From Myxococcales bacterium (GTDB lineage Bacteria; Myxococcota; Myxococcia; Myxococcales; Myxococcaceae), in NCBI GenBank assembly GCA_020846875.1, contig JADLDB010000123.1, positions 1-38,975 on the forward strand: DNA of 38,975 nt, written 5' to 3'. The stretch's first letter is position 1. Every line of letters begins with the position of its first letter. The notes under the pieces are model-generated. The model saw only the letters and a list, made by a program, of their open reading frames with translations. It made no database searches and was not told the origin of the DNA. The position numbers were made by a program, and so were the translations under genes. Positions 1-38,975 of this stretch are shown piece by piece.

Positions 1-203
1 GTCCGCGTCAGGCGCAAGCGGATCGAGGTGTGTGCCGCGCGGCAGGTGGGGTCCTTCACCTCCTTCGCAGGTGACAGGCCCCCTACCATCGCGCCGGTAG
101 GCGTCGCCGACTTCGCCACAGCGGCACGAGCAGCCTAACGCCCAGCAGGGCAATGGCCGCGCCGGGAAGGACCCGCCACGAGCGCGAGCAGCGCAGGTCC
201 CAG

Positions 204-430
204 TCACCGTCGCCGGCCCAAGCGCGCCCAGAAGACCTCCGCGCCTCGGCCGGCCAGCACCGCCACCACCAGCACGAAGGGAGCAATGGCCTTGGCCGGG
301 AAGCGGAAGGCGCCCACCCGGGGAGGGCGCTGGAGGCGACTTTCAACAGCGGCAGCGCATCGCCCAGCGCGAGCCCCAGCGAGATCGCCGCCACCACGAG
401 GAGGCCGGCGCGGCCGCGCTCGTCACTCTT
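204..430 (-). pseudogene. decayed polytopic membrane protein fragment (YfhO-like)
   Basis: Two overlapping minus-strand reading frames together read like one stretch of a polytopic membrane protein. The first (about 430 to 310) gives a hydrophobic segment with ISLGLALGDALPLL and ends near ALPGWAP. The second (about 310 to 204) gives AFRFPAKAIAPFVLVVAVLA and stops at 204-206. The order 'LPG...(A/G)FRxPxKA' is what I associate with YfhO-type membrane proteins, so a frameshift near 300-310 is the simplest reading. A third frame continues with LGPALLALVAG downstream of the stop, and another stop lies just upstream near 435. The family name is a recollection of motif pattern and is not certain. 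Positions 1-200 otherwise hold nothing I can assign; a plus-strand frame open from the left edge to a stop at 136-138 is unremarkable. Confidence 0.4.
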
Positions 431-513
431 CCAGCGTCATCCCTGCCGCGGAGCGGCTTCGTTCAACACCTTGGGTACAGCACTCGACGGGTGCTCTCCG
501 CGGCCGGAGAAGG

Positions 514-1923
514 TCAGCAGCGCTTCAAGTACCGCCCCGCGCCGCGCTCGACGCGCAGGTCGCCGTCCTGCCACTGCACGCGTCCGTTGACGACGGTGGT
601 GGCGACCTTCCCGGTCAGCTCGAAGCCCTCGAAGATGTTCCGGTCCACCTTCTGGTGGTGCGTCTTCGCCGAGATGCGGCCCGTGCCCTTCGGGTCGTAC
701 AGCACGAGGTCCGCGTCGCTGCCGACCTGAACGGCGCCCTTCCGCGGGTACAGCCCGAAGATCTTCGCGGCCTGCGTGGACGTCACGTCGACGAACTGCT
801 GCAGCGTGATGCGCTGCTTCGCCACGCCGTAGGTGTACAGGAGCGACATGCGGTTCTCGATGCCCGCCGCGCCGTTGGGGATCTTCCGGAAGTCATCCTT
901 CCCCATCACCTTCTGATCCGCCTGGCGGAAGGGGCAGTGATCCGTCGCCACGTGCTGGATGCCGCCGGTGGCCAGCGCGTTCCACAGGTACTCCTGGTGG
1001 CCCTTCGGTCGAATCGGCGGGCTCATCACGTACGCGGCGCCCTCGAAGTCGGGCTTCTCGTACACGCTGTCGTCGAGCAGCAGGTACTGCGGGCAGGTCT
1101 CCACCAGCACGCGCTGCCCGGCCTGGCGCGCGCGGTACACGGCGTCCATCGACTCCTTGCAGGTGAGGTGCACGATGTAGACGGGCTGCGTCTCGGCGGC
1201 GGTGGCGTCGTGGCCGTTGCGGGCGTCGCTCGCGGCGCGCGCGAGCTGGATGACGCGGTTGGTGGCCTCGCCCTCGAGGTAGCTGGGCCGGCTCTTCGGG
1301 TGCCACTTCGGCTCCTTGAGGCCGCGCTCGGCCAGCCGGTTCTGCAGCGCCACCACGGCGTCCCCGTGCTCGCAGTGGCTCGTCACCAGCGCGCCGAGGT
1401 CGTGCGCGGTGTCCAGCACGCCGATCAGCTCCACGTCGTCGACGCCGATCGCGCCGCGGTACGCCATGAAGATCTTGAAGGACTGGATGCCGTCGTTCTT
1501 GAAGACGTGCTGCATCTCCTTCTTCACCTGCTCGTTGAACCAGGTGACGGCCATGTGGAAGCCGTAGTCGGCCACCGACTTCTTCGCGTTGTTCATCCAG
1601 AAGTCGCGGGCCTCGAGCAGCGACTGGTTCCGGTTGGGGATGATGAAGTCGATGATGGTGGTGGTGCCGCCCGCCACGCCGGCCGCGGTGCCGGTGTAGA
1701 AGTCGTCGGCGCTGGTGGTGCCCATGAAGGGCAATTCCATGTGCGTGTGCGCGTCGATGCCGCCGGGGAAGACGTACTGGCCCGAGGCATCCACCGCCTG
1801 CGTGCCGGCGGGGACGTCGAGGCTCTTCCCGATGGCCTTGATCACGCCTGCGTCGCAGAAGACGTCGGCGACGTACTGATCGGTGGCGGTGACGATGGTG
1901 CCGTTGCGAATGACGAGACCCAT
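514..1923 (-). CDS. hydA: dihydropyrimidinase
   Basis: A 469-residue amidohydrolase-fold enzyme, the normal length for dihydropyrimidinase, which opens the ring of 5,6-dihydrouracil or dihydrothymine to the N-carbamoyl-beta-amino acid in the cytosol. The binuclear metal site is readable: H59 and H61 in GIDAHTH, carboxylated-lysine candidate K150 in SFKIFMAY, H183 in TSHCEHGD, H252 in VYIVHLT, and D328 in HVATDHCPF. The YRGAIGVDD and MSPPIRPK stretches are also typical of the family. The ATG at 1923 is chosen because AGGAGG lies about 8 bases upstream and MGLVIRNGTIV is a typical N-terminus; the open frame extends further upstream but into the neighbouring gene. It lies 32 bp after the beta-ureidopropionase gene on the same strand, so both are probably co-transcribed. 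A hydantoinase with related substrates is the alternative, but the context favours pyrimidine catabolism. Confidence 0.95.
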   Translation of the reverse strand: MGLVIRNGTIVTATDQYVADVFCDAGVIKAIGKSLDVPAGTQAVDASGQYVFPGGIDAHTHMELPFMGTTSADDFYTGTAAGVAGGTTTIIDFIIPNRNQSLLEARDFWMNNAKKSVADYGFHMAVTWFNEQVKKEMQHVFKNDGIQSFKIFMAYRGAIGVDDVELIGVLDTAHDLGALVTSHCEHGDAVVALQNRLAERGLKEPKWHPKSRPSYLEGEATNRVIQLARAASDARNGHDATAAETQPVYIVHLTCKESMDAVYRARQAGQRVLVETCPQYLLLDDSVYEKPDFEGAAYVMSPPIRPKGHQEYLWNALATGGIQHVATDHCPFRQADQKVMGKDDFRKIPNGAAGIENRMSLLYTYGVAKQRITLQQFVDVTSTQAAKIFGLYPRKGAVQVGSDADLVLYDPKGTGRISAKTHHQKVDRNIFEGFELTGKVATTVVNGRVQWQDGDLRVERGAGRYLKRC

Positions 1924-1955
1924 GGTGCCTCCTCTTGGACGAAGTGCCGTAAAGT

Positions 1956-2825
1956 TCAAGGCCGAACCAGGTCCTGGTACGCGTCGGGCCGGCGGTCCCG
2001 GTAGAACTGCCAGACCTGCCGCACCTCGTCGATCATCGTGAGGTCCAGGTCGGCCACCACCAGCTCGTCGTTGTCCTCGCTGGCCTCGGCGATGATCTGC
2101 CCGCGCGGGTTGACGAAGTAGCTGTGCCCGTAGAACTTGCCGATGTTCCACGGCGCCTCGGTGCCGACGCGGTTGATGGCGCCCATGAAGTACCCGTTGG
2201 CGACGGCGTGCGCAGGCTGCTCGATCTTCCACAGGTACTGGGAGAGGCCGGCCACGGTGGCGGACGGGTTGAAGACGATTTCAGCGCCGTTCAACCCCAG
2301 CGCGCGGGCGCCCTCGGGGAAATGGCGGTCGTAGCAGATGTACACGCCCACCGTGGCGAACTGGGTCTTGAAGACCGGGTAGCCGCCGTCGCCCGGCTTG
2401 AAGAAGTACTTCTCCCAGAAGCCCGCCGTCTGCGGGATGTGCTGCTTGCGGTACTTGCCCAGGTACTTCCCGTCGGCGTCGATGACCGCGGCGGTGTTGA
2501 AGTACACGCCGCGCATCGCCTCCTCGTAGAGCGGCACGACGATGACCATGCCCAGCTTCTTCGCCAGCTCCTGCATCACCTTCGTGGTGGGCCCGTCGGG
2601 GATGGGCTCGGCGGCGGCGTACCAGCGCTTGTCCTGGCTGGGGCAGAAGTAGGGCCCGTTGAAGATCTCCTGCAGACAGAGGACCTGCACGCCCTGCTTC
2701 GCCGCGCGCTCGATGAAGGGGACGTGCTTGTCCAGCATCGCCTGCTGGATCTTCTTCACCGGCACCGACTCGTCGTTGAGGGGGTTGCTGCACTGAATGA
2801 GGCCGCACTTCACGGTCGAGCCCAT
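1956..2825 (-). CDS. beta-ureidopropionase (N-carbamoyl-beta-alanine amidohydrolase), nitrilase superfamily
   Basis: A 289-residue carbon-nitrogen hydrolase. The nitrilase catalytic triad is visible as E53 (LCLQEIFNGPYF), K127 (GKYRKQHIP) and C164 (VYICYDRHFPEGAR). It would hydrolyse N-carbamoyl-beta-alanine or N-carbamoyl-beta-aminoisobutyrate to the beta-amino acid, CO2 and ammonia, the last step of reductive pyrimidine catabolism. The start is the ATG at 2825 (MGSTVKCGLIQCSNP); the upstream open frame overlaps the kinase gene and is not protein-like. It precedes hydA by 32 bp and follows the hybrid kinase gene by 74 bp, all on the minus strand. The nitrilase family includes N-carbamoyl-D-amino acid and other amidases, so substrate assignment rests partly on the adjacent dihydropyrimidinase and on preT-preA elsewhere in the window. 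Confidence 0.9.
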   Translation of the reverse strand: MGSTVKCGLIQCSNPLNDESVPVKKIQQAMLDKHVPFIERAAKQGVQVLCLQEIFNGPYFCPSQDKRWYAAAEPIPDGPTTKVMQELAKKLGMVIVVPLYEEAMRGVYFNTAAVIDADGKYLGKYRKQHIPQTAGFWEKYFFKPGDGGYPVFKTQFATVGVYICYDRHFPEGARALGLNGAEIVFNPSATVAGLSQYLWKIEQPAHAVANGYFMGAINRVGTEAPWNIGKFYGHSYFVNPRGQIIAEASEDNDELVVADLDLTMIDEVRQVWQFYRDRRPDAYQDLVRP

Positions 2826-2876
2826 GCTGGTCGCCTTTCCCGAGCGAGGTGAGAAGCGGCGCGAAGATAGGGAGCC

Positions 2877-2898
2877 CCGTCCCCGAAGGGAAGGACGG
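2877..2898 (-). terminator. short hairpin between kinase and beta-ureidopropionase genes
   Basis: A perfect 6-bp inverted repeat, CCGTCC at 2877-2882 and GGACGG at 2893-2898, with a 10-base loop. It lies just past the kinase stop codon (read on the minus strand) and has no T-run after it. It could be a weak terminator or a processing site separating the kinase from the pyrimidine genes; chance occurrence in GC-rich DNA is also possible. Confidence 0.25.
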
Positions 2899-2899
2899 C

Positions 2900-4825
2900 C
2901 TACGCTCGCCCCGACAGGGCGGCCTCGAGCACCTTGACCAGTTCCTCGGGCCTCACCGGCTTGGCCAGGTGAGCGGTCACGCCTTCCAGCGTCACGCCCA
3001 GGCCGCTCAGGCTCACCACCGGCAGGTTCGGCTGCAACTGCCGCAGCGCCTTCAGCGTCGCCTGGGGCGACTGCCCCGGCATGGAGTAGTCGAGCAGCAC
3101 CACGTCCACCGGCCTCGTCGACGCCAGGCGCACACCTTCCTCCCCGGACGCGGCGTCGAGCGCAGTGAAGCCCGCCGCGCGCACCACCGCCACCGTGGCG
3201 CGGCGCACCGCCGGCTCGTCGTCGATGATCAACACCACCCGGCCCACACCCACCGTCTCCACGCGGCGCGGCGCCTCGGCGGTGACGCTGGGCACCGGCT
3301 CGTCCTGCACGGGGAGCAACAGCGAAACAGCCGTCCCCCGGCCCACCTCGGACTCGCAGTCCAAGTGGCCGCGGTGCGCCTGGACGGTGGCCCAGACGGT
3401 AGACAGGCCAAGGCCCGTGCCACGCCCGGTGGGCTTGGTGCTGAAGAAGGGCTCCAGCATGCGGCGCCGCGTGTCTTCGTCCATGCCACAGCCCGTGTCC
3501 GTTACGATGAGCTCGACGAAGGCGCCTCGGGCGTCGAGGTGGCGGCGCCGCGCCTCGGCCTCGGTCAGTCGTCGCGCGGCGACGGCGATGCGCGCGGGGC
3601 GCTGCGCGTCGTGACCCACGGCGTCCCGGGCGTTGAGCAGCAGGTTCATCACCGCCTGCTCCATCTGCGCCCCCTCCACACTGGCGAAGCGCGCCGCGTC
3701 TACGTCCCCCAGCTCCAGCGCGACGCGACGCTCGAAGGTCTGCCGGCACAGATCCACCGCGCGCCGCACGACGGCCGCCAGGGGCTCTCGCAAGGAGAAC
3801 GGGCGCGGGCCCCGTCGCGAGAAGACCATCAACTGCCGCACCAGTTGGGCCGCGTTGCCGGCCGAGGCCAGGGCGTCGCTCATCAGCTCGGCATCGGCGG
3901 GGTCGGCGTTCACGCGCGCGAGCTCCAGCGCCGGCAGGATGACCGCCAGCATGTTGTTGAAGTTGTGCGCCACGCCTGCGGACAGTTGGCCGACGGCTTC
4001 CAGCTTCTGGGCTTGACGCAGGTGCTCGTCGAGGCGCCGGCGCTCGGTGACGTCCACCACGCCACCCAAGAACCCGGTGACGTTGCCGGCGGCGTCGCGA
4101 AGCACGCCCCCCTTGATGATGACCCACCGCGTCCCGTCCGGTCGGTCGAGGCGCAGCTCGAAGTCGGGGTAGTGGCCCGTCTCCACCGCGCGCGCGACGT
4201 GCGCGGCCATCGCCAGCCTCTGGTCGTCCGAGACCAGGGCCATGAAGCCCACGGAGGTGAGGGGGGCGCTGCCTGGCGTGAGGCCGAACATCGCGGTGAG
4301 CTTCTCGTCCCACTCGACAGAGTCTGTCACCCTGTCCCACCGCCAGACGCCCACGTTCCCCGCGTCGAGCGCCAGCTTCAGCTTGGCGCGGCTCTCGAGC
4401 AGCTCGGCTTGAGCCTGCTTCACCTGCGACGCGTTGACGCTGACCAGCACCAGCCCCGCCAGCCGGCCCCCCTCCAGCACCGGGCCCACGTGGGTGACGA
4501 ACCACTCCCGCACGCCGTCGGGCGCCTGCGCGAAGGACTCATAGGTGGCGGGGCGCAGCGTCTGCGCGGCCTTCCCGAGCGCGGCGCGCATCACCTCGTG
4601 TTGGTCCGCCGGCGCGTAGTCGTAGATGCGGCGACCGACGGGCGACACCCCGTACCTCGGGTCGACGTAGTTGATGTACTCGATGACGCCGTCCACCGAC
4701 ACGCGCATCACCGCGGCGGGCACCGTCGCGAGCAGCGTGCGGGTCCACGCCTGGTCCTGCTCGAGCCGCACCACCTGCGCGCGCAGGGCCTCGACTTCCC
4801 TTTCCTGTTCGCCGGTGGAACCCAT
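2900..4825 (-). CDS. hybrid sensor histidine kinase with PAS domains and C-terminal receiver
   Basis: A 641-residue cytosolic-looking kinase with no membrane segments. Order: short N-terminal coiled coil (EQEREVEALRAQVVRLEQD), a first PAS-like domain (about 30-140), a second PAS with PAC-type end (about 160-270), a dimerisation/phosphoacceptor segment with H287 in AGVAHNFNN, an HATPase_c domain (N box NLLLNARDAV, DTGCGMD, GRGTGLGLS) and a receiver at about 520-640 with IIDDEP, phosphoacceptor D579 in VVLLDYSMPG and K in AHLAKPV. The H-box with HNFNN is typical of the HisKA_4/NtrB-like kinases common in myxobacteria. No output domain follows the receiver, so a separate response regulator or phosphotransfer partner is implied. 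It lies directly upstream of the pyrimidine catabolic pair on the same strand, but a role in their control is only inference. Confidence 0.93.
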   Translation of the reverse strand: MGSTGEQEREVEALRAQVVRLEQDQAWTRTLLATVPAAVMRVSVDGVIEYINYVDPRYGVSPVGRRIYDYAPADQHEVMRAALGKAAQTLRPATYESFAQAPDGVREWFVTHVGPVLEGGRLAGLVLVSVNASQVKQAQAELLESRAKLKLALDAGNVGVWRWDRVTDSVEWDEKLTAMFGLTPGSAPLTSVGFMALVSDDQRLAMAAHVARAVETGHYPDFELRLDRPDGTRWVIIKGGVLRDAAGNVTGFLGGVVDVTERRRLDEHLRQAQKLEAVGQLSAGVAHNFNNMLAVILPALELARVNADPADAELMSDALASAGNAAQLVRQLMVFSRRGPRPFSLREPLAAVVRRAVDLCRQTFERRVALELGDVDAARFASVEGAQMEQAVMNLLLNARDAVGHDAQRPARIAVAARRLTEAEARRRHLDARGAFVELIVTDTGCGMDEDTRRRMLEPFFSTKPTGRGTGLGLSTVWATVQAHRGHLDCESEVGRGTAVSLLLPVQDEPVPSVTAEAPRRVETVGVGRVVLIIDDEPAVRRATVAVVRAAGFTALDAASGEEGVRLASTRPVDVVLLDYSMPGQSPQATLKALRQLQPNLPVVSLSGLGVTLEGVTAHLAKPVRPEELVKVLEAALSGRA

Positions 4826-4840
4826 CGCTGGGTGGAGCCT

Positions 4841-5088
4841 AGCCCGCCGGGCTGTCGTCGGCCGCCCCCGCTTCGCGCCAGGATTCCGGGCTTCTGCCTC
4901 CCTTCTTCCAGGCGCGCTACCGCTACGAGCTCAGCGGGCACGGCTTCGAGCTCGTCCTCCGCGTGGAAGGGGACACCGTGCCGGGCGACTGGCGCCTCGC
5001 CACCGGCGGTCGCCTCTTCGTGGTGACGCCGCGCGAGGCCGTCGCGGCGGGCGACCTGTCTTACGCGTACGTCACCCTTCGGCGGTGA
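4841..5088 (+). pseudogene. start-less coding remnant
   Basis: Between the divergent kinase gene and the next plus-strand gene lies an open frame running from a TAG near 4839 to a TGA at 5086-5088. It reads LPPFFQARYRYELSGHGF, then ELVLRVEGDTVPGDWRLA, and ends SYAYVTLRR, with G/C at nearly all third positions, so it looks like once-coding sequence. No ATG, GTG or TTG occurs before GTG at 4963, which would cut off the first half of the protein-like stretch. I recognise no family. It may be a truncated gene end or a short gene using an unusual start. The remainder of 4826-5246 (5089-5246) shows no gene. Confidence 0.35.
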
Positions 5089-5246
5089 GCGGCGAGGCGA
5101 GGGGCGCATGCTCACGGACTCCTCGACGACCGGACACCCGTCTCCGGGGCGCGACTACGGACCAGCCGGCCTTCCGGGCGCTTCACGCACTTGCACTGGC
5201 CCAGAACTTGCCGGCCTCCGTTGAATTCACCCGCTCGGAGGTCCTC

Positions 5247-6629
5247 ATGTCTGCCCCTGGTTCTGTTGGAAGCCCCTCTCACCGTACGAACGAGTTCGCA
5301 TCGCCAACAGAGGGAGTGTCTCCGCAGGCGAGCGCTCAGACTCCATCGCCCTCGGCAGGCTCCCCCGCTCCTTCGAAGAGCTCCGTGGAGACACACGGCG
5401 CGCCTCCCGTCGCCAATCATCCAGCGCCGGACTCGAAGTCGGCGGAGCCGACAATGAGCGGTTCCGAATTGGCTCTCCACCAGGCGCGTGAGCGAGCCCT
5501 GCAGGTCGGCGTCGGGAAGGTGCTGACGAAGCTGGACGAGGCTCTCGATCAACTGGCGACGAGCCCCCGCGCGGACTGGAAGGAAGCCGCCCGCCAAATC
5601 GGAATCATCGGCGGTTCGCCGGCCTTCTTCGAATTCGCGGCGCGCATCCCCCGCGACCAGATGCGAGAGCGCATCGCCGAGCACCTCCTCGGCAAGAACC
5701 CCGAGCTCAGCCCGAAGGACGTCGAGGCGCTCACTTCTCTGGCCATGAACCACCTCGACCAGTCGGTCGCGCGCGGCGCCACCGAACGCATGCGAGAGAT
5801 GGTCGCCACGAAGCTCACCGCCGCCGCTGAGTCCTTCCGCACCACCGCCGGAAGCCCGGACGAGCTGAAGCGTCTCGCTGATCGCCTCGCCAGGCTCGAG
5901 CGGAGGGGGGCGTCGGACGCCGAGCGAGCCGCGGCGAGCGTCATGCGCGCGGGGCTCGGCCTCGACGGGGACCAGCCCGCCTCCCCGAGCGCCTTGAAGG
6001 ACGCGATGCTCAAGCGCGCGAAGCTCATGGAGTCGGAAGGCGAAGCCGTGCGGCACGCTGGAGACACGACGCTCTTCCGCCGCCTGCTGACTCACGACGT
6101 GGGCGAAGTCTTCAAGAAGGAGTCGGGCCTGCAACCGGGCAGTTGGGCCGCGGAGGGCGTGGCCGCGACGCGCGCTCGTGGACTCTCGGACGAAGAGACG
6201 CTCAAGACAGCCAAGCTGATGACGAGCCTGGCCTTCGCCGCGGTGACGGCAGGCGCCGGCGCCGGAGTGCTCGCGGGAATGGGAGCCGCCGCGGCCGCGA
6301 ACGCACCCGGGGTTGCCATGGCGTGGCAGTCGGTCGATTCCGCCGCGGCCGGCGCGTCGGCGGGAACCGCCGCGCCCGATGCCGAGGCGACCGCCCGGAC
6401 GAATGCGCAGGTGGCAACGGGTGAAGCGGGCGCGGCCGTTCTGCTGGCGGGCGCGGTCGGAAAGCTCGTTCATGCCTTTCACCTGGCGACGCCGGGCGCA
6501 GAGGTCCTGGCGCACGTGGTCGGCGAGGCCGGAGGGCACAAGGCGCTCGAGAAGGCGGCACATCCTTTCGAGAAGCACCCCCAGGCAGCCGGCGGCGAGG
6601 ACGCGGTGGCCCGCTCTCGGAAGTACTAG
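5247..6629 (+). CDS. unrecognised helical protein with Ser/Pro-rich N-terminus and hydrophobic Gly/Ala segments
   Basis: A 460-residue protein of no family I recognise. Residues 1-75 are Ser/Pro/Ala-rich and probably disordered. About 80-350 is highly charged and helical, with heptad-like stretches such as RMREMVATKLTAAAESF and LADRLARLERR. A Gly/Ala-rich hydrophobic hairpin-like segment (FAAVTAGAGAGVLAGMGAAA) and a second one (AAVLLAGAVGKLV) follow, and the C-terminus is charged. There is no signal peptide. The start is ATG at 5247, with GGAGG 7 bases upstream. The first 200 bases use less G/C-biased codons than the neighbours. It leads a tight plus-strand trio: the next gene begins 15 bp later. 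A membrane-inserting or secreted effector-like protein is possible, but nothing in the sequence proves it. Confidence 0.7.
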   Translation: MSAPGSVGSPSHRTNEFASPTEGVSPQASAQTPSPSAGSPAPSKSSVETHGAPPVANHPAPDSKSAEPTMSGSELALHQARERALQVGVGKVLTKLDEALDQLATSPRADWKEAARQIGIIGGSPAFFEFAARIPRDQMRERIAEHLLGKNPELSPKDVEALTSLAMNHLDQSVARGATERMREMVATKLTAAAESFRTTAGSPDELKRLADRLARLERRGASDAERAAASVMRAGLGLDGDQPASPSALKDAMLKRAKLMESEGEAVRHAGDTTLFRRLLTHDVGEVFKKESGLQPGSWAAEGVAATRARGLSDEETLKTAKLMTSLAFAAVTAGAGAGVLAGMGAAAAANAPGVAMAWQSVDSAAAGASAGTAAPDAEATARTNAQVATGEAGAAVLLAGAVGKLVHAFHLATPGAEVLAHVVGEAGGHKALEKAAHPFEKHPQAAGGEDAVARSRKY

Positions 6630-6644
6630 AGTCCCGAGCCAGTC

Positions 6645-7106
6645 ATGCTCGAGACGCGCGAGGCTCCTTCACCTGAGAAAGAAGACCGCCACCTGCGTGA
6701 CGAGTTCGAGCACCTGCAAGCTGAGCGACGCCGCTTGCGGGGACACCGTGAGTGCTTGCCCGAGCTGCTCGCCACCGAAGAGCAGGCGCTGCATGCGGCG
6801 ATCGCCGCGGCAAAGACCCGGCAGGAAGCGGCGGAGGCCGAGCTCAAAGCCTTGAAGCGCGAGGGCGACGAGCTCGAGGTGCGCCTCGAGAAGCTGGGAG
6901 CTCAGCTCGAGGCCCGGAAGAAGGAAGCGGAGGTATTGGCGCGGGGGGAGCGACGACGAGGTAGGTACATCGAGTGGTGGTCAACCGCCCGTAGACAGCG
7001 GTACCTGGCGCTGAGACCGCGGCCGAAGCCGTGGGTCGTCGTGCTTGCCTGGTTCCTCCTCGCGGCGATGGTCGGCTTCTACCTCGCCATGACTTTCTGG
7101 AGGTGA
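6645..7106 (+). CDS. coiled-coil protein with C-terminal transmembrane anchor
   Basis: A 153-residue protein that is almost entirely a charged coiled coil from about residue 10 to 100 (for example AEAELKALKREGDELEVRLE), followed by a basic stretch (ARRQRYLALRPRPKP) and one C-terminal membrane helix, WVVVLAWFLLAAMVGFYLAM. This is the layout of a tail-anchored or type II membrane protein with a large cytosolic coiled coil. ATG at 6645 has no clear Shine-Dalgarno, consistent with translational coupling to the gene ending at 6629. The next gene starts three bases after its stop codon. No family recognised. Confidence 0.65.
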   Translation: MLETREAPSPEKEDRHLRDEFEHLQAERRRLRGHRECLPELLATEEQALHAAIAAAKTRQEAAEAELKALKREGDELEVRLEKLGAQLEARKKEAEVLARGERRRGRYIEWWSTARRQRYLALRPRPKPWVVVLAWFLLAAMVGFYLAMTFWR

Positions 7107-7109
7107 CGC

Positions 7110-7370
7110 GTGGACGACGAGCTTCGTGAAGCGGTCGCGCGGGCGCGCGCAGAGGTTGAAGAAGCCCGCGCCGAGATCGCCGCGCTGGAGGCAGCGACGC
7201 CGGTTCCTCGGCTCAGGCAGGAGTCTGCGCAGGCGGCCGCGCAGGCCGCAGCCCTCGAAGCCAGGTGTGTGCGTGCACGAGAAGAGCTCGCGAAGCTCAA
7301 GCAGGCGGAGGAAGCAGCCTGGCAGGCCTTGACCACGGCTGAGCCTTCGAGCCCCGGAGGCGGCGGCTGA
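7110..7370 (+). CDS. small coiled-coil protein
   Basis: An 86-residue, Ala/Glu-rich coiled-coil protein (EAVARARAEVEEARAEIAAL; ARCVRAREELAKLKQAEEA) with a flexible Gly-rich tail. There is no signal or membrane segment. Translation would start at GTG 7110, with GGAGG about 7 bases upstream inside the end of the previous gene. It is the third member of the 5247-7370 cluster. Its length and repeats suggest it pairs with the coiled coil of its neighbour, which is inference. Low complexity makes homology calls unreliable. Confidence 0.6.
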   Translation: MDDELREAVARARAEVEEARAEIAALEAATPVPRLRQESAQAAAQAAALEARCVRAREELAKLKQAEEAAWQALTTAEPSSPGGGG

Positions 7371-7442
7371 CGCGAAGGGGACGCACCGCCGCGCCAGTCG
7401 CACCGCTGGCGTTGGTGCTGGCGAGTGCCTGGCCGTCCGGCG

Positions 7443-7754
7443 CTACCAGCCGAGCGCGCGGCGGCCTTCCTCGGTGATGCGGTCCGGCGTCCACCTCGGC
7501 TCGAAGCCCACCTCGACGCGCACCGAGCGCACGCCCGGCACCAGCGCGACGCGGCGCTCGACGCCGTCGGTCATCACCTCGCCCGCGGGACAGGCCGGCG
7601 TGGTGAAGGTCATGCGCACCTCGGCCTCCCCCGACTCCGCTTCCCACCCGACGCCGTAGATGAGGCCCAGGTCCACCAGGTTCACGCCCGTCTCGGGATC
7701 GAAGACCTCGTGAAGCGCGGACTGAATCTCTTGGGTCACCAACTCCGGGGTCAT
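7443..7754 (-). CDS. MIP18/DUF59-family metal-sulfur cluster assembly protein (SufT/PaaD-like)
   Basis: A 103-residue single-domain protein matching the MIP18 (DUF59) fold: the N-terminal helix EIQSALHEVFDPETGVNLVDLGLIY, the strand VRMTFTTPACPAGEVM with conserved C55, and the end VRVEVGFEPRWTPDRITEEGR. Family members help deliver or mature iron-sulfur or di-iron centres. The start is ATG at 7754, which overlaps the stop of the upstream membrane protein gene (ATGA), implying coupled translation; an ATG at 7778 would lie inside that gene and lacks a ribosome binding site. It is last in the divergent operon facing norR, so a role in maintaining metal centres during nitrosative stress is a reasonable inference. 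Confidence 0.88.
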   Translation of the reverse strand: MTPELVTQEIQSALHEVFDPETGVNLVDLGLIYGVGWEAESGEAEVRMTFTTPACPAGEVMTDGVERRVALVPGVRSVRVEVGFEPRWTPDRITEEGRRALGW

Positions 7755-9025
7755 GGCCGCCTCTCCGAGATTCTCCATAAGTGAAGCGCCCCCAACACCA
7801 TGGCGCCGAAGAAGAGCAGCGCGCCGGCGAAGCGCACGGCCGGCCAGCCGCCCAGCACCCCCACCAGCAGCACCCCGAGGCCCGCCCCGAGCAGCACCCC
7901 CTGCGCCGCGCGCGCGCGCACGTCGAGCAGGTCGGACGCGGCGGGCACCGGGCGCAGCCCGACGAGGCCGCTGAACCGGTGCATCCACACCAGGAAGGGG
8001 ACGATCTTGAAGAGCTGCCCCACCACGACGAAGCCCATGAAGCCGGGGATGGCCAGCACCCCGAAGGCCAGCACCACCCGCTCGTGCACCTGCGGCTCCA
8101 GGTCGGCGTTCAGCACCACCAGCCCCGTGGCGACCGCCAGCACCAGGCAGAGCGCCGAGGCCGCCGTCATCCACGCCGAGGCGTCGAGGTGCTTCTTGAT
8201 GCGGCGCTTGAAGATTTCCCGCACTCGCCAGGCGAAGCCGAGCGCCCCGACGCCCGCCGCCCCCGCGCCCAGCGACGCCGCGGGGCCCCACGGCCCCCAG
8301 AGCGCGTCCGCGCACAGCACCACCAGGCCCACATTCGTCGCCAGCAGCGCGACCCAGCCCGCCCGCACCGGCGCGCCGTGGCTGAGCAGGAACATCTCGA
8401 GCAGCTCGAAGCCCACGCCCATGATGAGCAGCCCAAAGAAGCCGAGCCCCGCCGACGTCGCGTGCGCCCGCAGCGCCACCAGGTGATTCACCGTCAGGTA
8501 CGGGTGCCAGAGGTTGAGCGCCAGCAGGAAGCCGAGCGTCGCGGCGAAGGCGAGCCAGCCCAGCGCCGACAGCACGAAGCCGCCGGTGAGCGAGCGCACC
8601 TTCCTTCGGTTTTGCAGCGCCGAGCGCGCCAGGGTCACCGCGTACGCCCACACCGCCGCCGCCAGCACGCCGGCCGTGATGGCCAGGCCAGGCCCGGTCT
8701 TGAGCACGCTCAGGTGACCGATGAACCCGCCTGCGCCCGCGAGGAAGAGGGCGAAGGCGGCCCAGGCGGCGCGCTCCGAGGCGAGCGGCCTCTCGAAGAG
8801 GACCGGAAGCAACTGCAGCATCGCCCCGAAGGAGATGGGCAGCAGCCACCCAAGCACCGCCAGGTGCACCACCCCCAGGAAGCGCGCCTGGAAGTGGTGG
8901 CCGTCGAAGCTCCACGCCACCGCCAGCAGCGCCGCCGCGACCGCGACCGAGCCGGCGATGCCCAGGCCCAGGTGCGCGCGGACGAGCCTGAAGGACGGCG
9001 CGTACTGGGTGGCCAGCGCCTTCAT
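7751..9025 (-). CDS. NnrS-like / heme-copper oxidase subunit I-like integral membrane protein
   Basis: A 424-residue inner-membrane protein with about 12 hydrophobic segments. Histidines sit in conserved-looking membrane contexts: VVHLAVLGWLLPISFGAMLQ, NHLVALRAHATSAGLG, and VVVGQLFKIVPFLVWMHRFS. Their arrangement resembles heme-ligating helices of oxidase subunit I or NnrS proteins, which are linked to tolerance or reduction of nitrogen oxides. It starts at ATG 9025, overlapping the stop of the double-DUF2249 gene by ATGA, and overlaps the MIP18 gene in the same way. The operon is divergent from norR. Assignment to NnrS proper versus a separate oxidase-I-like family cannot be settled by eye. 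Confidence 0.75.
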   Translation of the reverse strand: MKALATQYAPSFRLVRAHLGLGIAGSVAVAAALLAVAWSFDGHHFQARFLGVVHLAVLGWLLPISFGAMLQLLPVLFERPLASERAAWAAFALFLAGAGGFIGHLSVLKTGPGLAITAGVLAAAVWAYAVTLARSALQNRRKVRSLTGGFVLSALGWLAFAATLGFLLALNLWHPYLTVNHLVALRAHATSAGLGFFGLLIMGVGFELLEMFLLSHGAPVRAGWVALLATNVGLVVLCADALWGPWGPAASLGAGAAGVGALGFAWRVREIFKRRIKKHLDASAWMTAASALCLVLAVATGLVVLNADLEPQVHERVVLAFGVLAIPGFMGFVVVGQLFKIVPFLVWMHRFSGLVGLRPVPAASDLLDVRARAAQGVLLGAGLGVLLVGVLGGWPAVRFAGALLFFGAMVLGALHLWRISERRP

Positions 9026-9570
9026 GTCTCGAGCGACCAGGCCGGCGCGATGTGGATGAGGTAGTCGCCTTCGGCCTGCGGCGTGCAGGTGGCGCCGTAG
9101 CCGCGCAGCTTCAGCTTGTCGTACAGCATCACCGGCTCGCGGTGGTGCCGCACCCGCAGCCGCGCGCCCGGCCCCAGGTCGACCAGCTTCTGCAGGATGG
9201 CGATCATCGGCTGCGGCGGCTCCAGTTGGCTCACGTCCAGGTCCACCACCGGCTGCAGCGGCGCGCGCTCGTCACCCGCCGCGACCGCCTCGGACTCAGC
9301 CCCGGCGGCGGTGTAGAACCACACCTCCACCAGCTCGCCCTTCTTCTCGGTGACCGCCTGCCGGCCGAGCCCCGCCATGACGGAGTAGAGTGGCGCCGGC
9401 TCGAAGTTCACCAGCAGGTGCAAGGCGTCACGCGGGTCGAGCGTCTGCACCGTCTTCATGATCAACCCGAACGGGTCGCCCCCCTTGTCGAGCACGGGGC
9501 GGACATCGAGTGTCTTCAAGCCCCGCACGCCGGCAGCGACGAGCGGAGCTGGCAGCGCGGGCCCGTCCAT
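9022..9570 (-). CDS. tandem DUF2249 protein
   Basis: A 182-residue cytosolic protein with two DUF2249 units. The first is around 15-85 (LDVRPVLDKGGDPFGLIM, DALHLLVNFEPAPLYSVM). The second is around 108-180 (LDVSQLEPPQPMIAILQKL, ARLRVRHHREPVMLYDKL, ending GDYLIHIAP). DUF2249 domains are small TusA-like folds found in operons for nitrogen oxide response and respiration; their biochemical role is not established. Start ATG 9570 lies three bases after the stop of the single-domain DUF2249 gene. The C-terminal repeat keeps the classical PP.PM.I pattern, while the first is diverged. Confidence 0.82.
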   Translation of the reverse strand: MDGPALPAPLVAAGVRGLKTLDVRPVLDKGGDPFGLIMKTVQTLDPRDALHLLVNFEPAPLYSVMAGLGRQAVTEKKGELVEVWFYTAAGAESEAVAAGDERAPLQPVVDLDVSQLEPPQPMIAILQKLVDLGPGARLRVRHHREPVMLYDKLKLRGYGATCTPQAEGDYLIHIAPAWSLET

Positions 9571-9573
9571 CGC

Positions 9574-9825
9574 TCAGGCCCTCGGCTTGCCGATGCGGAC
9601 GCGCCACACCGCCGGGCCCGCCTCGAGGTATTCCCACTCGAACTGTCCGGCCAGCTCCGCCTGGAAGTGGTAGTGCAGCGGCTTGGGGTCGTGATCGTTG
9701 ACCAGCGTGAAGGACTCGCCCTTCGCCAGCTTGTTGAACGTCGAAAAGATGGTGGGGTGCTTCTGCGGCGGCGGAATCACGCGCACGTCGAGGATGCTGC
9801 CGACATCGGGACGCTGGGTCTGCAT
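9574..9825 (-). CDS. single-domain DUF2249 protein
   Basis: An 83-residue protein that is essentially one DUF2249 domain: LDVRVIPPPQKHPTIFSTF, the conserved FTLVNDHDPKPLHYHF, and the tail GQFEWEYLEAGPAVWRVRIG. It is the first gene of the minus-strand operon next to norR. The start is ATG 9825 (MQTQRPDVGSILDVRV), with GGAG about 6 bases upstream; an upstream in-frame start at 9891 is rejected because its added residues overlap the promoter region and are not domain-like. Expression is probably controlled from the NorR-type sites at 9925-9980. Confidence 0.88.
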   Translation of the reverse strand: MQTQRPDVGSILDVRVIPPPQKHPTIFSTFNKLAKGESFTLVNDHDPKPLHYHFQAELAGQFEWEYLEAGPAVWRVRIGKPRA

Positions 9826-9877
9826 GGTTGGCTCCGGGGTGAGAGAAGGGTTCGGCGCGGCGCCCCTGTCCACGGGC

Positions 9878-9884
9878 CGTGCCA
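9878..9884 (-). promoter_or_regulatory. candidate sigma-54 -24 element
   Basis: Read on the minus strand the sequence is TGGCACG, a perfect match to the -24 half of a sigma-54 promoter. The expected -12 TTGC is not matched at the right distance (GTGGA instead), so this is a partial promoter. Its position, about 50 bp upstream of the first operon ATG and 40-100 bp downstream of the NorR-type sites, is right for enhancer-dependent transcription. Confidence 0.35.
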
Positions 9885-9924
9885 GCCGCAAGTGCCCTCC
9901 ACGCCTCGGCGCGAACCCTCGCGC

Positions 9925-9980
9925 GTTGTCCGTTTAACAACAGGCCCGTGGTCAATCAGACCTGATGTTGTCATATTGAC
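9925..9980. promoter_or_regulatory. three GT-N7-AC NorR-type enhancer sites
   Basis: Three inverted-repeat sites with the NorR spacing GT-N7-AC lie between norR and the divergent operon. Site 1 is 9925-9941 (GTTGT-N7-ACAAC, core 9928-9938). Site 2 is 9950-9962 (GGT-N7-ACC, core 9951-9961). Site 3 is 9970-9980 (GTCA-TAT-TGAC). Centres are at 9933, 9956 and 9975. Three such sites are the known arrangement for NorR at norVW in E. coli. Site 3 ends three bases before the norR start codon, which would allow autorepression. NorR itself is encoded next to the sites; binding is inferred. Confidence 0.7.
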
Positions 9981-9983
9981 TGT

Positions 9984-11522
9984 ATGCACTCCGGGGCGCT
10001 GCGCGCGGTGGTACGGGCGGCGATCGAGCTGACGACGCGGCACAGCCGCGAGGCGGTGCTCGACGCCATCCTCCTCGAGCTCGAGCGGTTGGTGCCGTTC
10101 GACATGGCGTCGGTGCTGGTGCTCGAGGGAGACGTGCTGCGCATGGTGGCGGGGCGCGGCTTCCGGCGGGACCTCGACGTGCTGGCGCAGCGCTTTCGGC
10201 GCGACGAGAACCCGCGGCTGGCGCGCGCGCTCAAGGCCCACGGCACGGTGCGGTTCCTCGACCCGACGGAAGAAGACCCGTTCGACGGCCTGTCCCCCAT
10301 GGCGCTCGAGCAGGTGCACTCGTGCATGGCGGCGCCGATGCGCGTGCAGGGGGAGCTGTTGGGCGTCATCACCGCCGACGCGCACGAGGCCCAGCGCTTC
10401 GAGGCCGCTCACGAAGAGCTGATGGAGCTGTTCGCGGCGCTGGCCGCGGTGGCGATTCACAACGCCGACCTGGTGTCGGAGCTCGAGCGGGCGCGCGCGC
10501 AGCTCTCGGGCGAGGTCGAGACGCTGGCCGAAGAGATCCGCGACGCGGCGGGGGGCATCGACATCGTCGGCGAGTCGTCGGCGGCGCGGAAGCTGCGCGA
10601 GGAGATTTCCGCCGTCGGCCCCACCGACACGGGCGTGCTCATCCTCGGCGAGACCGGCACGGGCAAGGAGCTGGTGGCGCGGGCGCTCCACGCCACCTCG
10701 CCTCGGCGCCAGCGGCCGTTGATCCGCTTCGACTGCTCGGCGGTGGCGCCCAACCTCATCGAGTCCGAGCTGTACGGCCACGTGAAGGGGGCCTTCACCG
10801 GCGCGGTGGGCGCGCGCGTCGGCAAGCTCGAGGTGGCGCACGGGGGCACGCTGTTCCTCGACGAGGTGGGCGAGCTGCCGCTGCACCTGCAGCCGAGGCT
10901 CTTGCGCGCGCTGCAGGAGCGCGAGCTGGAGCGGGTGGGCGACCACCGCGTGCGGCGCATTGACGTGCGCATCATCGCGGCCACCAACCGTGACCTCGAG
11001 GCCGAGGTGCGGGCCCGCCGCTTCCGCGCCGACCTCTTTCACCGGCTCGCCGTGTACCCCCTGCGAGTCCCGCCGCTCGCCGAGCGCCTGGAGGACCTCG
11101 AGCCGCTGGTGCGCCACTTCGTGCGCAAGCTGGCGCCGCGGCTGCGGTTGGGCGACGTGAAGGTGGACGACGGCTTCATCCGCACGCTGGAGCGCACCCC
11201 GTGGGCGGGGAACGTGCGCGAGCTGGAGAACACCGTCGAGCGGGCGCTGGTGCGAGCCCGCACCCTGGGCGCGAAGGCGATGCTTGACGAGGCGGCGGCG
11301 CGCGGGCTGGGGCTGGGACCGGTGCGCGTCCCGGCGGCGCCGGAGGCCCAGGCGCCGCTCCTCCCCAGGGGTCAGACGCTCAAGGAGGCGACCGCGGCCT
11401 TCCAGCGGAAGGTGCTCGACGCCGTGCTGCGCGAGTGCGACGGAAACCTGGCCCGGGCGGCGCGCCGGCTGGGAGAAGATCGCTCGAACCTGCACCGCCG
11501 CCTGCGGCGCCTCGGGCGCTGA
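9984..11522 (+). CDS. norR: NorR-family nitric oxide-sensing sigma-54 activator
   Basis: A 512-residue enhancer-binding protein with an N-terminal GAF sensor (about 20-175), an AAA+ domain (about 190-420) and a C-terminal Fis-type helix-turn-helix ([20 protein letters not shown]). Walker A is G222-E229 (GETGTGKE), the sigma-54 contact loop GAFTGA is 269-274, and Walker B is in [12 protein letters not shown]. In the sensor, D101 (DPFDG), H112 and C114 (VHSCM) and D132 (TADA) line up with the iron-ligand region known around D99, H111, C113 and D131 of E. coli NorR, as I recall that sequence. The start is ATG 9984; no Shine-Dalgarno is visible and the third NorR-type site abuts it. It should activate the divergent DUF2249 operon in response to NO. 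Confidence 0.93.
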
Positions 11523-11540
11523 GCGCCTCGCGCTCAAGGC

Positions 11541-11923
11541 GAGGGGACCGTCTTCCGTTCCCCCGCGACGGGCAAGCGTCGAGGACGCGCGCGCTGCACC
11601 CGCGCCGCCGTCGAGGAGACCGCCAGCGTTCCTTCCGCGGCGGCCAAGCGTCGAGGACGCGCGCGCGCTGCACCCGCGCCGACGTCGAGGAGACCGTCAG
11701 CGTTCCTTCCGCGGCGGCCAAGCGTCGCGGCCGCGCGCGCTGCACCCGCGCCGCCGTCGAGGAGACCGTCAGCGTTCCTTCCGCGGCGGCCAAGCGTCGC
11801 GGCCGCGCGCGCTGCACCCGCGCCGACGTCGAGGAGACCGTCAGCGTTCCTTCCGCGGCGGCCAAGCGTCGCGGACGCGCGCGCGCTGCACCCGCGCCGC
11901 CGTCGAGGAGACCGTCTTCATCT
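11541..11923. repeat. 72-74 bp tandem repeat array, five full units
   Basis: Between the 3' ends of norR and the convergent flavoprotein gene, a GC-rich unit recurs head to tail. The landmark CGTCGAGGAGACCG begins at 11609, 11683, 11755, 11827 and 11901, so periods are 74, 72, 72 and 74 bp. A diverged partial copy starts near 11541 (GAGGGGACCGTCTTCC), and the last unit runs up to and slightly past the flavoprotein stop codon at 11918-11920. Units differ mainly at one position (A or C before GGACGCGC versus GGCCGCGC) and by two-base changes in a CG run. The array is not a multiple of three throughout, so it is not coding. It fills the 395-bp intergenic space, where no gene is seen. Confidence 0.85.
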
Positions 11924-13096
11924 TTCCGTGATGGGCAGGCGGCCACGCACGTTGCCGGCGTTGAACGGCCCGGGCGCGGCGATCAGCTTGCGCGCGTGCT
12001 CGACCTGGTCCCAGGTGTTCCACAGCAAGACGCCCCGGACGCGCCCGGCCTCGAGGTAGTACACGACGCCCTCCCGGAATGGCGTGACCCACTGTTCGAC
12101 GGTCTCCAGGCGCACGTCGAGCGTGCCGACGGCCTCGTAGCCGAGGTCGAAGAGATCGGAGTAGAAGAACGGCAGCTCCTCGTACGGCGCCGCGACGCCG
12201 GCCATGCACTTGCCAGCGCGCGCCCCCATGGTGAGCGCGGCGTCTTCGTGCTCGACGCGCACGCGGTGACCCAGCGCTTGCGACGGAAACGCGGCGACGT
12301 CGCCGGCGGCGTAGATGTCCTGGTCCGAGGTCTGCAGGCGCTCGTTCACCACGATGCCGTTGTCGACGGCGAGGCCGGCGTCCCGGGCGAGCTGCACGTT
12401 GGGGGTGATGCCGAGTCCGGCGACCACGCCGTCGACCTCGAGCGTGCTGCCGTCGGACAAGGCGAGCGTACCTCCGTCGGCGCCCGTCGCGGTGAGGCCG
12501 GGGCGTACGTCCACGCCCTTCTCGCGGTAGTACGCGGTGACCGCGGCGCTCAAGGCGCTCGGGAAGGCGCGGGCACAGAGGCCGGGCTCGGGGAACAGCA
12601 GGGTGACCTTGCAGCCGTTCAGCGTGAGGGCCGCGGCGAGCTCGCTGCCGATGAAGCCGCCGCCGATGACCGCGAAGTGCTTGCCGGGCCGCGCCAGCGC
12701 GCGCAGGCGGCGGTAGTCACCCACGGTGCGGAAGTAGATGAAGGCGTCGCCGCCGAACGGCAATCGCCGCGGCGCACCGCCCGTGGCGAGCAGCAGCTTC
12801 CCATAGCGCCAGGTGTCGCCCGTGTCGTCGGTGACGGTGTGCGCGGCGCGATCGAGGCTCACCGCGTGGCGACCGAGGGCAAGCTCGGCGCGGGCCTTGT
12901 CGATGGGGCGAAAGATGTCCGCCTCCTTGCCGCCCTTCCACAGCTTCTTGCTGAGCGGCGGGCGATCGTACGGCGGGTCGGCTTCAGCGCCCAGGAGCGC
13001 GATGGTGGCCTTGGGAGCGGCCTCGCGCAGCGCGTGGGCCGCGGCTTCGCCCGCCATGCCCGCGCCGATGACCAGGTAGTCGTGGCTGTGCTGCAC
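11918..13096 (-). CDS. AIF-like FAD/NAD(P)-dependent oxidoreductase
   Basis: A 392-residue two-dinucleotide-domain flavoprotein. The FAD-binding GAGMAG is at 11-16, PPYDRPPLSK follows at 41-50, a second nucleotide motif GGGFIG is at 145-150, and the distal FAD motif includes YAAGDVA. The C-terminal part, with FFYSDLFDLGYEAVG, resembles the C-terminal domain of apoptosis-inducing factor and bacterial relatives rather than plain NorW or rubredoxin reductases. The start is GTG 13096 (VQHSHDYLVIG), with GAGGAG six bases upstream; the ATG codons further upstream add non-domain residues. It converges on norR across the tandem repeat. Its electron partner is not visible nearby, and a NorW-like role is possible but not supported by operon structure. 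Confidence 0.88.
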   Translation of the reverse strand: MQHSHDYLVIGAGMAGEAAAHALREAAPKATIALLGAEADPPYDRPPLSKKLWKGGKEADIFRPIDKARAELALGRHAVSLDRAAHTVTDDTGDTWRYGKLLLATGGAPRRLPFGGDAFIYFRTVGDYRRLRALARPGKHFAVIGGGFIGSELAAALTLNGCKVTLLFPEPGLCARAFPSALSAAVTAYYREKGVDVRPGLTATGADGGTLALSDGSTLEVDGVVAGLGITPNVQLARDAGLAVDNGIVVNERLQTSDQDIYAAGDVAAFPSQALGHRVRVEHEDAALTMGARAGKCMAGVAAPYEELPFFYSDLFDLGYEAVGTLDVRLETVEQWVTPFREGVVYYLEAGRVRGVLLWNTWDQVEHARKLIAAPGPFNAGNVRGRLPITER

Positions 13097-13249
13097 GGGG
13101 TTCTCCTCGTGGTCTTCCGCCTGCGTCGGTGGAGGTGCTCGTTTCTGCATCACTCACAACGCCGCGCGTGGAACGCAAGCACGTTGGCGCCCGCCCGCCT
13201 CGGGAGCTCATTGCGGGCCCGGGACTCACCTGCTTTGGTGACGCGCTCC

Positions 13250-13927
13250 ATGGACTTCAAGAAGGCCGAGTACGAAGGCCCAGCGCCGGCGGCGGGCGCG
13301 TGTGGCGCGTGTCGCTCGCCTCTCTCGGCGCAGTACTGGACGGCCGGCGACGCGACGCTGTGCGGCGGCTGCGCCGAGGCCTTGCGCGCGGGTCCGCCGA
13401 AGGAAGGCGCTTTCCTGCGGGCGCTGAAGGCGCTCGTCTTCGGCTCGGGCGTAGGGCTGGCGGGCGCCATCGGCTACAGCCTCATCATCACCTTCCTCCA
13501 GATGGAGCTCGCGCTCGTCACCATCTTCATCGGCTGGCTGGTGGGTCGCGCGGTGCGGGCGGGCTCCGAGGGCCGCGGCGGGCGCGGCTACCAGGTGATG
13601 GGCGCGGTCCTCACCTACGCGTGGTGCATGATGGCCTACGTCCCCAGCATCGTGACGGAGCTGACGAAGGCCGCCGAGCCGGTGCCCTTCGCGGCCGCCG
13701 TCCTCTTCGCGCCCTTCCTGGCGCTCGTCATTCCCTTCACCGGGGCGATGGGCGTCCTCGGCAGCCTCATCCTCGCCTTCGGGGTGTGGCGCGGCTGGCG
13801 CGAGCCCGCGCGCGTGGAGGTGGCGGTGACGGGGCCGTTCGAGCTCGCGCCGGCGGTGGCGCCCACGGCGGCGCCTGCGCCCTTCGTCGACGCCCCGCCG
13901 CCGGAGCCCGGCCCCGGCGCGCCATGA
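13250..13927 (+). CDS. zinc-ribbon membrane protein
   Basis: A 225-residue protein. It opens with a CxxC...CxxC ribbon (CGACRSPL and CGGCAEAL, about residues 18-43), followed by about four membrane segments (GVGLAGAIGYSLIITFLQ, LALVTIFIGWLVGRAV, VMGAVLTYAWCMMAYV, AAVLFAPFLALVIPFTGAMG) and a Pro/Ala-rich tail. The start ATG 13250 follows an intergenic stretch from the divergent flavoprotein. Its stop overlaps the ATG of the M50 protease gene (ATGA), so the two are translated together. The function is unknown; a substrate or partner of the protease is a guess from the coupling. Confidence 0.75.
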   Translation: MDFKKAEYEGPAPAAGACGACRSPLSAQYWTAGDATLCGGCAEALRAGPPKEGAFLRALKALVFGSGVGLAGAIGYSLIITFLQMELALVTIFIGWLVGRAVRAGSEGRGGRGYQVMGAVLTYAWCMMAYVPSIVTELTKAAEPVPFAAAVLFAPFLALVIPFTGAMGVLGSLILAFGVWRGWREPARVEVAVTGPFELAPAVAPTAAPAPFVDAPPPEPGPGAP

Positions 13928-14967
13928 CGACGCTGCGGTGCGCGGCCTGCGGCACGACGGCGCCGGCCCACTTCCTCGCCTGCCCGCGGTGCCGCGCGCT
14001 GTTCCATGCAGAAGAGCTGTCCGCGCTGTCGCAGGAGGCCGACTCGCTGGAGGCGCGAGGCGACGTGCTGGGGGCGCTCGACCGGCTGCGCGCGATGGAG
14101 CCCTTGCTGCCGGCCACGTCCACGCAGACGACGCAGTTGCGGGCGCGCCTCGCCGCCCTCGAGCCTCGCGCCGCAGGACAGAAGGCCGCGCCGTCGAAGG
14201 TGCCGCGCTGGCTCGCGGGGCTGGGCGCGGCGGGCGTGGCGGTGTGGAAGTTCGCCGCGCCGCTGCTGGCGCTCCTGAGCAAGACGAAGCTGCTCTTCGT
14301 GGGCCTTTTGAAGCTGCCCACGCTGCTGTCCTTCTTCGTCAGCGCGGCGCTGTGGAGCGACGGACTGAGCGGTCTGGGCCTCGCGGTGCTGGTGCTCTTG
14401 TCCATCTACGTGCACGAGGTGGGGCACACCTGGGCCTTTCGCAAGTACGGCATCGCGGTGTCGGCGCCGATGTTCGTCCCCGGCCTGGGCGCCTTCGTGC
14501 GCGGCGCCTCGTACCCGAAGAGTCCGGCGGCGGCGGGCGACGTGGCGCTGTCAGGGCCCTGGTGGGGCGGCGTGGCGGGCCTGGTGGTGCTGGCGGCGGG
14601 CCTGGGGACGCGCGAGGCGTGGCTGTGCGGCGCGGCGGTGCTGGTGGCCGAGGTGAACCTCTTCAACCTGCTGCCGGTGTGGCAACTGGATGGCGCGCGG
14701 GCGACGAAGTGCCTGTCGCCGACGCAGGTGCTGGTGGTGGGCGGCGTGGGGCTGTTGGCGGGCGCACTGGCCGGCTCGCCGATGGCGCTGTTGAGCGGCG
14801 CGGGGTTGGTGGTGCGGCGGTGGGTGGCGCCGCCGGAGGGGCCGGGGGACCGGCGCACCTTCGTCTTCCTCCTCGCGCTGGTGCTGGGGCTGTCGGCGCT
14901 GCGCTTCGGCGCGCACCTGGCGCTGGGCGCGTCTCCCGCGGGCACAGGCACCCTCGCTGGGGGGTGA
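13924..14967 (+). CDS. M50-family (site-2 protease-like) intramembrane metalloprotease with N-terminal zinc ribbon
   Basis: A 347-residue polytopic protein. It opens with a CxxC...CxxC ribbon (LRCAACGTT, ACPRCRAL), then a short helical region, then membrane helices carrying the zinc motif H164-E165-x-x-H168 (YVHEVGHTWAF) and the third ligand in a QLDG motif at D256 (LLPVWQLDGAR). These are the two hallmarks of site-2 proteases, which cut membrane-embedded substrates. Both motifs are intact. ATG 13924 overlaps the upstream gene's stop codon by ATGA. The partner gene also begins with a ribbon, which makes a paired membrane system likely. The 158 bp after the gene hold only short GAC/GGA-rich imperfect repeats (about 14980-15035). 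Confidence 0.88.
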   Translation: MTTLRCAACGTTAPAHFLACPRCRALFHAEELSALSQEADSLEARGDVLGALDRLRAMEPLLPATSTQTTQLRARLAALEPRAAGQKAAPSKVPRWLAGLGAAGVAVWKFAAPLLALLSKTKLLFVGLLKLPTLLSFFVSAALWSDGLSGLGLAVLVLLSIYVHEVGHTWAFRKYGIAVSAPMFVPGLGAFVRGASYPKSPAAAGDVALSGPWWGGVAGLVVLAAGLGTREAWLCGAAVLVAEVNLFNLLPVWQLDGARATKCLSPTQVLVVGGVGLLAGALAGSPMALLSGAGLVVRRWVAPPEGPGDRRTFVFLLALVLGLSALRFGAHLALGASPAGTGTLAGG

Positions 14968-15125
14968 GTGCCGGGCGACAGTCCGGCGACATCGGTAACC
15001 CCGGAGACCTGGGTGACGCGTCGGACCTGGGCGAGAAGCGGGCCCCAAGACGACGCCACCCACCAGCCGCGCCGCCCACTCGGAGAACGCCCTGCAAGAG
15101 AAGTCACTTGCGGTAGAAGGGCGCC

Positions 15126-15848
15126 ATGGGACGCATCTTCGAGACCCGCAAGGCCACGATGTTCAAGCGGTGGAACACCATGGCCAAGGCCTTCACCCGC
15201 GTGTCGAAGGAGATCGCCATCGCCGTGAAGTCGGGCGGCCCCAGCCCCGAGTCGAACCCTTCGCTGCGGCGGGCCATTCAGAATGCCCGGGCCGTCAACA
15301 TGCCCAAGGACAAGGTGGAGGCGGCCATCAAGCGCGCGTCGGGGCAGGACCAGAAGGCCTACGACGTGGTGCTGTACGAAGGCTACGCGCCCCACGGGGT
15401 CGCGGTGCTGGTGGAGACGGCCACCGACAACGTGGTCCGCACCGTCGCCAACGTGCGCATGCACTTCAAGGACTGGGGCGGCAACATGGGCAACGCGGGC
15501 AGCGTGGCCTTCGCCTTCAAGCGCATGGGCGTCTTCCGGCTTCTGCCCGAGGGCCTCGACCAGGAAGCGCTGGAGTTCGAGCTCATCGACCACGGCCTCG
15601 AAGAGCTGGGCGAGGGCACCGGCGAGAAGGGCGAGAAGCAGCTCATCATCCGCTGCGCCTTCGCGGACTTTGGGAAGCTCCAGGCCGCCATCGAGGCGCG
15701 AGGGCTGTCTCCCGTCTCGTCGGAGTCCGAGTACATACCCCAGACTCCGATGGAGCTGCCCGAGGAGAAGGCCCAGGAAGTGCTGAAGATGGTGGACGCG
15801 CTGGAGCAGGACGAAGACGTCCAGCGCGTGTTCCACAACCTGGCCTGA
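15126..15848 (+). CDS. YebC/PmpR-family DNA-binding regulatory protein
   Basis: A 240-residue YebC-family protein of normal length. The N-terminus [17 protein letters not shown] replaces the more usual AGHSKWANIKHRK form, then the family core [47 protein letters not shown] and [14 protein letters not shown] follows. Members bind nucleic acid, and some act as transcriptional regulators or relieve ribosome stalling at proline-rich stretches. ATG 15126 is the only sensible start. It stands alone on the plus strand and converges with the receiver protein gene 11 bp downstream. The divergent N-terminus suggests the second YebC subfamily, as in TACO1-like and Bacteroidetes forms. Confidence 0.92.
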
Positions 15849-15859
15849 AGCCAGCGGAC

Positions 15860-16462
15860 TTAAGCGACGGCTTCGTCCGGCGCGTCCACCATGCCCAGCT
15901 CGTGGAGCGCGTCGAAGATGGCCTTCGGGGTGATGGGCTTGACGAGGAACTTCGCGGCGCCCCCCTTGAGGAGCTTCTGCTCGAGCTTGTCGTCACCGCG
16001 CCCGGACATGGCCAGCACCACCACCTCGGCGGTGCCCTGGTTGCCCTTGAGCTTCTCCAGCACCTGCATCCCGTCCAGGTTGGGCATGGTGGCGTCGAGC
16101 AGCACCGCGTCCACCTCGCCGGCGCCAATCTTCAAGAGCGCGTCGACGCCGTTGTCCACCGTATCCACCTCCACCGAGGACGACAGGGCCTTCATCAGCG
16201 GCTTGAGCGCCTTCAAGAAGTGCGCGTCGTCGTCCACCACCAGCAGCCGGACCCGCAACAGCAGCGACGACGGCACCGGCGCGCCCTGCCGCCGCAGGAA
16301 AGCCACCAGCTCGCGCTGCGTCACCCGGCGATGGCCCCCCGGCGTCTTGAAGGCCCGCAGGCTGCCGGAGTCGATCCACCGCTGCACGCTGGTCCGGCTC
16401 GCCGACAACACCTTGGCGACGTCCTGCGTGGTGAAGGTTACCAAATTTCCCTTAGCTGACAT
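15860..16462 (-). CDS. excisionase-type helix-turn-helix fused to a response-regulator receiver
   Basis: A 200-residue protein with reversed domain order for a response regulator. A MerR/excisionase-like DNA-binding domain sits at about 8-58 (FTTQDVAKVLSASRTSVQRW, then FKTPGGHRRVTQREL). A receiver follows at about 72-190 with VVDDDA, phosphoacceptor D123 in LLDATMPN, and K175 in FLVKPITP. It should be a phosphorylation-controlled DNA-binding protein. The start is ATG 16462 (MSAKGNLVTF); a TTG nine bases upstream with GAGGA before it is an alternative. No kinase gene is adjacent, so the cognate kinase is unknown. Confidence 0.88.
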   Translation of the reverse strand: MSAKGNLVTFTTQDVAKVLSASRTSVQRWIDSGSLRAFKTPGGHRRVTQRELVAFLRRQGAPVPSSLLLRVRLLVVDDDAHFLKALKPLMKALSSSVEVDTVDNGVDALLKIGAGEVDAVLLDATMPNLDGMQVLEKLKGNQGTAEVVVLAMSGRGDDKLEQKLLKGGAAKFLVKPITPKAIFDALHELGMVDAPDEAVA

Positions 16463-16504
16463 TTCCAAGAACTTATCCTCGTTCAGTGACTGCCGCAAGA
16501 GTAG

Positions 16505-16531
16505 ACAATAACAGCGGCACCCAAACCGCTG
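16505..16531 (-). terminator. candidate intrinsic terminator after the BNR lipoprotein gene
   Basis: On the minus strand, CAGCGG and CCGCTG (16531-16526 and 16517-16512) form a 6-bp stem with an 8-base loop, followed by TTATTGT. It lies about 40 bp past the stop codon of the lipoprotein gene at 16570 and upstream of the receiver gene, so it may separate the two. Confidence 0.4.
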
Positions 16532-16569
16532 CTCCCCATTTCCTCGCCCCCCTCGCAGAAGACCCGGCG

Positions 16570-18702
16570 TCAGGGGAGTGTTCGCCAGAACACTCCATGA
16601 GACGTCCCCGCCACCACCACCGGGCGTGGAGCGCCCGGGAGAACCGCGACACTCCATACCACCAATGGGGTAGAAAATCCCTCATTGAATTCGGTGTAGT
16701 CGGAGGTGGCCGCGGGCGCCCGAAAAGCCCCGCCCTCGGTGCCCACCACCGTGCCGCCCTCGCCGTCGAAGGCGAGGGTGTAAACGAACTTCCCGAAGCC
16801 AGCGAGGCCATTGTCGGCGGGGGCGAAGGTGGCGCCGCGGTCCACCGACTTGCGGATGCCTACGTCCTGCAGCCAGCCCGTCAGGTACACCGCGCCGGCG
16901 GAATCGACGTACACGCCGTACGCCACCCAGCCCGGGAGGTTCCACACCTGGGTGTGGCTCACGCCCTGGTCATCGGAGCGGTACAGCGCCGGGCTGGCGT
17001 CGGCGAGGCGCATGCCGGAGTACACGGTGCCGTCCGGCGCTACCGCAAGCGGAGAGAAGCGGAAGGTGGAGGTGCCGTCGAGGTGCTCGGCCAGCATGGA
17101 GGTGGTGGCGAAGCCCGCGTCGGGAGTGCCTTCGGCGAGCACGCCGGTGCGGGCCTGCATGGGCTGGCCGGGGCCTGCGCGCTGGTAGGCGAAGCTGCGG
17201 CCGGCCTGGGAGGCGTCCAGCGTCACCGCCGCCACGTTGGCGGTGACCTCCGGGGCGCGCTCCACGGTGTGCTGGGCGCGGCGCCACCGCCACAGCCCGC
17301 CGGACACGCCGTAGCGCCCGGGGAAGAGGGCCTCGTCCACCGCGAGGAAGCCGTCGGTGCCGTCCGCGCTCATCGCCACGTGAGAGAAGGCCACCGTCTC
17401 GGCCCAGTCGCCCTGGCGCTGCCACTTCGCGCTGGCCGCCGAGTAGTGGAAGAGGCCGCCCGTCGAGAGGAGGAAGGCGGTGGGCTGGCCGTCCAGCGGC
17501 GCCACCACCACCCGCGCCAGAAGCTCGTCCAGCCCCTGCCCCGCGGGGAGGAAGCTGTCGCCCCCGTTGTCCGAGACGTAGAGGCCACCGTTGGTGCCGG
17601 CCCACACCGTCCGCGCGTCGTCGGTGGCCCCGGCCACCGTCAACACCACCGAGTCCAGCAGGCACTTGCCCACTTGGGAGGCCTGGGCGCCGTCCAGCCG
17701 CTGCAGGCCCAGGCCTTCGGTGGCGGCGAAGACGCGGCCCTGCGCGTCGAGGCCCACGTCGTTGACGCCCGCCAGTTCGCCCTGCACCTCCACCAGCCGC
17801 TGCGCCCAGCTCACCCCGTCGTCGGTGGACTCGTAGAGGCCGTCGGCGGCGGTGCCCAAGAGCAGCCGCCCCGGCGAAGGCACGGTGAGGCTGCGCGGGT
17901 TGCCCAGCCAGCCCATGGCGATGGGGGTGAAGGTGGCGCCGGCGTCGGTGCTGACGTAGAGGCGCGCGCCGTCGATGGCGTAGAGGCGGTCGCGCTGCAC
18001 CGGGTCCGCGGCGATGGCGCCCAGCGGGCCGCCCGGCATTGGGTCGAGGCCCGTCCCCGGCACCAGCGCCCAGTCGGCCGCCCCGTCCTTGCGGTACAGT
18101 GAGGTGGCTGCGGACAAGGGCGCGGTGGCAGTGCCCCGCACCAGCGCGTAGAGGCGGGCGGGCGTGCCCGGCGCCGCCGAGAGGCCGAAGACGCGCGCCC
18201 CCACGTGGAGGCCCATGCTGTCCTTCGTGAAGGAGGCGCCGCGATCGCTGGAGCGCCACACCCCGTCCACCATCGCGCCGGACAGCGAGCCCACCGCGGC
18301 CCAGGCGTCGCCGTCGGGGGTCGACACCAGGGCGTGCACCTGGGCGCCGTCGAGTTCCTGCACGCTGGCCACCGTGCGGCCCGAGTCGGTGGAGCGGTAC
18401 AAGCCTCCCACCGCGGTGCGGAACAGGCCGGAGGAGCGCGCGGCCCCGGTGCCCACCAGCACCGTCCCCTGCCCCAGCGACAGGAGCGCCTGCACCGACG
18501 CGCCCGGCGGACCGGTGCGGCTCCACGTCGGCCCGGGGGCCGCAGCCGGCACCTCGAAGGGGCACAGGGGCGTGTCGCTTACGATGTGCACGCCTTCGGG
18601 CGTCAGCACCGGCAGCGGATCGCTGGCGATGCCGGTGCAGTCACAGCCGGAGATGAGGAGCGCGAGGGTGGACAGGGCCACCCGGCGGCAGCGGGGCGTC
18701 AC
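16570..18702 (-). CDS. BNR/sortilin-type repeat lipoprotein
   Basis: A 710-residue predicted lipoprotein. The signal ends in LALLISGC, giving Cys20 as the lipidated residue. The mature part is full of BNR/Asp-box-like units (GLYRSTDSGRTVASV, GVWRSSDRGASFTK, LYVSTDAGATFTP, LYESTDDGVSWAQ, LYVSDNGGDSF, LYRSDDQGVSHTQ, SVDRGATFAP), the pattern of a beta-propeller of the exo-sialidase/sortilin type. No catalytic residues of a sialidase could be identified, so binding or structural roles are as likely as enzymatic ones. The chosen start is GTG 18702, which lacks a clear ribosome binding site; a GTG at residue 8 would shorten the positively charged region. It lies 16 bp after the fibronectin III gene, so the two probably form an operon. 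Confidence 0.85.
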   Translation of the reverse strand: MTPRCRRVALSTLALLISGCDCTGIASDPLPVLTPEGVHIVSDTPLCPFEVPAAAPGPTWSRTGPPGASVQALLSLGQGTVLVGTGAARSSGLFRTAVGGLYRSTDSGRTVASVQELDGAQVHALVSTPDGDAWAAVGSLSGAMVDGVWRSSDRGASFTKDSMGLHVGARVFGLSAAPGTPARLYALVRGTATAPLSAATSLYRKDGAADWALVPGTGLDPMPGGPLGAIAADPVQRDRLYAIDGARLYVSTDAGATFTPIAMGWLGNPRSLTVPSPGRLLLGTAADGLYESTDDGVSWAQRLVEVQGELAGVNDVGLDAQGRVFAATEGLGLQRLDGAQASQVGKCLLDSVVLTVAGATDDARTVWAGTNGGLYVSDNGGDSFLPAGQGLDELLARVVVAPLDGQPTAFLLSTGGLFHYSAASAKWQRQGDWAETVAFSHVAMSADGTDGFLAVDEALFPGRYGVSGGLWRWRRAQHTVERAPEVTANVAAVTLDASQAGRSFAYQRAGPGQPMQARTGVLAEGTPDAGFATTSMLAEHLDGTSTFRFSPLAVAPDGTVYSGMRLADASPALYRSDDQGVSHTQVWNLPGWVAYGVYVDSAGAVYLTGWLQDVGIRKSVDRGATFAPADNGLAGFGKFVYTLAFDGEGGTVVGTEGGAFRAPAATSDYTEFNEGFSTPLVVWSVAVLPGAPRPVVVAGTSHGVFWRTLP

Positions 18703-18718
18703 GAGCGGGCGGTCGCTT

Positions 18719-19270
18719 TCAGGGGACCGTCTTCGACGCCTCGTTGGAGAAGGTGGACACGTTGCCCTGGTTGTCCACCGCCTTCATCGCGAAGTACCAG
18801 GCGCCCGACGCGAGGTTGTCGATCTGATGGCTGGTGGCGGCGGGATCATCCAGAGTCACCACCTTGGTGTAATTGCCGGGCGAAGGGCCGTAGTGGATTT
18901 GATAGCCCTTCAGGTCGGTCAGCGGGGTTCCATCCGTGTTCCTCGTCGGTGGATCCCACGACAGCTTCGCGCTGTTGGGAGGCACGCCGCCCAGGCCCTG
19001 CCGCACGGTGATGGTGGGCAGGGTGACGTTGACGAAGCGGTCGATGACGCCCCTGGCGCCGGCGTCGAAGGTGGACTTGTTGCCCTGCACCGCGGACTTG
19101 AGCTGCTCCGCCTGGGCCTCCGTCAACTGCTTCATGCCCCAGCCGCGGGTGAGCTCCCGGGCCTCGGACTTGGTGACCGTGTTGTCGCCGACCAGCTTCT
19201 GCTTGATCTGCGAGTCGAACTCGTTGGTGGGGACGGTACCGCCGCGGGGGTTCCGGATGGGGCTCACCAT
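18719..19270 (-). CDS. fibronectin type III domain protein
   Basis: A 183-residue protein. The first 90 residues are charged and helical (IKQKLVGDNTVTKSEAREL, LTEAQAEQLKSAVQG), resembling a calcium-binding or EF-hand-like spacer without clear loops. Residues about 95-183 form a fibronectin III domain (AKLSWDPPTRNTDGTPLTDL, KGYQIHYGPSPGNYT, ASGAWYFAMKAVDNQGNVS). No signal peptide is seen at the ATG 19270 start, which has AAGGAG about 9 bases upstream. It precedes the BNR lipoprotein by 16 bp, suggesting a joint surface function, but its own route out of the cytosol is unclear. Confidence 0.82.
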   Translation of the reverse strand: MVSPIRNPRGGTVPTNEFDSQIKQKLVGDNTVTKSEARELTRGWGMKQLTEAQAEQLKSAVQGNKSTFDAGARGVIDRFVNVTLPTITVRQGLGGVPPNSAKLSWDPPTRNTDGTPLTDLKGYQIHYGPSPGNYTKVVTLDDPAATSHQIDNLASGAWYFAMKAVDNQGNVSTFSNEASKTVP

Positions 19271-19404
19271 GGGCTGGCTCCTTCAAGGAGAGACGACGTG
19301 GTCCACGCAGTGTGTCAGATCCAGGACCGGTGTGGACAGTGACTTCTTGACTTGGGGGCCTCTGCCACGGAGCCTTCACCTTCTCCCCTCACCCGGAGGC
19401 CTTC

Positions 19405-20751
19405 GTGTACCAGCTCCCCGTGCTACCGGACGGGCGCCTCGAGCAGCGCATCAAGGACTACAAGCCGGCGTACTCGCCCGGCGAGGCCGTCACCGAGGCC
19501 AACCGCTGCCTCTACTGCGTCGACGCGCCGTGCGTGAAGGCGTGCCCCACCGGCATCGACATTCCCAACTTCATCCACAAGATCAGCACCGCCAACGTGG
19601 CCGGCGCGGCGCGGACCATCTTGAAGGAGAACCTGCTGGGGACGTCGTGCGCGCGGGTCTGCCCGGTGGAGGTGCTGTGCGTGGGCGCGTGCGTGTACAA
19701 CGCGTGGGGGCGCGAGCCGATCGCCATCGGGCGGCTGCAGCGCTTCGCCACCGAGACGGCCATCGCGTCGCAGGGGCTCGCGAAGCTGGTGACGGCGAAG
19801 AAGGCGCCCACCGGGAAGAAGGTGGCGCTCGTCGGCGCGGGGCCGGCGTCGGTGGCCGCGGCGGGGCTGTTGGCGCTCGAAGGACACCGCGCGGTCATCT
19901 TCGAGAAGAAGGCCGTGCCGGGCGGGCTCAACACGCTGGGCATCGCGCCGTACAAGCAGTCGGCCAACCAGGCGCTGGAGGAAATTCGCCACGTCCTCGC
20001 CCTGGGAGACGTCGAGCTCAAGGCGGGCGTGGAGGTGGTGGCGGGCGCGGCGGGCGCGGGTCAGGCGTCGGGCGAGAGCCTGCTCAAGGACTACGACGCA
20101 GTGTTCCTCGGGCTGGGGCTGGGGCCGGACTCGGCGCTGGGCGCGAGCGGCGAGCAGGGCGCGGGCGTGTACGGGGCGGTGGAGCTCATCGAGCGGATCA
20201 AGGTGGACCCGAAGCTGGTCCTCAACGGGGTGAAGCGCGCGGTGGTGGTGGGCGGGGGCAACACGGCCATCGACATCGCGCACGAGCTCAAGCTGCTGGG
20301 CGTGGCGGACGTGGCGATGGTGTACCGCCGCGGCGAGCAGGACATGTCCGGCTACGCGCACGAGCTGACGCACGCGCGCAAGCACGGGGTGCGGCTGGTG
20401 GAGCAGCGGGTGGTGACGGCGTTCACCCGCGGGGCGGACGGCAAGCTGACCGGCCTGACGATGGCGCGGGCGGAGAACGGCAAGCCGGTGGCGGGGGAGC
20501 CAGAGGCCCTGTCCTGCGAGCTGGTGGCGCTGGCGATCGGCCAGGCGACGGGCACCGCGGTGGCGAAGGCCTTCCCCGGCGTGCAGGTGGAGAAGGGCAG
20601 CGTGGTGGTCGACCCGAAGACGCAGCGCACCGGCCACCCGAAGGTGTGGAGCGGCGGCGACTGCGTCAACGGCGGCAAGGAAGTGGTGAACGCGGTGCAG
20701 GAAGCGAAGCTGGCGGTGCGCGACATGCTGCGCGCGCTGGGAGGCAAGTAG
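19405..20751 (+). CDS. preT: NAD-dependent dihydropyrimidine dehydrogenase subunit PreT
   Basis: A 448-residue flavoprotein of the glutamate-synthase small-subunit type. The N-terminal iron-sulfur region carries the cysteines of NRCLYCVDAPCVKACPTGID and CARVCPVEVLCVGAC. The FAD motif is in KKVALVGAGPASVAAAG, the NAD(P) motif in AVVVGGGNTAIDIA, and the closing FAD segment in WSGGDCVNGGKEVVNAV. With PreA it reduces uracil or thymine to the dihydro form using NADH. The start is GTG 19405, with GGAGG 5 bases upstream. preA follows two bases after the stop codon. Without context, an NADPH-GOGAT small-subunit-like protein would be the alternative; the coupling to preA settles it. Confidence 0.93.
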   Translation: MYQLPVLPDGRLEQRIKDYKPAYSPGEAVTEANRCLYCVDAPCVKACPTGIDIPNFIHKISTANVAGAARTILKENLLGTSCARVCPVEVLCVGACVYNAWGREPIAIGRLQRFATETAIASQGLAKLVTAKKAPTGKKVALVGAGPASVAAAGLLALEGHRAVIFEKKAVPGGLNTLGIAPYKQSANQALEEIRHVLALGDVELKAGVEVVAGAAGAGQASGESLLKDYDAVFLGLGLGPDSALGASGEQGAGVYGAVELIERIKVDPKLVLNGVKRAVVVGGGNTAIDIAHELKLLGVADVAMVYRRGEQDMSGYAHELTHARKHGVRLVEQRVVTAFTRGADGKLTGLTMARAENGKPVAGEPEALSCELVALAIGQATGTAVAKAFPGVQVEKGSVVVDPKTQRTGHPKVWSGGDCVNGGKEVVNAVQEAKLAVRDMLRALGGK

Positions 20752-20753
20752 CC

Positions 20754-22142
20754 GTGGCGGATTTGAGCATCGACTTCTGTGGCATCAAGTCGCCCAACCC
20801 CTTCTGGCTGGCCTCGGCGCCTCCCACCAACTCCGGGCCCCAGGTGATGCGGGCCTTCGACGCGGGCTGGGGCGGGGCGGTGTGGAAGACGCTGGGCGAT
20901 CCGATCACCAACGTCACCAGCCGCTTCTGGGCGCACGACTACGGCTCGACGCGGATGATGGGGCTCAACAACATCGAGCTCATCACCGACCGGCCGCTCG
21001 AGGTGAACCTGAAGGAGATGTACGAGGTCAAGAAGCGCTACCCGAAGCACACCGTCATCGCGTCGTTGATGGTCGAGTCCCGGGAGAACTGGCGAGAGAT
21101 CATCAAGAAGGCGGAGGACACCGGCTGCGACGGGCTGGAGCTCAACTTCGGCTGCCCGCACGGGATGTGCGAGCGCGGCATGGGCAGCGCGGTGGGCCAG
21201 GAGCCGAAGGTGCTGGAGGAGATCACCCGCTGGGTGCTGGAGGACGCGAAGACGCCGGTCATCGTGAAGCTGACGCCCAACACCGGGGACATCCTCGAGC
21301 CGGGCGAGGCGGCGGCGAAGGCGGGCGCCCCGGCGCTGTCGCTCATCAACACCATCAAGTCGCTGCTGGGCGTGGACCTGGACCGCTTCGTCCCCAACCC
21401 GCGCGTGGGCGGCAAGTCCACCAACGGCGGGTACTGCGGGCCGGCGGTGAAGCCGATCGCCCTGCACATGCTGGCGCAGTTGACGCGCAACCCGGCGACG
21501 AAGCACCTGGCCATCTCGGGCATCGGCGGCATCTCCAACTGGCGCGACGCGGCGGAGTTCATCGCGCTCGGCGCGACCAGCGTGCAGGTGTGCACCGCGG
21601 TGATGCACTACGGCTACCGCATCGTCGAGGACATGATCGAAGGCCTGTCCGACTACCTCGACTCGAAGGGGATGAAGTCGGTCAACGAGCTGCGCGGCCG
21701 CGCGGTGCCGGCGTACGCCGAGTGGGGCGAGCTCGACCTCAACTACAACCTGAAGGCGCGCATCAACGCGGAGACGTGCATCGGCTGCAACCTGTGCCAC
21801 GTCGCCTGCATGGACGGCGCGCACCAGTGCATCCTCATCCCCGGCCGGACGCACGAGGAGCACGTGAAGGCGGGGCACACGCACATTCCGTCGTCGATCC
21901 CCGAGGTGCCGGTGAAGGCCGCCGGCGCGATCGGCCGCTTCGTGCCGGTGGTGGACGACGCGGAGTGCGTGGGCTGCAACCTGTGCCACCTGGTCTGCCC
22001 GGTGCCGGGCACCATCGCGATGACCGAGGTGCCGGGCGCCATCGGCAAGTCCGAGACGTGGAACGACCGCGTGGCGCAGGGCCGGGACTTGAACCCCGGC
22101 TCGCTGCAGTCGACGCTCGCGAAGCGCGGGCTGGCGAAGTAG
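20754..22142 (+). CDS. preA: NAD-dependent dihydropyrimidine dehydrogenase subunit PreA
   Basis: A 462-residue protein with an FMN-binding dihydroorotate-dehydrogenase-like barrel (about 1-310: FCGIKSPNPFWLASAPPTNS, AVWKTLGDPI, LELNFGCPHGM, VIVKLTPN, SGIGGISNWRDAAEF, VQVCTAVM) and a C-terminal pair of 4Fe-4S motifs (CIGCNLCHVACMDGAHQC and CVGCNLCHLVCPVPG). The barrel carries GMGSAVGQ where mammalian dihydropyrimidine dehydrogenase has a catalytic cysteine in GMGLACGQ; I recall Val there in other bacterial PreA proteins, so this is noted rather than taken as inactivation. GTG 20754 follows the preT stop by two bases. The product feeds dihydropyrimidinase encoded at 514-1923. Confidence 0.94.
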   Translation: MADLSIDFCGIKSPNPFWLASAPPTNSGPQVMRAFDAGWGGAVWKTLGDPITNVTSRFWAHDYGSTRMMGLNNIELITDRPLEVNLKEMYEVKKRYPKHTVIASLMVESRENWREIIKKAEDTGCDGLELNFGCPHGMCERGMGSAVGQEPKVLEEITRWVLEDAKTPVIVKLTPNTGDILEPGEAAAKAGAPALSLINTIKSLLGVDLDRFVPNPRVGGKSTNGGYCGPAVKPIALHMLAQLTRNPATKHLAISGIGGISNWRDAAEFIALGATSVQVCTAVMHYGYRIVEDMIEGLSDYLDSKGMKSVNELRGRAVPAYAEWGELDLNYNLKARINAETCIGCNLCHVACMDGAHQCILIPGRTHEEHVKAGHTHIPSSIPEVPVKAAGAIGRFVPVVDDAECVGCNLCHLVCPVPGTIAMTEVPGAIGKSETWNDRVAQGRDLNPGSLQSTLAKRGLAK

Positions 22143-22178
22143 CCGGCGAGACGCCACGGCCGACGTCCTCGCGGCGAG

Positions 22179-22524
22179 ATGTTGGGGGAGCCGCTCCAGA
22201 CCGTCGCCGGCATGGCCCAGGGCAGCAAGGGAGCGATCACCTTCGACGACGAGGCGACGGGCGCCCTCCTCTCGTACACGCTGGCGTCGTCGAAGGGCCC
22301 GCTGCACCAGTACTTTGTGCTGCGGGTCCACGACGGCCGAGTCGCCACCGCTACGGGCCTGGCGCGGGAAGGCGAGCGCCTGTCCACCGGCCAGGACGCG
22401 CCCAACCCCAACCGCGATGGCGGGCCTCGGCGCGGCCAAGGCGGGCAAGTGCCCCTACGTCGCGGGCGCGGCGAAGATGCCCGCGCAGGTGCCCGCCACG
22501 CTCGAGGCGCACCTCAACACCTGA
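22179..22524 (+). pseudogene. small frameshifted gene
   Basis: The reading frame from ATG 22179 is well-coding (TVAGMAQGSKGAITFDDEA, HQYFVLRVHDGRVATATG) up to about 22400. After that the G/C third-position bias moves to another frame, which reads AGLGAAKAGKCPYVAGAAK, then MPAQVPATLEAHLNT, and ends at 22522-22524. A single frameshift between about 22390 and 22420 would join them into a protein of roughly 115 residues. No family is recognised. It could be a real decay event or a base-calling error. This is the only content of the 388-bp space between preA and the convergent lipoprotein gene. Confidence 0.45.
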
Positions 22525-22530
22525 AGTCAG

Positions 22531-23076
22531 TCAGCGGGCCGTGAGGCCGAAGCGGACCACGTCGGCCGGAGGAGTGACGACGGGCCGGGGCGCACCGCAG
22601 CCCTGCCACACCCGCGACAGCTCGGAGCCGCCGTGCGTGCGGCGCACCAGGTCAAAGCCCTCGCAGCGGGTCAGCGTGCAGGCGTTCACCTGGCGCGAGA
22701 GCTGGTAGCCGTCCACGCTGCGCACCACCAGGTCCGCGCCTTCACAGCGGGAGACGCCGCAGCCGTTCACCTGCCGGGAGAGGAAGGCGCCGTCGTGCGT
22801 GCGCACCACCCGGTCGCTGCCCTCGCAGCGCGCCACCACACAGGCGTTGAGCTGCCGCGACACCTGCAGTCCCTCGTAGGTACGGCGGACGCGGTCCGCG
22901 CCCTCGCAGCGCATCGTGGTGCAGCCGTTGGCGACGCGGCCGACTTCGAGGCCGTCATGGTTGCGCCGCACCTGGTCCGCGCCTTCGCAGGCGACGGTGA
23001 CGGGCGGAGGCACGGGGTTGAAGTGCGCCGGCTTCGCGCAGGACATCGTGAGGGCGACGACGAGGGCGGTGACCAT
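22531..23076 (-). CDS. lipoprotein with five 27-residue cysteine repeats
   Basis: A 181-residue predicted lipoprotein. The short signal MVTALVVALTMSC places the lipidated cysteine at position 13. The mature part is five back-to-back 27-residue units, each beginning CEG and ending with a second cysteine 22 residues later. The consensus is CEGxDxVRRT.DG, then xxxSRQxN(G/A)Cxxx(R). All ten cysteines are kept, suggesting one disulfide per unit or metal binding outside the cytosol. The tail after the last unit is short and Pro-rich. The start is ATG 23076. I do not recognise the repeat; it may belong to a myxobacterial surface protein family. It is followed upstream by another small exported-protein gene 6 bp away on the same strand. 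Confidence 0.75.
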   Translation of the reverse strand: MVTALVVALTMSCAKPAHFNPVPPPVTVACEGADQVRRNHDGLEVGRVANGCTTMRCEGADRVRRTYEGLQVSRQLNACVVARCEGSDRVVRTHDGAFLSRQVNGCGVSRCEGADLVVRSVDGYQLSRQVNACTLTRCEGFDLVRRTHGGSELSRVWQGCGAPRPVVTPPADVVRFGLTAR

Positions 23077-23082
23077 GGAGCT

Positions 23083-23454
23083 TCAACGAGCCGCCGGCGG
23101 AGGCGATCTGTCTTGTCTCAACCCGCTGGAATCACTGACGGATTTCTGGCGTCGGAAGTGGATGTCGGGCTGACCTCCGCCCTTCTCGTATTTGAGCACG
23201 AAGGACGAGCAGTCCGCGCTGAAGGAGGCGAACCAGGGAAACGCCGTCTCGCCGGCGCCGTCCAGCTTGAAGCGCATGCGGTTGCCTTCCCGGTACACGG
23301 GCCCCTGGATGATGGGGGAGAGGTCGGCGCCGGACGTGGCCCAGCGGCCCTTGCCGTCGAAGGTGGTGAAGAAGCCGGCCTCGGCCTTGTACACGCCTTC
23401 GGGCGTGCAGCGGGGCGCGGCGAGGGTGAGGGCGAGGAGGAGCGCAGGGAGCAT
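23083..23454 (-). CDS. small exported protein of unknown function
   Basis: A 123-residue protein with a hydrophobic leader, MLPALLLALTLAAPRC, which could be a lipoprotein or a simple secretion signal. The mature part reads EGVYKAEAGFFTTFDGKGRW and IHFRRQKS and is not recognisable; it resembles small beta-rich secreted domains. The start ATG 23454 is chosen because the leader begins there; a GTG at 23466 adds four residues and is possible. Neither has a good ribosome binding site. It lies 6 bp upstream of the cysteine-repeat lipoprotein gene on the same strand, so the two are likely co-expressed. Confidence 0.6.
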   Translation of the reverse strand: MLPALLLALTLAAPRCTPEGVYKAEAGFFTTFDGKGRWATSGADLSPIIQGPVYREGNRMRFKLDGAGETAFPWFASFSADCSSFVLKYEKGGGQPDIHFRRQKSVSDSSGLRQDRSPPPAAR

Positions 23455-23530
23455 GCGCGCTGACACGCACGGGCCCGCCGCTTCGGTCTACGCGTCCCTT
23501 GGAGAGCGCCAGCGAGGTACGCTCGGCCGC

Positions 23531-25150
23531 ATGCGCTCCATCATCCTCTTCTCGCTGCTCGCCGCCCCCCTGGCCTTCGCGCGCGACGTCCCGGTCAGCA
23601 CCGTGGCGCAGCTGCAGGGCGCCGTCGCCGCCGCGCAAGCCGGAGACGTCATCCTCCTCGCGCCCGGCGCCTACCGCCTCACCAGCAAGCTGTCGTGCAA
23701 CGCCAACGGCACGGCTGGCAGTCCGATCGTCATGCGGGGAAGTCCTCCCGGCTCGGCCACCATCGAGTCGGACACGGTCGTCGCCATCGGCGTCGACGGC
23801 GCCCACTGGCACTTCGAGGACCTGGTGGTGCGCGGGGTGTGCGCGGTGGACTCGGACTGCGAGCACGCCTTCCAGGTGACCGGCGGAGGCACCGACGTGG
23901 TGCTGGCCGGAAACCAGCTCGTCGACTTCAACGCGCAGCTCAAGGTGAACGCCACCTTCCTCTCCGACGGTGGCGTGCGCATGCCCCACCGCGGGCGGGT
24001 GGAGGCCAATGAGGTCTTCGACACCCGCGCCCGCAACACCGCGAACCCGGTCACCAAGCTGAACATCGACACCGGCGACGACTGGGTGGTGCGCGACAAC
24101 TTCCTCCACGACTTCGCGAAGAACGGGGGGAACTTCGTAAGCTACGGCAGCTTCATGAAGTCCGGCGGCGCGCGCGGGCTGTACGAGCGCAACCTGGTGC
24201 TGTGCCGCGGCGGCGGGCAGGCGATGAGCGACGTGCGTATCGGCCTGTCCTTCGGCGGCGGAGGCACCGCGCCCCAGTTCTGCTTCCCCGCCTTCAGCGC
24301 CAGCGTGCCGTGCAGCGTCGAGCACTCCGACGGGGTGATGAGAAACAACGTCATCGCCAACTGCAGCGACGTGGGCATCTACGTCAATCGCGGCGCCAAC
24401 TCGCGGCTGCTCTTCAACACCCTGGTGGGCACCAGCGGCATCGACTTCCGCTTCGACACCACCACCGGCACCGCCGCGGGCAACCTGCTGACCGGCTCCA
24501 TCCGCGCGCGGGACATGGGGACCTTCTCGTCGATGGACAACGTCACCGGGGTGTCGGTGGGTGCGTTCTCCTCTGCCTACCGTGCGCCGCTCTCGGGGGA
24601 CTTGTTCGTCACCGGCAGCGTGGCCTCGTGGGTGGGGATGGCCGCGACCCACGCGCTCGTCACCGACGACTTCTGTCAACGCGCCCGCGGCTCGGGGCCC
24701 TTCACCGTCGGCGCCCTCGAGCACTCGCTGGGGAATTGTGAGACGGGCAAGCCTCCCGACGGGGGCGTGGGCGGTGGAGGAGGAGGCACGGGCGGCGGAG
24801 GAGGCACGGGCGGCGGCGGCGGCACGGGCGGCGGCGGAGGAGGCACGGGCGGCGGAGGAGGAGGCACGGGCGGCGGCGGAGGGGGCACGGGCGGCGGCGG
24901 AGGAGGCACGGGAGGAGGAGGAGGCACGGGCGGCGGCGGAGGCACGGGCGGCGGCGGAGGCACGGGCGGCGGCGGCGGCGGCACGGGCGGCGGCGGTGAA
25001 AGCAGTGACGGTGGTACCGGTGGCGGCGCGGGGGGAGGGGGCGGCGGCGACCCCGTCACGGGTGGCTGCGGCTGCGCGGCGGTCGACGCGGGATGGCTGA
25101 CGGCCCTGGCGGCGGCGTTGGCTCTTCGCCGCCGACGCTCACCGCCGTGA
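23531..25150 (+). CDS. secreted right-handed beta-helix protein (chondroitinase B-like) with Gly/Thr linker and MYXO-CTERM tail
   Basis: A 539-residue protein. The signal peptide is MRSIILFSLLAAPLAFA. Residues about 20-400 read like a polysaccharide-lyase-6/chondroitinase-B-type parallel beta helix (VSTVAQLQGAVAAAQAGDVI, LAPGAYRLTSKLSC, FEDLVVRGVCAV, NNVIANCSDVGIYVNRGAN, LLFNTLVGTSGIDFRF). A linker of about 95 residues (about 412-507) consists of 11 Gly5-6-Thr units, then mixed Gly. The end, GGCGCAAVDAGWLTALAA followed by LALRRRR, is a MYXO-CTERM-style sorting tail: Cys motif, hydrophobic helix and Arg cluster. Catalytic residues could not be fixed by eye, so it may be a lyase or a binding protein. 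The start is ATG 23531. Confidence 0.88.
   Translation: MRSIILFSLLAAPLAFARDVPVSTVAQLQGAVAAAQAGDVILLAPGAYRLTSKLSCNANGTAGSPIVMRGSPPGSATIESDTVVAIGVDGAHWHFEDLVVRGVCAVDSDCEHAFQVTGGGTDVVLAGNQLVDFNAQLKVNATFLSDGGVRMPHRGRVEANEVFDTRARNTANPVTKLNIDTGDDWVVRDNFLHDFAKNGGNFVSYGSFMKSGGARGLYERNLVLCRGGGQAMSDVRIGLSFGGGGTAPQFCFPAFSASVPCSVEHSDGVMRNNVIANCSDVGIYVNRGANSRLLFNTLVGTSGIDFRFDTTTGTAAGNLLTGSIRARDMGTFSSMDNVTGVSVGAFSSAYRAPLSGDLFVTGSVASWVGMAATHALVTDDFCQRARGSGPFTVGALEHSLGNCETGKPPDGGVGGGGGGTGGGGGTGGGGGTGGGGGGTGGGGGGTGGGGGGTGGGGGGTGGGGGTGGGGGTGGGGGTGGGGGGTGGGGESSDGGTGGGAGGGGGGDPVTGGCGCAAVDAGWLTALAAALALRRRRSPP
24768..25010. repeat. in-frame Gly/Thr codon repeat tract
   Basis: A run of GGC/GGA codons broken by ACG makes eleven near-identical 18- or 21-base units inside the beta-helix protein gene. 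Every unit is a multiple of three, so gain or loss of units would change linker length without breaking the frame. It also reads as a proline-rich frame on the other strand, which is an artefact. Confidence 0.9.
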
Positions 25151-25308
25151 GAAGAGGCGCGCGAGCCAGACTCTCATGGGCGGCCGGGAGGGGTGGGGGG
25201 CGCGGCTCAGGCCCACCGCACCTCCCGTCTCACCCGGCCCGGCGGTTTCCCGGTTTGAAGTCCTCTTCCTCTCCAGCTTCGGCTGAGTCGCCGGCGGGGG
25301 CGGGCGCT

Positions 25309-26379
25309 TCAGAAGGTGGCGAGCACCAGCGACGGTGTCGGGCCATCGAGGCTCGTGCGGGGACGAAGCGGCTGGCGCGTCGGGCCCGTGGGCGGCGGCG
25401 CGGGCGGGGGCGTGGGCACCGCGGGAGGCGCCGGTTGCACGTCCTGCGGTGCCAGCGGCGGCTCGGCGGGCAGCTCGGACGCGGGCGCCGGCGCCTCGGC
25501 CGCGCGCGCGGCCTTCAGCGCGTCGTTGACGACGGCGAAGTTGTAGTCGCCGATCGCCTCCTGGACGCCCCGGCCTCCCGTGCGGGCCAGCCACGAGCCG
25601 AGCAGGCCGATCCCCAGGCCGACGACCATCGCCGGAATGGCGAGGGCGAGGTTCAGCGGCGGGGCGAGCAGCAACAGGAGCGGTAAGGCGGCGATCTCCA
25701 GGCCGATCCCGAGCCCCGCGAGCACCATCCCCGTCGTGACGTCGGCCAGCGCCTGCTGCAACCGCGCGGCGTTCTCCTCCGACCGCGAGCGCAGCAACTC
25801 GACGAGCTCGGCGTTGGAGTCCAGGCGTCGCGGACCCACGCACAGCGTCCACTCGTCGGCGCACAGCCCCAGCCACTGCTGCTGCACGGCGCGAACGAAG
25901 GGCGCGCTTGCCTCGGAGCCCTGCGCGAACAGGAACTCGTTCCAGGCGCGGACGCCGCTCGTGAAGTCCCCCTGCGCCTGGAAGGTGAACACCAGGGCGG
26001 TCACGGCGAGGCCCAGGGCGCCGGCGACCAACACCCCCGACGCCACGAAGAGCCCCACCGCCAGCGGAGTGAGGACCCCGGCGCTGACGACGGCGGCGGC
26101 CCCGAGCGAGAAGACGCCCACCGCCAGCGCCGTCGCGCCCAGGCCCCCCCAGCCCAGCCGCCGCGCCGTCGTGTGGCGCGTCACGGACTGGTCGAGCAGC
26201 CCGAAGGACGTGGGGTCGATTCGCACCGCGTCTCGCAGCCCTTCCCGCGTGAGCAGGCGGGAGCCCATGCTGACGACGACGTCGTCCTCGCCATCCCACG
26301 GCTGGGTCAGCCCGCGCTGCAGCGCCTCCACGTCCTGCGCCGCTCCGCTCAACACCAGCGACACCAGCAAGAGCCCCAT
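25309..26379 (-). CDS. unrecognised exported membrane protein
   Basis: A 356-residue protein with an N-terminal leader (MGLLLVSLVLSGAAQ), two clusters of hydrophobic segments at about 75-133 (TALAVGVFSLGAAAVVSAG, LAVGLFVASGVLVAGALGLA) and 215-265 (GMVLAGLGIGLEIAALPLLL, IPAMVVGLGIGLLGSWLA), and a Pro/Ala-rich C-terminal region ending LVLATF. No family is recognised. The start ATG 26379 lies 57 bp after the small lipoprotein gene on the same strand, so they may be co-transcribed. The segment between 25151 and 25308 has no gene. Confidence 0.7.
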   Translation of the reverse strand: MGLLLVSLVLSGAAQDVEALQRGLTQPWDGEDDVVVSMGSRLLTREGLRDAVRIDPTSFGLLDQSVTRHTTARRLGWGGLGATALAVGVFSLGAAAVVSAGVLTPLAVGLFVASGVLVAGALGLAVTALVFTFQAQGDFTSGVRAWNEFLFAQGSEASAPFVRAVQQQWLGLCADEWTLCVGPRRLDSNAELVELLRSRSEENAARLQQALADVTTGMVLAGLGIGLEIAALPLLLLLAPPLNLALAIPAMVVGLGIGLLGSWLARTGGRGVQEAIGDYNFAVVNDALKAARAAEAPAPASELPAEPPLAPQDVQPAPPAVPTPPPAPPPTGPTRQPLRPRTSLDGPTPSLVLATF

Positions 26380-26436
26380 CGCCCCTGGGTTCTACGGCGG
26401 CGCGCGCTGTTTGGATAGAGTTGGGTGAATCGGGCG

Positions 26437-26805
26437 TCAGCGCACCGCGGCGCGCAGCTCGGCCACGGCCTTCAGCGTGTGCTCGTGCGCGTCCCGGTTG
26501 TGGACCACCTTCGGCGCGGACAGCTCGAGCAGCTCGAGCGCCACCGACATCGTCGGCGGGCCGTCGTAGGGCACCGGGCGCGTGCCGCCCCCCAGCTCGC
26601 CCAGCGCGCTCAGGGCCTCGCGCGTCTCCAGCTGCGCGCGCACGCGGTGGCCGTCGGTGTCCGTCTCCGCCAACGCCAGCGTCTCGTACGCCGTCTGCAG
26701 GTAGTCGCGCACCGCGAAGGCGCTCGCCTCGGGGCGGAGCGCCGTGCGCGTCGGGGTCGCACAGCCAGCGAACAGCACCACGGCAGCGAACAGGGTCGGT
26801 CGCAT
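26437..26805 (-). CDS. small lipoprotein of unknown function
   Basis: A 122-residue protein with a lipoprotein signal MRPTLFAAVVLFAGC. The mature part is helical (FAVRDYLQTAYETLALAETD, VALELLELSAPKVVHNRDAH) and has no recognised domain. The start is ATG 26805. The same reading frame is open upstream all the way into the truncated dehydrogenase at 27186, but the lipoprotein signal argues for an independent start. A perfect inverted repeat sits about 42-59 bp upstream of the ATG and may control it. Confidence 0.7.
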   Translation of the reverse strand: MRPTLFAAVVLFAGCATPTRTALRPEASAFAVRDYLQTAYETLALAETDTDGHRVRAQLETREALSALGELGGGTRPVPYDGPPTMSVALELLELSAPKVVHNRDAHEHTLKAVAELRAAVR

Positions 26806-26846
26806 GCCCGTGAGGTACGCGCCGGTGGGCGAAGTGATCAGTCCCC

Positions 26847-26864
26847 ACTGGCCAAACGGCCAGT
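26847..26864. promoter_or_regulatory. perfect palindrome, possible TetR-type operator
   Basis: ACTGGCC at 26847-26853 and GGCCAGT at 26858-26864 are perfect inverted repeats around AAAC. The 18-bp size and dyad shape fit a TetR-family operator, and it sits just upstream of the small lipoprotein gene. There is no T-run on either side, so terminator use is less likely. No TetR gene is in the window. Confidence 0.35.
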
Positions 26865-27019
26865 CAGTCCAGCTCGGCGGATGGTGCCGAAGCCGGTGGG
26901 GACCGGCGCGCAAGCTGCGCTTCGCGTGGAAACCTGCAGCGCGCGGAGCGTGTCTGGCGGCATGCTCTCTCCATGGCCGACGGCACGACAGGGTGGACGG
27001 TGCTGCTGCCGCCCGTGCC

Positions 27020-27186
27020 TCCGCTGCTGCCTCCACCACGTGGGTGTCCTGCTCGTGGCCCCGCGCGAGCTGCTCCAGCAGCGCACGCCGGCGTGCGACC
27101 AGCGTGAGGCGGTGACCGCGGCGGCGGAGCTCCTGGACCAGGGCCTCTCCGATGCCGCTGGAGGCCCCGGTGATGACAGTGTGCAT
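27020..27186 (-). pseudogene. truncated short-chain dehydrogenase/reductase
   Basis: Minus-strand ATG 27186 begins a clear SDR N-terminus: MHTVITGASSGIGEALVQEL, then RRRGHRLTLVARR and LEQLARGHEQDTHVV. The Rossmann glycine motif TGASSGIG is intact. After about 55 codons the SDR pattern ends; no frame continues with the expected NNAG, YxxxK or later motifs, and the open frame instead runs on through non-coding-like sequence into the small lipoprotein. The gene is thus a 5' remnant. The space 26806-27019 between the remnant and the lipoprotein start holds only the palindrome listed separately. Confidence 0.75.
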
Positions 27187-27495
27187 GGCCGCACCCTCTC
27201 GCAGTCTCCGCCGGCGGGGAACCACCTCTACACCTCGGGCAACCCTTGCCCCTGGTGTAGAGACAGCTCCCACTCCCGGCACCTCGACGGCTCGCTCCTC
27301 AACCAGCGCGGCCACGTGCAGTCCGAGAAGGTCGAGCGCACCTGCCGGCCCGTCGTCATCGACCTCGTCTACGACGGCGCGTCCGGCCACCTGGTGGGCA
27401 CGCGCGACGGCTTCCCGCTGCGGCTCGCCCCGCTCGTCTTCCGACGTGCGGACGGCGAGGTGAATCCCTGCCTCCGCCCTGAAGGCCCGCCTTGA
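27181..27495 (+). CDS. small CPWC-motif protein containing a palindromic element
   Basis: A 104-residue frame from GTG 27181 to TGA 27493-27495. From about 27226 on, third positions are almost all G or C, so this frame is probably real coding sequence. It contains LYTSGNPCPWCRDSS, a single CxxC, and then LLNQRGHVQSEKVERTC, LVYDGASGHLVGTRDGFPL and ADGEVNPCLRPEGPP. No family is recognised. The CPWC segment is encoded by a 37-bp hairpin that recurs at 36388 in another context, so the element may have inserted into the gene. The GTG overlaps the start codon of the truncated SDR on the other strand and has no clear ribosome binding site; the true start could be within the element or lost. Confidence 0.45.
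   Translation: MHGRTLSQSPPAGNHLYTSGNPCPWCRDSSHSRHLDGSLLNQRGHVQSEKVERTCRPVVIDLVYDGASGHLVGTRDGFPLRLAPLVFRRADGEVNPCLRPEGPP
27226..27262. repeat. dispersed palindromic element, copy 1
   Basis: CTCTACACC (27226-27234) and GGTGTAGAG (27254-27262) form a perfect 9-bp stem, and inside it GGGCAA (27237-27242) pairs with TTGCCC (27246-27251) around a 3-base loop. The layout TCTACA-N4-GGGCA-N5-TGCCC-N4-TGTAGA is shared, base for base in the arms, with the element at 36384-36430. It lies inside the small CPWC reading frame. Confidence 0.8.
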
Positions 27496-27541
27496 CCTGC
27501 GTCGTTGCATTTGCGACGGCGCTGCGCGACACCCCCGCGGC

Positions 27542-28633
27542 ATGAAAGTGCAGGGCCGCGCCTGGCGCACCATCGAAGCAGCACAAGGCGGCGCCGCCGT
27601 CGCCATCATCGACCAAACGCGCCTGCCCTTCCGCTTCGAGGTGCTGACGCTGCGCACCGCCGACGAGGTGGCCCGCGCCATCTCCACCATGCAGGTGCGT
27701 GGCGCGCCGCTCATCGGCGCGGCCGGAGCCTGGGGACTGGCGCTCGCCGCGCGCGCCGACGCCTCCACGGCCGCGCTGGAGTCCGCTGCCCGCGCCCTCA
27801 TCGCCACCCGCCCCACCGCCATCAACCTGCGCCGGGTGGTGGAGGACACGCTGCGCCTCACGCTGGCCGCGCCCTCCGAGGCCCGCGCCGAGGCCGCCCG
27901 CCGCGCCGCCCAGGCCGTCTGCGACGACGAGGTAGACCGCTCGCGCCGCATCGGCGAGCACGGCCACGCGCTGCTGAGGAAGCTGCAGGCCGAGAAGCAG
28001 GGCCGCCTCGACGTCCTCACCCACTGCAACGCCGGCTGGCTGGCCACGGTGGACTACGGCACCGCGCTGGCGCCCCTCTACCTCGCGCACGACGCCGGCC
28101 TGCCCCTGCACGTCTGGGTGGACGAGACGCGGCCCCGCAACCAGGGCGCCAGCCTCACCGCGTGGGAACTGGGCCAACACGGCGTGCCCCACACCCTCAT
28201 CGTCGACAACGCGGGCGGCCTGTTGATGCGCCAGCGCAAGGTGGACGCGTGCATCGTCGGCACCGACCGCGTCACGGTGAACGGCGACGTCTGCAACAAG
28301 GTGGGCACGTACCTGAAGGCCCTGGCGGCCTTCGACAACGACGTGCCCTTCTACGTGGCGGCACCGGAGTCCTCCATCGACTGGACCATGACGAAGGGCG
28401 ACCAGGTGCCCATCGAGGAGCGCGCGGCGGAAGAGGTGACGCACCTCACCGGGGTGGACGCGGAAGGCCTGCTGCGCACGGTGCGGGTGACGCCCGAGGG
28501 CACCGGCGTGTCCAACCCCGGCTTCGACGTGACGCCGGCGCGGCTGGTGACGGGCCTCATCACCGAGCGGGGCGTCTGCCCGGCCTCGCGCGACGGCCTC
28601 ACCGGCCTCTTCCCGGAGCGGCGCGGTGGCTGA
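27542..28633 (+). CDS. mtnA: S-methyl-5-thioribose-1-phosphate isomerase
   Basis: A 363-residue enzyme of the eIF2B-alpha-like family. It converts S-methyl-5-thioribose 1-phosphate to S-methyl-5-thioribulose 1-phosphate in methionine salvage. Recognisable motifs are STMQVRGAPLIGAAGAWG near the N-terminus, catalytic C162 in LTHCNAGWLAT, catalytic D242 in VGTDRVTVNGDVCNKVGTY, and the GDQVPIEERAAEEV end. The ATG at 27542 gives the normal N-terminus (MKVQGRAWRTIE). It overlaps the next gene by 8 bp, so the two are coupled. Its substrate would come from MtnP, encoded at 34939-35784 on the other strand. Confidence 0.95.
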   Translation: MKVQGRAWRTIEAAQGGAAVAIIDQTRLPFRFEVLTLRTADEVARAISTMQVRGAPLIGAAGAWGLALAARADASTAALESAARALIATRPTAINLRRVVEDTLRLTLAAPSEARAEAARRAAQAVCDDEVDRSRRIGEHGHALLRKLQAEKQGRLDVLTHCNAGWLATVDYGTALAPLYLAHDAGLPLHVWVDETRPRNQGASLTAWELGQHGVPHTLIVDNAGGLLMRQRKVDACIVGTDRVTVNGDVCNKVGTYLKALAAFDNDVPFYVAAPESSIDWTMTKGDQVPIEERAAEEVTHLTGVDAEGLLRTVRVTPEGTGVSNPGFDVTPARLVTGLITERGVCPASRDGLTGLFPERRGG

Positions 28634-29291
28634 GGTGCGGGAAGGCGTCATCAAGTACCGGGCGCGGCACCGCGCCGAGCCGCTGCCGCAGTGGACCGCC
28701 AACGTGCTGCGGGAGCTGGGGGCGTGGAGAGGCATCCTCTTCCGCCTCCACCTCCTCGGACAGGACGGGCGGCGCTACGGCGGGGCGGCCTGGGGGAACG
28801 TGAGCGCGCGCCTGCCTCCGTGGCACGAGGAGGGGCGGCGGCCCTTCCTGGTGTCCGGCACGCAGACGGGCGGCGTGGCCGAGGCGGGGCCTCAGCACTT
28901 CGCGGTGGTGGACTCCTGCGACGTCACCGGCGAGGAGGTGAGGAGCTTCGGCCCGGTGCAGCCCTCGTCGGAGGCGATGACGCACGCCTCCATCTACCGG
29001 GTGGCGCCCGAATTGCGCTTCGTCTTCCACGCGCACTGCCCCGAGGTGTGGACGGCGGCGCGGCGCCTGGAACTCCCCCGCACCCCCGACGGCGTCGACT
29101 ACGGCACCCGCGAGATGGCCTGGGCTGTCGAGCGCCTGCTGCCGCAGAAGCAGACGCGCGCCGCCCGCGCCATCGTGATGACGGGCCACGAAGACGGCTT
29201 CATCACCTTCGGGGAGACGGCGGACGAGGCAGGCGAGGCGATGGTGCGGTGGCTGGCGCGCGCGCGCGGCCTCTCGCCCCGGGGCAACTGA
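28626..29291 (+). CDS. mtnB: class II aldolase family protein, probable methylthioribulose-1-phosphate dehydratase
   Basis: A 221-residue class II aldolase/adducin-fold protein. Metal-ligand candidates are H135 and H137 in FHAHCPEVW and H188 in TGHEDG; E116 in PSSEAMTH sits at the usual catalytic acid position. The GNVSARL motif near 57-63 binds phosphate in this family. It follows mtnA with an 8-bp overlap (GTG 28626), which favours the dehydratase MtnB of methionine salvage. Fuculose- or ribulose-phosphate aldolases share the fold, so the symbol rests on the operon. Positions 29292-29421 after it show no gene. Confidence 0.75.
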   Translation: MAEVREGVIKYRARHRAEPLPQWTANVLRELGAWRGILFRLHLLGQDGRRYGGAAWGNVSARLPPWHEEGRRPFLVSGTQTGGVAEAGPQHFAVVDSCDVTGEEVRSFGPVQPSSEAMTHASIYRVAPELRFVFHAHCPEVWTAARRLELPRTPDGVDYGTREMAWAVERLLPQKQTRAARAIVMTGHEDGFITFGETADEAGEAMVRWLARARGLSPRGN

Positions 29292-29422
29292 AAGCGCCCG
29301 GAGGCCCTTCGCTTCAGCGGCAGTCCTTCGCGCGCCGCCCACGCGACGCCGCCGCCTCTTGAGCACGCGCAATGCCAACCCCAACGCGTCGGAAGCACTG
29401 ACAGGCGTCAGCGAGGCGCACC

Positions 29423-29442
29423 TTTCACTTGCGCGCGTGAAA
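29423..29442. promoter_or_regulatory. inverted repeat upstream of the SpoIID-like gene
   Basis: TTTCAC at 29423-29428 and GTGAAA at 29437-29442 form a dyad with an 8-base centre in an unusually AT-rich 90-bp patch about 80-100 bp before the SpoIID-like gene. A further TTCACC follows at 29444. This resembles an operator or promoter region. No T-run follows, so a terminator is unlikely. Confidence 0.3.
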
Positions 29443-29521
29443 ATTCACCCCTGCAACCACCTCGGCGAATGAGAAACCACACGCGGTGAAATGGAACGCT
29501 TCACGGCTATGGTGCGGCGCC

Positions 29522-30571
29522 ATGACGCCGCTGCTCCTCCTGGCTCTCTCGGCCGCGCCGCTGCAGGTGCGGGTGCTGGAGCGCGAGAAGCCGACGAAGG
29601 CGCGCCTCGAGGCGCCCACGCTGACGTGTGACGGGAAGCCGCTACCGAAGAAGGTGGAGGTGGTGCCCGGCAACCGCGAGCTCTCCGTGGGCGGGGCGAA
29701 GTGCACCGAAGTGGTGGCCAGCGGCGGGGCGACGGTGGCCTTGAAAGACGTGACTCGCCGCTTCCCCGGCGTGCTGAAGGTGTCGCTGGAAGGCGGCGTG
29801 CTGCGCTTCCTCAACGAGGTGGACGTGGAGGACTACCTGCCGTCGGTGGTGACGGCGGAGTTGGGCGACGGCAAGCCGGCCGCGCTGGAGGTGCAGGCGG
29901 TGGTGTCGCGCACCTTCGCCCTCACCGCGCACCGGCACGGCAAGGCGGGCTATGGGCTGTGCGACCTGTCCCACTGCCAGGTGTACCGCGGGGCGGACGC
30001 CAGCGACGCGGCGAAGGCGGCGGTGAAAAAGACGAAGGGCCAGGTGGTGTTGGTGGGCGGCGTGGCCTTGAAGCCCACCTTCTTTCACGCCTCCTGCGGC
30101 GGCTACACCAGCCGGGCGCAGGACGTCTTCGGCGACGAGGGCGCGGGGCCGGGAGTCAGCGACGTGGAAGGCGGCGCCCCCCGCTGCGCCGGCATGCCCG
30201 ACTTCGCGTGGGAGTTCGTCATCGAGAAGGTGAAGCTGGCCGAGGGGCTGGGCCTCAAGAATGAAGGCCACGCCTTCGAGCCGTTGCGCCGTGACGCCGC
30301 GGGCCGGGTGGTGGAGCTGCGCAGCTTCGGCCGCCGCTTCTCGGGCGCCGACTTCCAGTCCGCGGTGGGCAGGGCCTTCGGCTGGCAGTCCTTGCGCAGC
30401 ATGAAGGTGTCGCTGCAGGAAGCCGAAGGACTGTTGCGCTTCTCCGGCACCGGCCTGGGCCACGGCGTCGGCCTCTGCCAGCAGGGCGCCAAGGCGCTGG
30501 CCGAGAAGGGCGTGGACGCCAGAGGCATCCTCCAGCGCTACTTCCCCGACAGCCAGGTGCGCGTGCCCTGA
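29522..30571 (+). CDS. SpoIID/LytB domain exported protein
   Basis: A 349-residue protein with a short hydrophobic leader (MTPLLLLALSAAPLQ), then the SpoIID/LytB pattern: NEVDVEDYLPSVVTAELGDG, ALEVQAVVSRTFALTAHRHG, CDLSHCQVYRGADAS, FFHASCGGYTSRAQDVFG, and the closing GTGLGHGVGLCQQGAKALAE. The C-terminal GHGVGLCQ-GA segment and the YLPSVV...E segment are the family's signature. SpoIID proteins are lytic transglycosylases acting on denuded glycan in peptidoglycan; in non-sporulating or fruiting bacteria related proteins are less studied. The start ATG 29522 is preferred over one at 29486, which would put charged residues before the leader. Downstream 30572-30640 is empty. Confidence 0.9.
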   Translation: MTPLLLLALSAAPLQVRVLEREKPTKARLEAPTLTCDGKPLPKKVEVVPGNRELSVGGAKCTEVVASGGATVALKDVTRRFPGVLKVSLEGGVLRFLNEVDVEDYLPSVVTAELGDGKPAALEVQAVVSRTFALTAHRHGKAGYGLCDLSHCQVYRGADASDAAKAAVKKTKGQVVLVGGVALKPTFFHASCGGYTSRAQDVFGDEGAGPGVSDVEGGAPRCAGMPDFAWEFVIEKVKLAEGLGLKNEGHAFEPLRRDAAGRVVELRSFGRRFSGADFQSAVGRAFGWQSLRSMKVSLQEAEGLLRFSGTGLGHGVGLCQQGAKALAEKGVDARGILQRYFPDSQVRVP

Positions 30572-30682
30572 AGGCCGCCAGCCGGAAGCGGCGCACAGCA
30601 GCGCACACCCACTTCCTTGCGGCGCGGCGCGGTTGTCTCAGAATGCGCGCAGCCCTGCGGGGCGACGAAAGGAGGTGGTGCC

Positions 30683-30727
30683 TTGCACTGTCACGAACAA
30701 GGAACCATCTCCGCGGTGTGCCTCTGA
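30683..30727 (+). CDS. possible 14-codon leader peptide
   Basis: TTG 30683 has a near-perfect Shine-Dalgarno (AAAGGAGG, 7 bases upstream) and opens a 14-codon frame, LHCHEQGTISAVCL, with TGA at 30725-30727. Its last third (30709-30717) is one arm of a 9-bp inverted repeat. The strong ribosome binding site in front of so short a frame, upstream of a terminator, is the arrangement of a leader peptide. There is no homology evidence. Confidence 0.35.
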   Translation: MHCHEQGTISAVCL

Positions 30728-30760
30728 CGCGCCCAGCCGGCGCCCAGTGAGACCGCGGAG
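30709..30760 (+). promoter_or_regulatory. leader stem overlapping the short frame
   Basis: CTCCGCGGT at 30709-30717 and ACCGCGGAG at 30752-30760 are perfect 9-bp inverted repeats enclosing about 34 bases. The left arm overlaps the end of the 14-codon frame, so ribosome position could affect folding. It lies just upstream of an intrinsic terminator. Confidence 0.45.
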
Positions 30761-30787
30761 AGGTCAGGAAAAACGAGTTTGAAAGGA

Positions 30788-30828
30788 GGCCGCCCTGGAC
30801 GTAATTCGGGGCGGCCTTCCCCTTTTTC
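30788..30828 (+). terminator. intrinsic terminator just before the YheT-like gene
   Basis: GGCCGCCC (30788-30795) and GGGCGGCC (30809-30816) form an 8-bp stem, followed by TTCCCCTTTTT. It ends only 10 bp before the ATG at 30838. It either terminates the short leader transcript, or ends the SpoIID transcript, or acts as an attenuator for the hydrolase gene. Confidence 0.7.
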
Positions 30829-30837
30829 CCCCGTCCC

Positions 30838-31800
30838 ATGCCCCTCTTGCCCGACGACTTCCGCCCCGCCGCGGGCCTGTGGGACGGGCACGCGCAGACC
30901 TTCTTCGGGAAGGTGGCGCGCCTGTCGCTCGCGCTGCCGGTGCGCCGGGAGCGCCGCGAGACGCCGGACGGGGACTTCGTGGACGTGGACGTGCTGGCCG
31001 CGCAGGCCGGGGCGCCCACGGTGCTGGTGCTGCACGGGCTGGAGAGCTCCTCCCAGGCGGGCTACGTGCAGCAGACGCTGCAGGGGCTGGCCGCGCGCGG
31101 CTGGGGCGCGGTGGCGCTCAACTTCCGCGGCTGCTCGGGGCAGCCCAACCGACTGGCGCGCTCCTACTCCTCGGGCGACACCACCGACGCGCGCTGGCTC
31201 GTCTCGCGCCTCCCTGCCCCGCGGGCTGCGGTGGGCTTCTCCCTGGGCGCGTCGGTGCTGCTCAACCTGCTCGCGCAGGACGGGGAGAAGACGGGCCTCT
31301 TCGCGGCGGCGGCGGTGTGCGCGCCCTTCGACCTGGCCTTCGGCGCGCGCTACCTGGACTCGCAGCAGCGCTTCGCCCGGGTGTACCTCACCAACTTCCT
31401 GCCCAGCCTCAAGGAGAAGGCGCTGGAGAAGGCCCGCCGCTTCCCCGCGCTGCTGGACGCCGGCGCCATCGCCAGGGCGCGCACCCTTCGCGACTTCGAC
31501 CACCTGGTGACGGCGCGGCTGTTCGGCTTCGCCTCGGCCGAGGACTACTACGCGCAGTCCTCGACGGGCCCGAAGCTGTCGCGGCTCTCCGTGCCGACGC
31601 TGCTCGTCTCCGCGGAGGACGACGCGCTCGCCCCCGCCTCCAACCTGCCCGCACACACACACCGCCACGACGCGCTGCACGTGCTGTGCACCACCGCCGG
31701 AGGGCACCTGGGCTACGTGGCGGGCAGCGTGCTGCGCCCCCGCTTCTGGGTGGAGGAGCGGGTGCTGGCCTGGCTGGAGGAGCGGCTCACGAGCCCCTGA
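30838..31800 (+). CDS. YheT-family alpha/beta hydrolase
   Basis: A 320-residue hydrolase. The YheT/ABHD1-like N-terminus is DFRPAAGLWDGHAQTFFG, the oxyanion region is VLVLHGLESSS, and the fold includes LNFRGCSGQPN. The catalytic triad candidates are S135 in VGFSLGAS, D261 or D262 in SAEDDALAP, and H290 in GGHLGYV. Members hydrolyse short-chain esters or lipids; the natural substrate is unknown. The start ATG 30838 has no Shine-Dalgarno and sits 10 bp after an intrinsic terminator, so expression may depend on read-through. A start further in would cut the conserved N-terminus. Confidence 0.9.
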   Translation: MPLLPDDFRPAAGLWDGHAQTFFGKVARLSLALPVRRERRETPDGDFVDVDVLAAQAGAPTVLVLHGLESSSQAGYVQQTLQGLAARGWGAVALNFRGCSGQPNRLARSYSSGDTTDARWLVSRLPAPRAAVGFSLGASVLLNLLAQDGEKTGLFAAAAVCAPFDLAFGARYLDSQQRFARVYLTNFLPSLKEKALEKARRFPALLDAGAIARARTLRDFDHLVTARLFGFASAEDYYAQSSTGPKLSRLSVPTLLVSAEDDALAPASNLPAHTHRHDALHVLCTTAGGHLGYVAGSVLRPRFWVEERVLAWLEERLTSP

Positions 31801-31803
31801 CGG

Positions 31804-32337
31804 CTACTTCTTCTTCCCGGGCGACTTGGCCGGCTTCAGGGTGATGATGCAGTGGTGGAAGTTGCCGTCGATTTGCGCGGCGGCGTAGCGCCCCGAAGGG
31901 TGAAACCACGTCTTCTGCAGCTTGCTGCTCTCGCGCATGCCCGACGCGTAGCAGACCTGCAGCTTGTCGCCTGCCTCCAGCGCGAAGCCGGGCGTCTCGC
32001 CGTCCGTCACCAGCTCGGCGTGCACCTTGATGCCGTTGGCCTGGTTGGCGGGGGCGGGCAACTGCACCTTCTGCTTCCACTCGTAGGGCGCCTTGTTGAC
32101 GTCGATGAAGCGGACACAGGAAAGCTGGCCTTCCTCGCGCTCCATGGCGTTGAGCTCCTTGGGCCAGGTGGGCGGCACCTCGGGGTTGGTGGCGCAGAAG
32201 TGCAGCTCCACCAGGTCGTTGGCCTCCTGGCGCTCGAAGACCAGCCAGGTGCCGTCCTTCGACCACCCGTGGAACACCTCCTGGGCGAGGGCCGGCATGG
32301 CCAACAGCAGGATGATGCACGACAGCACGACTCGCAT
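31804..32337 (-). CDS. secreted protein of unknown function
   Basis: A 177-residue protein with a signal peptide (MRVVLSCIILLLAMPALAQ). The mature part contains GWSKDGTWLVFERQEAND, FALEAGDKLQVCYASGMR and WFHPSGRYAAAQIDGNFHHC, which reads like a beta-rich periplasmic protein, possibly a distorted propeller or WD-like fragment. The basic tail is SPGKKK. The start ATG 32337 has GGAGG 6 bases upstream. It lies 36 bp after another small exported-protein gene on the same strand. Confidence 0.75.
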   Translation of the reverse strand: MRVVLSCIILLLAMPALAQEVFHGWSKDGTWLVFERQEANDLVELHFCATNPEVPPTWPKELNAMEREEGQLSCVRFIDVNKAPYEWKQKVQLPAPANQANGIKVHAELVTDGETPGFALEAGDKLQVCYASGMRESSKLQKTWFHPSGRYAAAQIDGNFHHCIITLKPAKSPGKKK

Positions 32338-32373
32338 GACTTCCTCCGGTGAGCAGTCAGACGCAGGGGCCCC

Positions 32374-32823
32374 TCATCCATTCGCGGGCGGCGGCGCGGG
32401 CGTGGAGGGCGCGGGCGGCGCGGGCGCCTCGGGGGCGGCAGGGGTGGGGGCTTCGGGCGCCTCCGGCGGGGCAGAGACAGGCGCGGGGGCTGGCGGGGGC
32501 GGCGCGGCCGTCACCACCGTCAGTTGGTACCCACCGACGCCGCGGGGCACCGAGACGACGATGACGGGGTTTTCTTTCACGTACCGCGCGTCCACCGGGA
32601 GGCTGAAGGTGCCGTCGGGGGCGGTGGTGACGCGCACGCGGCTTCGCAGCTCGCTCATCTCCACCTGCACGTTGGGCAGCGGGCGGCCGCTGTCCTTCTC
32701 GGCGAGGAGGAAGGTCACCTTCTCTCCCTTCGTGGAGGGAGAGACGAAGTCGGCGTAGCGGGGACGCAGGGTGCAGCCGGAGAGGACGAGGAGCGCCGAG
32801 AGGACGAGGCCGGGGCGAGTCAT
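32374..32823 (-). CDS. lipoprotein with carboxypeptidase-regulatory-like domain and Pro/Ala tail
   Basis: A 149-residue predicted lipoprotein (MTRPGLVLSALLVLSGC). Residues about 35-105 resemble a small Ig-like carboxypeptidase-regulatory domain (KVTFLLAEKDSGRPLPNVQV, VRVTTAPDGTFSLPVDARYV). The rest is a Pro/Ala-rich spacer. It probably sits on a cell-envelope membrane facing outward. The start is ATG 32823. Gene order suggests co-expression with the secreted protein downstream. Confidence 0.75.
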   Translation of the reverse strand: MTRPGLVLSALLVLSGCTLRPRYADFVSPSTKGEKVTFLLAEKDSGRPLPNVQVEMSELRSRVRVTTAPDGTFSLPVDARYVKENPVIVVSVPRGVGGYQLTVVTAAPPPPAPAPVSAPPEAPEAPTPAAPEAPAPPAPSTPAPPPANG

Positions 32824-32923
32824 GAGGCCGTTCTTCTAGCCGCCGGCCGCGCAAACGGCCAGCATGCGAGGAGCCGGGAACGCAATGGAGCGAGCCGGCG
32901 TCCGTCCCGCAGGTGTCAGACTC

Positions 32924-34522
32924 ATGAGAGCGCTCGGGAAGCTGTTGAGCCACCTGCTGGGCCTGGCGTGGTTCGCCTTCGTGGTGGGGCTGCCGCTGTT
33001 GGGCGTGTGGCTGGCGTCCTCCCTCGTCGCGCTCGCGGGAGGGCCGCGCTGGCTGGCGCTTCTGGGCGGCGTGCTGCTCTTCCCGGTGCTGCCGGTGTGG
33101 TGGGAGGCGCGCGCGGGGGCCGCAAGGAAGAAGCAACTGGAGCGCTCGAAGCGCCTGACTCCGGCCAGGCCGCCGCGGCTGTCGTGGCTGGACCGCGTCG
33201 TCCTGCGCACGCTGTCCTTGAACCTGCTCTTCCTCGCCGCGCTGCTCTTCACCTTCCCGAAGGTGGCCTTCACCGCGCTGGCCACCCGGGGCGACTGGTT
33301 TCTCGGCGAGGCGGACACGCCGGCGGCGCGCGACACGCGCCAGGTGCTGGCCACCGTCGCCTCGGGGCTGGAGTGGCTGCACGAGTGGGCCAACCCCAAC
33401 CCGTACAAGACGGCCGCGGACGCGCCCATCGCCGACGCGGTGACGCCGACGTCCACCGAGGCGCCCACGGGCGACGCGTGGCAGCGCTGGCGCAGCCCCC
33501 AGGACGAGGCGCGCGGCTGGCCCGACGCCGGCGCGGGCAGCGAGCCTGCTCCTCCCGACGCGGGCACCGAGGAGGACTTCGTCTTCATCGTCCACCCCGA
33601 CGAGCGGAAGCCGCCCCCTCCGCCCGACCGGCAGCCGGAAGAGTCCACCTGGCAGGTGGGGGCGACGACGTGGCCCCAGCCCGAGGACGTGCACCCGGCG
33701 GTGACGGGGATGACGGCGGCGGACGAGCGGAGCATCGAGGCGGTGGCGCGCTACCTGCGTTCGCACACCGGCGACGCCTTCGACCGGGTGAAGGCGCTGC
33801 ACGACTGGGTGGTGACGAGGCTCACCTACGACCAGGCGTCGTTGACCGGGGCGCGCAAGCCCCAGGACGCCGAGACGGTCTTCCAGACGCGCACCGGCGT
33901 GTGTGAGGGCTACGCGCGCCTCCTGGTGGAGTTGGGGCGCTTCACCGGCGATCGCATCGTCTTCGTCACCGGGGAGGTGCGAGAGCAGGACGGCCGACCG
34001 GCGCCCATCGGCCACGCGTGGAACGCGGTGCAGCTCCAGGGCGCGTGGTACCTGCTGGACGCGACCTGGGACGATCCCCTCGTCAACGGGAAGAGCGACA
34101 CCTACCGCTCGGACTACCTCTTCATCCCGCCGAAGCTGGCGGCGCTGGACCACTTCCCCGACGACGAGCGCTTCCAGCTGCTGGAGCGGCCCCTCTCGCG
34201 GGTGGACTTCTTGAGGCAGCCTCCGGGCCGGCCGGGCCTGGCGCGGGAAGGGCTGGCGCTGCTCGAGCCCCAGGCCGGGGTGGTGGACGTGCGCGACCTT
34301 CTGGCGGTGACGCTGGAGAACCCGCGGCAGGTCAACGTGATGCTGACCCTGAGCCCCGACGGCGGCGGCGTCGAGACGCAGTGCGGGGTGAGCGCCGAGC
34401 CGAAGGTGCGCCTGGAGTGCCCGCTGGCCGCGCCCGGGCGCTACGCGGCGAGGCTGTACACCAACAAGGAGCGCTACGGCACCTACGGCTCGGTGGCCAG
34501 CTTCCAGGTGGTTGCGCGCTGA
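32924..34522 (+). CDS. membrane-anchored transglutaminase-like protein
   Basis: A 532-residue protein with three or so N-terminal membrane segments (LLGLAWFAFVVGLPLLGVWL, WLALLGGVLLFPVLPVWW, TLSLNLLFLAALLFTF), a long acidic and Pro-rich spacer (about 150-265), and a transglutaminase-like cysteine protease domain. The triad is C327 in TGVCEGYARL, H364 in IGHAWNAV and D379 in LLDATWDDP. A C-terminal beta-rich stretch follows (about 430-532). Such proteins act on peptides or crosslinks in the periplasm. ATG 32924 is chosen for the leader; an ATG at 32885 would add 13 residues. It is the last gene before the cold-shock gene and has no overlap with either neighbour. Confidence 0.85.
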   Translation: MRALGKLLSHLLGLAWFAFVVGLPLLGVWLASSLVALAGGPRWLALLGGVLLFPVLPVWWEARAGAARKKQLERSKRLTPARPPRLSWLDRVVLRTLSLNLLFLAALLFTFPKVAFTALATRGDWFLGEADTPAARDTRQVLATVASGLEWLHEWANPNPYKTAADAPIADAVTPTSTEAPTGDAWQRWRSPQDEARGWPDAGAGSEPAPPDAGTEEDFVFIVHPDERKPPPPPDRQPEESTWQVGATTWPQPEDVHPAVTGMTAADERSIEAVARYLRSHTGDAFDRVKALHDWVVTRLTYDQASLTGARKPQDAETVFQTRTGVCEGYARLLVELGRFTGDRIVFVTGEVREQDGRPAPIGHAWNAVQLQGAWYLLDATWDDPLVNGKSDTYRSDYLFIPPKLAALDHFPDDERFQLLERPLSRVDFLRQPPGRPGLAREGLALLEPQAGVVDVRDLLAVTLENPRQVNVMLTLSPDGGGVETQCGVSAEPKVRLECPLAAPGRYAARLYTNKERYGTYGSVASFQVVAR

Positions 34523-34645
34523 AGCAGAATCGACCTGCCCCCCTGTTGCTTCCCCCAGAATCCGTGTAGACGGCCTCCCGCCCTCGGACTTCTCCGGGTG
34601 GCCGGGTCCAAAGACGGCCCCGTCAGAACGAAAGCAAGAACGAAC

Positions 34646-34849
34646 ATGGCTCAGGGTACGGTGAAGTGGTTCAACGACGCGAAGGGTTTCGGTTTCATCA
34701 GCCAGGACGGCGGTGGCGAGGACGTGTTCTGCCACCACACGGCCATCCAGGCCGACGGCTTCCGCACCCTCGCCGAGGGGCAGAAGGTGGAGTTCGACAT
34801 CAACCGCGGCCCCAAGGGCCTGCAGGCGGCGAACGTCCGCCCGGTGTGA
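34646..34849 (+). CDS. cold-shock domain protein
   Basis: A 67-residue CspA-type OB-fold protein ([18 protein letters not shown]). RNP1 is KGFGFI and RNP2 is DVFCHH, with Cys in place of the usual Val or Ile. It binds single-stranded RNA or DNA and usually acts as an RNA chaperone. The start is ATG 34646; about 120 bases of GC-rich leader lie upstream, typical of Csp mRNAs. A strong terminator follows at 34893. An upstream GTG at 34598 would add 16 residues that do not match the family. Confidence 0.95.
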
Positions 34850-34892
34850 TGCCCCGCTGAGCCGCTTCAAAACGTGGCTCGTCGAAATACGA

Positions 34893-34934
34893 GGCCCGGT
34901 CTCCCCAAAACAGGGGGCCGGGCCTTCGGTTTTT
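34893..34934 (+). terminator. intrinsic terminator after the cold-shock gene
   Basis: GGCCCGG (34893-34899) pairs with CCGGGCC (34918-34924), the stem continues inward with CCCC/GGGG, and TTCGGTTTTT follows. It sits about 45 bp past the cold-shock stop and a few bases before the convergent mtnP stop at 34939. Confidence 0.85.
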
Positions 34935-34938
34935 CTGC

Positions 34939-35784
<846 letters not shown>

Positions 35785-35785
35785 G

Positions 35786-36304
35786 TCAGTAGGTGAGCAG
35801 CGTGTGGAGCCCCACGCCCGCGGGCAGCGCCTTGCGCCCCTGGAGCGCCTCGAGCTCGATGATGGCGGCCGTCTCGAGCAGGGTGGCGCGCGTGCCCTGC
35901 ACCAGCCTCACCGCCGCGGCCAGCGTGCCGCCGGTGGCCACCAGGTCGTCCAGGATGACGACGGTGTCCTGCGGGTGGATGGCGTCGGTGTGCAGGTGCA
36001 GCGTCGACTCGCCGTACTCCAGCGCGTAGCTGGCGCTCACCGTCTGCCGCGGCAGCTTCCCCGGCTTGCGCAGAATGACGAGCCCCGCCGACAGCGCGTA
36101 GGCCAGCGCGGAGGCGAGGATGAAGCCGCGGCTCTCGATGCCCGCCACCTTGGTGATGCCCCGCCCCGCGTAGCGCTCGGCGAAGAGGTCGATCATCTCC
36201 CGGAAGGCGTGGGGATCTTCCAGCGCCGGGGTGATGTCTCGGAAGAGGATGCCCGGCTTGGGGAAGTCGGGGACGGGGCGGATGAGTCGGGAGAAGTCGG
36301 GCAT
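35786..36304 (-). CDS. apt: adenine phosphoribosyltransferase
   Basis: A 172-residue type I phosphoribosyltransferase of normal length. The PRPP-binding motif VVILDDLVATGGTLAA is at 115-130, and adenine-binding signature GIESRGFILASALAYAL is at about 55-71. It makes AMP from adenine and PRPP, removing the adenine released by MtnP, whose gene follows after one base. The start is ATG 36304. Confidence 0.95.
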   Translation of the reverse strand: MPDFSRLIRPVPDFPKPGILFRDITPALEDPHAFREMIDLFAERYAGRGITKVAGIESRGFILASALAYALSAGLVILRKPGKLPRQTVSASYALEYGESTLHLHTDAIHPQDTVVILDDLVATGGTLAAAVRLVQGTRATLLETAAIIELEALQGRKALPAGVGLHTLLTY

Positions 36305-36383
36305 GGCGGGCCGAGGGCTTGTGCCAACCCCGCCGCCGCGTCAAGCAGTGTCGATTTGACGCCGTTCAGCGGGCCCACGCGGA

Positions 36384-36430
36384 ACTGCTTCTACAAAACG
36401 GGCACTCAATGCCCACGGTGTAGAAGCAGT
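36384..36430. repeat. dispersed palindromic element, copy 2
   Basis: ACTGCTTCTACA (36384-36395) and TGTAGAAGCAGT (36419-36430) form a perfect 12-bp stem. Inside, GGGCA (36400-36404) pairs with TGCCC (36410-36414) around a 5-base loop. It has the same TCTACA-N4-GGGCA-N5-TGCCC-N4-TGTAGA layout as copy 1 at 27226. It lies in the divergent gap between apt and the next gene. In translation either strand gives (F/L)Y..G..CP.CR.S. Confidence 0.85.
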
Positions 36431-36495
36431 CGGGGGCGCCTCGACTTCCGGTGGCGCTTGCGGTCGACTTCGTGCCGGAACCGGGGGGATTCGAC

Positions 36496-37281
36496 ATGGT
36501 GACGCTGCGCGCGAGCCTGCTGTGCTGCCTGGGGGTGGTGCCTGCGGCCTTCGGGGCCGACTTACCGACGGGGGCGTGGCAGTCACCGCCGAGCGTCACC
36601 TTCACCAACCCGGCGCTGGCGGGCTCCGAGTTCTTCCTCAGCATCGACGTGGCGGCCGACGGGACGTTCCGCGGCTCCTGGGGCCAGTACACGTGCACCA
36701 ACTTCCCGGGCGCGTACGGCATTTCCACCATCTCGTGCAGCCGCTCGGACGGCGGCGCGGCGCAGGGCAAGCTGGACGCGGGGCGCAGCGGCAGCATCGA
36801 CCTCACCGGGCTGGGCCGCAGCACCTTCACCTGGAGCGCGTCGTCCGCCGAGGAGCTCGTCTTCGAGCTGCCGAAGCAGTGGCAGGACAAGGAGACCCCG
36901 GTGCTGTACCGCTCGCGACTCAAGCGCGGAAAGCAGAAGGCACCGGCGGCCGGCGCTCCCAGCGCGAAGGCCAGCGAGCCGGTCCCCTCGGCGGCCGCCC
37001 TGTACCGGGAGTTCAAGAAGGACCCCGACGGCGCCTCGAAGCGCCACGCAGGCAAGACGCTCGTGCTGGAAGGGCTGCGCGGCAACCTCATTCCCATGAG
37101 CGACGGCGGCGCGGCGATTCACGTCCCCGACGGCACGCAGCCGCGGGCGTTGGTCCTCGTGTTCAACGAGCTCGCGGCGGTGAAGGAGCTGCCCGTAGGA
37201 GCGCTCTTCCGCTTCCAATGCACCGTTGAGCACTTCGACTACCAGTACGTCTACCTGACCGGCTGCGTCCTGCCACGGTGA
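36496..37281 (+). CDS. exported protein with C-terminal OB-fold (tRNA_anti-like) domain
   Basis: A 261-residue protein with a signal peptide (MVTLRASLLCCLGVVPAAFG). Residues about 20-140 form an unrecognised beta-rich region (TGAWQSPPSVTFTNPA, FLSIDVAADGTFRGSWGQY). Residues about 165-261 match the tRNA_anti-like OB fold (LYREFKKDPDGASKRHAGKT, LVLEGLRGNLIPMSDGGAAI, HFDYQYVYLTGCVL), a domain found in secreted proteins of unclear role. The start ATG 36496 has GGGGGGA about 6 bases upstream; an upstream ATG at 36451 is rejected because it would precede the leader with charged residues. Confidence 0.75.
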   Translation: MVTLRASLLCCLGVVPAAFGADLPTGAWQSPPSVTFTNPALAGSEFFLSIDVAADGTFRGSWGQYTCTNFPGAYGISTISCSRSDGGAAQGKLDAGRSGSIDLTGLGRSTFTWSASSAEELVFELPKQWQDKETPVLYRSRLKRGKQKAPAAGAPSAKASEPVPSAAALYREFKKDPDGASKRHAGKTLVLEGLRGNLIPMSDGGAAIHVPDGTQPRALVLVFNELAAVKELPVGALFRFQCTVEHFDYQYVYLTGCVLPR

Positions 37282-37288
37282 CGCGCCG

Positions 37289-38509
37289 TCACCGGATGTC
37301 GAACGTCGTGACGACTGTCCCCGCGCCGCGTGAGCCGCCGTTGGCCTGGCTGGGCACGAAGGAGCCGCAGAAGAAGCGCGTCTGGCCGGCGGCGCGCACC
37401 TCGACTTCATAGGGCACCGACGGAGGCGAGTTGCAATTCTGGTAGTAGTTGGCGCGCACCGTGTAGCGGCCGAGCGTCACCGGCACACCCGGCGGGTAGA
37501 TGATGTTCTCCACGTCCACGTTGTCGATGTTGCACGCGGCGTTGGAGTCGAGGTCCAGCCAGCCCTTCGCCCCGCAGCTCGTGTTGGGGAGAGGGATGGG
37601 GATGGGGATGGGCACGGACGCGTCGATGTTGGGCGCGCCGTAGAAGATTTCACAGGCGCCGCCGTCGGGCAGCGGCTCCACCACGTACAGGTCGAGGTCC
37701 TCCGGCTGGTTCCACCGCAGCGTCACCTGCACCCGGCCGTTGCTGCCGTTCAAGATGCAGCGGCCGGCGATGCACTCGAAGCCCTTCTCGCAGGGGCTGC
37801 CGGGGCCACAGGTGGGCGCGCCCGCGTCCTGGCCCAGACAGCGGCCCACGGTGCCGCCGTCGCCCCACACCACCACGATGGGACCGCCGCCTCCGCCCCC
37901 GGCGCCACCGCCGCCTCCTCCTCCAGCGCCTCCGCCGAAGCCGCCGTCGTCCGTCACGCAGGTGCGGGTGGTGGTGTCGCAGGCCTGGCCCGCGGCGCAG
38001 TGGGCGTTGAAGTCGCACTGGTAGCACGCGCCGGTGGGCGGCACGGTGACGTCGCAGAAGGGGGTGCTGCCGCTGCAGCCCTGCCCGGCGAGGCAAGTCA
38101 TGCAGCGGCCCAGTCCGCCGTTGGCGTCGGTGAAGCAGACGGGGGTGAGCCCCGAGCAGCCGGTGGTGGCGGTGCAGATGACGCAGCGGTTGTTGGCTTC
38201 GTCGCACACCGGGGTGGAGCCGCTGCACGCCGGGGTGCACGCGTTCCCGTTGCCGCCGCCCGTGGCCCCGCCGCCGCCGCCCGTCGCGCCCCCGCCCTGG
38301 CCGCCGGCAGAGCCACCGCCCGCGCCGCCTGCGCCTCCACCCGAGCCTCCGCCCGAGCCTTCGACGACGCACTTGCCCAGCATCGGGTCACAGGTGAGGC
38401 CGGGGCCGCACTTCACGCCGACGCAGGGATCGCTGCCGGTGCCACCGCCGCAGTTGCAGCCCGCGACGAAGCCGATGGTGAGCGCCAGCAAGAGGAGGCG
38501 GATGTGCAT
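37289..38509 (-). CDS. Cys/Gly-rich lipoprotein with C-terminal YfaP-like domain
   Basis: A 406-residue predicted lipoprotein. The signal MHIRLLLLALTIGFVAGC gives a lipidated Cys18. A Cys-rich segment with CGPGLTCDPMLGKCV-like units is broken by Gly/Ser linkers at about 53-88 and 215-235. The Cys-rich repeats (TPVCDEANNRCVICTATTGC, CLAGQGCSGSTPFCDV, GQACDTTTRTC) resemble tandem EGF-like or metallopeptidase-tail repeats of myxobacterial cell-surface proteins. The C-terminal domain (about 290-406: RVQVTLRWNQPEDLDLYVVE, GRYTVRANYYQNCNSP) resembles the YfaP/DUF2135-type beta domain. The start is ATG 38509. Its 3' end faces the OB-fold gene at a distance of 7 bp. Confidence 0.8.
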   Translation of the reverse strand: MHIRLLLLALTIGFVAGCNCGGGTGSDPCVGVKCGPGLTCDPMLGKCVVEGSGGGSGGGAGGAGGGSAGGQGGGATGGGGGATGGGNGNACTPACSGSTPVCDEANNRCVICTATTGCSGLTPVCFTDANGGLGRCMTCLAGQGCSGSTPFCDVTVPPTGACYQCDFNAHCAAGQACDTTTRTCVTDDGGFGGGAGGGGGGGAGGGGGGPIVVVWGDGGTVGRCLGQDAGAPTCGPGSPCEKGFECIAGRCILNGSNGRVQVTLRWNQPEDLDLYVVEPLPDGGACEIFYGAPNIDASVPIPIPIPLPNTSCGAKGWLDLDSNAACNIDNVDVENIIYPPGVPVTLGRYTVRANYYQNCNSPPSVPYEVEVRAAGQTRFFCGSFVPSQANGGSRGAGTVVTTFDIR

Positions 38510-38594
38510 GACGGCGAGTCCTTCCCGACGGCCCCTTTGCTGCGAAGGCGACGGCTTAGCGCCACGGGCCACGCGGGGGAAGAGGGGCGGCGCT

Positions 38595-38975
38595 TCAGCG
38601 TCCGGCGGAGAAGGTCCAGGACTGGTTGGCGCAGGGATCGCCCGCGCAGAACGAGCCGGTGCAGGCGCTGCCTGTGAACGTCGCGGTGTAGGTGCCCTGG
38701 AAGGTGTTGTTGCTCGTCCACGTTCCGGTCAGCGTGTAGGTCTCGACGCAAACGCTGGCGCCACTGCTGCCGATTTGCCTTCGGGCGATGAAACCCGGCG
38801 TCGGACAGGTGATGGCTGCCATCGGAATGAGCGTGCTGTCGGGCTGGCTGGGTGACGGCACCACCTGCGTGCCGCTGTTCTGAATGCTGAACTGGTTGAT
38901 GTCGAGGTCCACCAGCGGGCCGATGCCGAAGTCGCAGCACGAGTAGGTGAGGCGAGTCCCCCCGTCGATGGTGAA
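38595..38975 (-). CDS. partial secreted protein, 5' end beyond the window
   Basis: A minus-strand frame open to the right edge, giving at least 126 residues (TYSCCDFGIGPLVDLDINQF, then CPTPGFIARRQIGSSGASVC, TYTLTGTWTSNNTFQGTYTA and FCAGDPCANQSWTFSAGR). The paired Cys and Thr/Ser-rich beta pattern look like a secreted protein. The start codon lies outside the window; an internal GTG at 38912 is unlikely to be the start because the coding pattern continues upstream. It lies 85 bp before the Cys/Gly-rich lipoprotein gene on the same strand. Confidence 0.7.
   Translation of the reverse strand, partial: FTIDGGTRLTYSCCDFGIGPLVDLDINQFSIQNSGTQVVPSPSQPDSTLIPMAAITCPTPGFIARRQIGSSGASVCVETYTLTGTWTSNNTFQGTYTATFTGSACTGSFCAGDPCANQSWTFSAGR

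Follow-up and report, generated by a model that had tools for sequence, protein, structure and literature searches.

Upstream of a gene for a YheT-like alpha/beta hydrolase in a myxobacterial genome, a strong Shine-Dalgarno (SD) opens a frame of only 14 codons that is followed by an intrinsic terminator, and the question is whether this locus is a leader serving the hydrolase gene or an RNA gene in its own right. The window, i.e., the whole 38,975-nt stretch of DNA analyzed here, is contig C123 of a 7.06-Mb genome, and the gene preceding the element in it carries a SpoIID domain. The sequence-only reading of the window had proposed a leader-peptide attenuator or a short regulatory RNA, and its building blocks were found in place. 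Direct reading of the sequence recovered the SD and the 14-codon frame. The 9-bp stem is genuine, as CTCCGCGGT (30709-30717) and ACCGCGGAG (30752-30760) are exact reverse complements, and grows to 13 pairs with one bulge (P2 in Table 1). The terminator, formerly placed at 30788-30828, was shifted by a few bases, and the hydrolase ATG does lie 10 nt past the T-run with no SD of its own. What had escaped that reading is a 14-bp hairpin (P1) that contains both the SD and the TTG start. The 198-nt stretch as a whole folds 3.0 standard deviations below its own shuffles (z -3.0).

Table 1. Features of the element in the window (window positions) and of three leads from outside the family (positions of the respective locus).
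Feature	Position	Strand	Remarks
Promoter-like TTGCGG-N16-CAGAAT	30617-30644	+	by eye; absent from the sequence-only reading
Small 5' hairpin GCCC-UGCG-GGGC	30652-30663	+	absent from the sequence-only reading
Extended SD GAAAGGAGGTG	30667-30677	+	pairs with 11 nt of the 16S 3' end
P1 5' arm (SD core and TTG start)	30671-30685	+	
14-codon frame LHCHEQGTISAVCL	30683-30727	+	TTG 30683-30685, TGA 30725-30727
P1 3' arm with anti-SD mimic CCAUCUCC	30698-30712	+	CCACCUCC in most relatives
P2 5' arm	30704-30717	+	overlaps the P1 3' arm
P2 3' arm	30752-30764	+	
Intrinsic terminator	30785-30827	+	15-pair stem 30785-30819, loop of 5, T-run 30823-30827
YheT-like alpha/beta hydrolase	30838-31800	+	neighbour outside the RNA; Abhydrolase_1 and Hydrolase_4 domains
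Lead L117, frame MVSDKKAAAIRVASVES	1490-1680		
Lead L179, frame MSSHTQVVAMRVASTGAE	1385-1560		
Lead L186, frame MSDAYRRSDLRTAFAALWA	1500-1660		

The extended SD shows perfect complementarity to the end of the 16S gene of the same genome, CACCTCCTTTC. In P1, GGAGGTGGTGCCTTG pairs with CAAGGAACCATCTCC through 14 pairs and one mismatch, which hides the SD together with the start codon. The anti-SD-like stretch inside the frame constitutes the P1 3' arm and part of the P2 5' arm. As these two arms overlap, P1 and P2 are mutually exclusive in full, and the short frame is thus included in a pair of alternative helices that share the anti-SD stretch.

How widely the element is distributed was examined with searches of increasing breadth. 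The core matched 13 other genomes of the family Myxococcaceae (blastn, E<=2e-12); further matches were weaker and partial. A covariance model built from 14 sequences found matches in 39 of the 96 family genomes and, over the whole phylum, in 40 of 195 genomes, 39 of which were of the same family. A second model built from 30 sequences (E<=0.5) detected the element in 84 of the 96 family genomes, one copy each, and in one of the 99 other genomes of the phylum; L117, a locus from outside the family, is excluded from all counts of 84 below. Note that the E-values of these models are rough, yet all of the 84 occurrences show the SD, a 7-nt spacing, and a frame of 13-16 codons. When the exact pattern was sought in 84,980 species genomes, 40 records matched, 39 of them bearing myxobacterial titles (Myxococcus, Corallococcus, Archangium, Pyxidicoccus, Hyalangium, Citreicoccus, and related MAGs). 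The remaining record (L154, BNCN01000002.1) is titled Comamonas sp. KCTC 72670, but was probably mislabelled, as its ABC transporter gene matches the L047 query at 98.7% identity and its pyrG gene does so at 100%. The sequence-only reading had named the absence of the short frame and the stem from relatives as the outcome that would speak against it; both recur in the relatives.

No covariance-model match was obtained in 12 family genomes. A pattern search in these 12 yielded one clear candidate in G051 (a central region of about 115 nt on the minus strand of L165), which comprises GACGAAAGGAGGTGGTGCCATG, an ATG, and an 18-codon frame with no evident anti-SD stretch; the other matches listed looked like chance. 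In the sister families (f2 and f7), the same extended SD followed by an ATG and a frame of 17-19 codons was seen in three loci. We regard L117, L179, and L186 as leads rather than members; judged from their sequences, they are possibly deeper relatives of the element.

The arrangement of the SD and the frame is strikingly uniform across the family. The SD reads AAGGAGGTG or GAGGAGGTG in all of the 84 occurrences, and the start codon (TTG or GTG) is always found exactly 7 nt after AAGGAGG. The frame lengths change in steps of 3, and the stops vary among TGA, TAG, and TAA. The distance from the start to the anti-SD stretch is 24, 27, or 30 nt in 83 occurrences, the exception being L109, where the search pattern failed to match. 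Neither of the other two frames has a comparable conserved stop near the position of the frame stop. When both strands of 85 loci were searched for the motif GGAGG-N7-start, a frame of 13-16 codons followed it at 84 of the 84 elements but at only one of the 19 other sites in the same loci, which served as the control.

Both helices are recovered well beyond the window. The SD core is paired in all of the 84 P1 hairpins (50 of them distinct), and at least two-thirds of the start codon is paired in 82. The folding energies of P1 range from -19.2 to -26.8 kcal/mol, and a duplex calculation between the SD and the 16S tail (the 3' end being that of the genome containing the window) gave -24.1 to -24.9 kcal/mol. 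P1 and the SD:16S duplex are thus about equally stable. P1 exceeded the shuffles in 28 out of 28 representatives, and its upper part differs in sequence between genera with the pairing kept. On the 14-sequence alignment the P1 5' arm is invariant, so that it is the wider set that supports P1. P2 beat the shuffles at p<=0.05 in 24 of the 28 representatives and was no better than them in four (L042, L043, L093, and L047). On the 14-sequence alignment, 93.9% of the cells of P2 were paired, with two-sided changes at four of the 13 pairs, and this pairing was far above that of the slid controls, none of which came close. The small 5' hairpin is kept in the relatives sharing the SpoIID/YheT context (SpoIID-type) and in g12, g15, and g21, with a UUCG loop in most relatives; none was seen in the loci with pyrG downstream (pyrG-type).

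The genes flanking the element, assigned for the 84 occurrences by tblastn of the neighbour genes, fall into at least four unlike contexts. In 64 occurrences pyrG lies downstream, its start being 0.5-0.7 kb on, and an ABC transporter gene precedes the element in 63 of these 64, which is also the arrangement in Myxococcus xanthus. The SpoIID/YheT region is the context in 14 occurrences, pdhB-like and MATE-like genes are nearby in three, and other neighbours were found in three. As the neighbours vary, we propose that the element is an autonomous RNA gene and not an attenuator dedicated to YheT; as far as these neighbourhoods tell, the RNA is independent of any single downstream gene. Beyond the hydrolase gene of the window, positions 31804-32337 of the minus strand encode a 177-residue protein without a Pfam match, which is kept downstream in the g4 relatives.

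Signals that may direct separate transcription were found on both sides of the element. By eye, most SpoIID-type relatives carry CTTGC-N16-nAnnAT with a similar spacing to the SD, the form there being CTTGC-N16-GATGAT; a consensus promoter scan of the window did not report its counterpart, TTGCGG-N16-CAGAAT. In the pyrG-type loci (e.g., L047, L075, and L084), GTGGCG-N15-nRTTA is conserved roughly 45 and 20 nt upstream of the SD (again by eye), and this sequence is probably the promoter of the RNA in those loci. Downstream, a script picked a terminator-like hairpin after the element in 83 of the 84 occurrences, albeit some of the picks in g8 were not the strongest visible hairpin. From these signals we infer that the element is transcribed separately.

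A further box, CTGAACGCACAG, was observed 7 nt before the -35-like CTTGC in eight of the 14 SpoIID-type loci (L028-L031, L033, L036, L037, and L039); the window has only a degenerate form of it (30595-30622). The composite CTGAACGCACAG-N7-CTTGC occurs exactly at the element in G008, G010, G011, and G091, and no further exact copy was found in these four genomes; at the element of the genome containing the window, it was unmatched within 3 mismatches. As further exact copies were lacking, no regulon was seen.

Altogether, sequence comparison establishes a conserved single-copy element in varying contexts, with two predicted helices that exclude one another and a maintained micro-frame. The explanation that we favour, with moderate confidence, is that the element is an autonomous single-copy sRNA gene with its own promoter and terminator, the product of which may act as a translation-gated RNA switch. 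The RNA would be about 170-180 nt long and carry a translated micro-frame of 13-16 codons. By default, P1 would form first during transcription, the anti-SD stretch of the frame masking both the SD and the start; capture of the very long SD by a 30S subunit would prevent this, competing with P1 and permitting P2, in which the anti-SD stretch pairs with the downstream arm and the SD is free. Loaded ribosomes would block P1, P2 could form behind them, and each ribosome would terminate at the stop codon, shortly after the P2 5' arm. Since P1 and the SD:16S duplex are similar in strength, the outcome would be set by the number of free ribosomes or by the position of the ribosome on the frame. Candidate outputs are the stability of the RNA, base pairing between the freed arm and other RNAs, or the holding of 30S subunits. 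In the window, YheT would receive at most read-through from the RNA gene.

Three other explanations need to be weighed against the translation-gated sRNA. In a classical leader-peptide attenuator, translation of the frame would decide whether the terminator forms and, with it, read-through into YheT. This possibility, which we consider very unlikely, fits the layout of frame, stem, and terminator, as well as the start of YheT just past the terminator (no more than about 175 nt from the SD) in eight of the 84 occurrences, in the window without an SD. However, the other 76 have different neighbours, and the element stays intact in SpoIID-type loci where YheT is lost or displaced: the gene is cut to a 33-residue match in L028, lies 0.85-0.95 kb off in L027 and L046, and is absent within the available sequence in L032, L036, and L038. 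When pairing between the upstream segment and the terminator arm was set against shuffles, no conserved antiterminator was found: the pre-terminator arm pairs with the terminator arm somewhat better than shuffles in g4, a weak signal (mean z -1.6), but not in the other genera (mean z -0.7 to 1.2). The trpL frame contains Trp codons; none of the 62 distinct frames inspected here has a run of one amino acid. With YheT adjacent in so few occurrences and no conserved antiterminator, a dedicated YheT attenuator was rejected, and of the two options in the sequence-only reading, it is the short RNA that fits better.

Alternatively, the element may be a small mRNA whose 13-16 residue peptide is the functional molecule, P1 and P2 merely regulating its synthesis. 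Retention of the frame with an extended SD in all 84 occurrences agrees with this reading, as do a partly conserved L-T/N/I-D-S...ASTSA pattern in the pyrG-type peptides and a dN/dS of 0.64 in the 16-codon class. On the other hand, dN/dS is 0.90 in the 14-codon class and 1.36 in the 15-codon class, where it exceeds that of the shifted frames; with a value of about 1 overall, purifying selection on the peptide was not detected across the three length classes. The N-terminal residues are unlike between the SpoIID-type and pyrG-type loci, and the T/I-S-A residues that they share are accounted for by the anti-SD bases that encode them. As the residues drift and the frame is kept, selection appears to maintain translation of a frame of set length rather than the peptide, albeit some of this conservation could reflect RNA constraint, as the P1 3' arm doubles as coding sequence within the frame. 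A functional peptide is therefore unlikely in our view; judging from these substitution patterns, the peptide itself is probably unimportant, and it is the act of translation that sets the shape of the RNA. Quite unlikely, too, is a trans-acting sRNA whose anti-SD stretch or freed P2 arm pairs with the SD regions of mRNAs, the frame being incidental. Conservation is highest in the CCACCUCC/CCAUCUCC stretch and the SD, and the gene stands alone with a terminator, both of which suit such a role, but the invariant 7-nt spacing from SD to start and the in-frame stops would be left unexplained, and there is no conserved exposed seed, since the P1 loop is variable.

Returning to the translation-gated sRNA, a single copy kept throughout this family of social soil bacteria despite at least four neighbourhoods likely matters to the cell. 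Such an RNA would be a leader-peptide switch freed from a downstream gene, with the anti-SD of the frame rivalling 16S rRNA for one and the same SD. How translation capacity is sensed at the onset of starvation-induced development is a long-standing question. We tentatively raise the idea, rather improbable as it stands, that the element is a family-wide sensor of free ribosomes, in which the anti-SD of the RNA itself and that of 16S rRNA would hold the extended SD in balance, so that 30S loading would flip P1 to P2 and signal translation capacity to the myxobacterial decision between growth and development.

Comparison with catalogued RNAs gave no identity for the element. Thirteen representative loci had no match to Rfam 15 at the gathering score, and the window had only chance-level matches far below it. 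The sole match to the 6S RNA covariance model in the genome is elsewhere (contig C37), tRNA and tmRNA were rejected in eight related loci, and no plasmid-borne copy was matched. No report of this RNA was found in open-licence papers, which is weak evidence of absence, as most subscription papers and preprints fall outside that scope. Pxr of Myxococcus xanthus is likewise a myxobacterial stand-alone sRNA with several stem-loops, but it lies between nla19/pxrR and a NADH dehydrogenase gene under a sigma-54 promoter and differs in architecture, and the available text of its reports mentions no frame (PMC5568312, PMC5684412); with SpoIID and YheT as the neighbours in the window, Pxr was rejected. 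Dual-function sRNAs such as VcdRP (PMC8672173; surveyed in PMC5521070) share a conserved short frame in a small RNA, whereas VcdP has 29 residues and in our element the residues drift, the frame alone being kept. A Staphylococcus aureus uORF leader resembles the element in its extended SD and in a small frame with regulatory translation, but acts in cis on one named gene, and the accessible part of that report describes neither a stand-alone RNA nor an in-frame anti-SD (PMC13009471). Among the literature covered, the closest working analogue in print appears to be rnTrpL/peTrpL, the trp attenuator sRNA of Sinorhizobium meliloti, of which both the RNA and the peptide act in trans; it shares with the element a short RNA, a 14-residue leader frame, and a terminator, but is linked to trpE(G), and the RNA begins with the ATG of its frame, whereas our element has no fixed downstream gene and bears its extended SD inside a hairpin (PMC7298713). 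On this evidence, the RNA family is new and represents a variant of the leader-peptide/dual-function RNA kind.
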